From contig JAHBUH010000024.1 in the NCBI GenBank assembly GCA_019638185.1, forward strand, positions 1 through 64,000: a stretch of DNA of 64,000 nt. The letters run 5' to 3'. The notes beneath the pieces are model-generated. The model was not told the origin of the DNA. It did no database searches and worked only from the letters and a program-made list of their open reading frames with translations. Shown piece by piece: positions 1 through 64,000 of the stretch (the stretch's first letter is position 1; each line of letters begins with the position of its first letter). The stretch comes from Leadbetterella sp. (lineage in GTDB: Bacteria > Bacteroidota > Bacteroidia > Cytophagales > Spirosomataceae). The position numbers and the translations under genes were made by a program.

Positions 1-86
1 ACTTCCCCGGCCTTTTGGCCGGCTGGATGGATACCTTTTGAGGCCAGGTAATCCACTATTTTAAACTGTTCATTTAATTCGCTCAT
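1..86 (-). CDS. Partial gene, N-terminus only (possible CHC2-type primase of the element)
   Basis: A reading frame opens with ATG at 86 and runs off the left edge, giving 28 residues that begin MSELNEQFKIVDYLASKG. The pattern 'IVDYLASKGIHP' followed by a short polar stretch resembles the start of CHC2 zinc-finger primases found next to helicases on Bacteroidota mobile elements, but the zinc ligands would lie outside the window, so this is only a suggestion. It lies downstream of, and on the same strand as, the SF3 helicase, separated from it by the TGGAACA repeat block. Confidence 0.4.
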   Translation of the reverse strand, partial: MSELNEQFKIVDYLASKGIHPAGQKAGE

Positions 87-401
87 AGTGCTTTTTCTTT
101 TAGCGGAAAATTGTACTGCATATAATACACGGGGAGTTACCCCAAAAAAATGGAACATTTGGAACACCCTATTTTTTGGAACAAATGGAACAGTATTGGA
201 ACATATTTTGGAACACTTTTTAAATTGTAAATAGGTAATAATAAATAGAATAATATACTTTGTTCCAAATGTTCCATTTTTTTAATGATTTTTTCAAACA
301 TCATATTTTTCGACTTTTTTTATTGTTTTTCAATAAATATTCTGTTCCACTGTTTTTGCCATTTTTTGGAACATTTGCCTTTTTTGAAATTTTTCGTTGT
401 A
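87..401. other. Non-coding block with ten TGGAACA repeats (candidate origin or operator)
   Basis: This AT-rich stretch between the helicase gene and the partial left-edge gene holds ten exact TGGAACA heptamers. Plus-strand copies start at 151, 160, 177, 186, 197, 209 and 367; inverted copies start at 261, 270 and 343. Three pairs are spaced by 9 bp, and the pair at 151-166 is an exact inverted repeat of the pair at 261-276. A small GGGG/CCCC hairpin lies at 131-143. Clustered short repeats beside replication genes are typical of iteron origins or of multi-site operators; which applies here is inferred. The short plus-strand frame across the block looks fortuitous. Confidence 0.75.
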
Positions 402-1718
402 TTATTCCAAGATTGAAAATTTGTCTCTGTCAAATGAATAAAAGGTATTCGGACTTCCTGAATCTCCTAAATAATTATCTTTTATAGCTTCCATATCATA
501 TTTAAAAGGGGAAAAGTATTTATACCGTCCTTTTTTATTAAGTTTTACACCCAATTCATTTTCTACGGCATTCTTTAACTGAATAGAAGTAGTTGAGGCT
601 TTCACCCTCTTAGTTTGTATTAGCTCATTCAAAAGCTCTGCTGCCGAAAAATTTAAAACTTGTCTTTCGGAAAAGATTTCAAAGCCATAGTTTAAGAGGT
701 CTAATACTGCTTTAGAAACGCCGGAAACACTATTCCTGTAATAGAGCTCTAATTGATCAGTTTTGTAGGCTTCAAACGGGAAATACATACGGGAGGCTTC
801 CTGTTTATATTTAAGCTCTCTGTTTTTCAGGAAGTATAGGAAGGCCGGTATTTCCTCCTTTATCTTAGTCTCGATATCCGGATCATCATTTAGCCCGGAC
901 GTCTGTAATGTGGGTACTTTAAATACTGCAAACCGGTTTTCTCCTTTTCCGATGTTCAGGGCTTTGCCTTCCTGGTTACTTATAAAAATATGCTTGCCGA
1001 AATATTCTATTTGGTATTGTTTCCGGCCCTTTTCATTAATGGTAATTTTTCCGGTTTCTGTACTGAACCGTTTTATCATTTCCATAATGAGGTCATTATT
1101 CAATGATGCCTCATCCACTACTACCAAAAGTTTGGGCGCCCAAATGGCATTGAAATCAGAGGATAATTCTGAATTGCCTATCTTGATGGCGTTTTCCTGG
1201 AAAATGTATCTGATTAAATTCCCAAAGGTACTTTTACCCGTATTCCTTTCTTTTGATTCCAAAAGTAGTATTGGGAGCCGTCGGGTAGGTTCCAGATAAA
1301 GAAGCTGAAAATAGTCCAGGATAAATTCATAGTGCGCATTAAAGAGGTGTTTCAATAGAGTAGAAATATTTTCAAAGTTGCCCTTTTGGGGTTCGTGAGT
1401 GATTTTGTTGTATTGATTGTAATGCCCTCCTATTTCCTGCTTATAGTCAAGATGGCTCGGTACATTACAGAAGCCCTCAAATTTATTTATTTCAGTAAAG
1501 AAACTACCGGTATCATCCTTTACTGTTTGCCGGCTTCGGGGGACTAAGAGCTGATAAAAATTACCATCTTTGCCCGGGCGTTCGATGTTCTTAAAATATT
1601 CATCTCCTACCCTTATATGTTTCGCAGACTCTGATTTCTTCCTGTCGTTGCTATTTGTATTATCCTTCCTTTCTTTGGGAGCGTCTACCCTGGTTAATAC
1701 ATCTGTTAGATTTGCCAT
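402..1718 (-). CDS. SF3-type primase-helicase (DUF5906-like) of an integrated element
   Basis: A 438-residue ATPase of the viral/plasmid superfamily-3 helicase kind, expected to unwind the element's own DNA at its origin. Visible motifs: a variant Walker A ending NTGKST at about 155-164 (the first glycine of GxxxxGKS is replaced, as is usual in this family), Walker B LLVVVDE at 197-203, the SF3 sensor asparagine in FISN near 248, and an arginine in GENRF near 262. The first 40 residues are polar and Lys-rich. It is the last complete member of a minus-strand cluster that starts at the integrase, and the heptamer array lies just past its stop codon. Assignment to the fold is good; the exact subfamily is from memory of the motif pattern. 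Confidence 0.8.
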   Translation of the reverse strand: MANLTDVLTRVDAPKERKDNTNSNDRKKSESAKHIRVGDEYFKNIERPGKDGNFYQLLVPRSRQTVKDDTGSFFTEINKFEGFCNVPSHLDYKQEIGGHYNQYNKITHEPQKGNFENISTLLKHLFNAHYEFILDYFQLLYLEPTRRLPILLLESKERNTGKSTFGNLIRYIFQENAIKIGNSELSSDFNAIWAPKLLVVVDEASLNNDLIMEMIKRFSTETGKITINEKGRKQYQIEYFGKHIFISNQEGKALNIGKGENRFAVFKVPTLQTSGLNDDPDIETKIKEEIPAFLYFLKNRELKYKQEASRMYFPFEAYKTDQLELYYRNSVSGVSKAVLDLLNYGFEIFSERQVLNFSAAELLNELIQTKRVKASTTSIQLKNAVENELGVKLNKKGRYKYFSPFKYDMEAIKDNYLGDSGSPNTFYSFDRDKFSILE

Positions 1719-1730
1719 AATCTGATAATT

Positions 1731-1967
1731 TTAGGATAAGTTTATTACTGTCTTTTTCAGGGCTAAAAGTTCATCCAGTACATACCTGGCCATCAAAGAA
1801 CCGGAGGGGGATACTGTCCCCGTTAATATCTTATCTATTGCGGTTTGAATGATTTCAAGTAATATTTTTCGGGTTTTTAAGGCGGTTTCCTGGTCCGGAA
1901 CCGGGATAAAAAGAACCTCTATTGAGGCTCTTTTTATTTGTGTAAGTTCGCTTTTTAATGCTTCCAT
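1731..1967 (-). CDS. Small hypothetical element protein
   Basis: A 78-residue, mostly helical protein (MEALKSELTQIKRASIEV...) with no motif I recognise. It ends 12 bases before the helicase start and begins 2 bases after the stop of the preceding small gene, so it is very probably co-transcribed with them. Its position between integrase and helicase matches the accessory small genes of phage-satellite or integrative elements. The N-terminal heptad pattern could support oligomerisation, but no function can be assigned. Confidence 0.6.
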   Translation of the reverse strand: MEALKSELTQIKRASIEVLFIPVPDQETALKTRKILLEIIQTAIDKILTGTVSPSGSLMARYVLDELLALKKTVINLS

Positions 1968-1969
1968 TG

Positions 1970-2254
1970 TTATCGAATTATACCGGAATCGTCCAGCCTC
2001 TCAATTCCATTAATGCAGTCAAGGAGGTTGGCTAGGTCTAAAAAATAACTGTAATAATTACTACGGGTATTAATTTCCGCGTCATCGCAGAAAGAAGACG
2101 ACAACCAGCCGTGAAAAATGTTGCGCAGGAACTCCGACGTAAACCCGCCGTCTTGTCTTATTTCCTCTATTATTTCCAATATATTTGCTTCCCTTGAATT
2201 TTCTGTTATTATTTTCCGTATTCTACTTGCCATTATTTTTAAAATTTGTGCCAT
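1970..2254 (-). CDS. Small hypothetical element protein
   Basis: A 94-residue predicted helical protein beginning MAQILKIMASRIRK. A second ATG eight codons in (MASRIRK) is an equally good start. No family recognised. It is tightly packed with the downstream 78-residue gene (2-base gap) and lies 45 bases beyond the integrase stop, so it belongs to the same minus-strand transcription unit of the element. Confidence 0.6.
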   Translation of the reverse strand: MAQILKIMASRIRKIITENSREANILEIIEEIRQDGGFTSEFLRNIFHGWLSSSFCDDAEINTRSNYYSYFLDLANLLDCINGIERLDDSGIIR

Positions 2255-2298
2255 GTGGTATAGAAATTAATTGCTATACCTGCAGGCGGGTTTGAAAA

Positions 2299-3531
2299 TT
2301 ATTTTAGTTTTGATTTTAGAGCCTCCATTGCATCAAATGCCCGGTTGGGGGCTTGCTTTGCTAAGTAATATTTATATGCCATTTTGGCTGTTTTATGGCC
2401 CACTATAACCCCCATGCTGTCTACGTCCATTCCTTTATCAAATGCCAGGTTACAAAATGTTTTTCGGGCAAAACTGGACGTTAACGGTTTCTTTATTTTA
2501 ACAATAGCAGCTATTTCTTTCAATACCCGGTTATAGTGTTGATTGGTTGGGATAGGGAAACAATATCTAGGTTTACGCCCCCTGTACCGGTTTAAAATAT
2601 CTAAAGCCAAAGGAAGCAAGGGAATAAAAACCTCAGTGCCGGTTTTGCTTCTTTGTTGTGATATCGCTGGCCCCCGGTCAGTCTCTACAATTTCAGTTTC
2701 TAAAAGCGCTTCAAGGTCGCAGTAGTTGAGACTCGTAAGGCACTGGAAAGCAAAGAAATCCCTTATTTCGTGATAGGCAGGGGTTTCAAATACAAATGCA
2801 GCCAGGTTATTTAATTCCGGCTCTGAAAGATGGTTTTTAGCGTAATTTTTTGCCCTGGGCAACTTATGGCCCTGAAAAGGATTATGTTCCTGTAGCTTCT
2901 TTTGACGGGCGATCTCATAGGCTCTTTTCCCAAATTCCAGCCGCTTACGGATGGTCTCAGGTTCAAACCCTTTGGCAGTTTGAAAGTATTCTATCATCCT
3001 GGAAGCATCATAAAAACTAATATCTTCCAGTCGTATAGCCGGGTTTCTTACTGTACGTTCAAAGTAGTTCAGTACGTCAGAATACACTTTTTCGTAGCGT
3101 TTGAACGTCTTTTCTGACTTGATTTTTCCGGAAGTGTATTTGGCTTTCGCTTCATTGAAAGCAAGCCCTAAAAGGTTCTGAAAAGTGGGCTTACAGTCTA
3201 TGATCCCTTTTCCGGATAGGACCAATTGCAGGATGCTTTCAAGAATTATCGGGGAATCTATTACCCGGGCCTTTGAAGCATTCTGCTCTATTTCTGCTTT
3301 GATTGACTGGATCAATGCGCTGCCGGCATCGTCTCCTTTTATTGTTTGGGTCTTATTGAATAGTGTACCTGGTGTGATGGTGACTCCCAGGCTTTTTTCC
3401 AGCTTTTGACCCTCATAGGTCAGGCGGATATAAAGCACAGGGCCACGCTCGAAGAAATTAATGCCCAGTTTTGAGGCTTTTCGAGGCTTACTATTTGATT
3501 TGTAGCCTATTGCTGTTAACTTTGTATTCAT
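2299..3531 (-). CDS. Tyrosine recombinase / integrase with non-canonical catalytic box I
   Basis: Site-specific recombinase of about 410 residues: an arm-binding/SAM-like N-terminal half and a C-terminal catalytic domain. Recognisable are the beta-hairpin lysine in QQRSKTG (K296), the second arginine in SSFARKTF (R356), GHKTAKMAYKYY with His379 and nucleophile Tyr388. Unusually, the first catalytic arginine, expected in a TGLRYSDL-like motif, is Asn in TSLNYCDLE (N269), and the His of HxxR is Ser (S353). Arg-I replacement is known for the CTnDOT integrase IntDOT. I place the start at the ATG giving MNTKLTAIGYK (3531); an upstream ATG at 3567 adds 12 residues and abuts a hairpin. It is presumably responsible for integration and excision of this element. 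Confidence 0.85.
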   Translation of the reverse strand: MNTKLTAIGYKSNSKPRKASKLGINFFERGPVLYIRLTYEGQKLEKSLGVTITPGTLFNKTQTIKGDDAGSALIQSIKAEIEQNASKARVIDSPIILESILQLVLSGKGIIDCKPTFQNLLGLAFNEAKAKYTSGKIKSEKTFKRYEKVYSDVLNYFERTVRNPAIRLEDISFYDASRMIEYFQTAKGFEPETIRKRLEFGKRAYEIARQKKLQEHNPFQGHKLPRAKNYAKNHLSEPELNNLAAFVFETPAYHEIRDFFAFQCLTSLNYCDLEALLETEIVETDRGPAISQQRSKTGTEVFIPLLPLALDILNRYRGRKPRYCFPIPTNQHYNRVLKEIAAIVKIKKPLTSSFARKTFCNLAFDKGMDVDSMGVIVGHKTAKMAYKYYLAKQAPNRAFDAMEALKSKLK

Positions 3532-3569
3532 AATCTTTTGAGTTGTTAGTTTTGAACAATTTGCCATGA

Positions 3570-3599
3570 GGCCGGTACTGCGAATACCGGCCTTTTTTT
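3570..3599. terminator. Hairpin before integrase (GGCCGGTA stem)
   Basis: GGCCGGTA at 3570-3577 pairs perfectly with TACCGGCC at 3585-3592. A run of seven T follows on the plus strand, although the genes on both sides are on the minus strand. On the minus strand it follows the stop of the 60-residue gene and lies against the upstream ATG at 3567, which favours the internal integrase start at 3531. It could block plus-strand read-through into the element. Confidence 0.55.
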
Positions 3600-3780
3600 A
3601 ATCTTCCAATTCCTCCAATGGGTCAAGTCCAACACTGTACAAGTCTTTAATGTGGTCTAACCATTCGGCCACGTCTTTTCGTAGTTCCTTGTTGTCCAGG
3701 TATGTGGTGTTCAGGCCCTCACCGTCAAGCGACTTGCATACATACAATTCGATTGCCTTAATTAATTCGGATTTTGTCAT
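3598..3780 (-). CDS. Small acidic hypothetical element protein
   Basis: A 60-residue acidic protein (MTKSELIKAIELYVCKSL...) with no recognised domain. It lies between the XRE repressor gene (13-base gap) and the integrase on the minus strand, a position where elements often keep an excisionase or regulator. However, it has no visible HTH and is acidic rather than basic, so an excisionase role is not supported by the sequence. Confidence 0.55.
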   Translation of the reverse strand: MTKSELIKAIELYVCKSLDGEGLNTTYLDNKELRKDVAEWLDHIKDLYSVGLDPLEELED

Positions 3781-3793
3781 AATTTATTGATAT

Positions 3794-4012
3794 TTAAAAG
3801 TTTACTAAATCTTTGGGGGATACTCCCAGCCATTGGGCTATCCGTTGGAGTTCGTCTAATCGGGGTTGTTTTTGGTTTCGGACGTATTTGCCAAACTCTA
3901 TTTTTGTAATGCGCAATGTGTTCTTGTATATTGATTGTGATACTCCCGGTTTTTCCTTTCCGAATTTTTTCAACACTTCGTTTCTGATAGAATTAGAAAT
4001 GACTTTATCCAT
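3794..4012 (-). CDS. XRE/Cro-type small DNA-binding protein
   Basis: A 72-residue protein whose C-terminal two thirds form a Cro/C1-type helix-turn-helix: NTLRITKIEFGKYVRNQK then LDELQRIAQWLGVSPKDL, with the typical 'WLGVSPxDL' end. I choose the ATG at 4012 (MDKVISNS) rather than the upstream ATG at 4039. The upstream codon lies inside a minus-strand TAnnTTTG box (4044-4037) and so would precede the transcription start. The gene is divergent from the 165-residue XRE gene and they share an 87-115 bp control region, the usual layout of a lysogeny-type switch. Confidence 0.75.
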   Translation of the reverse strand: MDKVISNSIRNEVLKKFGKEKPGVSQSIYKNTLRITKIEFGKYVRNQKQPRLDELQRIAQWLGVSPKDLVNF

Positions 4013-4029
4013 AAAGAGATTAATTATTT

Positions 4030-4126
4030 TATGCCACAAATGTATAAATTAGCTTTTTAATATGCAATAATTAAATAGTTAAAATATGCCATAAAATTAA
4101 TTTTCGACTATATCTAAATTTGTAGT
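4030..4126. promoter_or_regulatory. Divergent promoter/operator region of the two XRE genes
   Basis: Plus strand: TAAATTTG at 4115-4122 matches the Bacteroidota -7 box TAnnTTTG and ends only 4 bases before the ATG at 4127, so the plus-strand transcript should be leaderless or nearly so. Minus strand: TACATTTG (complement of 4037-4044). Repeated TATGCCA at 4030-4036 and 4085-4091, with the related TATGCAA at 4061-4067, are candidate operators for one or both repressors. Confidence 0.6.
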
Positions 4127-4624
4127 ATGAATAAGATATATGCAATTGTTAAGGCAATACGTACAGAAAAGGGGTTGTCCCAGGAAGAGGTAGCGGAAAG
4201 GATAGGGATGACCCAGGGGAATTATGGCCGATTGGAAAGGGGACAAACTCAACTGACTATTGAGAGGCTGGAGCAGCTTGCAGATGTTTTTGGGATGTCT
4301 GTTTCATCTATAATGAGTTATGAAATCGGGGAAAGTATAAATAAGGAAGATTTTCAATACTACTTTAACCTTTGTCAAAAGCTCGAAAAACAAATAGCTA
4401 AGTTAAAAAGTGATATTGAGTACTATGATGAGGAGAGCTCTAACGATTTTTCCAAATTGGAAAAGGCTAAGGAATTACACAAGAATGAAGTAAAATCTCT
4501 TAAAGAGAAAATTATTCTGAAAGATGAAATAATAAAGGAGAGAGATAAAACAATAGAAGATAAGAACAGAATGATTTCTATCCTTGAAAAGGCCTTTGAT
4601 AAATTAGGAGGTCAAAATAATTAG
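4127..4624 (+). CDS. XRE-family repressor with C-terminal coiled coil
   Basis: A 165-residue regulator. Residues 5-62 are a clear HTH_3 domain (GLSQEEVAERIGMTQGNYGRLERG, then LEQLADVFGM). Residues about 80-160 are a long charged coiled coil (Lys/Glu-rich heptads, ending in KDEIIKERDKTIEDKN), probably for dimerisation. This HTH plus coiled-coil architecture is common in Bacteroidota accessory regions. It is divergent from the small XRE gene and is the outermost plus-strand gene of the element. A TAnnTTTG box ends 4 bases before the start codon, implying leaderless translation. Confidence 0.8.
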   Translation: MNKIYAIVKAIRTEKGLSQEEVAERIGMTQGNYGRLERGQTQLTIERLEQLADVFGMSVSSIMSYEIGESINKEDFQYYFNLCQKLEKQIAKLKSDIEYYDEESSNDFSKLEKAKELHKNEVKSLKEKIILKDEIIKERDKTIEDKNRMISILEKAFDKLGGQNN

Positions 4625-4650
4625 TAACTTTGTGAGTTTTCCATTCTATT

Positions 4651-4950
4651 TTAGGATGTAAAGCATATTTGGGCTTCGTTGCAGGCAATTTCGCCGGTGG
4701 GTGTACACCTGATCAACCCAAATATAAAAACACCGGCAAAAGGCAGTAGGCTTAAAGCGTTTCGGACGTTAGGGATAGGTGAAATAGGCATAATACCCGT
4801 TAAGTAACTGTTTTTGAAATACGTTGCACCCGAAACGGTTTCGGACGTTGGAGAGGACACCCCCGCGGTGTATGATGTTCGTCGGGTGGACGTATTTTTA
4901 TTTTACCCTTATGTCCTAAAAGTAAAATAAGAGTTTTGTTATTTTACTTT
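4651..4950. other. Unexplained structured non-coding block
   Basis: No convincing gene lies between 4625 and 5022. The block contains two interleaved perfect complements: ATATTTGGG 4665-4673 with CCCAAATAT 4717-4725, and GCCGGTG 4693-4699 with CACCGGC 4731-4737. This is a pseudoknot order. There is also the palindrome GGTGTACACC at 4700-4709, the 12-mer GTTTCGGACGTT twice (4759-4770 and 4838-4849), and the palindrome CGAAACGGTTTCG at 4831-4843. The end of the block has a 12-bp hairpin at 4919-4950. It may be a structured RNA, a recombination site or a cassette boundary. A 69-codon minus-strand frame across it is judged spurious. Confidence 0.5.
4919..4950. terminator. 12-bp hairpin, terminator-like
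   Basis: AAAGTAAAATAA (4919-4930) pairs perfectly with TTATTTTACTTT (4939-4950) around an 8-base loop. An additional TTATTTTAC at 4898-4906 can pair with the same GTAAAATAA, so two alternative hairpins compete. It lies about 70 bases upstream of the antitoxin gene. Confidence 0.45.
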
Positions 4951-5022
4951 CTGCTATATTTTCTATATTGAATTTTCGTAGGCAGAATTACGTTATAGAG
5001 TTGAATTAAAATTTCAAATACA

Positions 5023-5157
5023 ATGGTAAAATCAAACAAAAAAGCGACTAAGGCCGAAAAGCCGGAAGAGCCTAAAAAGCTGTCAAAGGCAGGTGAATGG
5101 TTAAGAAGTGGTAAATCACTTGGTTATATAGTTGATATGAAAGCAGTTCTAAAGTGA
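5023..5157 (+). CDS. Small antitoxin of a VapBC-like pair
   Basis: A 44-residue frame (ATG at 5023; sequence ends GYIVDMKAVLK) directly upstream of the PIN toxin. Its TGA stop overlaps the toxin's GTG start in the sequence GTGA, a classic toxin-antitoxin coupling. The N-terminal half is very Lys/Glu-rich and probably disordered. The C-terminal half (LSKAGEWLRSGKSLGYIVDMKA) is compact enough to wrap a toxin groove. There is no obvious AbrB, MetJ or Phd DNA-binding fold, so autoregulation may be weak or absent. The antitoxin role is inferred from position and overlap. Confidence 0.7.
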   Translation: MVKSNKKATKAEKPEEPKKLSKAGEWLRSGKSLGYIVDMKAVLK

Positions 5158-5573
5158 GCCGATACCTGTTAGATACCAATATTTTAGTATTCTTGGTTAC
5201 CGGCGAAGCTGATGAGGTTCACAAAGATGTCAGGCTTATTATAGATGATTATAATAGTCACTTGGCAGCAAGCTCGGTTTCTTTTGCTGAACTTATCCAG
5301 CTTCACAGGATAGGTAAAATCCGGCTAAAGAAACAGGGTATTAACGAGGCTATAGAAACACTGATTCACACAATAGGGGTTCAGCTGGTGCCTTTTACAG
5401 ATAAGCATATAAATACCCTCGCTAACCTGGAAACAATAGACGGTCATAACGATCCCTTTGACCACGCAATAATAGCACACGCCATTACCGACCGCTATAC
5501 CCTTATTTCTTCAGATAGTAAATTCAAGCATTATAAAGATCAGAACCTGAATTTTGTTTTCAATAAGCGGTAA
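5154..5573 (+). CDS. vapC: PIN-domain ribonuclease toxin (VapC family)
   Basis: A 139-residue PIN domain, full length for a VapC. The acidic metal-binding residues are visible: Asp in YLLDTNIL (D7), Glu in SFAELIQ (about 46), Asp in HNDPFDHAIIAHA (about 99-102), and Asp in LISSDSKFKHY near 122. The family cleaves RNA (often initiator tRNA or rRNA) using Mg2+. Translation starts at GTG 5154, overlapping the antitoxin stop by four bases. The pair sits just outside the XRE-controlled element, where it could stabilise the region. A GAAA-tetraloop terminator lies 200 bases downstream. Confidence 0.88.
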   Translation: MSRYLLDTNILVFLVTGEADEVHKDVRLIIDDYNSHLAASSVSFAELIQLHRIGKIRLKKQGINEAIETLIHTIGVQLVPFTDKHINTLANLETIDGHNDPFDHAIIAHAITDRYTLISSDSKFKHYKDQNLNFVFNKR

Positions 5574-5772
5574 GTTTTTACTACAGTCCTGAAAAATATT
5601 CGCACCTGTAAAGTGCTTATTTTTAGCAATTTATATATTTAAAGGTGTTGGGTGGAATTTGGCAATTGTCCGCACTTTTTACGACAGTCAATAATAGGCC
5701 TGTAGTTAAATGGCTAATAATCAATCAAGTATTCAAAATATTCCGCGCCCAGCTTCGGGAGCTTGAAAATGA

Positions 5773-5802
5773 AAGAGTTACATGAAAATGTAGCTCTTTT
5801 TT
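5773..5802 (+). terminator. GAAA-tetraloop terminator
   Basis: AAGAGTTACAT (5773-5783), loop GAAA, ATGTAGCTCTT (5788-5798), then a T run. The 11-bp stem has one G-U pair. It terminates the vapBC transcript. Confidence 0.8.
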
Positions 5803-5864
5803 GTTTTTATTTGCACTACATTTTGCCTAACATTCCGGATTAATTTGATCATACAAAACCTTCT

Positions 5865-5910
5865 TAACTTTGTTGAAAACGCGAGATTCAAGAAGAATCT
5901 CGCGTTTTTT
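5865..5910 (+). promoter_or_regulatory. Promoter followed at once by a terminator-like hairpin (leader attenuator?)
   Basis: TAACTTTG (5865-5872) with TTTG at 5844-5847 fits the Bacteroidota promoter layout. The predicted start near 5878 coincides with a perfect 12-bp hairpin: AACGCGAGATTC 5878-5889, loop AAGAA, GAATCTCGCGTT 5895-5906. A T run to 5910 follows, about 25 bases upstream of the Fic gene. The hairpin could end transcripts prematurely or cap the mRNA 5' end. Confidence 0.55.
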
Positions 5911-5934
5911 ATATAGATTTAGAATGAGAAAATA

Positions 5935-7239
5935 TTGATTACGGTGATAGAGAAAGCTCCAAAGCCTGTAGAAGGGGAAAAAATCTTTTCATTATTGGTA
6001 GATTACCAGTTAGATGGGTCATTAACGAAAATGCAGGATGAGTACCTGTATTGGGACAAGATTAGGTACAGGGCAAAAGACTGTACACCTTTGGAGTTTT
6101 GGAGCGTAGTAAAGCTGTTCAGGAGAATCAGAGGGAATAGTGTCAGGTTTGGGAAGCATAACTTTCAATATGTGATCACGGATTACTTGCAAAGGGCATT
6201 ACACCAGTTTGATATGCATATTGGCGGTACATTGGGAAGTAATATCGGTATTGCTGAAACGGATAAAACGAAGTTTGTGATTAGCTCAATAATGGAAGAA
6301 GCCATCTCCAGTAGCCAGATGGAAGGGGCAAGTACCACCAGGAAGAAAGCGAAAGAAATGATTCAGCAGGATAAAAGGCCGAAGAATAAATCGGAACAAA
6401 TGATCATGAATAACTACATAACCATGAAGTATATTGTTCAGCATAAAAGTGAAGATCTGACAGCAGAAAGGTTATTGTATATCCATAAACTGATTACAAA
6501 CAGTACATTAGATGATGCAGCAGACGAAGGACGATTCCGGGAAAACGATGAAGTGCATGTAATTCATTCCAATAGCGAAATCGTTCATACGCCCCCTTTG
6601 CAGAAAGAATTAGGTCAGTTAATGGAGGATTTATGTACTTTCTTTAATACGTGTAGTTCGGAATTTATTCATCCGATTGTCAAGGGATGCATCATTCATT
6701 TTATGCTGGGCTGGATTCACCCTTTTTCTGACGGTAACGGACGTATGGCCAGGGCTATTTTTTATTGGTATATGTTAAAAAAGGGGTATTGGCTTACAGA
6801 ATATTTGTCTATTTCAAGGATCATAAAGGATACAAAAGCGCAGTATGAAAGAGCTTACCTGTATTCTGAAACAGACGATAATGATTTAAGCTACTTTATC
6901 ACCTACCATATAAAGACAATGGAAAAGGCGTATGATGCTTTAAAAGAATACATTAACCGGAAACAAAAAGAAGTGGTCCAGGCTGCAAAATTCATGAAAA
7001 TTCCAGGTGTGAATGAAAGGATGGCACAAATATTAAAAATCGTGCACGATGACCAGGATAGGATATTAAGCTCCAAAGAAATTGAATCCAGGTTTAATAT
7101 GTCAAATTTCACGGCGAGGGCAGATTTAAAATCGCTGGTTGAATTGGGGTTTTTAGAAATCATCCAGGTCAATAAGTTGAAGCAAAGTTTTATCAAATCA
7201 CAGAATTTTGAAAAAACACTTAAAAAATATTCCTTGTAA
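5935..7239 (+). CDS. Fic-family AMP-transferase with own inhibitory motif and C-terminal wHTH
   Basis: A 434-residue Fic protein that would transfer AMP (or another nucleotide moiety) to a target protein hydroxyl. The N-terminal domain carries the inhibitory helix motif SSQMEGA (S126...E130 G131), the class II arrangement in which Glu blocks ATP gamma-phosphate binding. The Fic core motif HPFSDGNGRMAR (262-273) is intact, including the catalytic His262. The C-terminal 65 residues form a winged helix (SKEIESRFNMSNFTARADLKSL). No ATG is available near the start: I use TTG at 5935, with GTG at 5944 as alternative. It is alone in its transcription unit and may be a stress- or defence-type gene. 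Confidence 0.88.
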   Translation: MITVIEKAPKPVEGEKIFSLLVDYQLDGSLTKMQDEYLYWDKIRYRAKDCTPLEFWSVVKLFRRIRGNSVRFGKHNFQYVITDYLQRALHQFDMHIGGTLGSNIGIAETDKTKFVISSIMEEAISSSQMEGASTTRKKAKEMIQQDKRPKNKSEQMIMNNYITMKYIVQHKSEDLTAERLLYIHKLITNSTLDDAADEGRFRENDEVHVIHSNSEIVHTPPLQKELGQLMEDLCTFFNTCSSEFIHPIVKGCIIHFMLGWIHPFSDGNGRMARAIFYWYMLKKGYWLTEYLSISRIIKDTKAQYERAYLYSETDDNDLSYFITYHIKTMEKAYDALKEYINRKQKEVVQAAKFMKIPGVNERMAQILKIVHDDQDRILSSKEIESRFNMSNFTARADLKSLVELGFLEIIQVNKLKQSFIKSQNFEKTLKKYSL

Positions 7240-7406
7240 AAGCCGCTTCCAGGCGGTTTGAAGCCCGGTAACCTTACTTTTTTTCACATAATTTTCCTTT
7301 CGCCAATAGTTTTATTTGATTTTATTACTATTTTTAGGTGTTTTGGTACAAAACCTATAGGTGGGTATATCTGTAGTTAGCGTAAATCTTTAATATTGAA
7401 TGCATT

Positions 7407-9257
7407 ATGTCTGGTATCAGATTAAAAAAAGAACAGGAGGAGACCATTAAGATCACCAAACGAGAAACCCTTCAGCCCATCCTTTTTGAAGTAGCATGGG
7501 AAGTCTGTAACCAGGTAGGAGGTATTTATACCGTGATCCGTTCCAAAGTGCCGTCTATGGTAGAGGAATGGGGAGATAATTACTGTCTGATAGGACCCTA
7601 TTTTCCGCAAACGGCGAGTATCGAGTTTGAACGACTGGATCACGATCAGTCGATTTTTTCAAAAGTGGCCGCCCACCTGCGGGCGCAGGGAATAGACGCC
7701 ATGTACGGGCGCTGGCTGGTAACCGGAAACCCGAATATCATCCTGGTGGATTTTAACCAGGCTCTGGGGAAGATCGATGCCCTGAAGTACGATCTTTGGG
7801 AAAAGCACCGGGTGTCTACGTTAAACATTGAGCCGCTGGTGAACAGTGTGATTGCTTTCGGAAGCATGGTGAAGGCGTATATTACGGCCTTTGCCGAGGC
7901 TAAGCCCAAAAGCCAGGAGTGCATTGTGCATTTTCACGAATGGATGGCGTCTACGGCGCTCCTGGACCTGAAGAAGGATAATGTTAACGTGGCCACGGTT
8001 TTCACCACGCATGCTACCATGCTGGGAAGGTATATTGCCGGTAACGTGGATGACTTCTATGAGAGCCTCCCCAGTTACGACTGGGAGAAGGAAGCCCAGC
8101 ATTACGGTATAGAAGCACAGGCTACTATTGAGAGGCTTTCTGCCCAGTATTGTAATGTTTTAACTACGGTTTCCGAGGTTACCGCCCGGGAATGTGAAGT
8201 GTTTTTCGGAAGAACGTGTGACCTGATCCTGCCTAACGGGCTGAACATTACTCGTTTTGCTGCTACGCATGAGTTTCAGAACCTGCACCTGAAGTATAAG
8301 CAGAAGATCAACCAGTTTGTGATGGGGCATTTCTTCCAGAGCTATTCCTGGGATCTGGATAATACGCTTTACTTTTTCACTTCGGGGCGCTATGAATTTA
8401 AGAACAAAGGTTATGACCTGACCCTGGAGGCCCTGAAGCGTTTAAACTTCAAGATCGTGCAGTCGGGCCTGGATATTACGGTAGTGATGTTCATTATCAC
8501 CCGTAACCCGGTATTTTCCATTGATCCGCAGGTGCTGCAGTCGCGGGCTGTGATGGAGGAGATTGAAGAAACCTGTAAGTCTATCGAAAACGAGGTGGGT
8601 GAACACCTGTTCCATGCTTCGGCTTCGAACGAGGATACTACCATGCCTGATCTTAACCAGTTTGTGAGCGAGTATTGGAGGCTGCGTCTGCGCAGGACCA
8701 TCCAGACGTGGAAGACCAAGACCCTGCCCCGGACCGTTACCCATATTTTGAAGGAAAAAGACGATATCGTGCGGTTCTTTGAGCGCACTAACCTCCAGAA
8801 TCACCAGCAGGACCGGGTGAAGTTTGTATACCACCCTGATTTTATTTCTTCTACGAATCCGCTGTTTGGCCTGGAATACAGCCAGTTTGTGAGAGGCTGT
8901 CACCTGGGCATTTTCCCGAGCTATTATGAGCCGTGGGGATATACGCCGCTGGAGTGTATTGTACGGGGTATTCCTACCATTACCAGTGACCTGTCAGGCT
9001 TCGGAGATTATATCCAGGGCATTATGTCTGATCACGAAAACGTGGGAATTTACGTGGCTAACCGGAAGGAATACAGTTTTGACCGGGCGGCGGAGCAATT
9101 AGCCGATATGATGTTCAAGTTTGCTACCCTGAGCCGGAGAGAGCGGATCATGCAGCGGAACCGGGTAGAGAATATTTCCGATGTGTTTGACTGGACTAAC
9201 CTCCGGTCTTATTATGACACCGCACATGACCTGGCGATCAAGAAAAAAGGAAAGTAA
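7407..9257 (+). CDS. Glycogen synthase, GT3 family (eukaryote-type)
   Basis: A 616-residue cytoplasmic glycosyltransferase making the alpha-1,4-glucan chain of glycogen, probably from UDP-glucose. It matches the animal/fungal GYS family (GT3), not bacterial GlgA. The N-terminus has ILFEVAWEVCNQVGGIYTV and WGDNYCLIGPYFPQ, and the C-terminal half has FPSYYEPWGYTPLEC (about 503-518) with the E-x7-E type catalytic acid, then LSGFGDY. The length is a little below the eukaryotic enzymes, and the regulatory Ser-rich C-terminal tail is absent. GT3 enzymes are known in Bacteroidota. It stands alone between the Fic gene and a strong terminator; the neighbouring genes are not glycogen genes. Confidence 0.9.
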   Translation: MSGIRLKKEQEETIKITKRETLQPILFEVAWEVCNQVGGIYTVIRSKVPSMVEEWGDNYCLIGPYFPQTASIEFERLDHDQSIFSKVAAHLRAQGIDAMYGRWLVTGNPNIILVDFNQALGKIDALKYDLWEKHRVSTLNIEPLVNSVIAFGSMVKAYITAFAEAKPKSQECIVHFHEWMASTALLDLKKDNVNVATVFTTHATMLGRYIAGNVDDFYESLPSYDWEKEAQHYGIEAQATIERLSAQYCNVLTTVSEVTARECEVFFGRTCDLILPNGLNITRFAATHEFQNLHLKYKQKINQFVMGHFFQSYSWDLDNTLYFFTSGRYEFKNKGYDLTLEALKRLNFKIVQSGLDITVVMFIITRNPVFSIDPQVLQSRAVMEEIEETCKSIENEVGEHLFHASASNEDTTMPDLNQFVSEYWRLRLRRTIQTWKTKTLPRTVTHILKEKDDIVRFFERTNLQNHQQDRVKFVYHPDFISSTNPLFGLEYSQFVRGCHLGIFPSYYEPWGYTPLECIVRGIPTITSDLSGFGDYIQGIMSDHENVGIYVANRKEYSFDRAAEQLADMMFKFATLSRRERIMQRNRVENISDVFDWTNLRSYYDTAHDLAIKKKGK

Positions 9258-9281
9258 GCCGGCTTAAAGGCGGCTTTACAG

Positions 9282-9319
9282 GGCGTGGTTGTTCAGTTTA
9301 ACAGCCACGCCTTTTTATT
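9282..9319 (+). terminator. Terminator after glycogen synthase
   Basis: GGCGTGGTTGTT (9282-9293) pairs with AACAGCCACGCC (9300-9311; one G-U), followed by TTTTTATTT. It separates convergent glycogen synthase and cysteine desulfurase. Confidence 0.8.
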
Positions 9320-9330
9320 TACAGCGCCTG

Positions 9331-10473
9331 TCAGGCGGCCCCGAAGATCTTTTGGAGGATATCCACGGCATGATTAATTTCCTCTTCCGTGGTAAAGCGA
9401 CTAAAGGAGAAACGTACATTGGCCCGGCTGCCGTCCAGGTTCAGGGCGTTCAGCACATGCGAGCCCTGGTTCGTACCGCTGGAACAGGCGCTTCCGCCCG
9501 AGCAGGAAACCCCTTCAATGTCAAGGTTGAAAAGTAGCATTTCATTATCCCGGTGTTCGGGGAAGCTTACGTTCAGAACGGTGTAAAGGCTGTTTTCCAC
9601 GTCTTCCGAGCGGCCGTTAAAGCGTACCTCCGGGATTCTCTCTTTCAAAAGACCTATCATCTTTGATTTTAGCCCTTTTACATGCCTCTGGTGTTCTTCC
9701 AGGTGGGAATTAGCCAGCTCCAGGGCCCGGGCTAAACCGATAATGCCATACAGGTTTTCCGTGCCGCCGCGCATGTTACGCTCCTGGGCTCCGCCATGAA
9801 TAAAAGGCAAAATCTTATTCCTGGCGTTAATGTAGAGGAAACCCACGCCTTTCGGGCCGTGGAATTTATGGGCTGCGCCCACTATAAAATCGATGGGCAG
9901 CTGCTGCAGATCAAAGGTATAATGCCCCATGGTCTGAACGGTATCGGAATGGAAAACCGCCCCGCGGGCCCGTGCCATTTCACTGACTTTCTGAAGATCG
10001 AGGAGATTCGCAATCTCGTTATTCCCGTGCATGAGTGATATCATGCTGTGCGGGTTCTGTTCCAACAGGGAAGGAATGGAATCTACGTCCAGTACTCCTT
10101 TTTCGTCATTTTCCAGGTAGGAGACTGTGACCTTCCCGGCCTTTTCCAGGTGGTCTAAGGTATGCAGCACGGCATGGTGTTCCAGCCGGCTGGAAATAAT
10201 ATGTTTTACGCCCAGGGTTTCCACACTTTGTGTGAGGGCGGTGTTATCGGCTTCCGTGCCGCCTGAAGTAAAGAAAATCTCTCCCGGCGAGGTATTTAAA
10301 ACAGAGGCTACCGTCTTTCTGGCGTTTTCAATGGCGGACTTCACTTTTCGTCCGTGCGAATGAATGGAAGAAGGGTTTCCGAAGAAATCGGTCAGGTAAG
10401 GCATCATCACTTCCAGCACTGCAGGGTCTATGGGAGTGGTGGCTGCATTGTCAAGGTATATTTTTTTTGCCAT
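9331..10473 (-). CDS. Cysteine desulfurase (NifS/IscS family)
   Basis: A 380-residue PLP enzyme that takes sulfur from L-cysteine as a protein persulfide for Fe-S clusters or tRNA thiolation. The start YLDNAATTP, PLP-lysine in GAAHKFHGPKG (K203), ring-stacking His100 in LEHHAVL and active-site Cys330 in the loop SCSGGSACSSGT are all visible. The short loop with SSG places it in the group I (IscS/NifS) class. No isc or suf partner genes are adjacent, so a housekeeping role is assumed. A minus-strand TAATTTTG box (10501-10494) lies 20 bases before the ATG. Confidence 0.92.
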   Translation of the reverse strand: MAKKIYLDNAATTPIDPAVLEVMMPYLTDFFGNPSSIHSHGRKVKSAIENARKTVASVLNTSPGEIFFTSGGTEADNTALTQSVETLGVKHIISSRLEHHAVLHTLDHLEKAGKVTVSYLENDEKGVLDVDSIPSLLEQNPHSMISLMHGNNEIANLLDLQKVSEMARARGAVFHSDTVQTMGHYTFDLQQLPIDFIVGAAHKFHGPKGVGFLYINARNKILPFIHGGAQERNMRGGTENLYGIIGLARALELANSHLEEHQRHVKGLKSKMIGLLKERIPEVRFNGRSEDVENSLYTVLNVSFPEHRDNEMLLFNLDIEGVSCSGGSACSSGTNQGSHVLNALNLDGSRANVRFSFSRFTTEEEINHAVDILQKIFGAA

Positions 10474-10493
10474 GATTTTGTTTCGATGGAGCG

Positions 10494-10501
10494 CAAAATT
10501 A
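10494..10501 (-). promoter_or_regulatory. -7 box of cysteine desulfurase promoter
   Basis: TAATTTTG on the minus strand, matching TAnnTTTG, 20 bases upstream of the start codon. Confidence 0.6.
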
Positions 10502-10546
10502 CAAAAAATATACCATGAACGCTTGTTATACTAATAATTCAAAAGA

Positions 10547-10885
10547 TTATTTATGAGCGGCCCCGTCGTCTTCATCAATTTCCTGGATAGGGATCTGGCT
10601 CAGGATCTTATTGGCCCGGGGATCGGAATAAATACTATAGCCATTGACAAATACGCCCAAGGCGCCGTCACGGGTATTCCGCATGGCATACAGGGTGGCT
10701 TCATCATCCAGGTCGTTCAGGCCGGTAAAACGGTAAACCTTATCAATCACTATATCCGTGATGTTTACTTTTTCTCCGCCTTCTTTATAGGAAATGTGCT
10801 CTTCCAGCAGGTTAAAGTCTTCTGTATACCCCCTTTTGCGGAGTATTTCCATTACTTCAGACAGTGTTTTCTCGGTGAAAATCAT
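10547..10885 (-). CDS. Small conserved Bacteroidota protein (unknown function)
   Basis: A 112-residue acidic protein: an N-terminal helix (LSEVMEILRKRGYTEDFNLLEE), then strand-rich DKVYRFTGLNDLDDEATLYAMR and a C-terminal GVFVNGYSIYSD. I recognise the pattern as a small Bacteroidota family that databases often label 'phosphoribosylpyrophosphate synthetase'. No PRPP-synthetase motif is present and the length is about a third of that enzyme, so that name should not be trusted. It stands alone on the minus strand between the desulfurase and the S10 peptidase. Confidence 0.75.
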   Translation of the reverse strand: MIFTEKTLSEVMEILRKRGYTEDFNLLEEHISYKEGGEKVNITDIVIDKVYRFTGLNDLDDEATLYAMRNTRDGALGVFVNGYSIYSDPRANKILSQIPIQEIDEDDGAAHK

Positions 10886-10939
10886 AGGATGGCCGGTTTA
10901 TTGGTAAAACAGAATATGCTGTCTTTAGTATAACGCCGG

Positions 10940-10974
10940 AAAATAAAAAAGCTTGCGGAAATTCTTCCGCAAGC
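10940..10974 (-). terminator. Terminator of the S10 peptidase operon
   Basis: GCTTGCGGAA (10951-10960) and TTCCGCAAGC (10965-10974) form a perfect 10-bp stem; the minus strand continues into TTTTTTATTTT. It ends the peptidase / LytTR transcript. Confidence 0.8.
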
Positions 10975-10997
10975 CCTTCTTTTATAATCTTTTTAAA

Positions 10998-12554
10998 TCA
11001 GTATTTTGCTGCCTGTCCTTCCTTCGGGGTAGACAGTTTGATAAATTCTCTCAGGTCTTCATTTCCCTGGATCAGGTCTTCCTTACGCAGGTACATCATG
11101 TGACCGGAGCGGTATCCTTTCCAGTGGAACCTGTCCTGCAGCTTTCCGCTGGGGTCTACCTGCCATACATTGTATTTGGCGTTAAAGTAATCACAGGCAC
11201 CGTCATAGTAGCCTGACTGGGTCAGCACATGGAGGTAAGGGTTAGCGGCCATGGCCCGGCGGAGGTTTTCAGCCAGGTTAGTTCTGTCCTGTGTCCAGGG
11301 ATGCACCGGCCCGAACATATTGTATTTCAGATCGGTTTTAAATTTGAGCTCGTCTCTCAGGTACATGTTAATGGGAGGAGTGAACGAGTGCAGCCAGGAG
11401 GTCAGCTCGGCGTTGAAATCCGGGCGCTCTCCACCGTCTTTCAGGTCAATGCCCAGGTAACGGGAATCCAGCCGGCCTATGGTGTAGCCTTTATCCCGCA
11501 GCAGCTCCTTCCAGAAGAAATTAGTGCTGATCTGCAGGTTATTCTGGAGTACTACCTCCTCTTTCAGGCCGGAGTAACGGGCCACTTTGGCGGCTACGGC
11601 CTTGCGTTTCTCCGGGCTCATGCTGGCCCCCTGATTAAGGGCCGGGAGGTATTCCTCCATGGTGAACTTCTCCACTTCGGGCAGGATGGCCAGCAGGTCT
11701 TTGGATTGCAGTGAGTTTTCAAGAACTTTGTGATACCAGGCAGTAGCCGCGTAATAAGGCAGCATCAGGCCGGCCGAGTTAACGGGATCCCGCTCAATAC
11801 CCAGCCCGGTGGGCGAAACCAGCACCACGCCGTTCAGGTACATCCAGTGATTATTCTGCAGCTCATAGGCCAGCCCGGAAACCCGGTTCGTACCGTAGCT
11901 CTCGCCGATCAGGTATTTGGGCGAAGCCCAGCGGTTTACCCGGCTTACAAACGCGTTCAGCCATTCCCCCAGATATTTGATGTCGGAATTTACCCCAAAG
12001 AACGTGGCGCGCGGAACACTGTTATCAATGATCCGGCTAAAGCCCGTGTTCACAGGGTCAATATAGATGATGTCAGCCACATCCAGAATAGAGTAGGGGT
12101 TATCCTTGTAACCGTAAGGCTGTACGGGATATCCCTCGTCATCAATGTTCAGGATTTTCGGGCCGGTGTAGGCCAGGTGCATCCATACGGAAGCGGATCC
12201 GGGTCCGCCGTTAAAAGAAAAAACCAGGGGTCTTTTACTTCTGTCCTTGATGTCGGTTCTTTCGTAATAGGTATAAAAACAGGAGGCGATGATCTTGCCG
12301 TTATCGTCCCAGACCGGTTGAGTACCGGCGGTGGCTTTGTAAGGTACCCGCTGGCCCTTAATGGTAACTGCCGCTTCCGTAACTACGCTCATGTCGGGAT
12401 CCAGTGTCCTGGATTTGGAGACGGGAGCATCACTTTTGGGTTTGGCTTCGGCAGCAGGAGCGGCAGCGGCAGGGCCCTGTCCGGGTCTTTGTCCCTGGGA
12501 GAATCCGCCCATGCTGATGAGTAGCAGGCTGATGAAGAATAGATTTTTTTTCAT
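10998..12554 (-). CDS. S10-family serine carboxypeptidase-like peptidase, exported
   Basis: About 518 residues. It starts MKKNLFFISLLLISMGGFSQ, a clear signal peptide. This ATG (12554) follows the regulator's stop by 10 bases, so the upstream in-frame ATG at 12587 is unlikely. A low-complexity Pro/Ala/Gln linker follows the signal. Catalytic serine lies in GESYG (near 218), the oxyanion motif in FNGGPGSASVW, the Asp probably in SGYYDGACDYF and the His in YRSGHMMY. The family removes C-terminal residues from peptides at low pH; bacterial members are periplasmic or secreted. It is the third gene of an operon with a LytS-type kinase and LytTR regulator, so export of this peptidase may be signal-controlled. 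Confidence 0.9.
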   Translation of the reverse strand: MKKNLFFISLLLISMGGFSQGQRPGQGPAAAAPAAEAKPKSDAPVSKSRTLDPDMSVVTEAAVTIKGQRVPYKATAGTQPVWDDNGKIIASCFYTYYERTDIKDRSKRPLVFSFNGGPGSASVWMHLAYTGPKILNIDDEGYPVQPYGYKDNPYSILDVADIIYIDPVNTGFSRIIDNSVPRATFFGVNSDIKYLGEWLNAFVSRVNRWASPKYLIGESYGTNRVSGLAYELQNNHWMYLNGVVLVSPTGLGIERDPVNSAGLMLPYYAATAWYHKVLENSLQSKDLLAILPEVEKFTMEEYLPALNQGASMSPEKRKAVAAKVARYSGLKEEVVLQNNLQISTNFFWKELLRDKGYTIGRLDSRYLGIDLKDGGERPDFNAELTSWLHSFTPPINMYLRDELKFKTDLKYNMFGPVHPWTQDRTNLAENLRRAMAANPYLHVLTQSGYYDGACDYFNAKYNVWQVDPSGKLQDRFHWKGYRSGHMMYLRKEDLIQGNEDLREFIKLSTPKEGQAAKY

Positions 12555-12564
12555 AGAGAAAAGG

Positions 12565-13272
12565 TTATTTATTGTACTTAATGGCATCTAAAAGACTTTC
12601 CATGCTGCTGTCGCTTACCGGGATCTCAAATTTCCCGATGCTGATCCGGTGGTTCCGGATGGACTCGATCTTATCCAGGTTAACGATAAACGACTTCTGA
12701 ACGCGGAGGAATTTTCCTCCCGGCAGCTTTTCCTCGATTCCTTTCAGGGTAGATTTGGTGAGGATAGGATGAGCCGCGGTGGTTACAAATATCTTGATAT
12801 AGTCTTTCAGTCCTTCAATGTGCGTAATGGTGTCAAAGCTGATCTTGACCAGCGAGTATTCTACATTCACAAACATATAGTCCAGGTCCGTGCCCCGGCT
12901 TTCCCGGGCATTCAGGTTAAAGCGTTCGTAGGCCTTGTTAGCGGCTTTGGTGAAGCGCTCCACACTTACCGGCTTCATCAGGTAATCTACCACCTCCAGG
13001 TTATAGCTTTCCACGGCAAATTCCTCATAGGCCGTCACAAAAATGATCATGGGTTTCTGGGTGAGACTCTCCACAAACTTGGTGCCGGTCATTCCCGGCA
13101 TCTGGATATCCAGGAAGATGAGGTCAATGTCTCCCGACTCCAGCAGCTCCATAGCCTCAAATGCATTCTTGGCGGTTCCTACCAGCTCCAGAAAGGGAAT
13201 CAGGCTAATGTTTTCCACCATCAGGTTCCTTCCCAGGGGCTCGTCATCGACTACTATGCATCTGAGCTTCAT
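12565..13272 (-). CDS. LytTR response regulator
   Basis: A 235-residue regulator: receiver domain (residues 1-120) with acidic pair DDE at 9-11, phospho-acceptor Asp55 in LIFLDIQMPG and Lys in YLMKPV. The LytTR DNA-binding domain (about 140-232) has DTITHIEGLKDYIKIF and FLRVQKSFIVNLDKI. The start overlaps the kinase stop by four bases (ATGA type), so kinase and regulator are translationally coupled. LytTR domains bind paired direct repeats about two helical turns apart. The target may include the downstream S10 peptidase or the divergent TonB-type receptor, but no site was proved here. Confidence 0.92.
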   Translation of the reverse strand: MKLRCIVVDDEPLGRNLMVENISLIPFLELVGTAKNAFEAMELLESGDIDLIFLDIQMPGMTGTKFVESLTQKPMIIFVTAYEEFAVESYNLEVVDYLMKPVSVERFTKAANKAYERFNLNARESRGTDLDYMFVNVEYSLVKISFDTITHIEGLKDYIKIFVTTAAHPILTKSTLKGIEEKLPGGKFLRVQKSFIVNLDKIESIRNHRISIGKFEIPVSDSSMESLLDAIKYNK

Positions 13273-14297
13273 TTTTCCGACTTTTTAAGGATTAATCTCA
13301 AATATACATCAAAAATTCCGTTTTCTTCCCGTAACAGCAATTCATGGTTATTCGGGTAAAGTAACTCTATCCGCCTCTTGACATTTTTGATTCCAATGCC
13401 TGAATCTCGGTCTTTGGCTTCTTCCGGCTTGGAACTGCATTTGTTTTTTACGGAAAACTCCATGACATTGGCCTCTGAAATCTTCAGATGGATGTTAATA
13501 AACGGGTCTTTCAGGAGTCCCACCCCGTGTTTAAATGCATTTTCCACGAAAGGGATCAGCAGCATGGGTTCCAGGGCCAGGCCGGCGGGATTTCCCTCTA
13601 TCCTGATCTGGATATCCACATCCTCCCCGAACCTGACCTTCTGCAGGCCGGCATAATTTTCGAGGTATTCAATTTCCTTTTCCAGCAGCACGTACTTGTT
13701 CTCCGACTCATAGAGCATGTAGCGAATCAGCTTGGAGAGCTCTATGGTGACTTTTTCGGCTTTATCTGACTTGACCCGGATGAGGTAAACGATACTGTTC
13801 AGGATATTAAAGATAAAATGCGGGCTGATCTGCGAACGAAGGAAGGCCAGTTCTGACCGCATCCGTTCGGCTTTTTGCTGTTCGGCTTTCCTGGACTGGG
13901 ATAAGATGAGGGTGATGAGCCCGTAAAGGGTACTCATGCCGGTAACAAAAATCACCGGGAAGAGCGTCCGGGCATCGTAAAACCGTACGGCATGGCTGTC
14001 TACCAGGGAGTCTTTCAGGTAAACGTAACAGGTGAGATAGACCACAAACAGGATGGCCAGGCTTAAGAAATACCGGGCGATCTTGCCTTTGTGGAGATAT
14101 TTCGGGGCCAGGAACTCCGCATTGAGATAGAAGAACGGAATACCCAGCAGGCTGGCCGGAAGGGTGAGCGTCTGGTATTCCAGACGCTTCTCGGCACCGT
14201 CAAGAATGGCATTCAGTACAGGCAGAACCACCCAGAGAAACCAGAAGGCTACCGAGAATACTCCCCTGAAAATGATATCGTTTCTAAAATTTTTCAA
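13269..14297 (-). CDS. LytS/YehU-type sensor histidine kinase
   Basis: A 342-residue membrane kinase. Four hydrophobic segments fill residues 10-130, with no large periplasmic domain. A short coiled coil leads into the His_kinase domain with phospho-acceptor His160 in QISPHFIFNILNS, and the ATPase N-box PFVENAFKHG near 257 and G-box SGIGIKNVKRR near 310. The family autophosphorylates and passes phosphate to LytTR regulators, here the overlapping downstream gene. The input signal is unknown and is probably sensed within the membrane or by partner proteins. Confidence 0.92.
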   Translation of the reverse strand: MKNFRNDIIFRGVFSVAFWFLWVVLPVLNAILDGAEKRLEYQTLTLPASLLGIPFFYLNAEFLAPKYLHKGKIARYFLSLAILFVVYLTCYVYLKDSLVDSHAVRFYDARTLFPVIFVTGMSTLYGLITLILSQSRKAEQQKAERMRSELAFLRSQISPHFIFNILNSIVYLIRVKSDKAEKVTIELSKLIRYMLYESENKYVLLEKEIEYLENYAGLQKVRFGEDVDIQIRIEGNPAGLALEPMLLIPFVENAFKHGVGLLKDPFINIHLKISEANVMEFSVKNKCSSKPEEAKDRDSGIGIKNVKRRIELLYPNNHELLLREENGIFDVYLRLILKKSEK

Positions 14298-14599
14298 TTT
14301 GCTTTTCAGATAGCTACAGTTGCAATTTCATATATAATCGGTATACGCGGAAGAACTATAAGACAAAATAGAATATTTTATAGATTTAATCTACTATTTC
14401 CGACGATTTAGCGAAGAAAACAGGGGTTTAGATGATCCGTCTTGTAATGTATTTTGATAATCAGAGCCTTAGGAGAAGGGGAGAGGCGACTGAACGGTTT
14501 TTTTTGCCTTTTATCCTCTTTATCCCGCCATTGGTCTAAATTAGAATCTGTCCAGGCGGGATATCCCTTAATTTTGCAGCCGGAAATTAAATTGAAAAA
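14298..14599. other. Divergent intergenic region (kinase / TonB-type receptor)
   Basis: The 302 bases separate the minus-strand kinase from the plus-strand receptor. The only clear signal is TAATTTTG at 14569-14576, a -7 box 24 bases before the receptor ATG. Reading frames seen here on both strands are short and unconvincing. Confidence 0.6.
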
Positions 14600-17098
14600 A
14601 TGTTTAGAAAATTGTTCACGGCTGTGCTGCTTACCGTTGCCAGCCTTTCTTTTGCACAAACTCCCGCTTTAAAAGGTGACGGGCGGATCACCGGGGTGCT
14701 GACAGACAGTACTGCTAACACGCCGGTGGAATTTGCCACCCTCAGCCTCTTCAGGGTTCCTAACCTTACCCAGCCGGTAGATGGCGCCATGACAGACGAT
14801 AAGGGGAAGTTTGACCTGAAGGACCTGGCTTACGGTGATTATGTGATCCGGTTTTCATTTATAGGCTATAGCGATAAAACGTCGGATGTGATCTCTGTTT
14901 CTCCAACCAGCCGGGTGGTAAACCTGGGAAATGTACTCCTGGCGCCGTCAGCACGGATGTTAAAGGAAGTGGAAATCACCGGCCAGGCCGCGGTAATTGA
15001 GGAGCGGGTAGACCGCCTGGTGTATAATGCCGACAAGGATATTACTTCCAAAGGCGGCGATGCTACGGAGATATTGCGGAAGGTGCCGCTGCTGTCGGTG
15101 GACCTGGACGGAAACGTACAGCTGCGGGGAAGCTCCAGCATCCGGGTGCTGATCAATAACAAGCCTTCCACCATCATGGCTACCAGTGTGGCCGATGCGC
15201 TGCGCCAGATTCCGGCAGACCAGGTGAAGACCGTGGAGGTGATCACCTCGCCTTCTGCCAAATACGATGCCGAAGGAGCCACTGGTATCGTTAATATCAT
15301 TACCAAGAAAAATAACCTGGAGGGATATTCACTGGGCGTAGACCTGGGCGGCGGAAACCGGGGGGCTAACCTGGGACTGAACGGTAACCTGAAAATGGGA
15401 AAGCTGGGCTTTACACTGGGCGGCTGGGGCCGGGGTAACTATAACCCCACGAAAACCGACTTCTTCCAGGAAGGGCTGGGCAGGATAGTGGATACTACTT
15501 ATATTACCAATCAGCATGGGGATGGTAAAGACAAAATGTTTTTTGGCCGGTACTCCCTGGGCATGGATTATGATATCAGCACCACAAAGTCCATTTCAGC
15601 CGGTGCACGGTTCGGGGCTTTCTCATTTAACCGCGACCAGGACCTGCTCATCAATGAGTATCGTAAGTTTGAAGGAGTGGAAACGGCATTAAGGAATTCT
15701 CACCTGGCTGTAACCAATAAAATGCCGACCAACAGCTGGGATTTTAACCTGGATTACCTGCACGTGATCAAACCCCAGAAGGAATTCAGCATATCCACGC
15801 TGTATTCCCGCACGAACTCCAATTCTTCATTTACCAGGACACCCCTGGCAGGAAGCGAAGGCATGATCTTTAATAATGATAATGACAGCCGTAACCAGGA
15901 GTTTACCTTGCAGGCCGACTACACCACGCCGGTAAAAACTAACCAGGCCGTAGAATTAGGGGTGAAGGGGATCTTCCGGGTGGTGGACTCGGAATTTAAA
16001 AACGTCAGCAGCCGGGGTCAGTCTAACATGGAGAGTGTGGGAGACCTGGCCTATAACCAGAGTATCGGTGCGGCTTACCTGGGATACACCTACTCCACTA
16101 AAAACAAGTATACGTTTAAGGTGGGCGGTAGATACGAATTTACCGATATATCGGCCAGTACATTGGGCTTAATGAAGGAGACCCGGAACCAACTGGACAT
16201 CCCGTCTTACGGAAATTTCATTCCCAGTGTAAATATTTCGAAGACATTTGCCCGGAAATATACTGCAAAGCTGGCCTATAACCAGCGGATTCAGCGGCCG
16301 GGTATGCAGCACCTGAATCCCAATGAAAACCAGTCGAACCCGCTGCGGATCTCCCGCGGTAACCCGCAGCTGGATCCGGAGATCAGCAATAACCTGGAAG
16401 CCAGCTTAAGCGCCGGGATTAATAAACTGTATGTGAATTTCTCGGTATTTACCCGCTTTACAGATAACGCCATCTCCTCCATGACCACTAAGTTTGAGGA
16501 GCGGGGCGAGGGGGTGACCCTGACCACTTTTGAAAATGTGGGTAAAAGCCAGACTACGGGTATCAACTTTTTCGGAAACTACCAGATCACGTCTAAGTGG
16601 TCCGTTAACAGCGGCATCGAAGCCTTTTATATGGTATTCAAAGGCCTGGCGCCTAACCTGGACGGCCTGAGCATGGATTTTAGTTCCAAAGGCTGGAACC
16701 TTAACGGCCGCCTGATGAGCCAGATATCCCTGAATAAGGGCTGGCAGATCCAGGGCTTCGGGTTTATGCGGGGAAACAGCGTGATAGCCCAGGGTACGCA
16801 GAGCGGCTGGGGACACTACGCGCTGGGCTTCCGGAAGGAGTTTGCTAATAAGAAGGGAAGCATAGGCCTGAATGCCCAGAACTTCTTCAAAGATCACATG
16901 AAGTTCACGTCTACCCTGAATACTTTCCAGAATATCCAGCGGTCTACGGATTACCGGTATAACCGCGGGTTTAACGTGACGTTTAACTACAAAATCGGGA
17001 AAATGGGGCCGGAAGCCCTGAAACCGAAAAAACGCGCCAAGGGAGTGAAGAATGATGACCTGAAAGATGCGGGCGGCGAGCAGCAGCAACAGCAGTAA
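14600..17098 (+). CDS. TonB-dependent-receptor-like outer-membrane beta-barrel protein
   Basis: An 832-residue outer-membrane protein. It has a signal peptide (MFRKLFTAVLLTVASLSFAQ), then a carboxypeptidase-regulatory-like beta-sandwich (ITGVLTDSTANTPVEFATLSL..., about 30-115), a plug domain (GGDATEILRKVPLLSVDLDGNVQLRG..., about 145-240) and a large barrel. Features fit the 'outer membrane beta-barrel family' related to TonB receptors, whose substrates are usually unknown. After the last strand a hydrophilic, Lys-rich tail ends GGEQQQQQ, encoded by a CAG/CAA run, instead of the usual terminal aromatic. It is preceded by a TAATTTTG promoter box and followed by a long palindromic terminator; it is monocistronic. 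Confidence 0.88.
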   Translation: MFRKLFTAVLLTVASLSFAQTPALKGDGRITGVLTDSTANTPVEFATLSLFRVPNLTQPVDGAMTDDKGKFDLKDLAYGDYVIRFSFIGYSDKTSDVISVSPTSRVVNLGNVLLAPSARMLKEVEITGQAAVIEERVDRLVYNADKDITSKGGDATEILRKVPLLSVDLDGNVQLRGSSSIRVLINNKPSTIMATSVADALRQIPADQVKTVEVITSPSAKYDAEGATGIVNIITKKNNLEGYSLGVDLGGGNRGANLGLNGNLKMGKLGFTLGGWGRGNYNPTKTDFFQEGLGRIVDTTYITNQHGDGKDKMFFGRYSLGMDYDISTTKSISAGARFGAFSFNRDQDLLINEYRKFEGVETALRNSHLAVTNKMPTNSWDFNLDYLHVIKPQKEFSISTLYSRTNSNSSFTRTPLAGSEGMIFNNDNDSRNQEFTLQADYTTPVKTNQAVELGVKGIFRVVDSEFKNVSSRGQSNMESVGDLAYNQSIGAAYLGYTYSTKNKYTFKVGGRYEFTDISASTLGLMKETRNQLDIPSYGNFIPSVNISKTFARKYTAKLAYNQRIQRPGMQHLNPNENQSNPLRISRGNPQLDPEISNNLEASLSAGINKLYVNFSVFTRFTDNAISSMTTKFEERGEGVTLTTFENVGKSQTTGINFFGNYQITSKWSVNSGIEAFYMVFKGLAPNLDGLSMDFSSKGWNLNGRLMSQISLNKGWQIQGFGFMRGNSVIAQGTQSGWGHYALGFRKEFANKKGSIGLNAQNFFKDHMKFTSTLNTFQNIQRSTDYRYNRGFNVTFNYKIGKMGPEALKPKKRAKGVKNDDLKDAGGEQQQQQ

Positions 17099-17109
17099 GC
17101 CAGGCTCCC

Positions 17110-17160
17110 GAAATGAAAAGATCCTGTGTTAGCGAAAGCAGCACAGGATCTTTTCATTTC
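17110..17160. terminator. Perfect 19-bp bidirectional terminator
   Basis: GAAATGAAAAGATCCTGTG (17110-17128) is exactly complementary to 17142-17160. The 13-base loop contains GC-GAAA-GC, a mini tetraloop hairpin. It lies between the convergent receptor and idi genes. Confidence 0.85.
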
Positions 17161-17163
17161 GTA

Positions 17164-17676
17164 TTAATTCGCCATTTCATTCATCTGCCTCAGGATCTCC
17201 CGGAACCACACCGTGTATTTTTCCGGGAATTCTTCCGCGTCAGCGCGCAGCTCCTCCAGGTCTGTCCAGCGGTATTCTGACACCTCACCGGGATCCGGTA
17301 AAACGGGGCCGTCATACCGGCCCAGGAACACGTGGTCAATCTCATTTTCATGGAGCCCGTTAGAAAAGCTGGCCTGGTAATGAAACGTAAACCAGGGGCT
17401 GAGCTCACAGGAAAAGCCCATTTCTTCTGTCAGTCTGCGCTCAGCGGCTTCCCGCATGGCTTCACCGGGGTGTGGATGCCCGCAGCAGGTATTGGTCCAG
17501 AGAGAGGGAGAGTGGTATTTTTCAACGGCCCGCCGCTGCAATAACAGGTGGCCCGCCGCATTAAAGATGAGCACGGAAAAAGCCAGGTGCAACAATCCCC
17601 TTCTGTGAACTTCTATTTTTTCTTCAAAACCGGTAATGTTTCCTGCTGTGTCAGATAAAGGGATAATAATTTCCAT
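17164..17676 (-). CDS. idi: Isopentenyl-diphosphate delta-isomerase, type 1
   Basis: About 170 residues from the ATG at 17676 (MEIIIPLSDTAGN); an upstream ATG at 17727 would add 17 residues that do not fit the family start. The Nudix-fold enzyme interconverts IPP and DMAPP for isoprenoid (menaquinone side chain, undecaprenol) synthesis. Visible: EVHRRGLLHLAFSV, the catalytic Cys in WTNTCCGHP with its metal-binding His, and the Nudix-like AAERRLTEEMGF containing catalytic Glu residues. It is divergent from guaB and convergent with the barrel protein. Confidence 0.92.
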   Translation of the reverse strand: MEIIIPLSDTAGNITGFEEKIEVHRRGLLHLAFSVLIFNAAGHLLLQRRAVEKYHSPSLWTNTCCGHPHPGEAMREAAERRLTEEMGFSCELSPWFTFHYQASFSNGLHENEIDHVFLGRYDGPVLPDPGEVSEYRWTDLEELRADAEEFPEKYTVWFREILRQMNEMAN

Positions 17677-17807
17677 AAAGCTTCTCACGTTTAGTTCAGA
17701 ACGTGCCCGGAGGTCATTAAGGTTCATTATTCCGGTAGAATGAGCGGGAAATCCGAATGTTTAACAAAAAAATAAAGGGAGAGAGAACATATTTCGCGTG
17801 AATATGC

Positions 17808-17815
17808 TAACTTTG
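17808..17815 (+). promoter_or_regulatory. -7 box of guaB promoter
   Basis: TAACTTTG matches TAnnTTTG; transcription should start near 17821, giving a leader of about 27 bases before the guaB ATG. Confidence 0.65.
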
Positions 17816-17847
17816 CACCGCAAATAATAACCTGTATTGTTTGCATC

Positions 17848-19317
17848 ATGATAGACTCCTCCAAGCTTCTTTTTGAAGCACTCACCTACGACGACGTCCT
17901 CCTTGTTCCGGCCTACTCTGAAGTTCTTCCGAAAGATACAGACACCCGTACCCGGCTAACCCGTAATATCTGGTTAAATCTTCCTTTGGTATCTGCAGCC
18001 ATGGATACCGTTACTGAACATGAAATGGCTATTGCTATCGCCCAGGAAGGCGGTATCGGGATCATTCACAAAAACATGACCATAGAGCAGCAGGCCGACC
18101 AGGTCAGAAGAGTGAAGCGCTCGGAAAGCGGTATGATCATTGACCCCATTACCCTGGATGAGCACGCAGTGGTAGGAGACGCCCTCCGCATCATGCAGGA
18201 GTTTAAAGTGGGGGGTATCCCGGTGATCAACAGTGAGAACCGGCTGATGGGAATCGTGACGAACCGTGATCTGCGGTTCCAGACCGACAGAACCCTGCCC
18301 ATCCGCGATATCATGACCGTGGAGAAGCTGGTAACGGGCAATGAAGGCATCAGCCTGGAAGAAGCCGAGGAGATCCTGATGAGCCGGAAGATCGAAAAGC
18401 TGCCCATTGTAGATAAAGATAATAAACTGGTAGGCCTGATCACTTACCGCGATATCCTGAAAAAGCTGAATAAGCCTAACGCCGCCAAAGATAAGCTGGG
18501 CCGCCTGCTGGTGGGCGCTGCCGTAGGGGTGACGGGAGACCTGGTAGAAAGGGTGACCGCCCTGGTAAAAGCAGGCGTGGATGTGATCAGCATTGATACG
18601 GCTCACGGCCATTCCAAAGGGGTGATCGATGCGCTGTCTAACATTAAGAAACTGTTCCCGAACCTGGAAGTGATCTGTGGGAATATTGCCACGGGAGAGG
18701 CCGCAAAAGCCCTGGCTGATGCCGGTGCTGACGCCGTAAAGGTGGGAGTAGGCCCGGGAAGTATCTGTACCACCCGGATCATTGCCGGTATCGGTATGCC
18801 GCAGCTCTCGGCCGTTAACCTGTGTGCTGAAGCGCTGAAAGGAACGGGAATCCCGGTGATCGCGGATGGTGGCATCCGTTTTTCAGGCGATATCGCCAAG
18901 GCCATTGCCGGCGGCGCCAGCACCGTAATGATGGGCTCCTTACTGGCCGGAACCGAAGAGGCGCCGGGTGAGGTGGTGATCTTTGAAGGCCGGAAATTCA
19001 AATCCTACCGCGGTATGGGTTCCCTGGAAGCCATGGAAGACGGATCCAAAGACCGTTATTTCCAGGATTCCACCGTAGATGCCAAGAAACTGGTGCCGGA
19101 AGGTATTGTAGGCCGCGTGCCTTATAAGGGCGCTGCCCGGGAGATCGTCTACCAGATGGCAGGTGGTCTGAAGGCCGGTATGGGGTATTGCGGAGCAAAA
19201 GACATTGAAGCGCTGCAGAATGCCAAATTCATTAAAATAACCTCTTCCGGTATGCGGGAGTCGCATCCGCACGATGTGCAGATCACGAAGGAGGCACCGA
19301 ATTATTCTACGAAATGA
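17848..19317 (+). CDS. guaB: IMP dehydrogenase
   Basis: A 489-residue NAD-dependent enzyme oxidising IMP to XMP, the committed step to GMP. The TIM barrel is split by two CBS domains (about 95-215: [20 protein letters not shown] and [18 protein letters not shown]), which usually bind purine nucleotides for regulation. The active-site loop GPGSICTTR carries the catalytic Cys near 307. The flap [15 protein letters not shown] and end loop [10 protein letters not shown] are present. Length is standard. Single gene with its own TAACTTTG promoter and a 16-bp stem terminator. Confidence 0.96.
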
Positions 19318-19323
19318 TTCAGG

Positions 19324-19358
19324 GATTTTGTGGCCGGCCGCAGGCCGGCCACAAAATC
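19324..19358. terminator. Perfect 16-bp bidirectional terminator
   Basis: GATTTTGTGGCCGGCC (19324-19339), loop GCA, then its exact complement 19343-19358. The stem overlaps the last two bases of the convergent transporter gene's stop codon. Confidence 0.85.
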
Positions 19359-20598
19359 AAAACAGGAGTCCCGCAAACGTAGCTGACATATAACTGGCCA
19401 GCGTACCGGCCACCAGCGCCTTCATAGCCACCTGGGTCAGGTCTTTTCTGCGGGAAGGCTCCAGGGCGGAGATCCCCCCGATCTGGATCCCCAGCGAGCC
19501 TAAATTGGCGAAACCGCACAGGGCAAAGCTGACAATAGCGATGGTTTTGGGAGAAAGGGTACCCTGTGCAATAAAATCTTTTAAGTGCAGGTAAGCTACA
19601 AACTCATTGGCGGCCAGTTTGGTGCCCATTAAAGAGCCTGCCTGTACCACCTCGCCGGAAGGTACACCCATAGCCCAGGCAAAACCCGAGAAAAGGTAGC
19701 CCAGGATAAGATCAATGCTGAGATCCGGCATATTCATAAGGCCACCGATCTCCCCCAAAATAAAATTAAGCAGGGCAATCAGCGCCAGGAAGCCGATCAG
19801 CATGGCCAGCACATTCATGCCCACTTTCAGGCCGTCAGAGCAACCCGCTGAAATGGCGTCGATGACATTGGTATGTTCTTTCTCTACTTTAAGCTTTACC
19901 TCGCCGCTGGTTTCGGAAACCTCGGTTTCGGGATACATCAGCTTGGCAATGGCCAGGGCACCCGGTGCCGCCATAATGCTGGCTGCAATGAGGTATTCGG
20001 CTTTCACGCCAAACTGGATATAAGTAGCCATTACCCCGCCGGCTATACAGGCGTAGCTTCCGGCCATGGAGGCCATGAGCTCTGATTTAGTCATGCCTTT
20101 CAGGTAGGGTTTGATCATGATCTGCGCCTCTACCTGCCCCACAAACGTACTGGCGATATTGGACAGCGCTTCCGCACCGCTGACATGCATCAGCCATTTC
20201 ATGCCTTTGGCCAGCCATTTAATGATGAACTGGATGATGCCGAAGTGGTAGAAAATATTGACCAGGACGGCCACAAAAATGATAGTAGGAATGATCTTGA
20301 AAAAGAAGATAAAGCCGCCGCCGCCCAGGGCCTTGTTTACGGCTTCCACCTTAGCCAGTGGCCCGAACACAAACTCTCCGCCGGCATTGGCGAAGTCGAT
20401 CACCCGGGTGACCCAGGCCCCTAAGGTTCCGAAAATGTTCTTCCCGATGCTGGTTTTCAGGATAAAAAGCGCTAACAGGAACTGGAGGCCGATCCCTACT
20501 CCCACGGTCCGGAAATTAATCGCTTTTTTGTTGTTAGACAACGCGTAAGCTACGCCGAGGATCAGGAAAATGCCTAAAATGCCGGTAAAATTTTGCAT
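19357..20598 (-). CDS. CNT-family concentrative nucleoside transporter (NupC-like)
   Basis: A 413-residue inner-membrane protein with about ten hydrophobic segments. It shows the three Nucleos_tra domains in order: N-terminal (FLILGVAYALSNNKKAINFRTV), gate (MSGAEALSNIAS-like VSGAEALSNIASTFVGQ), and C-terminal with GSLMGTKLAANEFVAYL and SFALCGFANLGSLGIQIGG. The family imports nucleosides with Na+ or H+. Substrate-binding residues of the G-x-K-x3-N-E-F-V-A motif are intact. Its location next to guaB suggests purine salvage, but they are convergent and not co-transcribed. Confidence 0.93.
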   Translation of the reverse strand: MQNFTGILGIFLILGVAYALSNNKKAINFRTVGVGIGLQFLLALFILKTSIGKNIFGTLGAWVTRVIDFANAGGEFVFGPLAKVEAVNKALGGGGFIFFFKIIPTIIFVAVLVNIFYHFGIIQFIIKWLAKGMKWLMHVSGAEALSNIASTFVGQVEAQIMIKPYLKGMTKSELMASMAGSYACIAGGVMATYIQFGVKAEYLIAASIMAAPGALAIAKLMYPETEVSETSGEVKLKVEKEHTNVIDAISAGCSDGLKVGMNVLAMLIGFLALIALLNFILGEIGGLMNMPDLSIDLILGYLFSGFAWAMGVPSGEVVQAGSLMGTKLAANEFVAYLHLKDFIAQGTLSPKTIAIVSFALCGFANLGSLGIQIGGISALEPSRRKDLTQVAMKALVAGTLASYMSATFAGLLF

Positions 20599-20676
20599 CG
20601 GATATAAACGTGATAATAGGATTAGGGGAGCTAAGGTAAAAACTAAAAGTGATAAGTGAAAAGTTTAGGAACATTC

Positions 20677-22167
20677 TTATTCCTCCCAGGCCCAGTCTAT
20701 TTTATGCTTCATATCCTTAATCACCATCCGGTTAGCTTTGAAATAAGCGCGGATCTCATCCACCTTATCGTACTGCTGGGCGGCTTTGTACTCTTTATAA
20801 AGCTCCAGCATGCCCCGGATCACCGGCTCGTCAGTGCCCAGCGGTTCCTCTTCCAGGCCCAGGATTTCCCCGGTAAACTGCAGGAAAGATTTCTTCAGGG
20901 CTTCAAAATTCTGCTCGCCCAGGGCGGAAGGATGCAGCTGGTTCATATACAGCATATTCACAAACTTCAGGAGCGTGAAAAGCTGGGCCACGGCCACGGC
21001 GGTATTCAGGTCGTCGTTCAGGGCATCGTAAAAAGAAGAAATGGCCTTTTGGAGTTCCGCAATCTTCTTTTCATCCGGTGCCACGGATTCATCATGAACA
21101 TATTCCAGGTCTTTGGCTACCTTTAAGCCGTTCAGGATGCGGCGATAGCCCTTTTGGGCTGCTTTCAGGGCGTCATTGGAGAAGTCGAGGGTGGAACGGT
21201 AGTGCGACTGCAGCATGAAGAACCGTACCGTCATGGGGCTGTAGGCCTGTTCCAGCAGGGGGTGATTCCCGGTCACCAGTTCGCCCGGAAGGAAGCTGTT
21301 GCCCAGTGATTTGGACATTTTCTGCCCGTTTACCGTCAGCATATTGGAATGCATCCAGTAGCGTACGGGATCTTCACCGGTCAGTCCCACACCCTGCGCA
21401 ATCTCGCATTCGTGATGCGGGAACTTCAGGTCCATGCCGCCTCCGTGAATATCAAACCGGTTTCCCAGGTATTTTACGCTCATGCAGGTACATTCAATGT
21501 GCCAGCCGGGAAATCCTTTCCCCCACGGGCTGTTCCACTGCATGATATGTTCCGGCGCGGCTTTCTTCCAGATGGCAAAATCCAGCGGGTTGCGTTTTTC
21601 AGCCTGGCCGTCCAGTGTCCGGGTTTCGTTCAGCAGGTCTTCCAGGATGCGGCCCGAAAGCTTTCCGTAATTATTTCCGCGCTGGTTATATTGGCTGATG
21701 TCAAAATAGACCGAGCCGTTAGATTCATAGGCCAGTCCTTTGCTTATCAGGTCCTGTACGGCTTCTATCTGCTCCACGATATGGCCGGTGGCGGAAGGTT
21801 CGATGCTGGGATTCAGGAAGTTAAACATACGGAGTACATCGTGAAAATCATTGGTATAGCGCTGGGCCACTTCCATGGGTTCCAGTTGCTCCAGCTTGGC
21901 CATTTTCCCGATTTTGTCTTCGCCCTCGTCGCCGTCTCCTACCAGGTGCCCTACATCCGTGATGTTTCGCACATACCTGACTTTATAACCGGTATGCAGC
22001 AGGTAGCGGTAAAGCACGTCAAACGTGAGAAAAGTACGTATATTTCCCAGGTGAACATTATTATAAACCGTAGGGCCGCAGACATACATGCCTACATGCC
22101 CCTCATTAATGGGTTCAAAAATTTCTTTTTTTCTTGAAAGCGAATTATAGAGCTTTAAAGGTTGCAT
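20677..22167 (-). CDS. cysS: Cysteinyl-tRNA synthetase
   Basis: A class I tRNA synthetase of 496 residues charging tRNA-Cys. It shows the zinc/cysteine-binding MYVCGPTVYNNVHLGN (HIGH variant HLGN, about 39-42), the zinc ligands in WHIECTCMS near 225, and KMSKSLGN near 284. The C-terminal DALR-type helical domain follows. I start at ATG 22167 (MQPLKLYNSL): a minus-strand TAATTTTG box at 22199-22192 puts the transcript start near 22185, downstream of the longer frame's ATG at 22194. Confidence 0.95.
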   Translation of the reverse strand: MQPLKLYNSLSRKKEIFEPINEGHVGMYVCGPTVYNNVHLGNIRTFLTFDVLYRYLLHTGYKVRYVRNITDVGHLVGDGDEGEDKIGKMAKLEQLEPMEVAQRYTNDFHDVLRMFNFLNPSIEPSATGHIVEQIEAVQDLISKGLAYESNGSVYFDISQYNQRGNNYGKLSGRILEDLLNETRTLDGQAEKRNPLDFAIWKKAAPEHIMQWNSPWGKGFPGWHIECTCMSVKYLGNRFDIHGGGMDLKFPHHECEIAQGVGLTGEDPVRYWMHSNMLTVNGQKMSKSLGNSFLPGELVTGNHPLLEQAYSPMTVRFFMLQSHYRSTLDFSNDALKAAQKGYRRILNGLKVAKDLEYVHDESVAPDEKKIAELQKAISSFYDALNDDLNTAVAVAQLFTLLKFVNMLYMNQLHPSALGEQNFEALKKSFLQFTGEILGLEEEPLGTDEPVIRGMLELYKEYKAAQQYDKVDEIRAYFKANRMVIKDMKHKIDWAWEE

Positions 22168-22191
22168 TCGATGCTTTGCTAAAATGTTTTG

Positions 22192-22199
22192 CAAAATTA
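22192..22199 (-). promoter_or_regulatory. -7 box of cysS promoter
   Basis: Minus-strand TAATTTTG (TAnnTTTG). It decides the cysS start, because the alternative ATG at 22194 lies inside it. Confidence 0.65.
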
Positions 22200-22313
22200 C
22201 CCTTTTAAATACAGGATTGTTTATTTAATTGCGATTTATATGCCATTTTCTTCTGTAGAGGGGCTATTTTCAGAAAAGAAATGCGGCGTAATCATTCAGT
22301 AAAACGTAAAAAG

Positions 22314-22994
22314 ATGAAGAATTTAATTTTAGCAGCCCTGCTGTGGGTGCTGTTTTCCTGTTCACCGGCTAAGAAGTATGCGGAATCGTCCAAACATTGG
22401 GAAAAAGAGATTTCCGAGCTGGTAAAGCAGGATGAAACCCGCGTGTACCCGGATAACTCCATCCTGTTTATCGGTAGCAGCAGCATCCGCCTTTGGGATA
22501 ATATTGAGAAAGATATGGCGCCTTACCCGGTGATCCAGCGGGGTTTTGGAGGCTCTAACCTACGCGATGTGCTGGTGTATGAAGACCGGCTGGTGAACCC
22601 TCATAAATTCAGGGCCGTGGTGGTGTTTGTAGCTAATGACATTCATGGCGGCAAAGGCGATATCACCCCGGAAGAAGTTTTCAAACTGTACACCCAGCTG
22701 GTGAAAAGCATCCGGAAAGAGCATAAAAAAGAGCCTATTTTCTGGGTACAGATCACCCCTACGGAGTCAAGATGGCATATGTGGGATAAGATCCAGCAGG
22801 CCAATACCCTGATCAAAAACTACACGGAAAAGCATAAGAACCTGTATTACATAGAAACGGCTCCGGCATTTTTAGGCGCTGACGGCAAGCCCCGGAAAGA
22901 GTACTTCCGGGAAGATAAGTTGCACCAGACCCAGAAAGGGTATGACGTATGGGCAGCACTTATTAAGAAATCACTGAACGAAAACCTGAAATGA
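22314..22994 (+). CDS. SGNH/GDSL-type hydrolase, lipoprotein
   Basis: About 226 residues from ATG 22314 (MKNLILAALLWVLFSCSPAK), a lipoprotein signal with the lipobox ending at Cys. An upstream ATG at 22281 would add 11 basic residues. The SGNH blocks are visible: ILFIGSSSIRLW (block I Ser), GFGGSNLRDV (Gly), VVFVANDIHGG (Asn) and REDKLHQTQKGY (Asp and His). The family hydrolyses esters or acetyl groups on lipids and glycans; the substrate is unknown. The last codons overlap the next gene (ATGA), so it is translationally coupled with the beta-propeller protein. Confidence 0.88.
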   Translation: MKNLILAALLWVLFSCSPAKKYAESSKHWEKEISELVKQDETRVYPDNSILFIGSSSIRLWDNIEKDMAPYPVIQRGFGGSNLRDVLVYEDRLVNPHKFRAVVVFVANDIHGGKGDITPEEVFKLYTQLVKSIRKEHKKEPIFWVQITPTESRWHMWDKIQQANTLIKNYTEKHKNLYYIETAPAFLGADGKPRKEYFREDKLHQTQKGYDVWAALIKKSLNENLK

Positions 22995-24067
22995 GAATAA
23001 TACTTTATTTATTGAGCGCCCTGCTTATTCTGCCGGCTTGCAGCAGCGCGCAGGGCGGGTATAAAATCCTGATCGGTACGTATACCCAGAAGGGTTCTGA
23101 CGGAATTTATTATTACCATCTGGATGGCGCTATGAAGAAGCCGGTAAAAGTTTCCTCCTCAAAAGGCGTTAAAAACCCGTCTTTCCTGATGGCCAAGGGG
23201 GATAAGGTCTATGCCGTTAATGAAGAAGAGAAAGGAATGGTGCAGGCTTACCGACTGGATAAAAAGAGCGGCACCTTTACATTTATCAATGAGCAGGAAA
23301 CCGGCGGAGCGCATCCCTGCCACGTTTCAGGTGTGGGTAACCTCCTGTTTGCCGGCAACTACAGCGGCGGAAACCTGGCCGTTTTCCCGCTGGAAGCAGA
23401 TGGTTCGGTAGGGGCACGGAGCCAGCTGATCGCTAATACGGGCAGCGGGCCCATCACCTCCAGGCAGGAGAAACCCCACGTCCATTCGGCCACTGTCAGC
23501 CCGGACGGGAAAAGCCTGTGGGTAGCCGATCTGGGAACTGACGAAGTGCTGGTTTTCGATATCAGCAGGGATGGGATAAAAGAAAAAAAGCGCATCCGGA
23601 CCGCGCCCGGCGCCGGACCCCGGCACATCGCTTTTCATGCTTCCCTGCCGGTAGCGTATGTCATTAGTGAACTGAATAATACAGTTTCTGTGATCTCCAC
23701 CGGTGACTATTCCATCCTGCAGGAGATCTCCACCCTGCCGGAGGGTTTCCAGGGAACCAGCTTTTGCGCAGATGTGCACCTTTCGCCTGACGGCAAATTC
23801 CTGTACGGATCTAACCGCTACTCCGATTCGATGGTCATTTTCAGCGTTAACGGAACATCCGGCAAGTTAAGCGTGGCGGGTCATACCCCGGTAGGTGGAA
23901 AAATACCCCGGAGTTTTGCGGTATCGCCTGACGGCAAATACGTTTTAGTGGCTAACCAGGATACGGATAACGTGGTGGTCTTTGAAAGAAACCCGAAAAC
24001 GGGCCTGCTGTGTAAAACCGGAACCGAGATCCGGGTGTCCATGCCGGTGTGTGTGAAGTTTTTTTGA
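22991..24067 (+). CDS. Lactonase-family seven-bladed beta-propeller, exported
   Basis: A 358-residue protein of the YbhE/Pgl-type lactonase family (PF10282). It has an N-terminal signal with possible lipobox LPACSS, then repeated propeller motifs such as SATVSPDGKSLWVADLGTDEV, HLSPDGKFLYGSNRYSD and FAVSPDGKYVLVANQDTDNV. Cytoplasmic members hydrolyse 6-phosphogluconolactone; because this one is exported, that role is unlikely, and it may act on another lactone or sugar. It overlaps the SGNH hydrolase start-to-stop, forming a two-gene operon of envelope hydrolases. Confidence 0.85.
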   Translation: MRIILYLLSALLILPACSSAQGGYKILIGTYTQKGSDGIYYYHLDGAMKKPVKVSSSKGVKNPSFLMAKGDKVYAVNEEEKGMVQAYRLDKKSGTFTFINEQETGGAHPCHVSGVGNLLFAGNYSGGNLAVFPLEADGSVGARSQLIANTGSGPITSRQEKPHVHSATVSPDGKSLWVADLGTDEVLVFDISRDGIKEKKRIRTAPGAGPRHIAFHASLPVAYVISELNNTVSVISTGDYSILQEISTLPEGFQGTSFCADVHLSPDGKFLYGSNRYSDSMVIFSVNGTSGKLSVAGHTPVGGKIPRSFAVSPDGKYVLVANQDTDNVVVFERNPKTGLLCKTGTEIRVSMPVCVKFF

Positions 24068-24072
24068 AAAAA

Positions 24073-24108
24073 AAGTGCCTGAAAAGGGTTTAAACTTTTC
24101 AGGCACTT
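24073..24108 (-). terminator. Terminator between convergent genes
   Basis: AAGTGCCTGAAAAG (24073-24086) pairs perfectly with CTTTTCAGGCACTT (24095-24108). The eight A upstream give a T run on the minus strand, so it mainly ends the lipoprotein transcript from the right. Confidence 0.8.
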
Positions 24109-24143
24109 GCCAGCCTATTCCCGGAGCCTCGGGTCAGCTTCTT

Positions 24144-24686
24144 TTAATTCCTGATTTTAAAAGTGGACTCTTTTGTCCACAGGGTTTCAACAAAATTTTC
24201 ATCCAGGTCAGCAAAAGTCCCGATATAGGTGCCTTTGAGCTCCCTTCCGTCCATTAGTATTCCATCTATCTGTAGTTTCAGATCTCCGTTACTTTCTTTT
24301 GAAATGGTGAATGAACCGGTGGTCATATACATTTCATTTTTCCCTTTTTCTATAAATACAGCACCGCCATACATATCATCTGCGCCGGCTTTATAAGTTC
24401 CGTACATAAACTTATCGTTGGCTACGTAGGCCTGCAAATACAGGGAGTAAGGAAAATCCACAATGGTTTTCCCGGAAGTAATGGAAGAGCTGGTGAGAAT
24501 AAATTCCATATTGTATTCCTCCCAGGAATCATCATACCCGTAGTCGATCACTCCGGCTCCCTCAAAAGTGATGCTTTTTCCTCCTATGTTAACGGATTTA
24601 GTATCGGTTTCGGGATCTACCTTGTTGTCTTTAGAGCAGCCCAGTAAAATAAAAGAAGCGAATAATGTGTAAAGAAAACCTTTCAT
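24144..24686 (-). CDS. Hypothetical lipoprotein
   Basis: A 180-residue lipoprotein: the signal MKGFLYTLFASFILLGCSKDN has the lipobox LLGC. The mature part is strand-rich and acidic (DYGYDDSWEEYNMEF, YLQAYVANDKFMYGTYKAGADDMYGGAVFIEKGKN). No family recognised. The composition suggests a surface beta-sandwich or small barrel-like fold. It is monocistronic with its own terminator. Confidence 0.75.
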   Translation of the reverse strand: MKGFLYTLFASFILLGCSKDNKVDPETDTKSVNIGGKSITFEGAGVIDYGYDDSWEEYNMEFILTSSSITSGKTIVDFPYSLYLQAYVANDKFMYGTYKAGADDMYGGAVFIEKGKNEMYMTTGSFTISKESNGDLKLQIDGILMDGRELKGTYIGTFADLDENFVETLWTKESTFKIRN

Positions 24687-24765
24687 TTAAATTGGTTTGA
24701 TATGGTTAAAACAACTTGTGACGCGAAAGGGTAAAAAATGTAACTAAAAAATTAATAATAAAAAC

Positions 24766-24792
24766 AGGAATACCCTAAAAAAGAGTATTCCT
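24766..24792 (-). terminator. Terminator of the SlyD-like gene
   Basis: AGGAATACCCT (24766-24776) and AGAGTATTCCT (24782-24792) form an 11-bp stem with one mismatch; the minus strand continues TGTTTTTATTA. Confidence 0.7.
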
Positions 24793-24816
24793 GCCCGTTA
24801 TGTCTTGTAATAATGC

Positions 24817-25332
24817 TTAATGATGATGCCCGCCCGGACCATGCACGTGTCCGTGATCCATTTCTTCCGGCGAAGCATCGCGCACGCTGATGATCTTTCC
24901 TTCAAACTTCAGTTTTTTGCCCGCCAGAGGGTGATTAAAGTCGATCACCACTTTATCGTCAATGACTTCTTTTACGCGGCCCTGAATCCGGGCGCCGTCG
25001 TCATTTGTGAAAGGGATGGGATTTCCGGGCTCCAGGAAGCCTGCCGGTACCTTGCCGTCCTCAATTTTAAACATTTCCACGCTGAAGTCTACTACATTAT
25101 CATCGTAATATTCACCGAAAGCGTCTTCCGGCGCGATCTCGAAATTATAGGTGTCTTCTGCTGACAAGCCATTTAAATTTTCCTCGAATTGGGGAGGTAA
25201 GCCACTGTGCCCGGCCAGGTACAGCATGGGCTCCTCTTCACCTACCTCTTCCACCAGTTCAAATTCGTCGTCAGGAGACAAAGTATAGAGCGTGTAAGAA
25301 GTGGAAACTACTTTTCCGTCAGAGATTTTCAT
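24817..25332 (-). CDS. SlyD-like FKBP-type peptidyl-prolyl isomerase
   Basis: A 171-residue FKBP with the SlyD arrangement: a split FKBP domain (AGHSGLPPQFEENLNGLSAEDTYNFEIAPEDAFGEY, then VIDFNHPLAGKKLKFEGKI) with the IF insert between. A His-rich tail (DHGHVHGPGGHHH, residues 159-171) should bind nickel or other metals. SlyD proteins are cytoplasmic chaperones and prolyl isomerases that help metal insertion. No hydrogenase or urease genes are nearby. The gene is divergent from menD. Confidence 0.9.
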   Translation of the reverse strand: MKISDGKVVSTSYTLYTLSPDDEFELVEEVGEEEPMLYLAGHSGLPPQFEENLNGLSAEDTYNFEIAPEDAFGEYYDDNVVDFSVEMFKIEDGKVPAGFLEPGNPIPFTNDDGARIQGRVKEVIDDKVVIDFNHPLAGKKLKFEGKIISVRDASPEEMDHGHVHGPGGHHH

Positions 25333-25420
25333 GGTATTGTATATTTATTGAATAACAAAGGTAGGGTTTATGCGGGCATTAAAGATACGATCGGTGCAAT
25401 TATCTTTCCGAATATAGTCC

Positions 25421-25428
25421 TACTTTTG
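25421..25428 (+). promoter_or_regulatory. -7 box of menD promoter
   Basis: TACTTTTG matches TAnnTTTG and lies 18 bases before the menD ATG at 25447. It rules out the long N-terminal extension of the open frame that starts at 25207. Confidence 0.65.
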
Positions 25429-25446
25429 CAAAAAAACAGTAAGGAA

Positions 25447-27114
25447 ATGGCGCTTTTAGAACCATTGTACAGGGTTTCGGAGATTTGTGCTTATCGGGGA
25501 ATTGAAAATGTGGTCATCTGTCCGGGCTCCAGGAGCGCGGCACTGACCCTGGCTTTTGTGCGGAACAAAAAATTCCGTATCCGGGTGATCACTGATGAGC
25601 GCAGCGCGGCCTTTACCGCCCTGGGAATGGCGCAGGTCAGCGGGAAACCCACGGTGCTGATCTGTACTTCGGGCACGGCGGCGCTTAATTTCAGCCCGGC
25701 GGTGGCAGAGGCCTATTTTCAGGGTATTCCACTGCTGGTTCTTACGGCTGACCGGCCGCCGGAGTGGATTAACCAGCACGATGGACAGACCATTTTCCAG
25801 CAGAATATCTATGGCCGGCACATTGTAAGATCATACGACTTCCCGGCAGATTACACTCACCCCGATGCCGTATGGATGATGGAGCGCCAGACCCATGAGG
25901 CCATTGCCTACACGCGCCAGGGGCCGGTTCATCTTAATGTGCCCGTTCGTGAGCCGTTTTACCCGGCAGAGGGAGAAGCTTATGACGGTGTGTTTCGGCC
26001 GCTCTCCTACCTGAACGGTACTCCGGTCCTGGAAGATAGCAGCTGGAAAGAGCTGGCGGAGGTTTGGAACTGCGCGAATAATATTCTCATCGCCGTAGGT
26101 CAGAACCATGAGGACCTGGACGCCTCCCTGGCGGCGCTTTCAGAAGACCCGCGCGTCACTATACTGGCTGATGTGATCTCTAATGCCGGCGTAAAGAATA
26201 AGATCACCGCACATGATATTTTCCTGGGTAAAGCCCACGGCCTCACCCCGCCTGATCTGCTGATCACCTGCGGGAAATCTTTTATATCCAAACCGTTCAA
26301 GCAGTTTTTCAGGAAGCATAAACCTGCCGCTCACTGGCATGTGGAAGACGGCACAGCGCTGACAGACCCTTTGCAGTCCATTACCGCCAGGATCACGGTT
26401 CCGGCCGGGTATTTTCTGGAGGAACTGGAGAGAAGAAATACGGTACGGCCCAGGGGCACCGGCGGTGAGCTAACCGGGAAAAAAGCGTGGGAGAGGCTGG
26501 AAGCCGCGGCCGAAACTTACCTGGCCCGTTTCCTGGAAGCGTGTGCATTTGGGGAACTGAAGGCCACCGCCCTGCTTTTTCAGCACCTCCGGGCCGGTGA
26601 TGCCCTGCATCTGGGAAACAGCATGCCGGTGAGGTACGCTAACCTGCTGGGGAGCTTACTTCCGGAAGGTGTAAAGGTGTTTTCTAACCGCGGAACCTCC
26701 GGCATAGAAGGGGTGGTCAGCACGGCAGTAGGCCAGTCGCTGGCCCATGAAGGCCGGGTACACTGTATAGTAGGGGATGTGTCCTTCTTCTACGACAGCA
26801 ATGCCCTGTTTGCGGCCCGCCCGGATAACCTCAGCATTTACCTCATTCAGAATGGCGGCGGTAATATCTTCCGTATCATTGAAGGCCCGGGAAAGCAAGA
26901 GGAGCTGGAAAGCTGTTTTATCACCGCCCCCGGCAGGACGGCGGAGGGATTGTGCCGTGAGGCCGGCTACCGCTATACCGCTGTGCGGTCAGAAGAAGAA
27001 CTCCACACAGCCTTAAAAAACAAAGAGGGCAGATGCGCCCTCTTTGAGATCTATGTAGACGGAGTACAGGACTCCGGGTTATTTCAGCAGCTGAAAGCCG
27101 GGTTTAATTTGTAA
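25447..27114 (+). CDS. menD: SEPHCHC synthase (menaquinone biosynthesis)
   Basis: A 555-residue thiamine-diphosphate enzyme joining isochorismate and 2-oxoglutarate in the menaquinone pathway. The N-terminal PYR domain holds VVICPGSRSAALTLAF and the conserved Glu in ITDERSAAF. The C-terminal ThDP-binding domain holds FSNRGTSGIEGVVSTAVG and the metal-binding loop CIVGDVSFFYDSNAL with IQNGGGNIFRI. I use ATG 25447 (MALLEPLYRV); the frame is open further upstream but that part lies over the SlyD gene. The last 11 bases overlap the convergent 27104-27823 gene. No other men genes are in the window. Confidence 0.95.
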   Translation: MALLEPLYRVSEICAYRGIENVVICPGSRSAALTLAFVRNKKFRIRVITDERSAAFTALGMAQVSGKPTVLICTSGTAALNFSPAVAEAYFQGIPLLVLTADRPPEWINQHDGQTIFQQNIYGRHIVRSYDFPADYTHPDAVWMMERQTHEAIAYTRQGPVHLNVPVREPFYPAEGEAYDGVFRPLSYLNGTPVLEDSSWKELAEVWNCANNILIAVGQNHEDLDASLAALSEDPRVTILADVISNAGVKNKITAHDIFLGKAHGLTPPDLLITCGKSFISKPFKQFFRKHKPAAHWHVEDGTALTDPLQSITARITVPAGYFLEELERRNTVRPRGTGGELTGKKAWERLEAAAETYLARFLEACAFGELKATALLFQHLRAGDALHLGNSMPVRYANLLGSLLPEGVKVFSNRGTSGIEGVVSTAVGQSLAHEGRVHCIVGDVSFFYDSNALFAARPDNLSIYLIQNGGGNIFRIIEGPGKQEELESCFITAPGRTAEGLCREAGYRYTAVRSEEELHTALKNKEGRCALFEIYVDGVQDSGLFQQLKAGFNL

Positions 27115-27823
27115 AAGAAACGCCGTCTGTAGCCTTGTCAAACGTCCATTTAGTAGTGACGTTATTTTTACGTTTGTCTTTGGTATTAATGTAGGTAAAT
27201 GCTACCGGGAGCTTTACACCGATGGGCGTGGTGTCGTATTTCGTATAATCCATGGTGTGGGTGATGCCGCTCTCTATCAGAACTTCGCGTACTACCAGCC
27301 CTGTGGCATTGTCAAAATAATATTCCCGTTGAATACCGTTTTTCTCAATGGCCAGTTTGGTAGTGGCCTTGCCTTCCACCGTAGCCGCTGCTACCGGGGT
27401 GGTCAGCTTATAGCCTTTCTGTTCAAAGTTCACAAAAGGCAGAACGCCGTCTTTTGCTTCCACGCTCAGCTCGGTCACTTCTTTTCCGCTCAGGTCTTTG
27501 GTGCTATAAGTAACCTTCTTGTCCGGGCTGCCCATAGGGATTTTAACCCATCCCTGGTTACCGTTCAGTATATAGAAAAAATCACGTTTCAGGAGCGTTT
27601 TCTTCCGGGAGAGCTGGTTATTATCGCCCACCACTACCACTTCTTCATCGTAGTCGGTGGTAGCATTGGCTATATAAGAACGGTTATATTTAAAAGTGGT
27701 CACCGCTTCTATTTTACCTTTTCCGCCGGTAACTTCCAGGTATTTCTCTATAACGGCGTCTGCACTCTGCGCCATGGAAAGAAAAGGAAGAAGCATCAGC
27801 AGAAGAATTTTAGCAATTTTCAT
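27104..27823 (-). CDS. Exported LolA-like protein (unknown function)
   Basis: A 239-residue protein with a clear signal peptide (MKIAKILLLMLLPFLSMAQ), then SADAVIEKYLEVTGGKGKIEAV, the typical opening of periplasmic lipoprotein-sorting (LolA/LolB)-like folds in Bacteroidota. The rest is antiparallel strand-rich (EYYFDNATGLVVREVLIE, VKLPVAFTYINTK). It may carry or sense a lipid or lipoprotein, but direct evidence is lacking. Its stop codon lies inside the end of menD on the other strand. Confidence 0.75.
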   Translation of the reverse strand: MKIAKILLLMLLPFLSMAQSADAVIEKYLEVTGGKGKIEAVTTFKYNRSYIANATTDYDEEVVVVGDNNQLSRKKTLLKRDFFYILNGNQGWVKIPMGSPDKKVTYSTKDLSGKEVTELSVEAKDGVLPFVNFEQKGYKLTTPVAAATVEGKATTKLAIEKNGIQREYYFDNATGLVVREVLIESGITHTMDYTKYDTTPIGVKLPVAFTYINTKDKRKNNVTTKWTFDKATDGVSFTN

Positions 27824-27945
27824 ATTTTATGTTTTTTATTTTTAGACGTAAATGCCGGCATGCAGGTCAGTTTCCGGCCCTTTGTTTAACAAAATATTAA
27901 CGATTCAAAAAGCCGGCGGAATATTTCACAGGCCTTAAAATGATA

Positions 27946-28440
27946 TTAATTCTTTAACGTTTCGGCCAGCAGGTCCGTGATGACTTCCAGGTATTCCTGG
28001 TCAGTACTGTCAAAATCATCCAGCCGGTCACTGTCGATATCTAGTACCCCGATCACCCGTCCGCCGGAATCTTTCAGCGGCAGCACGATTTCCGAACGGG
28101 AGGCGGAACTGCAGGCAATATGCCCCGGGAACTGGTCCACATCAGGGACCAGCACGGTAGCGCGTGTGGTAAAGGCATGGCCACAAACGCCCCGGTCATA
28201 CCGGATCCGCGTACAGGCCACAGGCCCCTGGAAAGGCCCCAGAACCAGCTCGCCTTTCCCGTTATCAAAATAGAATCCCACCCAGAAAAACCCGAATGCC
28301 TGTTTCAGGGCCGCAGCCGTATTGGCGGTGTTAGCCACTAAGCTTTCCTCCCCCGCTACTAGGTTCCGAATCTGCGGAATCAGGGTCTCATAAATCTCCG
28401 CCTTCCCGGCACCCTCAGGTATATAAAGATTCTCTGCCAT
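27946..28440 (-). CDS. msrC: Free methionine-(R)-sulfoxide reductase (GAF domain)
   Basis: A 164-residue single GAF-domain enzyme that reduces free methionine-R-sulfoxide in the cytoplasm. All three redox cysteines of the fRMsr family are present: C76 in VACTRIRYDRGVCGHA, C86 in the same stretch, and C110 in FPGHIACSSASRSEIV. The DVDQFPGHIAC signature is diagnostic. It is followed on the same strand by the tandem heptamer array and preceded by a LolA-like protein gene. Confidence 0.92.
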   Translation of the reverse strand: MAENLYIPEGAGKAEIYETLIPQIRNLVAGEESLVANTANTAAALKQAFGFFWVGFYFDNGKGELVLGPFQGPVACTRIRYDRGVCGHAFTTRATVLVPDVDQFPGHIACSSASRSEIVLPLKDSGGRVIGVLDIDSDRLDDFDSTDQEYLEVITDLLAETLKN

Positions 28441-28486
28441 TATTTAAGATAATTTTTGAACTCTCTTTTCTGAATGAAGGTTCCCG

Positions 28487-28545
28487 GCTCATAGCTCATA
28501 GCTCATAGCTCATAGCTCATAGCTCATAGCTCATAGCTCATAGCT
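28487..28545. repeat. Tandem heptamer GCTCATA, 8.4 copies
   Basis: Eight exact copies of GCTCATA run from 28487 to 28542 plus three bases. The array starts inside the last codons of mazG (stop codon 28540-28538) and extends into the gap before msrC, so the array supplies the mazG stop codon. Confidence 0.97.
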
Positions 28546-29341
28546 TCTTCGCTTCATTCCAGAACACATCCATCTCCGCCAGAGTCATGTTGGAGAGGTT
28601 CTTGCCAATTTCGCGGGCTTTGCCCTCCAGGTAGGTAAATCGTTTGATGAACTTTTTGTTCGTTCTTTCCAGGGCCGTTTCCGGGTTAATGCCGGCAAAA
28701 CGGGCGTAATTAACCAGTGAAAACAGCACATCGCCGAACTCGTCTTCCTTCTCCTCTTCCGGTGCACCCGCGTCTGTCTTTTCCTTAAACTCTGCGATTT
28801 CTTCTTCCACCTTTTCCCAGACCTGAGAGGTTTCCTCCCAGTCAAAACCTACTCCCCGGGCCTTTTCCTGAATGCGCATGGCTTTCACCAGGGCAGGGAG
28901 CGAGCCGGGCACGCCGCCCAGCACAGATTTGTTCCCCTCTTTCAGTTTGATCTGTTCCCAGTTTTTCTTGACCTCTTCTTCGTCTTTTACTTCCGTATCG
29001 CCGTAAATATGCGGATGCCGCACAATCAGCTTTTCACAAATGCCGTTTATCATCTCCGCCACGGTAAAGTCATCGGTTTCTGAGGCAATCTTGCTGTAAA
29101 ACACGATGTGCAGAAGCAGATCTCCCAGCTCCTTTTTAACTTCCTGGAGGTCACCTTCCAGGATAGCATCAGAAAGTTCGTAAGTCTCTTCGATGGTCAG
29201 GTGCCTGAGGGTATCTATGGTCTGTTTCTTATCCCAGGGGCATTTCTCCCGTAAATCATCCATAATATTCAGCAGGCGATCAAACGCCAGCAGTTCAGCC
29301 GAACGGTTTTTGGTAAAAGGAAGCGGAAGTGTATTTGACAT
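28538..29341 (-). CDS. mazG: Nucleoside triphosphate pyrophosphohydrolase
   Basis: A 267-residue MazG with two tandem MazG domains. The first carries the metal-binding EExxE...ExxD pattern in LTIEETYELSDAILEGDLQEVKKELGD split over residues 49-74. The second carries EEKEDEFGDVLFSLVNYARF near 195. It hydrolyses (d)NTPs to monophosphates, clearing damaged nucleotides and modulating ppGpp. WDKKQTIDTLRHL at the start is typical. The reading frame ends within the first heptamer of the tandem array, so its C-terminus (NEAKKL) may have been set by repeat insertion. Confidence 0.95.
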   Translation of the reverse strand: MSNTLPLPFTKNRSAELLAFDRLLNIMDDLREKCPWDKKQTIDTLRHLTIEETYELSDAILEGDLQEVKKELGDLLLHIVFYSKIASETDDFTVAEMINGICEKLIVRHPHIYGDTEVKDEEEVKKNWEQIKLKEGNKSVLGGVPGSLPALVKAMRIQEKARGVGFDWEETSQVWEKVEEEIAEFKEKTDAGAPEEEKEDEFGDVLFSLVNYARFAGINPETALERTNKKFIKRFTYLEGKAREIGKNLSNMTLAEMDVFWNEAKKL

Positions 29342-29395
29342 GAGTTTCCGGAAGAGAAATTAAAGGTACAAAGGTAAAGATTTTTAAATGAATAA

Positions 29396-30649
29396 TCAGG
29401 CTCCAAGTGAAGCAAGAGATATAACGTTTATTCCGTCTTGCCGGGTATAACTTATCCCTGTTCCTGTAATAATATTAAGTGATTTTGGAGGTTTTATTTT
29501 TTGGTCGTCCAAAACCGAAACAAATTTATTGAGATGGGCTGCCGATTCCTCAATTTGCCCCGTACCGAGCGTTATTTCAAAAGCACACCAGTCGCCGTTG
29601 TATTTCTGCACAATACAGTCTACTTCCAGTCCGCTTGAATCGCGGTAGTGGTATACTTTGGCATCATTGGCCTGTGCATATACCCTGAGCTCATGGGTAA
29701 CCAGTGATTCAAACAGAAACCCGGTAAAATTTAAGTCACTCAACAGCCTCTTTTTATCTAAACCCAATGCTGAAACGGAAAGACAGGTATCCGTAAAATG
29801 GCGTTTGGGCGATTTTCGGAGTGAAGCAGATGATCGTATGTGGGTATTCCAGGCGGGTTGATCTTCTACAATCATCAACCGGTTTAAAGCATCCAGATAG
29901 TCATAAATGGTAGGGCGTGAGATATTCGTATTGTCCACTTGCTGAATATCCTTTTCCAGCGTTGAAATATCCACTAATGTGGCGGTACTCCGCGCTAATG
30001 AACGCAGCAGACTTCGTACCTTTACCGGATTACGTTTTATGCCTGAAACACGGCTCATGTCTACCTCGGCCAGCAGTTCCACATAGGCCCGGTTTAAATC
30101 GGTAGCCTGATGGATACTTTTATTTAAAAGGGAGGGAAATCCGCCGATTATTATTTTTTCAATAATGAATTCCAGGTCAGTCATTTCATCGTAAATGTCA
30201 ATTTTTTTCCCCTCAAACAGATTGGCGAGGCTTACTTTTCCTGATGAAAAGCCTAATTCCTGCCAGGTCATGGTGCGCATATCCATAAGTGTAAACCGGC
30301 CCGCCCCGGAGTGCATTTTTACTGATTCTTCGGGATTGGCAGAGCCTGTCAGGATGAACTGCGCTGTTTTTTGACGGTCGTCTACCTCATGACGGATATA
30401 GTCCCAAAGTTTAGGCTGTGCCTGCCATTCATCTATTAAGCGGGGAGTATCGCCAAGCAGCAGGCGCTTCGGTGCGGTATTCATCAGTGCCTGCACCTGC
30501 TCGTCTCTGTCCACATGTAAGATACTTTTAGCAATTTGTTTTGCTGATTCCGTTTTTCCACAGGCTTTTGCTCCCCGTATAAGTACTGCTCCTGAGGTAT
30601 TAAGTTTTCGATTTAATTCATCATCTGAAAGCCTTTCTTTGTATTCCAT
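29396..30649 (-). CDS. AAA ATPase with DUF4143 domain
   Basis: A 417-residue protein of the AAA_14 + DUF4143 kind, widespread in accessory regions and of uncertain role. The Walker A is GAKACGKT (26-33), the Walker B area is LLLGDTPRLIDEWQ (about 64-77), and a sensor sequence ILTGSANPEES follows. The C-terminal DUF4143 part holds GFLFESLVTHELRVYAQ and a nuclease-like strand SSGLEVDCIVQKYNGDWCAFEITLG, similar to PD-(D/E)XK residues (E, D, E-x-T). The base composition is more AT-rich than its neighbours. A TATATTTG box (30676-30669, minus) and five 23-bp repeats lie just upstream. Confidence 0.85.
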   Translation of the reverse strand: MEYKERLSDDELNRKLNTSGAVLIRGAKACGKTESAKQIAKSILHVDRDEQVQALMNTAPKRLLLGDTPRLIDEWQAQPKLWDYIRHEVDDRQKTAQFILTGSANPEESVKMHSGAGRFTLMDMRTMTWQELGFSSGKVSLANLFEGKKIDIYDEMTDLEFIIEKIIIGGFPSLLNKSIHQATDLNRAYVELLAEVDMSRVSGIKRNPVKVRSLLRSLARSTATLVDISTLEKDIQQVDNTNISRPTIYDYLDALNRLMIVEDQPAWNTHIRSSASLRKSPKRHFTDTCLSVSALGLDKKRLLSDLNFTGFLFESLVTHELRVYAQANDAKVYHYRDSSGLEVDCIVQKYNGDWCAFEITLGTGQIEESAAHLNKFVSVLDDQKIKPPKSLNIITGTGISYTRQDGINVISLASLGA

Positions 30650-30668
30650 AATACAATGATTTAAAGCA

Positions 30669-30676
30669 CAAATATA
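30669..30676 (-). promoter_or_regulatory. -7 box of the DUF4143 ATPase promoter
   Basis: Minus-strand TATATTTG (TAnnTTTG), about 20 bases before the ATG; the 23-bp repeat array begins 7 bases further upstream. Confidence 0.6.
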
Positions 30677-30682
30677 AGACTA

Positions 30683-30797
30683 TTTTACAGATTTTGAGTA
30701 AATCATTTTGCACTTTTAGAGTATTTTACTTTACATATTTTGAATAAATTATTTTACATTTTTAGAATATTTTACTTTACAGATTTGGAGTAATTTA
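30683..30797. repeat. Five tandem degenerate 23-bp repeats over a promoter
   Basis: Copies at 30683-30705, 30706-30728, 30729-30751, 30752-30774 and 30775-30797 have exactly 23-bp spacing. Odd copies share TTTACA-n-ATTT-nGA-nTAA and even copies TTTT-nCA-TTTTAGA-nTATTTTA, so the array also has a 46-bp higher period. Its spacing of about two helical turns and its location directly upstream of the -7 box suggest cooperative repressor or activator binding. Confidence 0.8.
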
Positions 30798-31034
30798 TTG
30801 TATGTGGCTAATGGTTAATGACACGGATAGCCACTGTCCGGCAGCTTTCAGGATTCCTAAGATCACAGTGATATTAAAGAGCAATTGAAACGGATAAGAC
30901 CCATAATTCTGTCCCGGAAAACGGCATTCTGTCCCGAAAATTTCTTCTATATGCCATAGAGAAAGAACTTTGGATAAATACAGTAGGTCGCCGAAAATAC
31001 TTTATAGAGTAGGCAAAAAACATCATTAAGTATT
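30798..31034 (+). promoter_or_regulatory. Upstream region of the collagen-like lipoprotein with LytTR-like direct repeat
   Basis: ATTCTGTCCCG occurs exactly twice, at 30906-30916 and 30926-30936 (20 bp apart). A weak -7 box GAACTTTG follows at 30965-30972. Paired direct repeats about two turns apart upstream of a weak promoter are the pattern bound by LytTR regulators, and one is encoded 2.5 kb downstream. The rest of the gap shows nothing I can identify. Confidence 0.5.
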
Positions 31035-31616
31035 ATGAGAAAATTATTTACAGCAAAAATCTGCACATTATTTGTTGCAGCACTATTATTGGCAGGATGT
31101 GAAGGCAAAGAAGGCCCGCAGGGACCAGCCGGGGCCAAAGGAGATGCGGGTGCGGCCGGAGCTACTGGTGCAACGGGAGCTACTGGTGCGACCGGAGCTA
31201 CTGGTACTGCCAATGTAATTTATAGCGATTGGTTAGCTATTCCTGCAACACCCGACTTCAAGGGTAGTAATTACAAAGAATATGGAATTTCTGCTCCTAA
31301 AATCACTCAAGAGGTATTTAACAGTGGTATTGTATATGCTTATGTAAGGTCTGGGGGTAGTGCTTCTATTTTTCCGTTACCACATACTTTCACAAATACT
31401 TATACTTGCCAAAGTAGAATACTGGTAGGCTGGGTTATGTATGGGGAATATTGGGTAACAGGAACGGTCAATTCGACTTGGATAAATAATCCTAAGACCG
31501 ACTATTTCACTCATCTACGTTATGTGATAATTCCCGGTGGTACAAAAGCCAGGGTAGCCGGTTTGGATTACTCAGACTATGAAGCGGTGAAGGCTCATTA
31601 CGGACTGGAGGATTGA
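31035..31616 (+). CDS. Collagen-like-repeat lipoprotein
   Basis: A 193-residue lipoprotein: signal MRKLFTAKICTLFVAALLLAGC with lipobox LAGC. A Gly-X-Y stretch of about 12 triplets follows (GKEGPQGPAGAKGDAG then repeated GAT), coded by near-identical ggagctact/ggtgcgacc units, and then a globular beta-rich C-terminal domain of about 130 residues. This lipoprotein-collagen-globule design is common in Bacteroidota and usually surface-exposed; the function is unknown. It precedes a kinase/regulator pair and may be their target or sensor partner. The triplet repeat could change length by slippage. Confidence 0.8.
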   Translation: MRKLFTAKICTLFVAALLLAGCEGKEGPQGPAGAKGDAGAAGATGATGATGATGATGTANVIYSDWLAIPATPDFKGSNYKEYGISAPKITQEVFNSGIVYAYVRSGGSASIFPLPHTFTNTYTCQSRILVGWVMYGEYWVTGTVNSTWINNPKTDYFTHLRYVIIPGGTKARVAGLDYSDYEAVKAHYGLED

Positions 31617-31630
31617 TTTAGTCAAAAATT

Positions 31631-31664
31631 AAAAAGGGGGATAATTCAGTATCCCCCCTTTTTT
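31631..31664 (+). terminator. Terminator after the lipoprotein
   Basis: GGGGGATA (31636-31643) pairs with TATCCCCC (31650-31657), with flanking A and T runs; a T6 run ends it. Confidence 0.8.
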
Positions 31665-31696
31665 AATGCCGGCAAAACTGTTTTACTTTGTAGCTT

Positions 31697-33409
31697 ATGC
31701 GACATTCATTTTTTCTACTTCTTTTCGTTGGCTATTTTACAATGGCTCAGGATATTGATATAGAAAAGAGCGTAGAAAGATTAGACAGCCTGATGAGTTT
31801 GCATCACAATAATTATGACTATGTAGAACAGGAAGCCGATGCCTTATATCATCTGCTGAACACAAAATATACGGCTAAGGCATACATTGGCTTTAAAGTG
31901 GATGTGATGCTTCTTAAGGCTCAGGTCTATTTGCAAAAGAGAGAAAACAAGAAAGCCCTTCAGATAGCTATCGAAGCTTCTGACAAAGCCCGGGAATACC
32001 AACTGCCCGAAAAAAAATATCGCAGCAGCCTGATAATAGCACTCACGTATGAGATTACCAGCGATTTCATTTCATGTAGAAAATACTTAGACGAGGCATA
32101 TAGAATATCCAGACAGCATCAACTCGATAGTGTTTACAGTGCCTATTGTATACGTATGTCGTCCTTTTATCGCCTGACGAATAAGCGGGATTCGTCTGCT
32201 CATTTCGCTTATGAAGGACTGGAGTATGCCCAAACGTATAATAACAGCAGGGAAATAACAGATGCGTATATACTGTTGGGAATGCTCCTGCGTAAAGACA
32301 ACTATAAGGAATCGGTAAGATATTCATCACTTGCTGCAAAAAGACTTATCGAGAGAAAAGATTTTTTGCCCGCTGCAATGCAGCTTTCCAATATTTCCAG
32401 AACCTTATACGAACAGAAGCAAATAGACAGGTCTTTTATGTATAATGACTCAGCATTATCCTTGTTGGAAAAAAATAATATTGCCGGTCTGTTCAGGATT
32501 TATCAGCACAGAAGCAATTTATTTGAAGCGGTCGGAAATATAGATTCCGCTTTTTATTATTTTCGAAAATACCACGATAGTTATTTGAGTTACATTGAAA
32601 AAACAGAAGTAGCCGAGACAAGGAAAATAACCGAGCAATACGAAAACGACAAAAAAGAAGCCGTTATCAAAAGCAGGGAACACCAGCTGTTTTTTATAGG
32701 CAGCATGCTTGCGGTAATTGTTTTCGGGTCAGTGGTATTGTTCCGTAAAAACAGGCAAATCAACAAGCAAAACAGGATTATCAGTACACAGCTGGGAGAG
32801 CTGACCAAAATACTGGAACAGAAACAGATGCTGTTGTCCGAATTACAGCACAGGGTAAAAAACAATCTGCAGCACGTCATCAGTATTCTCGAAATCCAGA
32901 AAGAATCAGTAGATTTCAATAATATTGACGAACTGATCAGAGGCAATCAAAACCGTATCCATTCTATGGCTTTGCTGCATAAAAAGCTGAACGTTTCAGA
33001 CAATGTGCATGAGGTGGATGTAAAAAGGTACGTAACCGAACTTTCCGAACTGGTCAAAGATTCTTACGACGGCCACAGCAAAAAAGTGAATCTGCAGGTT
33101 CATGTGGAAATAGAAAAAATCTCCTTAGAAAAAGCCCTGCCTTTAGGCCTGATTATAGTAGAGCTGGTCAGTAACAGCATGAAACACGCTTTCCAAAAAC
33201 AAAATATCGGAATCATCAGCATAGAGCTTACCAAAGACGCCAATGGCCATACACTGTACTACTCAGACAACGGAAGCGGTTTTGATTTTAACGCACCAAG
33301 TGACAAAGGGCTGGGCCAGGAAATCATCAAAGGGCTGATAGACCAGTTAGACGGTGTAACCGAAACCAAAAGCGACAACGGATTTGAGCTTACGGTTTAT
33401 TTCAAATAA
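31697..33409 (+). CDS. TPR-containing sensor histidine kinase (HisKA_2 type)
   Basis: A 570-residue kinase. A signal peptide (MRHSFFLLLFVGYFTMAQ) leads to a periplasmic helical region of TPR-like repeats (about 30-330). One transmembrane segment (FFIGSMLAVIVFGSVVLF, about 335-352) and a coiled coil follow. The HisKA_2 phospho-acceptor lies in LQHRVKNNLQHVISIL (His about 385), and the ATPase has N-box VELVSNSMKHAF and G-box YYSDNGSGF / KGLGQEIIKGL. The partner is the LytTR regulator 7 bases downstream. TPRs in this place usually bind a peptide or protein signal, possibly the upstream lipoprotein, which is my inference. Confidence 0.9.
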   Translation: MRHSFFLLLFVGYFTMAQDIDIEKSVERLDSLMSLHHNNYDYVEQEADALYHLLNTKYTAKAYIGFKVDVMLLKAQVYLQKRENKKALQIAIEASDKAREYQLPEKKYRSSLIIALTYEITSDFISCRKYLDEAYRISRQHQLDSVYSAYCIRMSSFYRLTNKRDSSAHFAYEGLEYAQTYNNSREITDAYILLGMLLRKDNYKESVRYSSLAAKRLIERKDFLPAAMQLSNISRTLYEQKQIDRSFMYNDSALSLLEKNNIAGLFRIYQHRSNLFEAVGNIDSAFYYFRKYHDSYLSYIEKTEVAETRKITEQYENDKKEAVIKSREHQLFFIGSMLAVIVFGSVVLFRKNRQINKQNRIISTQLGELTKILEQKQMLLSELQHRVKNNLQHVISILEIQKESVDFNNIDELIRGNQNRIHSMALLHKKLNVSDNVHEVDVKRYVTELSELVKDSYDGHSKKVNLQVHVEIEKISLEKALPLGLIIVELVSNSMKHAFQKQNIGIISIELTKDANGHTLYYSDNGSGFDFNAPSDKGLGQEIIKGLIDQLDGVTETKSDNGFELTVYFK

Positions 33410-33416
33410 TCAGCAC

Positions 33417-34094
33417 ATGAAAATAATATTACTCGTAGAAGACGATTTTTTAAACAGGCGATTATCCAAAAAAGTCCTGACCGAAAACGGCTACCGTGTT
33501 TTGGAAGCTAAAAACGCTAAAGAAGCCCTCGAAACGCTGAAAAAAGAACAGATAAGCCTTGCCATTCTTGACATTAACCTTGGAGAAGATGAGCAGGATG
33601 GTATCAGCTTAGGGCAACAAATAAAAGACAGGTATGCAGTACCTTTTATCTACGTTACGGCTTATGACAATTCGGAAGTGATTAACCGGGCAGTGGCCAC
33701 TACACCCTATTCTTATTTAACCAAGCCGTTTAAGAATGTAGATCTTATCACTTCTGTAGAAATCGCCATCCGGCAATCCGGCAAAAAACATGTCCCCAAA
33801 ATCCCGGTGAAAGACGGAGATTATACTACAGAGCTTCCGATAGATGAAATCAACTATATAGAATCAGACGGAAATTACCTCCTGTTCCATACCGATAAAC
33901 AAACCTATACGTCCCGCTCTACCCTCAAGCATGTGCTGGAAGAGCTTTCCGAAAGTGTTTTTGTGCAGGTACACCGGGCTTATGTGGTCAACAAAGCCAA
34001 AATCGAAAAATTTAACCGGAAAGCGGTAATCATTAACAATACGGAAATACCCGTTTCTAAAAATTATATGGAAGGAATTACAAACAACATTTAA
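33417..34094 (+). CDS. LytTR response regulator
   Basis: About 225 residues from ATG 33417 (MKIILLVEDDFLN), 7 bases after the kinase stop; an ATG at 33384 lies inside the kinase gene. The receiver domain has acidic residues EDD at 8-10, phospho-acceptor Asp52 in LAILDINLGED and Lys in YLTKPF. The C-terminal LytTR domain has DEINYIESDGNYLLFHT and VFVQVHRAYVVNKAKIEKF. It probably acts on the paired ATTCTGTCCCG sites upstream of the collagen-like lipoprotein. Confidence 0.92.
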   Translation: MKIILLVEDDFLNRRLSKKVLTENGYRVLEAKNAKEALETLKKEQISLAILDINLGEDEQDGISLGQQIKDRYAVPFIYVTAYDNSEVINRAVATTPYSYLTKPFKNVDLITSVEIAIRQSGKKHVPKIPVKDGDYTTELPIDEINYIESDGNYLLFHTDKQTYTSRSTLKHVLEELSESVFVQVHRAYVVNKAKIEKFNRKAVIINNTEIPVSKNYMEGITNNI

Positions 34095-34146
34095 ACTTTG
34101 TCGGAGCCGCTGTAAAAACTATATTTGAGTTCAAATAACCTTACCT

Positions 34147-35502
34147 ATGAAGAAACTCACGCTGTTTTTCCTTTTGATGGCTTCCGCCCTGTTTGCCCAA
34201 ATCGAAACGCCCGAACAAAAGAAAGACCGGCTGGCCTGGTGGACGCATGACCGCTTCGGGATGTTTATTCACTGGGGGCTCTATGCCGTGCCGGCCCGGC
34301 ATGAGTGGATCCAGAATTATGAACGTATTCCGGCAGAGCAGTATAAGGAACGATATTTTGATAAATTTAACCCTGACCTGTACGATCCGAAGGAATGGGC
34401 GGCACAGGCTAAGAAAGCCGGGATGAAATATGTGGTGCTGACCACCCGTCATCACGAGGGTTTCGCCCTGTGGGATACGAAATTCAGCGATTTTAAGGCC
34501 CCCAATACTCCCATCGGGAAAGACCTGCTGAAGCCTTTTGTGGAGGCTTTCCGGGCGGAAGGGCTGAAAGTGGGCTTTTATTTTTCGCTGATCGACTGGC
34601 ATCACCCGGATTTTACCATAGACAGGGTGCACCCGCTTAGGGGCAATAAAGAGGCCATAGCCGGAAACTCCAAAAAGGATATGAACCGCTTCAGGAAGTT
34701 CCTGAAAGATCAGCTGACGGAATTGCTGACGGACTATGGGAAGATCGACCTCCTGTTTTTTGATTTTTCCTACCCCGGAGAAGACGGTAAGGGGCGCAAG
34801 GATTGGGACAGCGAAGGCCTTTTGGCGCTTACCCGTAAGCTTCAGCCCGGTATTATCATCAATGACCGCCTGGATCTGAATAATGTACCCGGGGGGTACG
34901 ACTACGTGACCCCGGAACAGTTTATGCCGGCCCGCTGGCCGGAAAGAAACGGGGTGCGGGTACCCTGGGAAACCTGCCAGACCTTCTCCGGATCCTGGGG
35001 ATACCACCGTGATGAAAATACGTGGAAGTCGTCTAACCAGCTCATAGCCATGCTGATAGAGGTGGTGTCCAAGGGTGGAAACCTGCTGCTGAACGTAGGG
35101 CCTACCGCCCGGGGTAATTTTGATGCCCGGGCCACCAGCCGGCTGGATGCTTTAGGGGAATGGATGCGCTATAACAGCCGCTCGGTTTACGGCTGCACCG
35201 CGGCTCCCGAAGAATTTCAGAGACCGGAAAATACGTTCCTGACCTATAACCCGGAAACCCGGCGCCTGTATGTTCATATGCTGCAATGGCCCTTCAAAAC
35301 CCTTTACTTACCCGGATTCAAGGGAAAAATAAAGTATGCCCAGTTTTTACATGACGGTTCTGAGGTTAAATATACCGTTTCAGCAAAGGCGGATGACGCC
35401 AGCCACATGGCCATCACGGCCGGAGATCAGGACCTCATCCTGCAGATGCCGGTAGAGAAACCGGGTGTAGAGATCCCGGTGATCGAGCTGTTCCTGGAAT
35501 AA
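34147..35502 (+). CDS. Alpha-L-fucosidase, GH29
   Basis: A 451-residue exported glycosidase (signal MKKLTLFFLLMASALFAQ) that removes terminal alpha-L-fucose. GH29 landmarks: WWTHDRFGMFIHWGLYAVP near the N-terminus, TTRHHEGFALWDTK, and KIDLLFFDFSYPGEDG, where the Asp is the likely nucleophile (about 204). The TIM barrel is followed by a short C-terminal beta domain (about 365-451). Bacteroidota use such enzymes on host, algal or plant glycans. There is no SusCD pair beside it, so it is not in an obvious polysaccharide locus. GDP-fucose synthesis (fcl) is encoded 15 kb away. Confidence 0.92.
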   Translation: MKKLTLFFLLMASALFAQIETPEQKKDRLAWWTHDRFGMFIHWGLYAVPARHEWIQNYERIPAEQYKERYFDKFNPDLYDPKEWAAQAKKAGMKYVVLTTRHHEGFALWDTKFSDFKAPNTPIGKDLLKPFVEAFRAEGLKVGFYFSLIDWHHPDFTIDRVHPLRGNKEAIAGNSKKDMNRFRKFLKDQLTELLTDYGKIDLLFFDFSYPGEDGKGRKDWDSEGLLALTRKLQPGIIINDRLDLNNVPGGYDYVTPEQFMPARWPERNGVRVPWETCQTFSGSWGYHRDENTWKSSNQLIAMLIEVVSKGGNLLLNVGPTARGNFDARATSRLDALGEWMRYNSRSVYGCTAAPEEFQRPENTFLTYNPETRRLYVHMLQWPFKTLYLPGFKGKIKYAQFLHDGSEVKYTVSAKADDASHMAITAGDQDLILQMPVEKPGVEIPVIELFLE

Positions 35503-35511
35503 GACGTATGA

Positions 35512-36855
35512 TTAAGCGGGCAGGGGCCGGCGGCTGACTTTGTTATAACGGGCGTAGAGAAATACGGCCGAAAAGGTCAGCCCCAGCAGCAGCCCCAGCC
35601 ATATTCCCACCGATCCCATTTCCAGCCTAAAACCCATCATATACCCTACGGGCAGGGCAATCAGCCAGTAGGCTACAAAAGTGATGTAGGTAGGGATCCG
35701 GATGTCAGCCAGGCCCCGGAGTACGCCCAGGCCTACCGACTGGGCGCCATCTGACAGCTGGAAAAAGGCAGCGATCATCAGCAGGGGTAGGGCCGCGGTC
35801 AGTACAGCGTCATCTTCAATGTAAATTTTAATGATCCACTGCCCGAAGAGCAGGATCACCACACTGCAAAGCCCCATGAAACCGATAACCCAGGTGTAGG
35901 CCGCGCGACCGGAAAGCCGGATGCCGGTGGCGTCCCGTTTTCCCCAGGCTTCACCTATACGGATGCTGCCCGCATGGGCAAAGCCCGTAGCCATCATGTA
36001 GGTGGTAGAGGCCACGTTAATAGCGATCTGGTGCGCCGCAAGCTCAGTTTCACTCAGCCAGCCCATCATGACCACTGCAAATGAAAAAGCCGCAATTTCA
36101 AAAAACGCCTGGAACCCGGCCGGTATGCTCCGTCCCAATATCTCGGTGAGGAGAGCCCGGTCTGCCTTCCAGCGGGGAAAGTGGAAAAGCAGGCGGAAGG
36201 CCGGCTGCGCACGGAGATAATACAGCAGGATGCCCAACATCAGTAAACGGGAAAATATGGTGCCGATGGCGGCGCCGTTCAGGCCCAGTTCAGGGAAAAT
36301 CCAGAGGCCGCGGATCAGAACCACGTTTCCGGTGATGTCAAATACCAGGCCCAGCAGGGTAATGTACATCACAATGGCCGGTTTGGAGAACCCGTCGGAA
36401 AATTGCTTTACGGCCAGGAAGAAGATCATGGGAATATTAGCCACCATGATCAGGAAAAAGAAGGGAGCTCCCAGGCTTTCTATCGCCGCGGTCTGCCCGA
36501 GGATGTAGAAGTGCCGGTACACCACAAAACCCACCAGGGAAAGCAACACGCTGTAAAGCAGGGCCGCCAGCAGCGCGTTAAAAAATAGGGCACTGAGCTT
36601 AGGGGAGTCTTTTTCGGCCAGCAGCTTGGAAACCATAGGTGCTATAACTGCCATACCGCCTACCGCCAGGGAGGCGATCAGGAAGGCAATGGAGTTCGCT
36701 ATTCCGGCTGCTCCCAGGCTGACCGGCCCCAGAAGGCGGCCCACAATTACGTTATCAGAAGTACCCATCAGGATCACGCCCAGCTGGCCGATAATAATAG
36801 GAAGTGCTAATTTATAGGTTTTGAAAAGTTCTGTCTTTAAACTTTTTTGTGTCAT
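35512..36855 (-). CDS. MATE-family efflux transporter
   Basis: A 447-residue inner-membrane protein with 12 predicted helices in two MatE halves (ALPIIIGQLGVILMGTSDNVIVGRLLGPVSLGAAGIANS; RSIPAGFQAFFEIAAFSFAVVMMGWLSETELAAHQIA in shortened terms). The family exports cationic drugs and metabolites with Na+ or H+ antiport. Length and topology are standard (NorM/DinF). It is divergent from a small lipoprotein gene; no regulator is adjacent. Confidence 0.92.
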   Translation of the reverse strand: MTQKSLKTELFKTYKLALPIIIGQLGVILMGTSDNVIVGRLLGPVSLGAAGIANSIAFLIASLAVGGMAVIAPMVSKLLAEKDSPKLSALFFNALLAALLYSVLLSLVGFVVYRHFYILGQTAAIESLGAPFFFLIMVANIPMIFFLAVKQFSDGFSKPAIVMYITLLGLVFDITGNVVLIRGLWIFPELGLNGAAIGTIFSRLLMLGILLYYLRAQPAFRLLFHFPRWKADRALLTEILGRSIPAGFQAFFEIAAFSFAVVMMGWLSETELAAHQIAINVASTTYMMATGFAHAGSIRIGEAWGKRDATGIRLSGRAAYTWVIGFMGLCSVVILLFGQWIIKIYIEDDAVLTAALPLLMIAAFFQLSDGAQSVGLGVLRGLADIRIPTYITFVAYWLIALPVGYMMGFRLEMGSVGIWLGLLLGLTFSAVFLYARYNKVSRRPLPA

Positions 36856-36912
36856 TTTCTTTGAATTAAGAGGGGGAGTCAGGATTTTTGTCCTATCACA
36901 TCCATTTGATCC

Positions 36913-37353
36913 ATGTTGAAACTAAAGTATTTTTGTCCTGTCCTTCTCCTTATCCTCTCCTGCCAGCGGCCGGAGAAAAATGTTACTTTCAAAGGGGTTT
37001 GGGTAGAGAAAGCGGTTTTGGAGAACAAAGATAAGGTAGAAACGGTGGATTCTCTTGCACGGTTCCCCTTAATCCTTTTTGAAAAGGAAGAAGCAGATTC
37101 GGTATTGTTCTATTATGACCGGTCCAAACGAAGCGTGTATTGGGCAGAATACGCCTATAAGTCTTATTTTGTGCATTTTGATAAGCACAATGAGTATTTC
37201 CTCACCCCCGACTACACCACGGGGGAGCTGGTTTTCTCTAATCTCAAAGATGATGAGTTTTACCGTTTTGTAAAAGTAGAGCCGGGTCTGACACGTGCTG
37301 AAGTGCTAAACCCGGCCTTTGATATTGATGTGTTTATACACTCTCTAAAGTAA
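36913..37353 (+). CDS. Hypothetical small lipoprotein
   Basis: A 146-residue lipoprotein: signal MLKLKYFCPVLLLILSCQR with lipobox ILSC. The mature part is beta-rich with many aromatic residues (YYDRSKRSVYWAEYAYKSY) and may form a lipocalin-like or small sandwich fold; no family recognised. Its last 20 bases overlap the 3' end of the convergent phosphoesterase gene. Confidence 0.7.
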   Translation: MLKLKYFCPVLLLILSCQRPEKNVTFKGVWVEKAVLENKDKVETVDSLARFPLILFEKEEADSVLFYYDRSKRSVYWAEYAYKSYFVHFDKHNEYFLTPDYTTGELVFSNLKDDEFYRFVKVEPGLTRAEVLNPAFDIDVFIHSLK

Positions 37354-38566
37354 AAATGGTAATCTCCGGAAGGATGCCTACGCGGCCCGGATACCCCAGG
37401 AAACCAAAGCCCCGGTTTACATAAAGGCGCTGGCCGTTTTCTTCGTACATGCCGGCCCATTCTTTGTAACGGTATTGCACCGGGCTCCATTTAAAGCCGG
37501 GAATCTCCACCCCAAACTGCATGCCGTGGGTATGGCCGGCAAAAGCCGCGTCAATATTGGTTTGTCCCAAAACCTGCGCCCGCCAGTGGCTGGGGTCGTG
37601 GGAAAGCAGCAGCTTGTTTGTAAATTCCTCGGAGCCCTGCAGTGCTTTTTTCAGGTCGCCTTTCTGCACAAATCCCGAACCCCAGTTCTGAATCCCGATG
37701 ATCCCCAGCTTTTCACCGCCCAGGGTGAGTGCGCGGTTCTCATCCATGAGCAGGTCCCAGCCCATCAGCCGGTGCCCCTCCATGAGGTTAAGCAGGTTCT
37801 GCTGCTTGGCCTGGGGAGAAGACCATTGGGCGTAGTCGCCGTAATCGTGGTTTCCTAAGGTGGAGTATACGCCTAATGGCGCTTTTACCCGTTTGAACGT
37901 ATCAAAATACTCCTGCAGCTCCGTGGCCTTATCGTTTACCAGGTCACCGGTAAAAAACACCAGGTCGGGTTTTTCAGCCAGCAGCATATCGATCCCGCCG
38001 TTAACCGCTTTTTTATTGTAAAAACTGCCGGAATGGATATCGGAGAGCTGGGCGAGGGTCATGCCGTGAAACTGTTTGGGCAGGCCTTTCAGCGGTAGGC
38101 TTACCCGCCTGACGCGGTAGTCATAGGCTCCGGAAAGGATGCCGTAAGTAAGCACACCAAACTGCGTGGCTCCCAGAGCCAGGGCCGTTTTAGCAATAAA
38201 TTCCGAGCGGGTCAGGATAGGCTCCGTAGAAGAGGGTTTAATGATCTTCTGCCCCGTGTTTTTCAGGATATTCAGCCCGTTACCCAGGAGATAAATAACC
38301 GCCCCGATCATTTTGGACGAATAAATCATGAAGAAAGCTACCCCGAATATCCGCTTATACTTCGGCGGGGTGGTATCAGGCGCTACAAAAAACAGGTATA
38401 GAAATCCCAGGATAAAAATAACCGGAACCGCCCAGTAAGCCAGGCTTATCCAGCGCTGAGCGCTGATACTGAAGTTTCTGACACTGTCTTTTAAGGCCTT
38501 GAAAAAGAGATAATCTACCGCCAGGAAAAACACAAGTATCAGAGCCCCCAAAACTGTTCTGTTCAT
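37334..38566 (-). CDS. Membrane-bound calcineurin-like metallophosphoesterase
   Basis: A 410-residue protein: four hydrophobic segments in residues 1-110, then a metallophosphatase domain with the metal-binding blocks LSDIHSGSF, FFTGDLVND, STLGNHDYGDY, LLLSHDP and FAGHTHGMQFG all intact. Relatives include YkuE-type phosphodiesterases; some act on UDP-diacylglucosamine or other membrane phosphoesters. The gene starts 7 bases after the peroxiredoxin stop, so the two form an operon. The substrate is unknown. Confidence 0.88.
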   Translation of the reverse strand: MNRTVLGALILVFFLAVDYLFFKALKDSVRNFSISAQRWISLAYWAVPVIFILGFLYLFFVAPDTTPPKYKRIFGVAFFMIYSSKMIGAVIYLLGNGLNILKNTGQKIIKPSSTEPILTRSEFIAKTALALGATQFGVLTYGILSGAYDYRVRRVSLPLKGLPKQFHGMTLAQLSDIHSGSFYNKKAVNGGIDMLLAEKPDLVFFTGDLVNDKATELQEYFDTFKRVKAPLGVYSTLGNHDYGDYAQWSSPQAKQQNLLNLMEGHRLMGWDLLMDENRALTLGGEKLGIIGIQNWGSGFVQKGDLKKALQGSEEFTNKLLLSHDPSHWRAQVLGQTNIDAAFAGHTHGMQFGVEIPGFKWSPVQYRYKEWAGMYEENGQRLYVNRGFGFLGYPGRVGILPEITIFTLESV

Positions 38567-38573
38567 AAGTCAA

Positions 38574-39035
38574 TTAGTTTAAAGCCGCTTTTACTTTCTC
38601 AAAATCAGGCACCTTGCCTGCATCTTCCAGCACCTCGGCATAGGCTAGTTTACCGTCTTTGTCCACCACAAAAGCCGATCTTTTAGAAACTCCTTTCATG
38701 CCCAGCACAAACTCGTCATACAGGGCACCGTAGGCCGTGGAAACCTCTTTGTTAAAATCAGACAGCAGCGGAAAAGGCAGGTTTTGTTCTTTCCCGAACC
38801 GCGCCAGTGTAAATACGGAATCTACAGAGATGGCCAGGATCTCTGCATCCAGGCCCTGGTAAGTACTGATATTATCCCGCATTTCGCAGAGTTCAGCGGT
38901 ACAAACGCTCGTAAACGCCATCGGGAAGAAAAGAATGACCACATTTTTGCCGCGGTAATCCGCAAGTGAAACCTCCTGCTTATCGGAAGAATATAATTTA
39001 AAACCGGGTGCGATATCGCCTGCCTGTAATGCCAT
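38574..39035 (-). CDS. Peroxiredoxin (AhpE/PrxQ-type)
   Basis: A 153-residue AhpC/TSA-family peroxidase that reduces H2O2 or organic peroxides. The peroxidatic Cys lies in FPMAFTSVCTAELCEMRD, with a second Cys five residues later (Cx4C), the PrxQ-like resolving arrangement. Further motifs: FFPMAF, and LARFGKEQNLPFPLLSDFN. It is the first gene of an operon with the membrane phosphoesterase. Confidence 0.9.
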   Translation of the reverse strand: MALQAGDIAPGFKLYSSDKQEVSLADYRGKNVVILFFPMAFTSVCTAELCEMRDNISTYQGLDAEILAISVDSVFTLARFGKEQNLPFPLLSDFNKEVSTAYGALYDEFVLGMKGVSKRSAFVVDKDGKLAYAEVLEDAGKVPDFEKVKAALN

Positions 39036-39176
39036 AGTTTTGTTTTTTACTAATAAAAACCTGAGAACCCGCCATTTAGTTTATGCGGGCGCCTGATTTT
39101 TGGTCAAACGGACATTATGCACGATAAAAGGTTCAGACCGGTGGTTTAAACGCAGTTTTGCCGGTACGGTTACTTC

Positions 39177-39860
39177 CTACACCTCAAAAACCTCTCCCAC
39201 CTCTGCCAGGTAAAGCCGCTTCCCGGCATCGGAAAAAGCCTTTTTGGCCTTATCATGATCTATGTTGATCGGAGGGAAGGAATCGTAATGGCAGCCTACG
39301 ATGTTATTGCATTCAATGAAATCCGAGGCCAGGAGGGCGTCTTCATAGCCCATGGTGAAGTAGTCGCCTATGGAGAGGATAGCGAAATCCAGCTTCGGAC
39401 AGATCATCGGGATCAGCTTCATATCCAGGGTGAGGGCGGTGTCTCCCGAGTAGTAAAAGCAGGAGTCCTCATTCCAGAAAACAAAGCCCATGGGGTTCCC
39501 GCCGTAGCTGTTGTCAGGCAACATGCTGGAGTGTACGGCCGTCACCAGCTTAAAAGTGAAACCATCCAGGGTGAGCTTCCCGCCGGTGTTCATACCGTGC
39601 CCGGAGAGGCCCAGCGGCTCAATGAACCGGGTCATGATGTCAAAGCTGGTGATCACAGGGGCGTTTGACTGCTTTGCGATCTGCTCCAGGTCTTTCAGGT
39701 GATCCGCGTGACCGTGCGACAGGAAGATATAATCCGGATGGATGTCTTCCGTTTTGATGTGCTGTGCTATGGGGTTTCCACTGATGAAAGGATCCAGCAG
39801 AATCTTTTTTCCTGCAAAGTGGATCATAAAACACGAGTGTCCGAAATATTGTATTTTCAT
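39177..39860 (-). CDS. UPF0173-family metal-dependent hydrolase
   Basis: A 227-residue metallo-beta-lactamase-fold protein. The start MKIQYFGHSCFMI and ILLDPFISGNP are typical of UPF0173 (YtkL). The metal-binding motif SHGHADHLKDL carries HxHxDH, and further ligands are expected in TAVHSSML and YYSGDTAL. Substrate unknown for the family. It lies 64 bases downstream of the phospholipase C gene on the same strand and may be co-transcribed with it. Confidence 0.9.
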   Translation of the reverse strand: MKIQYFGHSCFMIHFAGKKILLDPFISGNPIAQHIKTEDIHPDYIFLSHGHADHLKDLEQIAKQSNAPVITSFDIMTRFIEPLGLSGHGMNTGGKLTLDGFTFKLVTAVHSSMLPDNSYGGNPMGFVFWNEDSCFYYSGDTALTLDMKLIPMICPKLDFAILSIGDYFTMGYEDALLASDFIECNNIVGCHYDSFPPINIDHDKAKKAFSDAGKRLYLAEVGEVFEV

Positions 39861-39924
39861 CGTTTTTATTGCTCTGAACTGTGCTCAGAGGGCTTTGTTT
39901 GAGTTTGGTGATCTCTGTGGAGCG

Positions 39925-42363
39925 TTATTGGGTTTGGCCCATTTTGGGGTCGGTGAAGCTTTCCTGGCCGGTTTCTACGTGGCCGGCGTAGTGCCACTCG
40001 AAGTCGGGGTGGTCTTTGGCCGTGAGCTTGAAATCATACCAGTTGTGGTTTTTTTTCAGGTCAGCGGCCAGGGTTTTGGTCCCGTCTTTTTTCAGCTTGA
40101 TCCGGGTGGTCCCGTCATGGTAGGAGGCGTCGGTGAGCTGCAGTTCCAGCTCTTTCCCGGAGAGGTTCCGGATCTGGAATTCAATATCGCCGAAGGGCCG
40201 CCCCTGCCGGTTTTTGGGGTAATTTACCGTTACCTCTACCGGGATCTGCCGGGCTTTGAAACTGCGGTAGAAGCCGTTAGGACCGTGTACCTGCACGTCA
40301 AGGCGCCCTTCGGAAAGGGGCATGGCATCACTGAGCTGATGGCCCTTTTTCAGGGTGTAGTGGCGCGACTGAAATTCTCCCTGGCTGGTCCGGAGGTTAG
40401 CAAAGAAAGGTGCTCCGCCGGTTTTGAAAGTGTTACCTACGCTCAGCTTCAGCTCAGGGCTGCTGCCGGGGCTGATGTCCGCATGGAGCTCGTAGGGAAT
40501 GGCTAATGCCTTTTTGATCCCTTTTTCCTGCTGCGGCATCCAGGGCGATTTCCCGGGAGAGGTATTGATTTCCGCTATCTCTTCGGCGGTTAAAGCTTTG
40601 AAATTAGTTGGGACCGCTTTGTCTTTGGCCCGGCGGATCGATTTCAGGAATTCTTCTTTCTGTACAAATTCCCTGAATTCACCGTTTTGGAAGGGCGTGA
40701 ATACCGAGCTCAGGTCACCGCAGATGGTTCTGCGCCATTCGGTAATATTCTCTTCTTTGATCTCTTTTTTATAACGCTTCGCGATAAATTTCTCCAGGAA
40801 CATCAGTATTGAAGTATGGTCAAATACCTCGGAACAGACCTTTCCACCCCGGCTCCAGGGCGAGGCCACCACCAGCGGTACCCGGTAGCCCAGCCCGATA
40901 GGACCATCTACTACGCGGTCATAAGGTCGCTGCTTTTCGTGCTCCAGGTTGACCTGTTCAGCCCAAAGGTCAATTCCCTCTGAGGCTTTGCCGGTTTCCG
41001 GCTTTTCCGGATGAGGCGCTACAAACGGCGGCACATGGTCATAATAACCGTCGTTTTCATCGTAGCAGAGTATAAAAACGGTCTTTTTCCATACTTCGGG
41101 GTTTTGGGTCAGGATATCCAGCACTTCTGAAATGTACCAGGCGCCATACCAAGGGGCGCTGGGGTGATCTGAGAAGTTTTGAGGGGCTACCAGCCATGAA
41201 ACCGGCGGAAGTTTCCCTGATTCCACGTCTTTACGGAACTCGTACAGGATATCCCCTTTGGGAACCGCCATCTTTTCTCCTCCGCCGATTTCCACTTCGG
41301 CCAGGCTGTGATAGTCGGCGTGGTTCCGGTTAGTAGTGAAAGCCTTCCCGTGAATATTTTTCTGGAATGAGGAAAGCTTTTTGAAGTTTTCCGGGGTATA
41401 TTTTTCCAGGTCTTCGAGCGCCATTTTATAGGAGCGTTCCAATGCCGCCAGCCGGTCCTGGTCTCTTTTATCCGGGTCGGCCTTTTTCTTCAGGGCTTCT
41501 ATTTCGGCAGGAAGGGTAGCTACCCGCTGCTGAAGATATTTGCGGTATTCGGGGTGAAACCGCACCTGGTAATTTTCAAACCATTCAATGGGATTATCGG
41601 TGAAATTTCCCAGCCAACTGTCTTCTTCGCCCTTAAAACCGGTGGGTAAGCTGATCTCGTTCTGGTAGATCCGCCAGTCGATCCCGTTTTCTTCCAGCCG
41701 TTCCGGAAATGATTTCCAGCGGGCCGTCCGACTGTATTCGATGTCTTCGTTTTTTACATTGGCCTTGCTTCCAAACTCCTTTTTCTCCCGGATGGTGCCG
41801 CTCCACAGATAAAGGCGGTTAGGCGTAGTGCCGGTTAAAGAAGAAGAGAAGTTCTGATCGCAAACCGTGAAGGCATCGGCGAAAGCATAATAAAAAGGAA
41901 TATCTTCCCGGTTAAAGTGACCCAGGGTCAGGGGGATGTCTTTGTAGTCTTTATTCCCGGACTGCTTTTCAGAAAGCCATTTATCGTATTTCCCGTCGTT
42001 ACGGGCCCGCACCTGGTTTTCCCACGAGTGGGGCAGGTCACGCATCCACGTGGCTTTGGTGTCTTTTATGTTCAGCCGGAACGGTACGAAGGTCTCATTT
42101 TTGGCGTTGGTTTGCAGCCACACCTTACGGTTATTGGGCAATGTGACAGCCCGGGGATCGTTAAAGCCCCTGACGCCCCGGAGTGCCCCGTAGCTGTGGT
42201 CAAAAGACCGGTTTTCCTGCATGAGAATGACCACGTGGTCAGCATCCCATACCGTAGAACCTTCGGCGGGATTAATGGCGCTGGCCCGGATGACTGACTC
42301 GGGAAGAAGTATTCCACCGGCTATCAGACCGGCCTTTTTAATAAATTCGCGTCTTGAATCCAT
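39925..42363 (-). CDS. Phosphocholine-specific phospholipase C, Tat-exported
   Basis: An 812-residue enzyme of the acid-phosphatase-like phosphoesterase family (PlcN/PlcH type), splitting phosphatidylcholine-type lipids. The N-terminus MDSRREFIKKAGLIAGGILLP is a twin-arginine signal. The catalytic core has ILMQENRSFDHSYGALRGVRGFNDP, FILCYDENDGYYDHVPPF and DHTSILMFLEKF. Two C-terminal DUF756 beta domains (about 640-805) follow, usual for the family. It may harvest phosphate or choline from external lipids. No regulator is adjacent. Confidence 0.93.
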   Translation of the reverse strand: MDSRREFIKKAGLIAGGILLPESVIRASAINPAEGSTVWDADHVVILMQENRSFDHSYGALRGVRGFNDPRAVTLPNNRKVWLQTNAKNETFVPFRLNIKDTKATWMRDLPHSWENQVRARNDGKYDKWLSEKQSGNKDYKDIPLTLGHFNREDIPFYYAFADAFTVCDQNFSSSLTGTTPNRLYLWSGTIREKKEFGSKANVKNEDIEYSRTARWKSFPERLEENGIDWRIYQNEISLPTGFKGEEDSWLGNFTDNPIEWFENYQVRFHPEYRKYLQQRVATLPAEIEALKKKADPDKRDQDRLAALERSYKMALEDLEKYTPENFKKLSSFQKNIHGKAFTTNRNHADYHSLAEVEIGGGEKMAVPKGDILYEFRKDVESGKLPPVSWLVAPQNFSDHPSAPWYGAWYISEVLDILTQNPEVWKKTVFILCYDENDGYYDHVPPFVAPHPEKPETGKASEGIDLWAEQVNLEHEKQRPYDRVVDGPIGLGYRVPLVVASPWSRGGKVCSEVFDHTSILMFLEKFIAKRYKKEIKEENITEWRRTICGDLSSVFTPFQNGEFREFVQKEEFLKSIRRAKDKAVPTNFKALTAEEIAEINTSPGKSPWMPQQEKGIKKALAIPYELHADISPGSSPELKLSVGNTFKTGGAPFFANLRTSQGEFQSRHYTLKKGHQLSDAMPLSEGRLDVQVHGPNGFYRSFKARQIPVEVTVNYPKNRQGRPFGDIEFQIRNLSGKELELQLTDASYHDGTTRIKLKKDGTKTLAADLKKNHNWYDFKLTAKDHPDFEWHYAGHVETGQESFTDPKMGQTQ

Positions 42364-42424
42364 ACTTAAATGTTAGGGATTCAAAATAACAAATTAAAGG
42401 GGACAGATAAAAATAAAGGAAGGA

Positions 42425-42805
42425 TCAATTCTCCTTAATATCCTCCTTTATTTTTTTAACATCTTCCTTAACGTCTTCTTTCAGGTCTTTCAGGCCGCTT
42501 TTCAGGTCTTTGACGTCTGCTTTGATCTTTTGATTCAGATCGTTCAGTTCCCTGTCCAGTTCGTCTTTCCGGGCCTGCCATTTCTCTTTCTCTTCTTTGG
42601 TGCCCTGTTTGATCTTTTCGTTTACTTCTATCAGTTCGGCTTCCAGGCTTTTCTTTTTCGCTTCCAGGTCTTCTTTGGTTTCACGGAGATTATTTTGAAC
42701 TTCATCCTGGGCTGCCTGAAGATCATCGGCAGCTTCATGTTTCTCTTTGGAGGTGCAGGAGGCCATCATGGCCGCCATGGCTAAGACCAGTGCTGTTTTT
42801 TTCAT
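42425..42805 (-). CDS. Charged coiled-coil lipoprotein
   Basis: A 126-residue lipoprotein: signal MKKTALVLAMAAMMASCTSK, lipobox MASC. The mature part is almost entirely Lys/Glu/Asp with heptad periodicity (for example LKDLKEDVKEDVKKIKEDIK at the end) and contains no aromatic residue except one Trp. It is expected to form a long single helix or oligomeric coiled coil in the periplasm, resembling Lpp-like or YtxH-like spacer proteins in style only. No homologous function is assigned. Confidence 0.75.
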   Translation of the reverse strand: MKKTALVLAMAAMMASCTSKEKHEAADDLQAAQDEVQNNLRETKEDLEAKKKSLEAELIEVNEKIKQGTKEEKEKWQARKDELDRELNDLNQKIKADVKDLKSGLKDLKEDVKEDVKKIKEDIKEN

Positions 42806-42961
42806 TGTATTAATATGATTTACTATTAAAATGCTTTAAAAGGTAAAATAGTATGCGGGGGAACTAATTTTAAGGAAATTTTAAGGGGATGCCACCGCAG
42901 AAAACCGGGCGGTTCATTTGGTAAGGCCGCGTAATTTTCCGTATCTTTATATAAAAAAGTC

Positions 42962-44368
42962 ATGGTAACGGAGACCCGTAATTCTATAGACCGGATTTTT
43001 GAGATCCAGAAGGCCCACCAGTACCGGGTGGCGGCCAGTACCTGTGCCGAAAGGAAGACCCGGCTACTGGCCTTAAAGAAAGCCGTGGAAGTTACCTTCC
43101 GCCAGGAGATACGGGATGCGCTGTATGCGGATTTTAAAAAGCCCCAGGCGGAAACTGACCTGACGGAGATTTTTGCCATTACCTCGGAGATCAATCATAC
43201 CGTAAAGCACCTGGACCAGTGGATGAGCGACCGTTACGTAAGAACGCCCCTGTCTTTCTTTGGCTCCTCGTCTTTTGTGCGCTGTGAACCCCGGGGCGTC
43301 TGCCTGATCATTTCGCCGTGGAACTTCCCCGTGAACCTGAGCCTGGGGCCCCTGATCCCGGCGGTAGCGGCCGGAAATACGGCTATCATTAAGCCTTCAG
43401 AGTTTACCCCGCATACTTCGGCCGTGATCAAAAAGATCGTTAACCATGTTTTTCCGCCCGAAGAAGCAGAGGTGGTGGAGGGCGATGTGGAAACTTCTAC
43501 GCGGCTGCTGGCCCTGCCCTTTAATCATATCTTTTTCACGGGCTCCCCCCAGGTGGGCAAGGTAGTGATGAAAGCTGCGGCGGAACACCTGGCTTCCGTT
43601 ACGCTGGAGCTGGGGGGGAAGTCGCCGGTGATCATTGATGAAACCGCAGATATTAAAGCTGCTGCCCGTCGGCTGGCCTGGGGAAAATTCATAAACAGCG
43701 GGCAGATCTGCATAGCTCCTGATTATGTGTTTGTACACCGGTCCAAGGCGGAACCTTTCCAGCGGGAACTGCAGGAGGTATTGCAGGAGTTTTATGAAGA
43801 AGATGCCCTGGTCAGTGCATCGTATTGTAGTATAGTAAATGAAAAACACGCCGCCCGGGTGTATAGCTACCTGGAAGATGCCGTGGAGAGAGGCGCTAAA
43901 GTGGTTTTCGGCGGACAAAAAGAGGCTGCCCGCATCAGCCCGGCCCTGATCACTGACGTGCCGCGGGATGCCAGGATCATGCAGGAAGAAATTTTCGGGC
44001 CTTTGCTGCCCGTGCTGGCATACGATGACCGCCAGGAAGTAGTGGAGTACATCCGCTCCGGTGAAAAACCCCTGGCTTTATACATTTACAGCAGCAAAAA
44101 CGCGAATATCGAGTATTTCCTGTCCAATACCCGGGCCGGCGGAACCTGCATCAATAATAACGATATGCATTTCCTGCAGCCCTACCTGCCGTTTGGCGGA
44201 GATAATAATTCGGGGATCGGGAAGTCGCACGGGGAATGGGGCTTCAAGACCTTCTCTAACGAAAGGAGTGTTTACCGCCAGCACCTGCCCAGTGTGCTGG
44301 AAAAGCTGATGCCACCCTATACGGCCGGGAAGAACCGGGTCATTGAGTGGATTGTGAAGCTGTTCTGA
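42962..44368 (+). CDS. Aldehyde dehydrogenase family protein
   Basis: A 468-residue NAD(P)-dependent aldehyde dehydrogenase of the class 3 / fatty-aldehyde type (length near 460 and FGSSSFVRCEPRGVCLIISPWNFPVNL). Catalytic residues: Asn in PWNFP, Glu in TLELGGKSPV, Cys in NSGQICIAPDY. C-terminal dimer and membrane-proximal segments are present (PPYTAGKNRVIEWIVKLF). It probably oxidises medium or long-chain aldehydes. A TATCTTTA near-match to the -7 box precedes it. It stands 57 bases before the permease gene. Confidence 0.92.
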   Translation: MVTETRNSIDRIFEIQKAHQYRVAASTCAERKTRLLALKKAVEVTFRQEIRDALYADFKKPQAETDLTEIFAITSEINHTVKHLDQWMSDRYVRTPLSFFGSSSFVRCEPRGVCLIISPWNFPVNLSLGPLIPAVAAGNTAIIKPSEFTPHTSAVIKKIVNHVFPPEEAEVVEGDVETSTRLLALPFNHIFFTGSPQVGKVVMKAAAEHLASVTLELGGKSPVIIDETADIKAAARRLAWGKFINSGQICIAPDYVFVHRSKAEPFQRELQEVLQEFYEEDALVSASYCSIVNEKHAARVYSYLEDAVERGAKVVFGGQKEAARISPALITDVPRDARIMQEEIFGPLLPVLAYDDRQEVVEYIRSGEKPLALYIYSSKNANIEYFLSNTRAGGTCINNNDMHFLQPYLPFGGDNNSGIGKSHGEWGFKTFSNERSVYRQHLPSVLEKLMPPYTAGKNRVIEWIVKLF

Positions 44369-44425
44369 TTTTGTTTTTGCCCAATACTTCCTAATTTTGG
44401 GGCCGATTTATAATAAACTCTCCGG

Positions 44426-45508
44426 ATGACCAAGATAGACAGGTACCTTATCAAGCGCTTTCTGACCACGTACGTCTTCGCGGTGTTTATTATTGTGATG
44501 GTGATCCTGGTCATCGACTTTGTGGAGAAGAATGACAATTTCCTGGAGACCAAGCCGTCTAATAAGGCCATTTTCGTGGATTATTACATGAACCTGGCGC
44601 CGTATTGGGCTAATTACATCAGCCCGCTGATGATCTTTATCTCTACCGTTTTTTTTACGGCGAAGATGGCGTCGCATACGGAGATCATCGCTATCCTGGG
44701 TTCGGGTACCAGTTTCCGCCGGCTGATGCTGCCCTATTTCATCGGGTCGGGGATCGTGGCCGTGTACTCGTTCATTATGGTAGGCTGGCTGCTGCCCAAA
44801 GCCAATATCCCGCGGATCGAATTCCAGAATAAGTATGTGGAGAGTGATTTCTATTTCTCGGGGCGGGATATTCACATGGCGGTCCAGAAAAATGTATACG
44901 CCTACCTGTCCAGCTACGATAACGCCAGTAATACGGCCTATGATTTCACGCTGGAAAAGATAGAGAAAAACCGCCTGGTGGAAAAGCTTACCGCCCGGAG
45001 GGCCACTTATGACGATTCCCTGAAAAAATGGAAACTGTATGATTACCAGATCCGGAAACTGGGGATCATGAAAGACCAGATGACCTATGCGTCTACTGTG
45101 CCGCTGGATACCAGTATTAATATGTTTCCCAGTGACTTCACGAACTCCAAGAACCGCCAGGAGACCATGACCATTCCGGAGCTGCAGAATTATATAAACC
45201 TAATTAACAGCCGGGGGGCCGAGGGTGTGGAGGTTTACAAAATAGAGTATTACCAGCGTTTTGCCACGCCCTTTGCCGTGGTGATCCTGTCTATTATGGG
45301 GCTGATTGTTTCGGCCCGTAAGGCCCGGGGCGGGGTAGGGCTTCAGATTGCCATCGGGTTTGTACTGGCTTTCCTTTACATCATTTTCTATATTCTTTCC
45401 AAAGGAATCGCCGAAGCCGGAAGCATGAACCCCATATTGGCTGTCTGGCTGCCCAATATCGTTTTCACGGTGGTTTCCACGGTGATGTACTTTACGGTGC
45501 CCCGGTAG
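44426..45508 (+). CDS. LptF/LptG-family permease (YjgP/YjgQ)
   Basis: A 360-residue inner-membrane protein. Three helices at the N-terminus (TTYVFAVFIIVMVILVIDFV, then two more by residue 115) are followed by a periplasmic beta-jellyroll-like domain (about 130-265) and three C-terminal helices (AVVILSIMGLIVSARK...). This is the LptF/G layout, part of the lipopolysaccharide export ABC transporter. F and G cannot be told apart here. No lptB or second permease gene is adjacent. Confidence 0.9.
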   Translation: MTKIDRYLIKRFLTTYVFAVFIIVMVILVIDFVEKNDNFLETKPSNKAIFVDYYMNLAPYWANYISPLMIFISTVFFTAKMASHTEIIAILGSGTSFRRLMLPYFIGSGIVAVYSFIMVGWLLPKANIPRIEFQNKYVESDFYFSGRDIHMAVQKNVYAYLSSYDNASNTAYDFTLEKIEKNRLVEKLTARRATYDDSLKKWKLYDYQIRKLGIMKDQMTYASTVPLDTSINMFPSDFTNSKNRQETMTIPELQNYINLINSRGAEGVEVYKIEYYQRFATPFAVVILSIMGLIVSARKARGGVGLQIAIGFVLAFLYIIFYILSKGIAEAGSMNPILAVWLPNIVFTVVSTVMYFTVPR

Positions 45509-45511
45509 AGC

Positions 45512-46708
45512 CTATTTCCATTTGATCTTCTGGGGGTTGGAAAAAAGCGTAATAAGCCCGAAGATGACCAGGTACCCGTTATACAGCAGGTCATAATATG
45601 GGATCTTCCAGGAATTAATGGTATTCCCCAGCCTTTTATTCACCTGGGCCAGCACAATCCATTTAATAAGCATATACAGCAGGAAAACACCGGTTACCAG
45701 CCGCATCCAGTCGTTATATGGATACCAGTGCGCCAGGCCATATTGCCCCAGGAACTCTACCGGGATCCGGGACCACTCCGGAGCCATAAACCAGAACGGG
45801 AAAATAAAGAATACGGGTAGCAGCAGGAGCCAGGAAAAGATGCCGCTGATCCAGAGCAGGCCCAGGTTTATCCGGTCACGGGTTTTGTATTTTTTCCCTA
45901 CGGAGAGGTGTCTTTTCTTCTGCACGTACCATTCTTCCCAGGTGTTTTTGGGGATGGAGGTGGTCTGTCCTTCCTCTTCAATACAGATGCTTACATTGGT
46001 TTTGGAGGAGGCTTTGTTCACAAAAAGGTCGTCGTCACCGCTCAGAAGCATATTGTGGCCCGAGAAGCCGCCGTTTTTCCAGAACAGGTCTTTTTTGTAC
46101 ATCAGGTTCCGGCCTACGCCCATAAAAGGCACTCCTGCCAGGGCAAAAGACAGGTATTGCACGGCGGTCTGGAAGGTTTCGTAGCGGATGAGTGCATTCA
46201 GCCTGCCGGGGAAATACTGGTACTTGGAGAAGCCCAGTACAATCTCTTTGCCTTCCAAAACCTGGCCCATCATGTGGCTGATCCATTGGTCAGACTCCGG
46301 CCGGCAGTCGGCATCAGTAAACAGGAGCCACGGGTGCCGGGCTTTTTTGGCCGCCAGGGTCACTGCATATTTTTTGGCCGTATAATGATCCGGCAGGTCC
46401 TGCACCCTCAGATAGCTGAGGTGGCGGATGCGGTCAGGATTATTGATGAGGTAATCGTAGGTGCCGTCATGCGACCTATCGTCAGCTACCAGGATCTCAA
46501 ACTCAGGATAATCCTGCGCATCCAGCAGAGGCAGCAGCTCCCGAAGGTTCTGCAACTCATTCGATGCGGCCAGCACAATAGTCACCGGTGGCTGAGCATC
46601 TCCCGGTTCCAGGTCATGATGGCCGGAGAGCTTGGTGAAGATAAACAGGATATAAAATAACTGTATAGCAATAGCCCCAAAAAACAAAATTGGGAGAATG
46701 GTTTCCAA
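45512..46708 (-). CDS. Membrane glycosyltransferase, GT2 family
   Basis: A 398-residue processive-type GT2. It has an N-terminal transmembrane anchor, then a GT-A domain with VTIVLAASNELQNL, DDRSHDGTYDYL, the DxD-type FTDADCRPESDQW, SGDDDLFVNKA, and KKRHLSVGKKYKTRDR in place of QxxRW. Three C-terminal helices follow (LGLLWISGIFSWLLLLPVFF...). It probably adds sugars to a cell-envelope glycan from a nucleotide sugar; donor and acceptor unknown. It is convergent with the Lpt permease with a 3-base gap. Confidence 0.88.
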   Translation of the reverse strand: METILPILFFGAIAIQLFYILFIFTKLSGHHDLEPGDAQPPVTIVLAASNELQNLRELLPLLDAQDYPEFEILVADDRSHDGTYDYLINNPDRIRHLSYLRVQDLPDHYTAKKYAVTLAAKKARHPWLLFTDADCRPESDQWISHMMGQVLEGKEIVLGFSKYQYFPGRLNALIRYETFQTAVQYLSFALAGVPFMGVGRNLMYKKDLFWKNGGFSGHNMLLSGDDDLFVNKASSKTNVSICIEEEGQTTSIPKNTWEEWYVQKKRHLSVGKKYKTRDRINLGLLWISGIFSWLLLLPVFFIFPFWFMAPEWSRIPVEFLGQYGLAHWYPYNDWMRLVTGVFLLYMLIKWIVLAQVNKRLGNTINSWKIPYYDLLYNGYLVIFGLITLFSNPQKIKWK

Positions 46709-46874
46709 AGGTTATTCTGGTTATAGTGAATGCTCTTGCAAAAATAGCACCTCTTTGATGATTTCCTAACTACGGCCCATTAAAAATGAATGGATTAAGG
46801 ACGGGATCCGCCGGGAAGCGGAGATTTTGGGCTTTTCTGTTGAAAATGCTGAAAGTAAGCATGAACTTTGCGCC

Positions 46875-48005
46875 ATGATTTTTGAGATTCATTCCAAAGA
46901 CCCGGGGTCAAAAGCCCGGGCAGGGAAGCTGGTGACCGGCCACGGCGAGATCCTCACTCCCATTTTTATGCCGGTAGGTACGGCCGGAACGGTGAAAGGT
47001 GTACATCAGCGTGAGCTGACCGAAGACGTAGCGGCTCAGATCATCCTGGGCAATACCTACCATCTTTACCTGCGTCCGGGCCTGGAGATCCTGGAAAAGG
47101 CGGGCGGGCTGCATCAGTTTAACGGCTGGAGCCGGCCCATCCTGACGGATTCCGGCGGGTACCAGGTATTCAGCCTGAAAGAGATCCGGAAGATCACCGA
47201 AGAAGGCGTTTTTTTTAATTCGCACATTGACGGCTCCCGGCATCTTTTCACGCCGGAGTACGTGATGGATATTCAGCGGGTGATCGGCGGCGATATCATT
47301 ATGGCGTTTGACGAATGCCCGCCGTATCCCTGTGATTACCGGTATGCGGAAAAATCCATGCACCTGACACACCGCTGGCTGAGCCGCTGTGTAGAGCGCA
47401 TCCGCACCACCGAGCCTAAATACGGCCATCACCAGAGCCTGTTTCCCATAGTACAGGGCAGTGTTTACCGCGACCTGCGCGAGCAGTCAGCCGAGTACAT
47501 CGCCGCCCGGGAGCAGGACGGTAACGCCATAGGCGGCCTGTCGGTAGGGGAACCGGCAGAGGATATGTACCGGATGATAGAGGTGGTAAATGCCATCCTG
47601 CCGGAGAATAAGCCGCGCTACCTGATGGGAGTGGGCACGCCGGAAAATATCCTGGAAGGCATAGCGCTGGGGATCGATATGTTTGACTGTGTGATGCCTA
47701 CGCGGAACGCCCGTAACGGCATGCTTTTCACCACCCAGGGCATTATCAATATCCGGAATAAGAAGTGGGAAGATGATTTCAGCCCCATTGATGCCGAACT
47801 GGGCGGGTACGTGAGCACCTTTTATTCCAAAGCCTACCTGAAGCACCTGGTGAAGTGCCAGGAGCTGCTGGCGGCGCAGATTGCCAGTATCCATAACCTG
47901 CGGTTTTACCTGTGGCTGGTGGGTGAGGCACGGAAGCATATTCTGGCGGGGGATTTTGCTGCCTGGAAGGACGCCGCCGTAAAAAAGCTGATGACACGCC
48001 TATAA
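46875..48005 (+). CDS. tgt: Queuine tRNA-ribosyltransferase without the zinc cysteines
   Basis: A 376-residue TIM-barrel enzyme exchanging guanine-34 for preQ1 in GUN-anticodon tRNAs. Catalytic Asp92 in ILTDSGGYQVFSL and the nucleophile Asp in DMFDCVMPTRNARNG (about 272) are intact. The usual CxCxxC zinc motif after the NIRNKKW segment is missing: the corresponding stretch is DAELGGYVSTFYSKAYLKHL. I recall Bacteroides Tgt having the same lack, so this looks like a lineage trait, not decay. I start at ATG 46875 (MIFEIHSKDP); the frame is open to an ATG at 46827 but the extra residues do not match the family. Confidence 0.93.
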   Translation: MIFEIHSKDPGSKARAGKLVTGHGEILTPIFMPVGTAGTVKGVHQRELTEDVAAQIILGNTYHLYLRPGLEILEKAGGLHQFNGWSRPILTDSGGYQVFSLKEIRKITEEGVFFNSHIDGSRHLFTPEYVMDIQRVIGGDIIMAFDECPPYPCDYRYAEKSMHLTHRWLSRCVERIRTTEPKYGHHQSLFPIVQGSVYRDLREQSAEYIAAREQDGNAIGGLSVGEPAEDMYRMIEVVNAILPENKPRYLMGVGTPENILEGIALGIDMFDCVMPTRNARNGMLFTTQGIINIRNKKWEDDFSPIDAELGGYVSTFYSKAYLKHLVKCQELLAAQIASIHNLRFYLWLVGEARKHILAGDFAAWKDAAVKKLMTRL

Positions 48006-48053
48006 CCTTTTAAAAATAAGGGGATAATTTATTTCCATATTAATTATAAGTAC

Positions 48054-48061
48054 TAATTTTG
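48054..48061 (+). promoter_or_regulatory. -7 box of ndk promoter
   Basis: TAATTTTG matches TAnnTTTG, 28 bases before the ndk ATG. Confidence 0.65.
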
Positions 48062-48089
48062 CGGACATTTTTTTAAACAAACAAGAGTA

Positions 48090-48509
48090 ATGGCAGGTAA
48101 CAGAACATTTTCCATGGTCAAGCCGCACGCAGTAGCGGATAATCACGTAGGAGGAATACTGAAACTTATTGAAGAAGGTGGATTCAGGATTGTAGCGCTT
48201 AAGAAGCTGCAACTGACCGCAGCACAGGCCGGAAGGTTTTATGAGGTTCACTCGGAGCGCCCTTTTTATGGCGAGCTTTGTGAAATGATGTCCGAAGGGC
48301 CTATCGTAGCTTTCATCCTGGAAAAGGAAAATGCTGTGGCAGATTTCCGTAAGCTGATCGGTGCTACTGACCCGGCAGAGGCCGCAGCTGGTACCGTAAG
48401 AAGCATCTACGCGAAAAACAAATCGGAAAATGCCGTACACGGCTCAGATTCTGACGAGAACGCCGCCCTGGAGAGCGCGTTTTTCTTCAGTTCCCTGGAA
48501 AGATTTTAA
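48090..48509 (+). CDS. ndk: Nucleoside-diphosphate kinase
   Basis: A 139-residue enzyme transferring the gamma-phosphate between (d)NTPs and (d)NDPs through a phospho-histidine. Full set of motifs: [10 protein letters not shown] (Lys11), [22 protein letters not shown] and the active-site His117 in [10 protein letters not shown]. Length is standard. Own promoter; convergent with the thioredoxin-like gene, with an inverted-repeat hairpin between them. Confidence 0.97.
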
Positions 48510-48514
48510 GTTTG

Positions 48515-48588
48515 ACCACATAGAAACATAGTCATTATATAGAGAAGTACATTTTCTCATGCTTCAAACAGCTATGTGTCTATGTGGT
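48515..48588. repeat. Inverted repeat of CACATAG units between convergent genes
   Basis: ACCACATAGAAACATAG (48515-48531) is complementary to CTATGTGTCTATGTGGT (48572-48588) with one mismatch; an inner GAGAA/TTCTC stem can extend it. It probably folds as a bidirectional terminator and looks like a dispersed intergenic repeat. Confidence 0.75.
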
Positions 48589-48596
48589 TAGTTCCC

Positions 48597-49775
48597 TCAT
48601 TCCGCCTGCAGCTCTTTCACAAACGCAGCAAACTCCTTCACATATTGATCATAATAAGAACCTGTACCCGGCCCGGTAAAGCCGGTATGGATTTTACGTA
48701 CCTGTCCTTTTTTGTCCACAATAATGGAGGTGGGGAAAGCCATCACATGATTCAACTGGGGTAGTTTTTCGCCTGCTTCCTGGATGGTACCGGCCAGCAG
48801 CACGGGGTAATCCACGCCAAAGCGCTCTATAAAACGGCCTATTTTAGGCCAGGCAAAGGACGGCTCCGAGTTCCGCTCAAAAGCCAGCCCGATCACTTCC
48901 AGGAGCGGGTTTTCTTTTTTGTACTCTGTCAGAAAGCGGGTTTCGTCCAGGCAGTTAGGGCACCAGGTACCCAGGATCTGCACCACGGTCACTTTCCCTT
49001 TGAAGCGGGGATCGGAAAGGGAAACATCCCGGCCATTGATATCTTTAAAGGTAAAATCAAAGCGCTCCTGCCCCTCTTTCAGGAAGGTGAGCTTAGTGGC
49101 GTCCGGTAATTCATAACTTTCATTTTTCACGCCTGAAAACCCGGAGCCTTTCCCGAAAGGCGTGTAGGAAGTGCCGCCCGTGAGGCTATCGCCCTTGATG
49201 CGGGCCTTATACATGACCGCGCTGGATCCCAGGGCAGAGAGGTAAAGGCTGTCGCCGGCCACATTGCCCTGCAGGTAGCGGTAGTCGCCGGTATTGGTCA
49301 GGAATGAGCCTTTAACCTTGCCGTTATCCACCTGGAAAACCCCTATAGCCGGCGATTCTTTTCCGGAAGATTCGTTTTTGAAGGTAACCTGGTACTTGGG
49401 TGCCAGGGGCTGTGCCGCACGGGTATTTTTGAAGCGGGCAGGATCATTAGCGGTACCTGTAAAAGGCACCTGGCGGTAAAGCATATCTGCGCCGCGCTTA
49501 TTCATCAGCCCGTTCAGCTTCCCGTTTTTGATGGCCAGGATAAGCTCCAGGTCGTATAGCTCCAGCCGGAGGTGAAGCGTGTCTTTTACGGTAAATACCC
49601 GGTCAAACTCCAGCTTTTCGTCGGCATTAATGGCAAACGCCCGCCCGTCATCGCTAAGCAGCAGGTGCACGGGAATAGCACCGCCCGGGCTGGGGATCTC
49701 CAGTCGCCACAGGGTTTCCTTTTGAGCCATGCTGAACAGGGGAAGAAGAATAAAAAGAAGCAGTTTTTTTTTCAT
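48597..49775 (-). CDS. TlpA-like thiol-disulfide oxidoreductase, exported
   Basis: About 392 residues from ATG 49775 (MKKKLLLFILLPLFSMAQ, signal peptide); an upstream ATG at 49817 is less likely. The N-terminal 230 residues are a beta-rich domain of unknown role. The C-terminal thioredoxin fold (about 245-390) has the active site GTWCPNCLDE (CPNC), cis-Pro region AFPTSIIVDKKGQV, and FKGKVTVVQILGTW. The family reduces or isomerises periplasmic disulfides, for example in cytochrome c maturation. The Bacteroidota-specific N-terminal domain may select clients. Confidence 0.9.
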   Translation of the reverse strand: MKKKLLLFILLPLFSMAQKETLWRLEIPSPGGAIPVHLLLSDDGRAFAINADEKLEFDRVFTVKDTLHLRLELYDLELILAIKNGKLNGLMNKRGADMLYRQVPFTGTANDPARFKNTRAAQPLAPKYQVTFKNESSGKESPAIGVFQVDNGKVKGSFLTNTGDYRYLQGNVAGDSLYLSALGSSAVMYKARIKGDSLTGGTSYTPFGKGSGFSGVKNESYELPDATKLTFLKEGQERFDFTFKDINGRDVSLSDPRFKGKVTVVQILGTWCPNCLDETRFLTEYKKENPLLEVIGLAFERNSEPSFAWPKIGRFIERFGVDYPVLLAGTIQEAGEKLPQLNHVMAFPTSIIVDKKGQVRKIHTGFTGPGTGSYYDQYVKEFAAFVKELQAE

Positions 49776-49868
49776 CAGGTAAAAAATGTTCCGGGTAGTG
49801 AGTTTCCCCAGTAGCACCCCGGCAGGCCGGGCTCCACAATTGACTACCCCTTGGGTTTAACGATTAAT

Positions 49869-50834
49869 TTATCGGGTTTGCTTTTTGTTCTCAAAGGTGA
49901 CCTTGCCTTTGTCGTCATACTCAATGACCGTGTAGGGCTCGGTTTCGTCAAAGTAATTCACCGGGTGCTGAATCTCTCTTTTCCGGCGGTTTCCGCCTTC
50001 GTAATATTCCACCCATTTCCCTATTTTCTTGCCGTCATCATAGCGGCCCTCTTCTGCCAGGGTGCCGTTTTCGTAGAAGCGGTAATAGGTGCCGTTGATT
50101 TTTCCGAACCTCACAGGGACCACCTCACGGATCCGGGTGCTGTCACCGCCGTAATAGGAGATCCGGGATTCATCATAAAAACCTTCGTGGTAATTCTCTT
50201 TGTCGAGCAGGATAAAATCTTTGTCATACTGCAGCCAGCGGCCGTCTTTCAGGCCCATGTAGTAGTAACCTTCCTTAACCAGGTTATCGCCCCGGTATTC
50301 GCGGTAAGGGCCGTGAAGCAGGCTGTTCGTTTTGGGATCACGCGCCAGTACTTCCGAGACGCGTTTATTTTTTTCATCAAACCAGGTGAAGGTCCGGTGG
50401 TAAGGCGGCGGATCACGGTGCTCTTTCAGTACGTAAAATTCCTGGTAGAGCAGGGAGGAGCGCCTTTTCAGGATACGTTTTTCCACGGCTATGCCTTTGT
50501 AGTTTTTGCCGTCAAAAAGCCGGCTTTCCTGCTTTTTCAGGATTTTGGCCGTCTTCCGGGTCCGTTCCTTTACGCTCTTGCCATAGTTAGGTACGGTTTC
50601 ATTGACGTATTTCCGGGCGTCTTCCAGCGAGCTGATCTTCTGGCTGCCGGGGGCATTCAGGCTGGCCGAAGGCAGAGATACGTCTACCGGAAGCGTGTTC
50701 TCTATTTTTTGTTCCAATGTCATCTTTTTCCTTTCGGCTTTTCGCTGCTCTTTGGTCTTGGCTTTCGGCACTACATCCTGAGCAGTAACCTGCAGACAGA
50801 AAAAGATGAACGCTATAATTACTGATATTCTCAT
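49869..50834 (-). CDS. MORN-repeat-like (YwqK type) exported protein
   Basis: About 321 residues with a signal peptide (ISVIIAFIFFCLQVTAQ). Two closely spaced ATGs exist; I use the second (50834). After a basic, Lys-rich linker come MORN-variant repeats: LLHGPYREYRGDNLVKEGYY, GLKDGRWLQYD, INGTYYRFYENGTLAEEGRY, KIGKWVEYYEGG. Such repeats form a beta-strand surface for protein or lipid contacts; the YwqK name (antitoxin) of the family is not supported here because no toxin partner is adjacent. Periplasmic or outer-membrane location is likely. Confidence 0.8.
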   Translation of the reverse strand: MRISVIIAFIFFCLQVTAQDVVPKAKTKEQRKAERKKMTLEQKIENTLPVDVSLPSASLNAPGSQKISSLEDARKYVNETVPNYGKSVKERTRKTAKILKKQESRLFDGKNYKGIAVEKRILKRRSSLLYQEFYVLKEHRDPPPYHRTFTWFDEKNKRVSEVLARDPKTNSLLHGPYREYRGDNLVKEGYYYMGLKDGRWLQYDKDFILLDKENYHEGFYDESRISYYGGDSTRIREVVPVRFGKINGTYYRFYENGTLAEEGRYDDGKKIGKWVEYYEGGNRRKREIQHPVNYFDETEPYTVIEYDDKGKVTFENKKQTR

Positions 50835-50893
50835 TCCCATTCAAAGATTCCCTCAAAAATAATACCTCTCTTTAATTTGAGCCACTTATGTTG

Positions 50894-50901
50894 TAATTTT
50901 G
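50894..50901 (+). promoter_or_regulatory. -7 box of the fcl operon promoter
   Basis: TAATTTTG (TAnnTTTG). It overlaps the first possible start codon of the frame (TTG 50899), forcing translation to begin downstream. Confidence 0.65.
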
Positions 50902-50937
50902 TGGCGCATATTTAAAACGGTACAAAACAAAGGGAAA

Positions 50938-51867
50938 TTGGAAAAATCAGCTAAAATATACGTAGCCGGCCACCGCGGCATGGTGGGATCGGCCATTGTC
51001 AGGAAGCTTCAGGCCTCAGGATATAATAACATCATTTTCAGAACCTCGGCGGAACTGGACCTTAAGGATTTTGATAAGGTAGTCCGGTTCCTGCAGGAGG
51101 AAAAGCCGGATTACGTGTTCCTTGCAGCCGCTAAAGTAGGGGGTATCGTGGCAAATAATACCTATAAAGGACAGTTCCTTTTTGAAAATCTCCAGATTCA
51201 GAACAGCGTGATCCACGGATCCCACCTGGCAGGGGTGAAGAAGCTGATGTTCCTGGGGTCATCGTGTATTTACCCTAAGCTGGCCCCACAGCCGCTACGG
51301 GAAGATTACCTGCTTACAGGCCTGCTGGAACCCACCAATGAGCCCTATGCCATCGCTAAAATAGCCGGCATCAAGATGTGTGAGGCCTACCGCGACCAGT
51401 ACGGCAGCAATTTTATATCCGTGATGCCCACTAACCTGTACGGCCCGAACGATAACTACGACCTGAACAATTCCCACGTGCTGCCGGCCATGATCCGGAA
51501 GTTTCATGAGGCCAAACGCGATGGCAAGCCTGCCGTGGAACTGTGGGGGACGGGATCGCCCATGCGGGAATTCCTGCATGCCGATGACCTGGCGGAAGCC
51601 TGCGTGTACCTGATGGAAACGTATAACGAGAGCACACTGGTGAACATCGGAACGGGCGTGGATATCACCATCAAAGAGCTGGCCGAAACCATCAAGGCGG
51701 AGACCGGCTATGAAGGGGAGATTATCTGGAATACGGATAAGCCGGACGGTACACCGCGTAAACTGATGGATGTCAGTAAGCTTCATGGGCTGGGCTGGAA
51801 GCATAAAATAGACCTGGAGGAAGGCATAGCCCTGGTATATGCTGACTATAAAGTCCAGCATCCCTGA
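50938..51867 (+). CDS. fcl: GDP-L-fucose synthase
   Basis: About 309 residues, the family's normal length, if started at TTG 50938 (read as [14 protein letters not shown]). The longer frame begins inside the promoter box. This NADP-dependent SDR epimerase-reductase makes GDP-L-fucose from GDP-4-keto-6-deoxymannose. Visible: the Rossmann motif [25 protein letters not shown] (Ser about 107), the catalytic [10 protein letters not shown] (YxxxK near 136-140) and [17 protein letters not shown]. gmd is not in the window. It is followed directly (TGA then GTG) by the VTT-domain gene and then dgt, giving a three-gene operon. Confidence 0.95.
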
Positions 51868-52533
51868 GTGGCGCGGGTAGCGAAATACGCGGGTGCGGGC
51901 AGTTTTGTGGCTTTTACGCTGCTGCCCTTGCTGAGCTCCTCTTTCCTGACCTACCTGCTGTATGAGCACCAGGACAGCCTCGGTACGCTGAGTACGGGTC
52001 AGTGGATTCTTTTTTCGGTGATCCTGGCGGGGCTTTGTGGCATAGCACTCATTCCGCCCACCTTCCTGGCCATCGTGATGGGTTATTTCCTGGGCTGGGC
52101 GGCCCTTCCCTTGCTGATCCTGATCAATATGCTGGCCATTGTACTGATTTACGGGTTAAGTGGCTGGCTGAATCTTTCCTGGATAGAAAACTGGTTACGG
52201 AATGACCCCAGGAGGGCCGCAGTGCTGGACCGGATCCGGCAGGAAGAGCTGAAGATCATCTTTTTTACCAAGCTGTCGCCACTCTTCCCGTTCGCCGTAA
52301 CCAATCTTATTTTTGCGGCTTCAGGGGCCGCGTTCCGGAATATTGTGCTGGGCGGTTTCCTGGGGATGATCCCGCGGACCATCCTGGCGGTGTATGCCGG
52401 TACCCAGGCCCGGGGACTGCAGGAGCTGATGGAAAACCCGGAGGGCTCCTCGCTGAGCCAGTGGCTGATCAGCGGGCTGATACTGGCCTCGGTGGCCGGG
52501 TTATTTTTTGTCTTAAAGAAAGCATTTAAATGA
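51868..52533 (+). CDS. TVP38/TMEM64 (VTT/DedA-like) membrane protein
   Basis: A 221-residue inner-membrane protein starting at GTG immediately after the fcl stop. It has five or six hydrophobic segments and the VTT-domain core: LAIVMGYFLGWAALPLL, then FFTKLSPLFPFAVTNLIFAASGAAFRNIVLGGFLGMIPRT in shortened reading, containing the conserved F/Y-P-N-like turn. The family is linked to lipid (undecaprenyl-phosphate) scrambling and membrane homeostasis. It overlaps dgt by four bases (ATGA). Confidence 0.85.
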   Translation: MARVAKYAGAGSFVAFTLLPLLSSSFLTYLLYEHQDSLGTLSTGQWILFSVILAGLCGIALIPPTFLAIVMGYFLGWAALPLLILINMLAIVLIYGLSGWLNLSWIENWLRNDPRRAAVLDRIRQEELKIIFFTKLSPLFPFAVTNLIFAASGAAFRNIVLGGFLGMIPRTILAVYAGTQARGLQELMENPEGSSLSQWLISGLILASVAGLFFVLKKAFK

Positions 52534-53846
52534 ACTGGGAAAAATTGTACTCCAATAAGCGCCTGGCGAGCAGTTCACCGGCCCAAACCGGGAGTGGCCG
52601 TGGCGACTATATCCGCGATTACGACCGCGTGATCTTTTCTTCCCCTTTTCGGAAGCTGCAGAATAAAACCCAGGTTTTCCCACTTCCGGGAGCGTTTTTT
52701 GTACATAACCGGCTGACCCACAGCCTGGAAGTGGCCTCCGTGGGCAGAAGCCTGGGCAAGCTGGCCGGTGAGAAGATCGCAGAGAAATACAAGGGGGCTT
52801 TCAGTAAAGCCACGGACGACTTCTACCGCTTTGAGCTGTCAGATGTGATCCAGACCGCCTGCCTGTCTCACGACATCGGTAACCCGCCCTTCGGGCATTT
52901 CGGTGAAGAGGCCATCCGGGCTTTTTTTGAAGATTTTTTTACGCGTAACAAAGACCTGGAGCTGAACCCGCAGCAGATCCGGGATTTTACGAAATTTGAA
53001 GGAAATGCTAATGCCTTCCGTATCCTTACTACGCTTTTTGTAAAGGCGGGCCTGAAGCTGACCTATACCACACTGGCATCCGTGGTGAAGTACCCGGCTG
53101 ATTCCCTGCAGGGATTTGATAAGACCCGGCTGGCTACCAAGAAATCAGGGTTCATGCATTCCGAAGCCCCCTTTTTCCGGGAGATCGCTACGGAATTAGG
53201 CATTCCGGAAAAAGAAGCCGGCTATGCCCGCCATCCTTTTGTGTACCTGGTGGAGGCCGCAGACGACATCTGTTACCGGGTGATAGACCTGGAAGATGCG
53301 TTTAAGCTGAAGGTGGTGGGTTTCCGCGAAGTACTGGAACTATTACAGCCCCTGCTGAACGGCAGTAATCAAAAAGACTACCTGGAAAAAAAGCTGGAAA
53401 GCATCCCGGATGAAGAGCAGAAACTTTCGCTGCTTCGGGCCCTGCTCATTAACCACCTCACCCAGCTCTGCACCGAAGCGTTTCTTGAAAATGAGGCCGC
53501 CCTGCTGAGCGGTGACCTGGATGATTCCTTGATCGACCTGCTGGATGAACCGCTTCGACAGCAGCTCAGCGCGGTAACGGACTTTTCGGTTAAACGCATC
53601 TATAATCATCATTCGGTGATTGAGAAGGAGCTGGCGGGTCATCATGTGATTTACGGGCTGCTGGAAGATTTTGCCAATGCGCTGCTTTCTCCGGCCTCTG
53701 AGCGGTCCAGGAAAGTGCTGCGACTGCTACCTGTGCCGCCGGCCGGCGGGCATTATGCCGGCTTACAGGTGATCGTGGATCATATTTCGCAGATGACAGA
53801 TGATTTTGCGATGGACCTGTATAAGAAAATCAGGGGGATATTTTGA
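52530..53846 (+). CDS. dgt: Deoxyguanosinetriphosphate triphosphohydrolase-like HD protein
   Basis: A 438-residue HD-domain dNTPase, releasing triphosphate from dGTP or other dNTPs. The metal ligands are visible: His in NRLTHSLEVASVGR (about 70), HD in LSHDIGNPPFGHFGEEA (about 113-114) and the distal Asp in VEAADDICYRVIDLEDA. The N-terminal DYDRVIFSSPFRKLQNKTQV is typical. It may limit dNTP pools and phage replication. Third gene of the fcl operon, coupled by an ATGA overlap. Confidence 0.93.
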   Translation: MNWEKLYSNKRLASSSPAQTGSGRGDYIRDYDRVIFSSPFRKLQNKTQVFPLPGAFFVHNRLTHSLEVASVGRSLGKLAGEKIAEKYKGAFSKATDDFYRFELSDVIQTACLSHDIGNPPFGHFGEEAIRAFFEDFFTRNKDLELNPQQIRDFTKFEGNANAFRILTTLFVKAGLKLTYTTLASVVKYPADSLQGFDKTRLATKKSGFMHSEAPFFREIATELGIPEKEAGYARHPFVYLVEAADDICYRVIDLEDAFKLKVVGFREVLELLQPLLNGSNQKDYLEKKLESIPDEEQKLSLLRALLINHLTQLCTEAFLENEAALLSGDLDDSLIDLLDEPLRQQLSAVTDFSVKRIYNHHSVIEKELAGHHVIYGLLEDFANALLSPASERSRKVLRLLPVPPAGGHYAGLQVIVDHISQMTDDFAMDLYKKIRGIF

Positions 53847-53929
53847 AAGATAATTACGTATAACATGGAATTACAGACTGTGATATCCACAGGGTACGGG
53901 TTACAATTCGGACAAAACATAATGTAAAA

Positions 53930-54307
53930 ATGAAGAAAGCCGGGATTATTGGCAGTGCACCGCAGCTTTTGGTAAAAGACGTAGCAAAGACGGTGGAATT
54001 TTACACCGGTAAGCTGGGTTTTAAAATCATAGGACTTGTAGGGAATCCTGCGGTTTACGGGATGGTTCAGCGGGATAACTTCCAAATTCATTTTGCGCAT
54101 TCACCCACGGGAGACGTCACCACTAACAGAAGTATATCACCGGTCTGTTGTGATTTTATCCTGTGGATTCCCGATATTGATGATTTTTATGAAGAACTAA
54201 AACTACAAGGGGTGAAAATCGTGGAGGAAATAACAAAGCGGCCTTACGGGAGCCGGGAATTTGTTTTCCAGGACATTGACGGACATCACATCCTGGTAGG
54301 AGACTAA
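53930..54307 (+). CDS. VOC-family (glyoxalase-like) protein
   Basis: A 125-residue protein with two beta-alpha-beta-beta-beta modules: APQLLVKDVAKTVEFYTGKLGF and IPDIDDFYEELKLQGVKIVEE, ending REFVFQDIDGHHILVGD with the usual metal-binding Glu/His strands. Members bind metals and act on small molecules or confer antibiotic resistance (for example bleomycin binding). Substrate unknown. It is directly upstream of a broken reductase gene. Confidence 0.85.
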   Translation: MKKAGIIGSAPQLLVKDVAKTVEFYTGKLGFKIIGLVGNPAVYGMVQRDNFQIHFAHSPTGDVTTNRSISPVCCDFILWIPDIDDFYEELKLQGVKIVEEITKRPYGSREFVFQDIDGHHILVGD

Positions 54308-54318
54308 AAATCGAAACG

Positions 54319-54489
54319 ATGAGAAAGATAATCCTGGATTTAGCCGTAACCCTGGATGGACTTATTGAAGGCGCTAACGGGGAAACCGACTGGTGCATTA
54401 TGGATGACGACATGGACTTTGACGGTTTCTTGTCCACTATTGATACCCTGTTTTACGGCAGGGTAAGCTCCTTAAAGAACGGGGAATAA
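54319..54489 (+). pseudogene. Truncated dihydrofolate-reductase-like (RibD C-terminal) gene
   Basis: Starts like a full-length family member (MRKIILDLAVTLDGLIEGANG, then DWCIMDDDMDFDGFLSTIDTLFYGR), but after about 50 residues the match ends, and the frame stops at 54489. Intact relatives are about 180 residues. The break falls near 54461, where a different reading frame takes over with the end of another protein. This is a deletion remnant and probably non-functional. Confidence 0.75.
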
Positions 54490-54542
54490 TCGAAAGGATC
54501 GGAAGCGATAAAACGGGATATTGGAAAATTATCGCAACCTGA
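54462..54542 (+). pseudogene. C-terminal remnant of a RecG-like/AlbA-type transcriptional regulator
   Basis: In the +3-shifted frame, 26 codons read GKLLKERGIIERIGSDKTGYW and end KIIAT before TGA. This sequence is typical of the terminal winged helix of 'ATP-dependent helicase RecG-like' AlbA_2-domain regulators or Fic proteins. It has no start and no upstream part, so it is the tail of a gene whose body was deleted, now fused to the reductase fragment. Confidence 0.55.
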
Positions 54543-54560
54543 ATATACCCTTAAAAACAA

Positions 54561-54590
54561 AAAAACAGGAGCGAATCCGCCCCTGTTTTT
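54561..54590. terminator. Bidirectional terminator
   Basis: AAAAACAGG(A)GCG at 54561-54573 pairs with CGC(C)CCTGTTTTT to 54590, around an AATC loop, with A and T runs on both sides. It separates the remnant from the minus-strand PspC gene. Confidence 0.75.
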
Positions 54591-54612
54591 CAAACCTTCT
54601 AACACTATAAAA

Positions 54613-57006
54613 TTAATTATCCTCGTCCTTAATAATAGAGTCTTTCTCCGCTTTTAGTGTTTTGTTTTTCACTTTGCCGAGCTCAGCTACGCTGGAAGCG
54701 GAGGCAGAGATGGCTGCAGAGGTGATTTTGGCCTGCTGTGCTTTCAGAATACTCTGGTCAGAGATGCTGGCTTTCAGCTCGTCTATCTGGCCCATGAGCA
54801 GCACGTTTGACTTTTCATCGATGTTCAGCGTAAGGCTTCGGGCATTCAGCTGGATGGCCGCTTTGCTGTTTTCCGAAACGGAAATCCCTGCCCTGGATAT
54901 GTTTTCAAACCCGTACATCTTCAGGGTAGCTTCATTTTCAATGGCCACTTCGGAAATGTTAGGTGTGGTGATAAGCACCAGGGTTTCCTCATCGTATTTC
55001 TTGAAGGGATCTTCGTAGTCTACAGTCAGTGTGCCGTTAATGACCCGCACCCGTGTCTCGTGAATGTTCCGTTCCTGGTTAGCGTAGAGCGTAACTGAAG
55101 TGGAATCGCCTTTTACGAGCAGGACCCTGAATTTCTGGTCGATCTTCACTTTATCAAACACCCCCGGCCGGATCACCTTATTATGATTCCGGGTTTCCCA
55201 GTTTTCGAAATCACCGCCGAAGGCTTCGTTATCGAAATCCCGTTCCACGTTTTCGTAAGGGTCACTTTCCGGGCAATCCAGGCATTGTACTTTATTGTTC
55301 TCATTGATCACAAAAGTATTATTGCCGGAATAGTCGTAATTAAATCCGCCGTCACGTATGATCCAGGGGAGCCCCAGGGCATCCAGGTAGCGTTTGGTAA
55401 ACCGGAATTTAGTGCCGTGCGGAATTTCAATTTCCAGCCTTACGGACTGATCCCGGAAAGGATCATTGTCTTTAATGGTAAAGTTATTGTCGAAAACCAG
55501 CATCGATCCGTTCTGCGTGATGCCATAGCTGACATTCCGGGCAAAATTTTGGGCTTCCCGGGCCGACGGGCCGTTGGATTTTGCAGTTTTTACGATATAC
55601 ACCTGGTCCATATTCGTGCCGGTTATGGAGAAATCCGGCCGGATTCCACCCCCGTAGGCTTCCGGGTCTTTGACATCAAAGGTCAGCACTTCATCTTTGG
55701 GGAGCGAGAAGGACTGCTCGGTTTGCACGGTGGCGCGGTGGGCAAAATTCAGCGAGTATTTGGTGCCTATCGATACCGTGCCTACAATGCCTGTGAACCA
55801 GAGCAGCAGGAGGGTCAACCAGAAGTTCCGGTTGCCGATGGCCTTGCCGATGATCAGCATGGTGCCCGCAAAAATGAAGGCCAGCCCTGGAATAAAGATC
55901 GTAAAGAAGGCAAACACGCCACCCAAAGGCGGGATTTCGGAAATAATGCGGTTCAGCTCCAGGTTACCCGTATGAATCCACTGGTAGGAGTTCAGCAGGC
56001 CGAAGAAGGCCCCCAGTCCTACCAGGGCAGAAAAGGCTATGGAAATTCCCATAAATATCAGCAGAACACCGGCCAGGATCTTGAGCAGGGTGCCGAACGG
56101 GCGCACCAGCCTTCCCAGGAAAGAGAATAACAGGCCGATCAGCCGGAAGGGGAAAAGGAGGATTTTCGATAAGGCGCTTTCGGTTTTTACCGGCTGTTCT
56201 CCTTCTTTTATCCGCACTGATTTTTCAATGTTTTCAATGGTCACCGGCTGACCTTCCAACTGCAGCTTCTGGGTGACCGAATGCGCCGTAGGCGCCACTA
56301 TCCAGAGAAGCATATACAGGATAATACCGATCACCATGAAACCCGATACCACAAAGATGATGCGTACGATCTTCACGTCCATTCTCAGGAAAGAAGCCAG
56401 GCCGGAGGCCACACCGCCGATCACCTTGTCGTCAGGATTACGGTAGAATTTACGCACCGAAGGGTTATCTTCCAGGTCGTTACGCACAGGCATCACCACC
56501 CAGCAGATGAGGTAAACCAGGATCAGCGCCGGGCCTACGCCCTCACCTATGAGCCCCAGGGTGAATACCAGGAATACCATCCGGGCCCAAACCACATCAA
56601 ATTTATATTTATGGGCAATCCCCGCCAGTACGCCGCCCAGGGCTTTGCGCCGGCCATCCCGGTAAAGGCCGCTGATCAGCGGAGGCTCGGTCTGGTAGGC
56701 CGGTTCTGCAGCTTTCGGTGCAGAGTGAAGGTCTTCTTCTTCCTTCAGCGCCTCGAAATCAGACACGGACCCCATGGAAGCGATGATCCGGTCTACGTCA
56801 TCGTTTTCAATGATGCCCGCCGACTGGTGCTTTTCGAAGAACTTCTCTGCTATCCGCGCTTCAATGTCCTGCACGATCTCGTCACAGCTCTCGTAATTTG
56901 AAAAATAGGTTTTCAGGGCGCTCAGGTAATGGTTCAGCTTATGGTAAGCCTCTTCTTCAATGGTAAAGAAGAAGCCGCCGATATTGATCTGTAATGTCTT
57001 TTTCAT
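54613..57006 (-). CDS. PspC-domain membrane protein with DUF2807-like adhesin/beta-helix tail
   Basis: About 797 residues from ATG 57006 (MKKTLQINIGGFFFTIEEEAY), 4 bases after the PadR stop. In order: a cytoplasmic HAAS-like helical region (1-100); two PspC domains (GLYRDGRRKALGGVLAGIAHKYKFD and FYRNPDDKVIGGVASGLASFLRM, about 110-245), each with a hydrophobic segment; further transmembrane segments to about 430; then a long periplasmic, beta-rich region (about 450-790) with short repeated strands and acidic turns. PspC proteins respond to membrane stress. Co-expression with a PadR repressor suggests derepression under membrane-active stress. Confidence 0.88.
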   Translation of the reverse strand: MKKTLQINIGGFFFTIEEEAYHKLNHYLSALKTYFSNYESCDEIVQDIEARIAEKFFEKHQSAGIIENDDVDRIIASMGSVSDFEALKEEEDLHSAPKAAEPAYQTEPPLISGLYRDGRRKALGGVLAGIAHKYKFDVVWARMVFLVFTLGLIGEGVGPALILVYLICWVVMPVRNDLEDNPSVRKFYRNPDDKVIGGVASGLASFLRMDVKIVRIIFVVSGFMVIGIILYMLLWIVAPTAHSVTQKLQLEGQPVTIENIEKSVRIKEGEQPVKTESALSKILLFPFRLIGLLFSFLGRLVRPFGTLLKILAGVLLIFMGISIAFSALVGLGAFFGLLNSYQWIHTGNLELNRIISEIPPLGGVFAFFTIFIPGLAFIFAGTMLIIGKAIGNRNFWLTLLLLWFTGIVGTVSIGTKYSLNFAHRATVQTEQSFSLPKDEVLTFDVKDPEAYGGGIRPDFSITGTNMDQVYIVKTAKSNGPSAREAQNFARNVSYGITQNGSMLVFDNNFTIKDNDPFRDQSVRLEIEIPHGTKFRFTKRYLDALGLPWIIRDGGFNYDYSGNNTFVINENNKVQCLDCPESDPYENVERDFDNEAFGGDFENWETRNHNKVIRPGVFDKVKIDQKFRVLLVKGDSTSVTLYANQERNIHETRVRVINGTLTVDYEDPFKKYDEETLVLITTPNISEVAIENEATLKMYGFENISRAGISVSENSKAAIQLNARSLTLNIDEKSNVLLMGQIDELKASISDQSILKAQQAKITSAAISASASSVAELGKVKNKTLKAEKDSIIKDEDN

Positions 57007-57010
57007 GATC

Positions 57011-57346
57011 TTATTTTTTGGATTTGGCAATGATAGAGTTGACAGATGATGATAACTCGTCCCAGGTAAGGGATAACTCCCCTAAGAAAGCACTTCCTTT
57101 TTCAGTTAAGATGTAATATTTTCGGGGCGGACCGGAGGAGGACTCTATCCATTTGTAGTCCAGGAGTTCAGCATTTTTCAGACGGGTAAGCAGAGGGTAC
57201 AGGGTACCTTCCACTACCATGATCCTGGCGGCCAGGAGCTCTTCCAGGATTTCGGAGGCATAGACCTCCCCCCTGGAAATAATCTGTAAAATGCAGTATT
57301 CCAGAATGCCTTTCCGCATTTGTACCTGTGCATTTTCTAAATTCAT
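57011..57346 (-). CDS. PadR-family transcriptional regulator
   Basis: A 111-residue winged-helix repressor: MRKGILEYCILQIISRGEVYASEIL, then VVEGTLYPLLTRLKNAELLDYKWIE and GPPRKYYILTEKG, the full PadR signature. I use ATG 57346; the longer open frame to 57655 has no family similarity. It is the first gene of an operon with the PspC protein. A minus-strand TATATTTG box (57404-57397) and the imperfect inverted repeat AGTACTTTG-TAATG-CAAGATACT (57410-57432), likely its own operator, lie upstream. Confidence 0.92.
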   Translation of the reverse strand: MNLENAQVQMRKGILEYCILQIISRGEVYASEILEELLAARIMVVEGTLYPLLTRLKNAELLDYKWIESSSGPPRKYYILTEKGSAFLGELSLTWDELSSSVNSIIAKSKK

Positions 57347-57396
57347 AAAACTCTTTTTTTTAAGTAAGTAAAAAGTGAGTAATAGCTTTTTCGCTA

Positions 57397-57432
57397 CAAA
57401 TATAAACACAGTACTTTGTAATGCAAGATACT
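57397..57432 (-). promoter_or_regulatory. PadR operon promoter and putative operator
   Basis: The -7 box TATATTTG (57404-57397) is directly preceded by an inverted repeat with half-sites AGTACTTTG (57410-57418) and CAAGATACT (57424-57432). A repressor there would block the -33 region. Confidence 0.6.
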
Positions 57433-57503
57433 TGGTGAAATATTTTTTCACTTTTGAAAAATTATCGGGAATTTTGTGTTGAGGAGTATTGTTACTGAGG
57501 TTC

Positions 57504-57980
57504 ATGGATCCCGTGTCAGAATATCTTGCCGTAGCGTTAGCCTCCACATTTAAATTTGTGGGCGGGCCCGTAGCGGGTATTGCCATGGGGCTATCCTGGC
57601 TGGAAACCACGCTTTGTTCTGCAGCGGGAATGATGTTTACCGTTTTCCTGATCACCTACGGCAGTAACCTGTTAAACCGGTTTCAATGGTTCAGCAGTTT
57701 TGTACATAATCTCGGAAATGCCGCATGGGTAAAGCGGCTCACGCGCCCCCGTAAGATCTTCAGCAAAACCACCCGGCTGGCCGTTAAGGTCAAAAGCCGC
57801 CTGGGGCTGTGGGGTGTGGCTTTTTTAACCCCGTTTTTATTCACGCCTATATTAGGTACTTTCATTGCTCTGAGCTTCCGTTTCCCCCGGCGGGAGATCC
57901 TGCAAAAAATGCTGGTATGCGGCCTGCTGGCCGGTTTTCTTCAGACACTGGCCGTTTATTACATCAAATTCCTGTTCTGA
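57504..57980 (+). CDS. Small integral membrane protein, unknown
   Basis: About 158 residues from ATG 57504 (MDPVSEYLAVAL); a TTG at 57489 is a weaker alternative. Three or four hydrophobic segments are visible: FVGGPVAGIAMGLSWLETTL / CSAAGMMFTVFLITYG, LGLWGVAFLTPFLFTPILGTF, and MLVCGLLAGFLQTLAVYYI, with a basic loop (KRLTRPRKIFSKTTRLAVKVKSR) between. The 'LG-x-W-G-V-A' helix is reminiscent of small-multidrug-export (COG2426) proteins, but I cannot confirm it. Divergent from the PadR operon. Confidence 0.7.
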   Translation: MDPVSEYLAVALASTFKFVGGPVAGIAMGLSWLETTLCSAAGMMFTVFLITYGSNLLNRFQWFSSFVHNLGNAAWVKRLTRPRKIFSKTTRLAVKVKSRLGLWGVAFLTPFLFTPILGTFIALSFRFPRREILQKMLVCGLLAGFLQTLAVYYIKFLF

Positions 57981-58172
57981 CCGGGTTTTACCCGGGCCTA
58001 CAAAAGGGGGGCAGCCCGGCATAAGAGCCTGGTCCCTTGTGGCCTGATCACAGGTTGAGGCCGTCCCCGTCCCTTGTAAATAGTTTGTAATTTTTGGCTA
58101 AAAAATTGTACTTAAATAGTTTTTAGTTTCTATAATTGTATAAAAAATAGAGAAACCTTATTAAATATTATT

Positions 58173-61100
58173 ATGAGTAAAATTCTACACTGCAGATTAC
58201 TGCTGGTGATCTGCCTCTTTCTAACGGGAACGGCATTTACTTACGGGCAGACAGAAGTGACGGGAACCATAGAGGATGCGAAAACAAAAGAACCTTTAGT
58301 GGGTGTTAGCGTGCAGGTAAAAGGAAAGGTGATCGGTACCATCACGGATATTAATGGTAAATTTAAATTGAATACCAGTACTCCCCCGCCTTTTGACCTG
58401 ATCATCTCTTCTGTAGGCTACAAAGCACAGGAAGTGAGAGTAGACCGCTCCGGCGCCAGCCTGAAGATCTCCCTGGAAGACCAGAGTATACTGGGACAGG
58501 AGATCGTGGTTTCGGCATCGCGTGTGGCGGAAAGTGAGATGAAGTCACCGGTAACGGTAGAGAAGATCGACCTGCGGACCATTCGCGAAACCACGGCCTC
58601 TAATTTCTACGATGCCATGGGAAATATGAAAGGGATTAACCTGACCACCCAGGGCCTGCTGTTTAAATCAGTTAACATGCGGGGCTTCAGCGGTACGGGT
58701 AACCCCAGAGTAGTGCAGATGATAGACGGGATGGACAATATGTCGCCGGCGCTGAATTTTGCCGTGGATAATATTGTAGGTATGCCGGAACTGGACGTGG
58801 AATCAGTAGAGGTGCTGCCCGGAGCGGCGTCAGCGCTTTACGGACCCAATGCCATTAACGGTTTGATCCTGATGAATTCCAAGAGCCCTTTCCTGTACCA
58901 GGGAGCGAGCGCCAATGTGCGCACCGGGATCATGCATGAAGGGGGTCGCACCAAGGCCACCACGCCGTTTTATGACGCTTCCATCCGCTATGCCAAAGCG
59001 TTTAATGATAAGGTAGCCTTTAAGGTAAACCTGTCATATCTTACGGCTGACGACTGGCAGGCCCGGAATTTTACGAACCTGAACGTGGGCGGAGTGGAAA
59101 ACGGAACCCGCGGAGCGGGTGTGGACCTGGATTATAACGGTCTGAATGTGTATGGCGATGAGGTAAGACAAAACCTGCAGGAAGTAGCAGCCAAGATGGT
59201 CACTGCAGGAGTACTCACCCAGGCACAGGCTAATTTTGTGCCCAATGTGGCGGTCAGCCGGACCGGTTTCAGGGAGTCAGATATGATAGACAGTGAGACC
59301 CACTCTTTCAAAACTAACCTGGCCCTCCATTACCGGCCTACGGAAAAGATGGAGCTGATAGGGCAGTATAACCTGGGTTTAGGCTCTACCTTATATACCG
59401 GAACGGGGCGTTACGCACTCAAAGATTTCAGCATCAGCCAGGCTAAACTGGAGTTAAGAGGAGATAATTTTAACCTCCGGGCGTATACCACTATGGAAAA
59501 CTCCGGGAAGTCCGCTTTCCTGGGACTGTCCGCCATACAGCTTCTGGATGAAGTGAAACCCCATGGCACATGGTACGGGGAATATATCGGAACTTACCTG
59601 GGTGCTCTTCAGGCAGGGGCCAGTGCTGATCAGGCGCATGCTGCTGCCCGTAGCCAGGCAGATAAAGGAATGCCTGTCGGCCAGGATCTGAAAGACAGAG
59701 CAGCAGCTTTCAATAATAAGCCTATTGTTAATGGAGGCGGTGGCTTCCTCGATAAGTCTAACCTGAGGCATTTTGAAGGGATGTACAACTTCAAAAACCA
59801 GATTTCTTTTATGGACCTGCTGGTGGGAGCTAACTACCGGGTATATAACCTGCGTTCAGACGGTACCCTGTTTAATGATAAAGCCGATGGCCGCGATGGC
59901 CGCATCGGTATCAATGAGTACGGTGCCTATGTCCAGGCCGGGAAGGGATTTTTTAATGACCATTTCCGTCTGGTGGCCTCCATCCGGTACGATAAGAACC
60001 AGAATTTTGAGGGTCAATATTCTCCCCGGGTTTCCGGTATATTTTCATTCGGAGAGAGTAATATCCGGCTTTCTTACCAGACCGGTTTCCGGATCCCTAC
60101 TACCCAGAACCAGTACATTAACCTGAAAACGCCACAAGGTACGCTGATTGGTGGAATGCCTGAGTTTGACAATATTAAGGCCTATAACCTGGCCGGTGGT
60201 ATTACGAAACACACTTTGGATCAGTTCCAGGTATTTGTAAAACAGGGAAATCCTTTAGGTTACTTTAATGCAGCGCAGCAGGCGCAGATCGTGGGTGCCA
60301 TCCAGGCCTATGCCAAGCAGTTTGCGCTGTCGCAACAGCCTGCCGTAGTATCTGGCGTTACCCAGGCGGTGTTAGCTGATGTGACCTCAAAGGTGACGGC
60401 ACAGGTACAGGCCGCCGTGGCTGCCGGCCAGATCCCGGCTGCGCAGGCGCCTGCCGTGATCCAGGCCCAGGTGCAGGCGCAGATGCAGTCTGACCAGGTT
60501 AAGCAGATCATCCAGCAGCAGGTAACTACCCAGCTGGAGTCTATCGCCACCCGGGTGGGAACAGACCCACGAGTGGGAGGAGCCTTTGCCCTGGCTGCTT
60601 TACCTAAGTACCAGGCCAAAGCTCTGAAACCGGAAAAGATCACTTCGTATGAAATAGGCTATAAGGGGCTTATTGCCAAAAGGTTGTTTGTGGATGCATA
60701 TTATTATTACAGCCGGTACGAAAACTATATCGGTGCTACCAGTATAGTGGTGCCTACAGCACCGGCGTCGGCACTTCCCGGCCTGCCCCTGGAGTCCGGT
60801 ATAGGCGTGGAGCAGTATAACGGTTATTCGAGGCCTTCCAATACTGAGGAAAAGATCACCGCAGACGGATGGGCGGTATCACTTAACTACTCGTTAAACA
60901 AGGGGTACAATGTGGGTGTGAACGTTTCCAATAACCGCCTGAGAGGTTTTGAGGCGTCACCGGAGCAATTGTACGCCGGTTATAATACACCGGAATACAT
61001 TTATAATGTTTCCTTCGGAAAGCGTCTTGGAAGCGGTGACCGGTTTGGGTTTAATGTGAACCTCCGTCACCAGACGGAATTTGTATGGCAGTCGGGCTTC

Positions 61101-61325
61101 GGATCACCTAATGATGCCACCCAGGAGTTTTTCACCAATGCCCAGGTACCGGCCATCACTAACCTGGATGCCCAGGTAAGTGCCAAGCTGCCGGCTATCA
61201 AATCTATCCTGAAGGTGGGAGGTAATAATATCGGCGGGAAGGCTTACTACCAGGCTTTCGGAAGTGCTATGGTGGGAAGCACCTATTATGTGTCGCTGAC
61301 GTTTGATCAGCTGTTTAACCGCTAA
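58173..61325 (+). CDS. TonB-dependent receptor with Ala/Gln-rich helical insertion
   Basis: A 1050-residue outer-membrane receptor: signal to FTYGQ, then a CarboxypepD_reg-like domain (TEVTGTIEDAKTKEPLVGVSVQV..., 25-105), a plug with SASRVAESEMKSPVTVEKI and LPGAASALYGPNAINGLI (about 110-235), and a barrel. Residues about 700-815 are an Ala/Gln/Val-rich helical stretch (VQAAVAAGQIPAAQAPAVIQ, QVQAQMQSDQVKQIIQQQV) with no barrel character, and a second helical patch (GALQAGASADQAHAAARSQ) lies near 475-495. Family members import siderophores, glycans or metals with TonB energy; no SusD partner follows, so the substrate is unknown. Single gene. Confidence 0.9.
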   Translation: MSKILHCRLLLVICLFLTGTAFTYGQTEVTGTIEDAKTKEPLVGVSVQVKGKVIGTITDINGKFKLNTSTPPPFDLIISSVGYKAQEVRVDRSGASLKISLEDQSILGQEIVVSASRVAESEMKSPVTVEKIDLRTIRETTASNFYDAMGNMKGINLTTQGLLFKSVNMRGFSGTGNPRVVQMIDGMDNMSPALNFAVDNIVGMPELDVESVEVLPGAASALYGPNAINGLILMNSKSPFLYQGASANVRTGIMHEGGRTKATTPFYDASIRYAKAFNDKVAFKVNLSYLTADDWQARNFTNLNVGGVENGTRGAGVDLDYNGLNVYGDEVRQNLQEVAAKMVTAGVLTQAQANFVPNVAVSRTGFRESDMIDSETHSFKTNLALHYRPTEKMELIGQYNLGLGSTLYTGTGRYALKDFSISQAKLELRGDNFNLRAYTTMENSGKSAFLGLSAIQLLDEVKPHGTWYGEYIGTYLGALQAGASADQAHAAARSQADKGMPVGQDLKDRAAAFNNKPIVNGGGGFLDKSNLRHFEGMYNFKNQISFMDLLVGANYRVYNLRSDGTLFNDKADGRDGRIGINEYGAYVQAGKGFFNDHFRLVASIRYDKNQNFEGQYSPRVSGIFSFGESNIRLSYQTGFRIPTTQNQYINLKTPQGTLIGGMPEFDNIKAYNLAGGITKHTLDQFQVFVKQGNPLGYFNAAQQAQIVGAIQAYAKQFALSQQPAVVSGVTQAVLADVTSKVTAQVQAAVAAGQIPAAQAPAVIQAQVQAQMQSDQVKQIIQQQVTTQLESIATRVGTDPRVGGAFALAALPKYQAKALKPEKITSYEIGYKGLIAKRLFVDAYYYYSRYENYIGATSIVVPTAPASALPGLPLESGIGVEQYNGYSRPSNTEEKITADGWAVSLNYSLNKGYNVGVNVSNNRLRGFEASPEQLYAGYNTPEYIYNVSFGKRLGSGDRFGFNVNLRHQTEFVWQSGFGSPNDATQEFFTNAQVPAITNLDAQVSAKLPAIKSILKVGGNNIGGKAYYQAFGSAMVGSTYYVSLTFDQLFNR

Positions 61326-61340
61326 TCCCGGATATTTTTC

Positions 61341-61376
61341 TTGTGCCCGGTGTGACGTTTGTTGCACCGGGCACAA
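61341..61376. terminator. 12-bp hairpin after the TonB receptor
   Basis: TTGTGCCCGGTG (61341-61352) pairs perfectly with CACCGGGCACAA (61365-61376). No T run follows on the plus strand, so efficiency is uncertain. Confidence 0.6.
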
Positions 61377-61434
61377 ACATGAATAGGGGCCATGAAATGG
61401 CGGACAGGGCCAGAGAGTGATCCCCCTGGCTGTT

Positions 61435-61836
61435 TCAGGCTAAATCAAAAAGCTTTTTTATTTCCTCCGAGATCCGGAGGGGCTTCTGAGTGAGGGGGTC
61501 TACGGCTATCCAGAGGGTGCGGGCTTTGACAATGACCCGGCCGTTCAGCCGGATCTCGTAGCAGCGCTCGCTGCTGACGCCGGAGGCAGAACTCACCCAG
61601 GTGACCAGTTCTATGCGGTCATGCAGCCGGGCCGGGTACAGGTATTCGATCTCGTGCTTCCGGACAATCCACCGGATGCTGTCACGCACCTTCTGCGGCG
61701 CCAGGGAGTCCCAGTGGCTGATGGCTACCTCCTGCAGGAATTTCAGGTACACCACGTTATTGACGTGCTGCATTTCATCGATATCCGCTTCGCAGATTTC
61801 GCGCGTTTGGGTGAAGACGGGCCGGGGGGTGTTCAT
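61435..61836 (-). CDS. Acyl-CoA thioesterase, 4HBT (YbgC-like) family
   Basis: A hot-dog-fold thioesterase of about 133 residues from ATG 61836 (MNTPRPVFTQTREI); ATG 61851 adds 5 residues. The family motif DEMQHVNNVVYLKFLQEV supplies the catalytic Asp/His-Asn environment, and ARTLWIAVDPLTQKPLRISEEI ends it. Hydrolyses acyl-CoA or acyl-ACP thioesters; the substrate is not predictable. It is downstream of the bL33/DUF4295 genes, from which a terminator at 61853-61878 separates it. Confidence 0.88.
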   Translation of the reverse strand: MNTPRPVFTQTREICEADIDEMQHVNNVVYLKFLQEVAISHWDSLAPQKVRDSIRWIVRKHEIEYLYPARLHDRIELVTWVSSASGVSSERCYEIRLNGRVIVKARTLWIAVDPLTQKPLRISEEIKKLFDLA

Positions 61837-61852
61837 GGGAGTATAAAACAAA

Positions 61853-61878
61853 AAGCCTTAACCGTTACCGGTAAGGCT
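61853..61878 (-). terminator. Terminator after DUF4295
   Basis: On the minus strand AGCCTTACC and GGTTAAGGCT form a stem with one bulge, followed by TTTTTG. It ends the rpmG-DUF4295 transcript. Confidence 0.65.
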
Positions 61879-61901
61879 GGACTATATACTGAGGAGTATA
61901 A

Positions 61902-62054
61902 TTATTTCAGAGCTTCAGCTACGTTATCCGCAGCTACCATCTCTTCTTTAAAAGTATAAGCTCCTGTTTTCTCAGATTTAACGGCTTTGATCACTTTAGC
62001 GAAGCTCTTCAAAGCGGATTTGTCCCGTAGGGTCGCAACTACTTTCTTTGCCAT
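61902..62054 (-). CDS. DUF4295 small basic protein
   Basis: A 50-residue basic protein (MAKKVVATLRDKSALKSFAK..., ending MVAADNVAEALK). It belongs to the Bacteroidota-specific DUF4295 family, which sits next to ribosomal protein genes rpmB/rpmG and is thought to be ribosome-associated. It begins 19 bases after the bL33 gene. Function is unproven. Confidence 0.85.
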   Translation of the reverse strand: MAKKVVATLRDKSALKSFAKVIKAVKSEKTGAYTFKEEMVAADNVAEALK

Positions 62055-62073
62055 GTCTTTCTACTATTTGAGA

Positions 62074-62256
62074 TTATTTAATTTCTTTATGAACGGTAAC
62101 CTTTCTCAAGATAGGATTATACTTCTTCAGTTCCAGTCTTGCAGTAGTGTTCTTACGATTCTTGGTAGTGATATATCTGGACATTCCAGGTACGCCTGAA
62201 GTCTTATGTTCAGTACATTCCAGTATCACCTGAACTCTGTTTCCTTTCTTTGCCAT
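62074..62256 (-). CDS. rpmG: Ribosomal protein bL33
   Basis: A 60-residue 50S protein: [18 protein letters not shown], then [23 protein letters not shown], the bL33 signature. It is the zinc-free (C-minus) form because the paired CxxC motifs are absent. The -7 box TATCTTTG (62288-62281, minus) lies 25 bases upstream. rpmB, which often precedes it in this phylum, is not here. Confidence 0.95.
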
Positions 62257-62280
62257 AATTATTTTGTCTTAATCGGGCTG

Positions 62281-62288
62281 CAAAGATA
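62281..62288 (-). promoter_or_regulatory. -7 box of the rpmG promoter
   Basis: Minus-strand TATCTTTG (TAnnTTTG), with an AT-rich region behind it. Confidence 0.65.
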
Positions 62289-62416
62289 GTATAAATTATT
62301 CTATTTAAAAACCTTTGACTGAATATTTTAATTCTTTTGTGTGGGTTTCGCTTAAACTTTGGCAGGGAATATCTGTCTAATAAATACGTTATTTTCAAAC
62401 TTACAGCTATTTTCTC

Positions 62417-63031
62417 ATGAAAAAGATAGGATGTTTTTGTGTTTTACTGCTGGGCTTATATTCCTGCCGGAATGTTAAACCCTATACCCTGCCTGAAAGT
62501 GAATCCCTGATCAGTACTCATAAGCGGGTGGCCATCCTGCCTTTTGAGGTGAAATTCAGCGAGGATTATAAAAAGATGATGCGGGAAGGAAAAACCCCGT
62601 GGGAAGAACAGGAGCGACGGGCCGGGATAGACTTGCAGAGATCGGCTTTTGAGTACCTGGCTAAACGTGCCAATAAGAAGAAGCTGGCCATAACCGTTCA
62701 GGATTACCTGACTACTAACCGTACGCTGGAGCAGTCGGGGATCCCGTATTCCCAGCTGATGGTGATGGAAAAGTCACGGATAGCCTCTTTACTGGGCGTA
62801 GATGCGGTGATCTTCGGGAGCAGCAGCATGGAGTTTAATGTGACGCGGGGCTTTGCGGGAAGTAACGGCATCATCACCAGTCTTGATCTTTTTGATGCTT
62901 CCGCAGGTCAGAAGGTCTGGGGGATCTCTGACCGGGAGTATATCCGGAACCGCTTTGATTCACCCCAGGACCTGGCGCGGCGAACGGTGAGTGATCTGAT
63001 CGGGGCGCTGCCGTATAAGAAGCAGATATAA
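62417..63031 (+). CDS. Hypothetical lipoprotein with CsgG/GNA1162-like fold
   Basis: A 204-residue lipoprotein: MKKIGCFCVLLLGLYSCRN, lipobox LYSC. The mature part begins with HKRVAILPFEVKF and later has RIASLLGVDAVIFGSSS and SLDLFDASAGQKVWGISD. This 'lipoprotein that starts with VAILPF and ends with G-D-A-V-I-x-G-S' pattern is typical of CsgG/TolB-N-like outer-membrane lipoproteins. The specific role is unknown. Followed by a GC-rich terminator. Confidence 0.75.
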   Translation: MKKIGCFCVLLLGLYSCRNVKPYTLPESESLISTHKRVAILPFEVKFSEDYKKMMREGKTPWEEQERRAGIDLQRSAFEYLAKRANKKKLAITVQDYLTTNRTLEQSGIPYSQLMVMEKSRIASLLGVDAVIFGSSSMEFNVTRGFAGSNGIITSLDLFDASAGQKVWGISDREYIRNRFDSPQDLARRTVSDLIGALPYKKQI

Positions 63032-63047
63032 GGTAAAACAAAAAGAA

Positions 63048-63073
63048 AGAGCGGCCGTTACAACGGCCGCTCT
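63048..63073. terminator. Bidirectional terminator
   Basis: AGAGCGGCCGTT (63048-63059) and AACGGCCGCTCT (63062-63073) form a nearly loop-less 12-bp palindrome between the lipoprotein and the convergent acyl-CoA dehydrogenase. Confidence 0.8.
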
Positions 63074-63090
63074 TCACTTTTGTCTTTTTG

Positions 63091-64000
63091 TCAGAAAATA
63101 TACCTTCCTTCTGCCAGCATAGCATCCGCAATTTTCCTCCGGGCGTCTTTGGTGTTTGCCGGCTCTATTTTAGTAAAGCGTTTAAGACCCATGAGCATCA
63201 CGCGGAGCTCATCGCCTTCTGCAAAGGCGCTGATAGCTTCCCGGCCGGCTACGGCCACCTTGGCCACGGCATTCTGCAGGTAAACCAGCAGCATGTCTTT
63301 TTGTAAAGCCACGGCTTCTTCACCCCGCAGGGAAATGAGTTTTTCTACTCTCAGCAGGGCCGATTCCGCCACATACACTTCCGTAATAATATCTGCTACG
63401 TTCATCAGGATCTCCTGCTCATGCGAAAGCTTCATCATGAATTTCTGCACGGCAGACCCGGCGATCATGAGGGCTACCTTTTTGAGGTTACGGATCACTT
63501 TTTTCTCGGTAGCGAAGGCCTCGTCATCGTCGCTGCCACCAAACTCGGGGATAGACAGGATTTCTTTTCCTACGGCTGTGGCTGGTCCCAGGAGGTCCAG
63601 TTCACCTTTCATGGCCCTTTTCAGGTACATATCCAGTACCAGCATCCGGTTTATCTCGTTAGTACCTTCAAAGATCCGGTTAATGCGGGAATCGCGGTAA
63701 GCCCGGTCCATGGGTGCATCAGCTGAATAACCCATGCCGCCGTAGACCTGCACGCCTTCATCGGTCACATAATCCAGGGTTTCAGAGCCGTTTACTTTCA
63801 GGATAGCACATTCTATGGCGTATTGCTCCAGGGCCTTCAGTTTAGCTTCGGCGTCATTCATGCCGGAGGCCACCAGGGAGTCGATCAGGTCGTCAATATT
63901 CTGACCGGCCCGGTAGCAGGCGGTTTCACTGGTCCAGATCCGCAGGGCCATTTCGCCCAGCTTGTGTTTAATGGCACCGAAGCGGCCTATAGAAATGCCA
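63091..64000 (-). CDS. Acyl-CoA dehydrogenase (partial, N-terminus beyond the window)
   Basis: The C-terminal 303 residues of a long acyl-CoA dehydrogenase; the frame is open to the right edge, so its start is not in the window. The ACAD C-terminal domain has VQVYGGMGYSADAPMDRAYRDSRINRIFEGTNEINR, the last part being the family signature (given here over two blocks). A 180-residue helical extension follows, which is typical of the VLCAD-like Bacteroidota enzymes of about 600 residues. It oxidises acyl-CoA in fatty-acid breakdown with an electron-transfer flavoprotein. Confidence 0.9.
   Translation of the reverse strand, partial: GISIGRFGAIKHKLGEMALRIWTSETACYRAGQNIDDLIDSLVASGMNDAEAKLKALEQYAIECAILKVNGSETLDYVTDEGVQVYGGMGYSADAPMDRAYRDSRINRIFEGTNEINRMLVLDMYLKRAMKGELDLLGPATAVGKEILSIPEFGGSDDDEAFATEKKVIRNLKKVALMIAGSAVQKFMMKLSHEQEILMNVADIITEVYVAESALLRVEKLISLRGEEAVALQKDMLLVYLQNAVAKVAVAGREAISAFAEGDELRVMLMGLKRFTKIEPANTKDARRKIADAMLAEGRYIF

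What the first reader, a model, noticed from the sequence alone, without database searches (positions are those of the whole stretch)
151..373. Ten TGGAACA heptamers in paired and inverted order beside an SF3 helicase
Direct count: six direct copies (151, 160, 177, 186, 197, 209), two inverted (261, 270), one inverted (343), one direct (367). Pairs are 9 bp apart, and the 16-base pair at 151-166 is the exact reverse complement of 261-276. The block lies between the helicase gene and a partial gene that may be a primase, so an iteron-type replication origin is the leading reading; a multi-site operator is the alternative.
Basis: partly seen in the sequence, partly recalled or inferred. Interest (0 to 1): 0.7.

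Follow-up and report, generated by a model that had tools for sequence, protein, structure and literature searches.

The report
Repeat-array replication origin of small island
The ten short repeats are very probably the DNA start site at which a small chromosomal island begins copying itself, read by the helicase made by the neighbouring gene; the design is already known from phage-like islands, but here it is traced through a new bacterial group in which the repeat 'word' changes together with the helicase.

Summary
The origin reading holds. Among 222 genomes of the family, 12 carry the array motif, at 14 places, each beside a relative of this helicase. Thirteen arrays share one layout: inverted iteron sets around a 35-36 or 45-48 bp core of about 15% G+C, 3' of the helicase gene. 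More distant relatives carry other words there (TGCAACA, TGTAACA, TGTAACT, TTGGAAA, TGATGAG and more), and the word follows the helicase tree: 16 changes against 43.4 when shuffled. The helicase folds like the NrS-1 helicase domain and, more weakly, SaPI PriRep, with a C-terminal segment that I read as a winged helix. Two complete relatives are 7.4 and 9.5 kb islands at tRNA genes. This is the organisation published for PICI/SaPI origins (PMC6092414, PMC7581432, passages): a new member of a known kind. A multi-site operator is disfavoured. Which protein domain reads the word is not shown, and replication could not be tested.

The parts
151..215 (+). Iteron set A: six direct TGGAACA copies (151, 160, 177, 186, 197, 209)
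   Evidence: corresponding sets in 12 relatives
216..260 (.). Central 45-bp core, 13% G+C, the likely melting region; 12 relatives have 35-36 or 46-48 bp, pooled 15% G+C
261..276 (-). Iteron set B: two inverted copies (261, 270); exact reverse complement of 151-166
343..349 (-). Outlying inverted copy of set B
367..373 (+). Outlying direct copy next to the helicase stop
402..1718 (-). DUF5906 SF3-type AAA+ helicase, 438 aa; proposed initiator; residues about 333-430 modelled as helices and strands that I read as a winged helix
1..86 (-). First 28 codons of a DnaG-type (CHC2/Toprim) primase, cut by the contig end
1731..1967 (-). Small ORF between helicase and integrase, 78 aa, no accepted Pfam match
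1970..2254 (-). Small ORF between helicase and integrase, 94 aa, no Pfam match
2299..3567 (-). Tyrosine recombinase/integrase, 422 aa
   Evidence: Phage_integrase 26.1 bits, just under the 27.1 cut-off
3794..4039 (-). Small HTH-like protein, excisionase-like by position only
   Evidence: HTH_26 20.1 bits, under the cut-off of 22
4127..4624 (+). XRE-type repressor, transcribed divergently
   Evidence: L035 5306-5800 has the same type

Best explanation
The block is the replication origin of a small integrative island. The island's SF3-type helicase binds the TGGAACA iterons, probably through its C-terminal winged-helix-like segment. It assembles on the two inverted iteron sets, perhaps as two opposed hexamers, and melts the A+T-rich core between them. 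The primase encoded on the far side of the array then primes the opened strands, and host polymerase copies the excised circle. Shown here: the array, its conserved layout, its link with the helicase, and the change of word along the helicase tree. Inferred: which domain reads the word, double-hexamer loading, melting, excision and copying.
For: Link both ways in 222 family genomes: 14 array places in 12 genomes, all beside a helicase match; the pattern read backwards gave none. Layout kept at about 42-52% helicase identity. Other words at the same place: 95 of 103 relatives with a usable 3' flank have a heptamer repeated at least 4 times there, 73 of 103 strongly so; in 32 of 35 loci no control window of the same locus scores as high. 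L048 keeps the layout with 11 copies reading TGCAACA. Words follow the helicase tree: 16 changes against 43.4 shuffled. Spacing between the inverted sets peaks at 34-38 and 45-48 bp, about one helical turn apart. Fold matches to the NrS-1 helicase domain, D5/E5 and SaPI5 PriRep. The same position is annotated as origin in phage Sfi21 and described for SaPI, PICI and SCCmec elements.
Against: No binding or replication experiment. C-terminal identity does not predict the word better than the ATPase domain (30 of 46 against 32 of 46 nearest neighbours share a word), so the reading domain is not pinned down. 8 of 103 relatives show no repeated heptamer and 22 only a weak one; 10 of those 22 score below the 95th percentile of the control windows. 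Bacteroides phage ARB14 shows no evident array after its VapE gene (by eye). In L035 a methyltransferase gene lies between helicase and array. Of 106 viral loci with dense TGGAACA arrays, 81 have no large gene starting or ending beside the array, and DUF5906 was found in 4 of 15 viral contigs tested, two of them already known to have a helicase at the array, so in some phages something else may read the word. The window's own island is incomplete.
Confidence: 0.85

Rival explanations
1. Multi-site operator: a repressor, such as the island's XRE protein, binds the heptamers and controls the primase promoter.
For: The array lies 5' of the primase gene in the window and in several close relatives; a repeated stretch lies just before the primase start (by eye).
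Against: Of 71 strong-word relatives counted, 31 have no primase recognised within 4 kb downstream, 8 of them with helicases over 600 aa, yet the array still follows the helicase (some flanks are short and the profile was built from 7 close primases, so primases may have been missed). No heptamer lies in the XRE/integrase divergent region or elsewhere from 374 to 8607. Inverted sets around an A+T-rich core are typical of origins. The word follows the helicase tree; a repressor tree was not built.
Confidence: 0.07
2. Origin, but read by a protein other than the helicase, such as a small island or host DNA-binding protein, with the helicase recruited afterwards.
For: The same heptamer and spacing occur beside unrelated protein families (D5/DUF5906, VapE, DUF927, DUF3631, AAA_25) and in viral contigs without such a gene nearby; the C-terminal segment does not track the word better than the ATPase domain.
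Against: The word changes together with the helicase lineage within one bacterial family, and differs between two islands of one genome (G101: TGGAACA and TGCAACA), which a fixed host protein would not explain. In SaPI Rep and SCCmec Cch2 the helicase's C-terminal domain recognises the site (PMC7581432, passages).
Confidence: 0.1
3. Recombination or partition site: integrase arm sites, or a centromere.
For: Inverted short repeats, and an integrase upstream in the same direction.
Against: Two complete relatives have their att-like repeats at tRNA genes kilobases away (L038, L044). No partition gene was recognised among the ORFs listed for those two islands, though two small ORFs there have no family match. 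The array abuts the helicase, not the integrase.
Confidence: 0.02

Closest known systems
PICI / SaPI pri-rep-ori module (PMC6092414 and PMC7581432, passages; PMC10111431, passages)
   Same: Origin immediately 3' of the replication-initiator gene; two iteron sets flanking an A+T-rich region; primase in the same module; divergent repressor; integrase; short island at a specific attachment site; DUF5906 is counted among PICI replication genes; fold match to SaPI5 PriRep.
   Different: Here the origin sits between helicase and a separate DnaG-type primase; hosts are Bacteroidota; no terminase or capsid gene recognised in two complete relatives; no helper phage known.
Streptococcus phage Sfi21 origin (record NC_000872, annotated misc_feature)
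   Same: Non-coding origin directly 3' of the putative primase gene, with a short word in both orientations around an A+T-rich centre (by eye).
   Different: Different word (GTAACT), phage replicon; annotation not tested here.
SCCmec Cch2 origin (PMC7581432, passages)
   Same: Helicase binds specific repeats just downstream of its own gene through its C-terminal domain.
   Different: Only three 5-nt iterons (AAGTG); the primase is a polymerase pair, not DnaG-type.
NrS-1 phage primase-polymerase helicase domain (6k9c, 6k9e, 6lrb)
   Same: Closest solved relative by sequence and fold.
   Different: Part of a larger primase-polymerase; its origin was not examined.
Bacteroides plasmid pBUN1 region
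   Same: Integrase, DUF5906-type helicase, array, Toprim primase in the same order; array word TGATGAA, 6 copies.
   Different: Carries a MobV relaxase and other cargo; helicase about 38% identical over 72% of the query.

Membership tests
SaPI/PICI-type replication origin | Origin lies immediately 3' of the replication-initiator helicase gene | tested here: met
   Window array ends at 373, helicase stop at 402; 14 of 14 TGGAACA places in the family lie beside the helicase, one of them (G102) with a methyltransferase gene between
SaPI/PICI-type replication origin | Two sets of iterons flank an A+T-rich region | tested here: met
   inverted sets, core 9-23% G+C in 13 of 13 arrays read
SaPI/PICI-type replication origin | Initiator helicase binds the iterons | not testable with these tools
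   Only the joint change of word and helicase on the tree
SaPI/PICI-type replication origin | Rep-ori segment drives autonomous replication | not testable with these tools
   Experiment needed
PICI (as an island family) | Integrase, divergent repressor and pri/rep/ori module in a short island at a specific att site | tested here: met
   both ends seen in L038 and L044 only, where XRE, integrase and primase were named by likeness to L035 and the window
PICI (as an island family) | Packaging or phage-interference genes and induction by a helper phage | tested here: inconclusive
   No terminase or capsid gene recognised among the ORFs of L038 and L044 between the repeats, two small ORFs without any match; induction not testable; window island incomplete. 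Not filed as a PICI.
Classical iteron-plasmid origin | DnaA boxes beside the iterons | tested here: not met
   No exact TTWTNCACA in 1-7279; boxes with mismatches not sought
SF3/D5-like AAA+ helicase | Family match and fold | tested here: met
   DUF5906 69.5 bits against cut-off 27.6; NrS-1 helicase domain E 1.4e-16, D5/E5 from 3.8e-9

The most novel reading that the evidence does not exclude
There is one origin grammar shared across self-loading helicases of phages, islands and plasmids: a short word with a conserved half, in inverted sets at helically phased spacings around a 36- or 46-bp core. The word drifts in concert in all copies as the helicase evolves, and the same word (TGGAACA) with the same spacing has been reached by unrelated helicase families across several phyla, so that origin specificity could be predicted and tested from sequence.
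Probability: 0.35. Interest if true: 0.6.

Novelty: new member of a known kind. Interest (0 to 1): 0.42.

Why it matters
[quoted passage not shown] A like organisation, a repeated word in both orientations 3' of the helicase gene, is found here in Spirosomaceae islands, two Bacteroides plasmids and many viral contigs, with a word that changes with the helicase. That gives a natural series of initiator-origin pairs for asking how a helicase learns a new origin word. One genome (G101) holds two islands whose words differ by one letter; two others (G165, G170) hold two islands with the same word.

Tried and rejected
Single-protein scans of genome contigs and viral contigs confirmed no relative; the alignment scan of viral contigs found 101, of which the best 80 were kept. 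I first read the many TGGAACA arrays in other bacteria and viruses as a sign of one universal reader. One search corrected this: of 9 annotated phages read by eye around their helicase gene, 8 have an array of some other word just after it (ARB14 has none evident), so the pattern search had merely selected carriers of this word. The C-terminal segment as specificity determinant: not supported over the ATPase domain. Att sites of the window's own island: the other end is missing; homology with nine same-genus genomes starts at window 7313 or later (1.5 kb upstream of the gene was available) and a search for the far side gave only a 45-base match. The rest of the primase was not found in the own genome (one weak 65-residue match in a 634-codon frame). 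Rfam: nothing up to E 0.1 in 1-2400. My first translation of the partial gene was out of frame and was redone. Rows dropped: L030 and L049 (split helicase, two loci of one place) from word counts, 11 of 114 candidate loci (1 without an ORF, 10 cut at the 3' end); L020 and its duplicate L054 were not; one search used 46 of 73 strong-word loci after removing near-copies; one search left out L042, a near-copy of L038. In one search three of 35 loci (L037, L051, L332) had control windows scoring as high, many loci had only 9-17 control windows, and no observed score exceeded the 99.9th percentile of the 2809 pooled controls (65.7, set by tandem repeats in a few loci); the observed median was 35.0 against a control 95th percentile of 10.9. 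The tree has long branches, the window's among them, and near-copies that inflate the clustering.

Literature: ten searches. No title listed was about these islands or about TGGAACA iterons, but lists were capped (20 of 59, 8 of 283, 12 of 58) and most subscription journals are not held, so absence from print is not shown. Papers seen: PMC6092414, PMC7145576, PMC7581432 and PMC10111431, in passages only. Foley 1998 on Sfi21, Ubeda 2007/2012 on SaPI and the P4 iteron are recalled or cited second-hand, not read.

Full report
CHECK. The 63.6 kb after the block hold nine more, scattered, so about 0.03 would be expected in the block. The paired form TGGAACANNTGGAACA occurs three times in the whole own genome, all here. 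The window is the first 64,000 of 67,022 bases of a contig. The gene beyond the array is cut by the contig end after 28 codons, which match the start of relatives' primases; the one such primase scanned, that of L035, has CHC2 and Toprim domains.

RELATIVES WITH THE SAME WORD. The helicase was sought in 222 genomes of the same family: 44 have a match at E 1e-10 or better. The array pattern was sought independently in the same 222: 12 genomes, 14 places, and each place lies beside a helicase match; the pattern read backwards gave none. None of the nine other genomes of the same genus has either. Collection titles of contigs of the same lengths name Runella limosa, Runella sp., Dyadobacter sp. 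LHD-138 and Emticicia aquatica, so the family is probably Spirosomaceae (recalled taxonomy). Thirteen arrays, the window's included, were read in the helicase's direction: direct copies, a gap of 44-101, a close pair, a core of 35-36 bp (ten) or 45-48 bp (three), then inverted copies, most of them 4-5 or 0-2 bp apart, and in 12 of 13 a last copy or pair 10-32 bp further on. The core is 9-23% G+C. The two core lengths differ by about one helical turn. In L035 the array is 1 kb from the helicase, with a methyltransferase gene between.

RELATIVES WITH OTHER WORDS. Where the helicase is more distant, the place downstream of its stop carries another repeated word: TGCAACA (L048), TGTAACA (L050), TGTAACT (L051-L053), TTGGAAA (L046, a close relative), TGATGAG or TGATGAA (mostly genomes of the Dyadobacter group, and Bacteroides plasmids). 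In 32 of 35 loci no 530-bp control window elsewhere in the locus scored as high; three had such windows, and many loci had few controls. With the viral-contig relatives added, 95 of 103 helicases with a usable flank have a heptamer repeated at least four times there; 73 of 103 are strong, and 10 of the rest score no better than the upper range of control windows. All 57 distinct strong arrays of other words have both orientations. On a FastTree tree of 73 strong-word helicases the twelve word classes, assigned by a simple rule of mine, need 16 changes against 43.4 when shuffled; near-copies inflate this and several branches are long. After removing near-copies, 32 of 46 nearest neighbours share a word while 20% of all pairs do. 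L048 has the TGGAACA layout with 11 copies of TGCAACA, and it lies in the same genome (G101) as a TGGAACA island. G165 and G170 each hold two islands with the same word, so co-residents need not differ.

THE ISLAND. Two relatives show both ends: L038 has 49-nt direct repeats 9,451 bp apart, the first overlapping the end of a tRNA-Glu gene; L044 has 34-nt repeats (91% alike) about 7.4 kb apart at a tRNA-Asp. Between them lie an XRE repressor, integrase, helicase, array and primase (named by likeness to L035 and the window) and a little cargo: an HD-CE/ATPase protein, a DUF2442 protein and an ORF without match in L038, and a RimK-like ATP-grasp protein and an ORF without match in L044. No relaxase, terminase or capsid gene was recognised. 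The window shows the same order as far as the contig goes.

THE HELICASE. Pfam DUF5906. The model from 34 sequences has mean pLDDT 87. Best solved matches are the NrS-1 helicase domain, then D5/E5-type and SaPI PriRep structures; by sequence only NrS-1. The C-terminal part (about 333-430) has helices and strands at pLDDT mostly about 90; I read it as a winged helix, but ran no separate search with it.

HOW IT WORKS. [quoted passage not shown] This is inference.

OTHER ARRAYS. The same heptamer array is found elsewhere. In genome contigs 49 loci and in viral contigs 106 loci (both scans capped) have at least six heptamers in 400 bp. An ORF of at least 280 aa ends within 150 bp of the array in 34 of 49 and 20 of 106; in 1 and 5 only a 5' end lies there; 14 and 81 have neither. 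Of the ORFs scanned with Pfam, many are D5/DUF5906, VapE, DUF927, DUF3631 or AAA_25 proteins, and several have no match. The spacing between the inverted sets peaks at about 34-38 and 45-48 bp in the three sets, with lesser groups at other lengths. Eight of nine annotated phages read by eye have arrays of other words just after their helicase gene, among them Sfi21, whose record marks the place as its origin. So TGGAACA is one word of a general system.

VERDICT. The origin reading is well supported and the kind is known: PMC6092414 (passages) says that PICI origins lie immediately 3' of the initiator gene, always with two iteron sets flanking an A+T-rich region in those mapped, and that a PICI rep-ori segment supports replication. 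What is added is a new host group, carriers not recognised as PICIs, the spacing rules, and the change of word together with the helicase.

Noticed in passing
window 28487-28545: Eight head-to-tail copies of a 7-bp unit (GCTCATA in one register).
   Followed up: no
IMG/VR loci such as L185, L201, L249: Dense TGGAACA arrays with the same spacing but no large gene starting or ending beside them (81 of 106 viral loci). DUF5906 found in 4 of 15 viral contigs tested, two of which (L180, L232) already had a helicase gene at the array. Terminases of this group resemble those of Pelagibacter phages.
   Followed up: partly
L037 204-7006: A second set of mobile genes beside the TGGAACA island: a VapE protein (814 aa), an integrase and an ORF at 764-1315 that looks like a small terminase by eye.
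   Followed up: no
L036 and L048 (genome G101): Two islands in one genome whose iteron words differ by one letter (TGGAACA, TGCAACA).
   Followed up: partly
L331 (plasmid pBUN1): The same integrase-helicase-array-primase order with a MobV relaxase, next to an annotated blaMUN-1 gene.
   Followed up: no
window 5154-7239: PIN-domain ORF and a Fic protein (PADLOC SoFic) beside the island. In the nine same-genus genomes the 1.5 kb upstream of the next gene does not match this stretch. Possibly cargo.
   Followed up: partly
window about 88-110 and the same place in relatives: A recurring stretch like CCGCTAAAAGAAAA just before the primase start in many of the arrays printed (by eye); perhaps the primase promoter or ribosome-binding region.
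   Followed up: no
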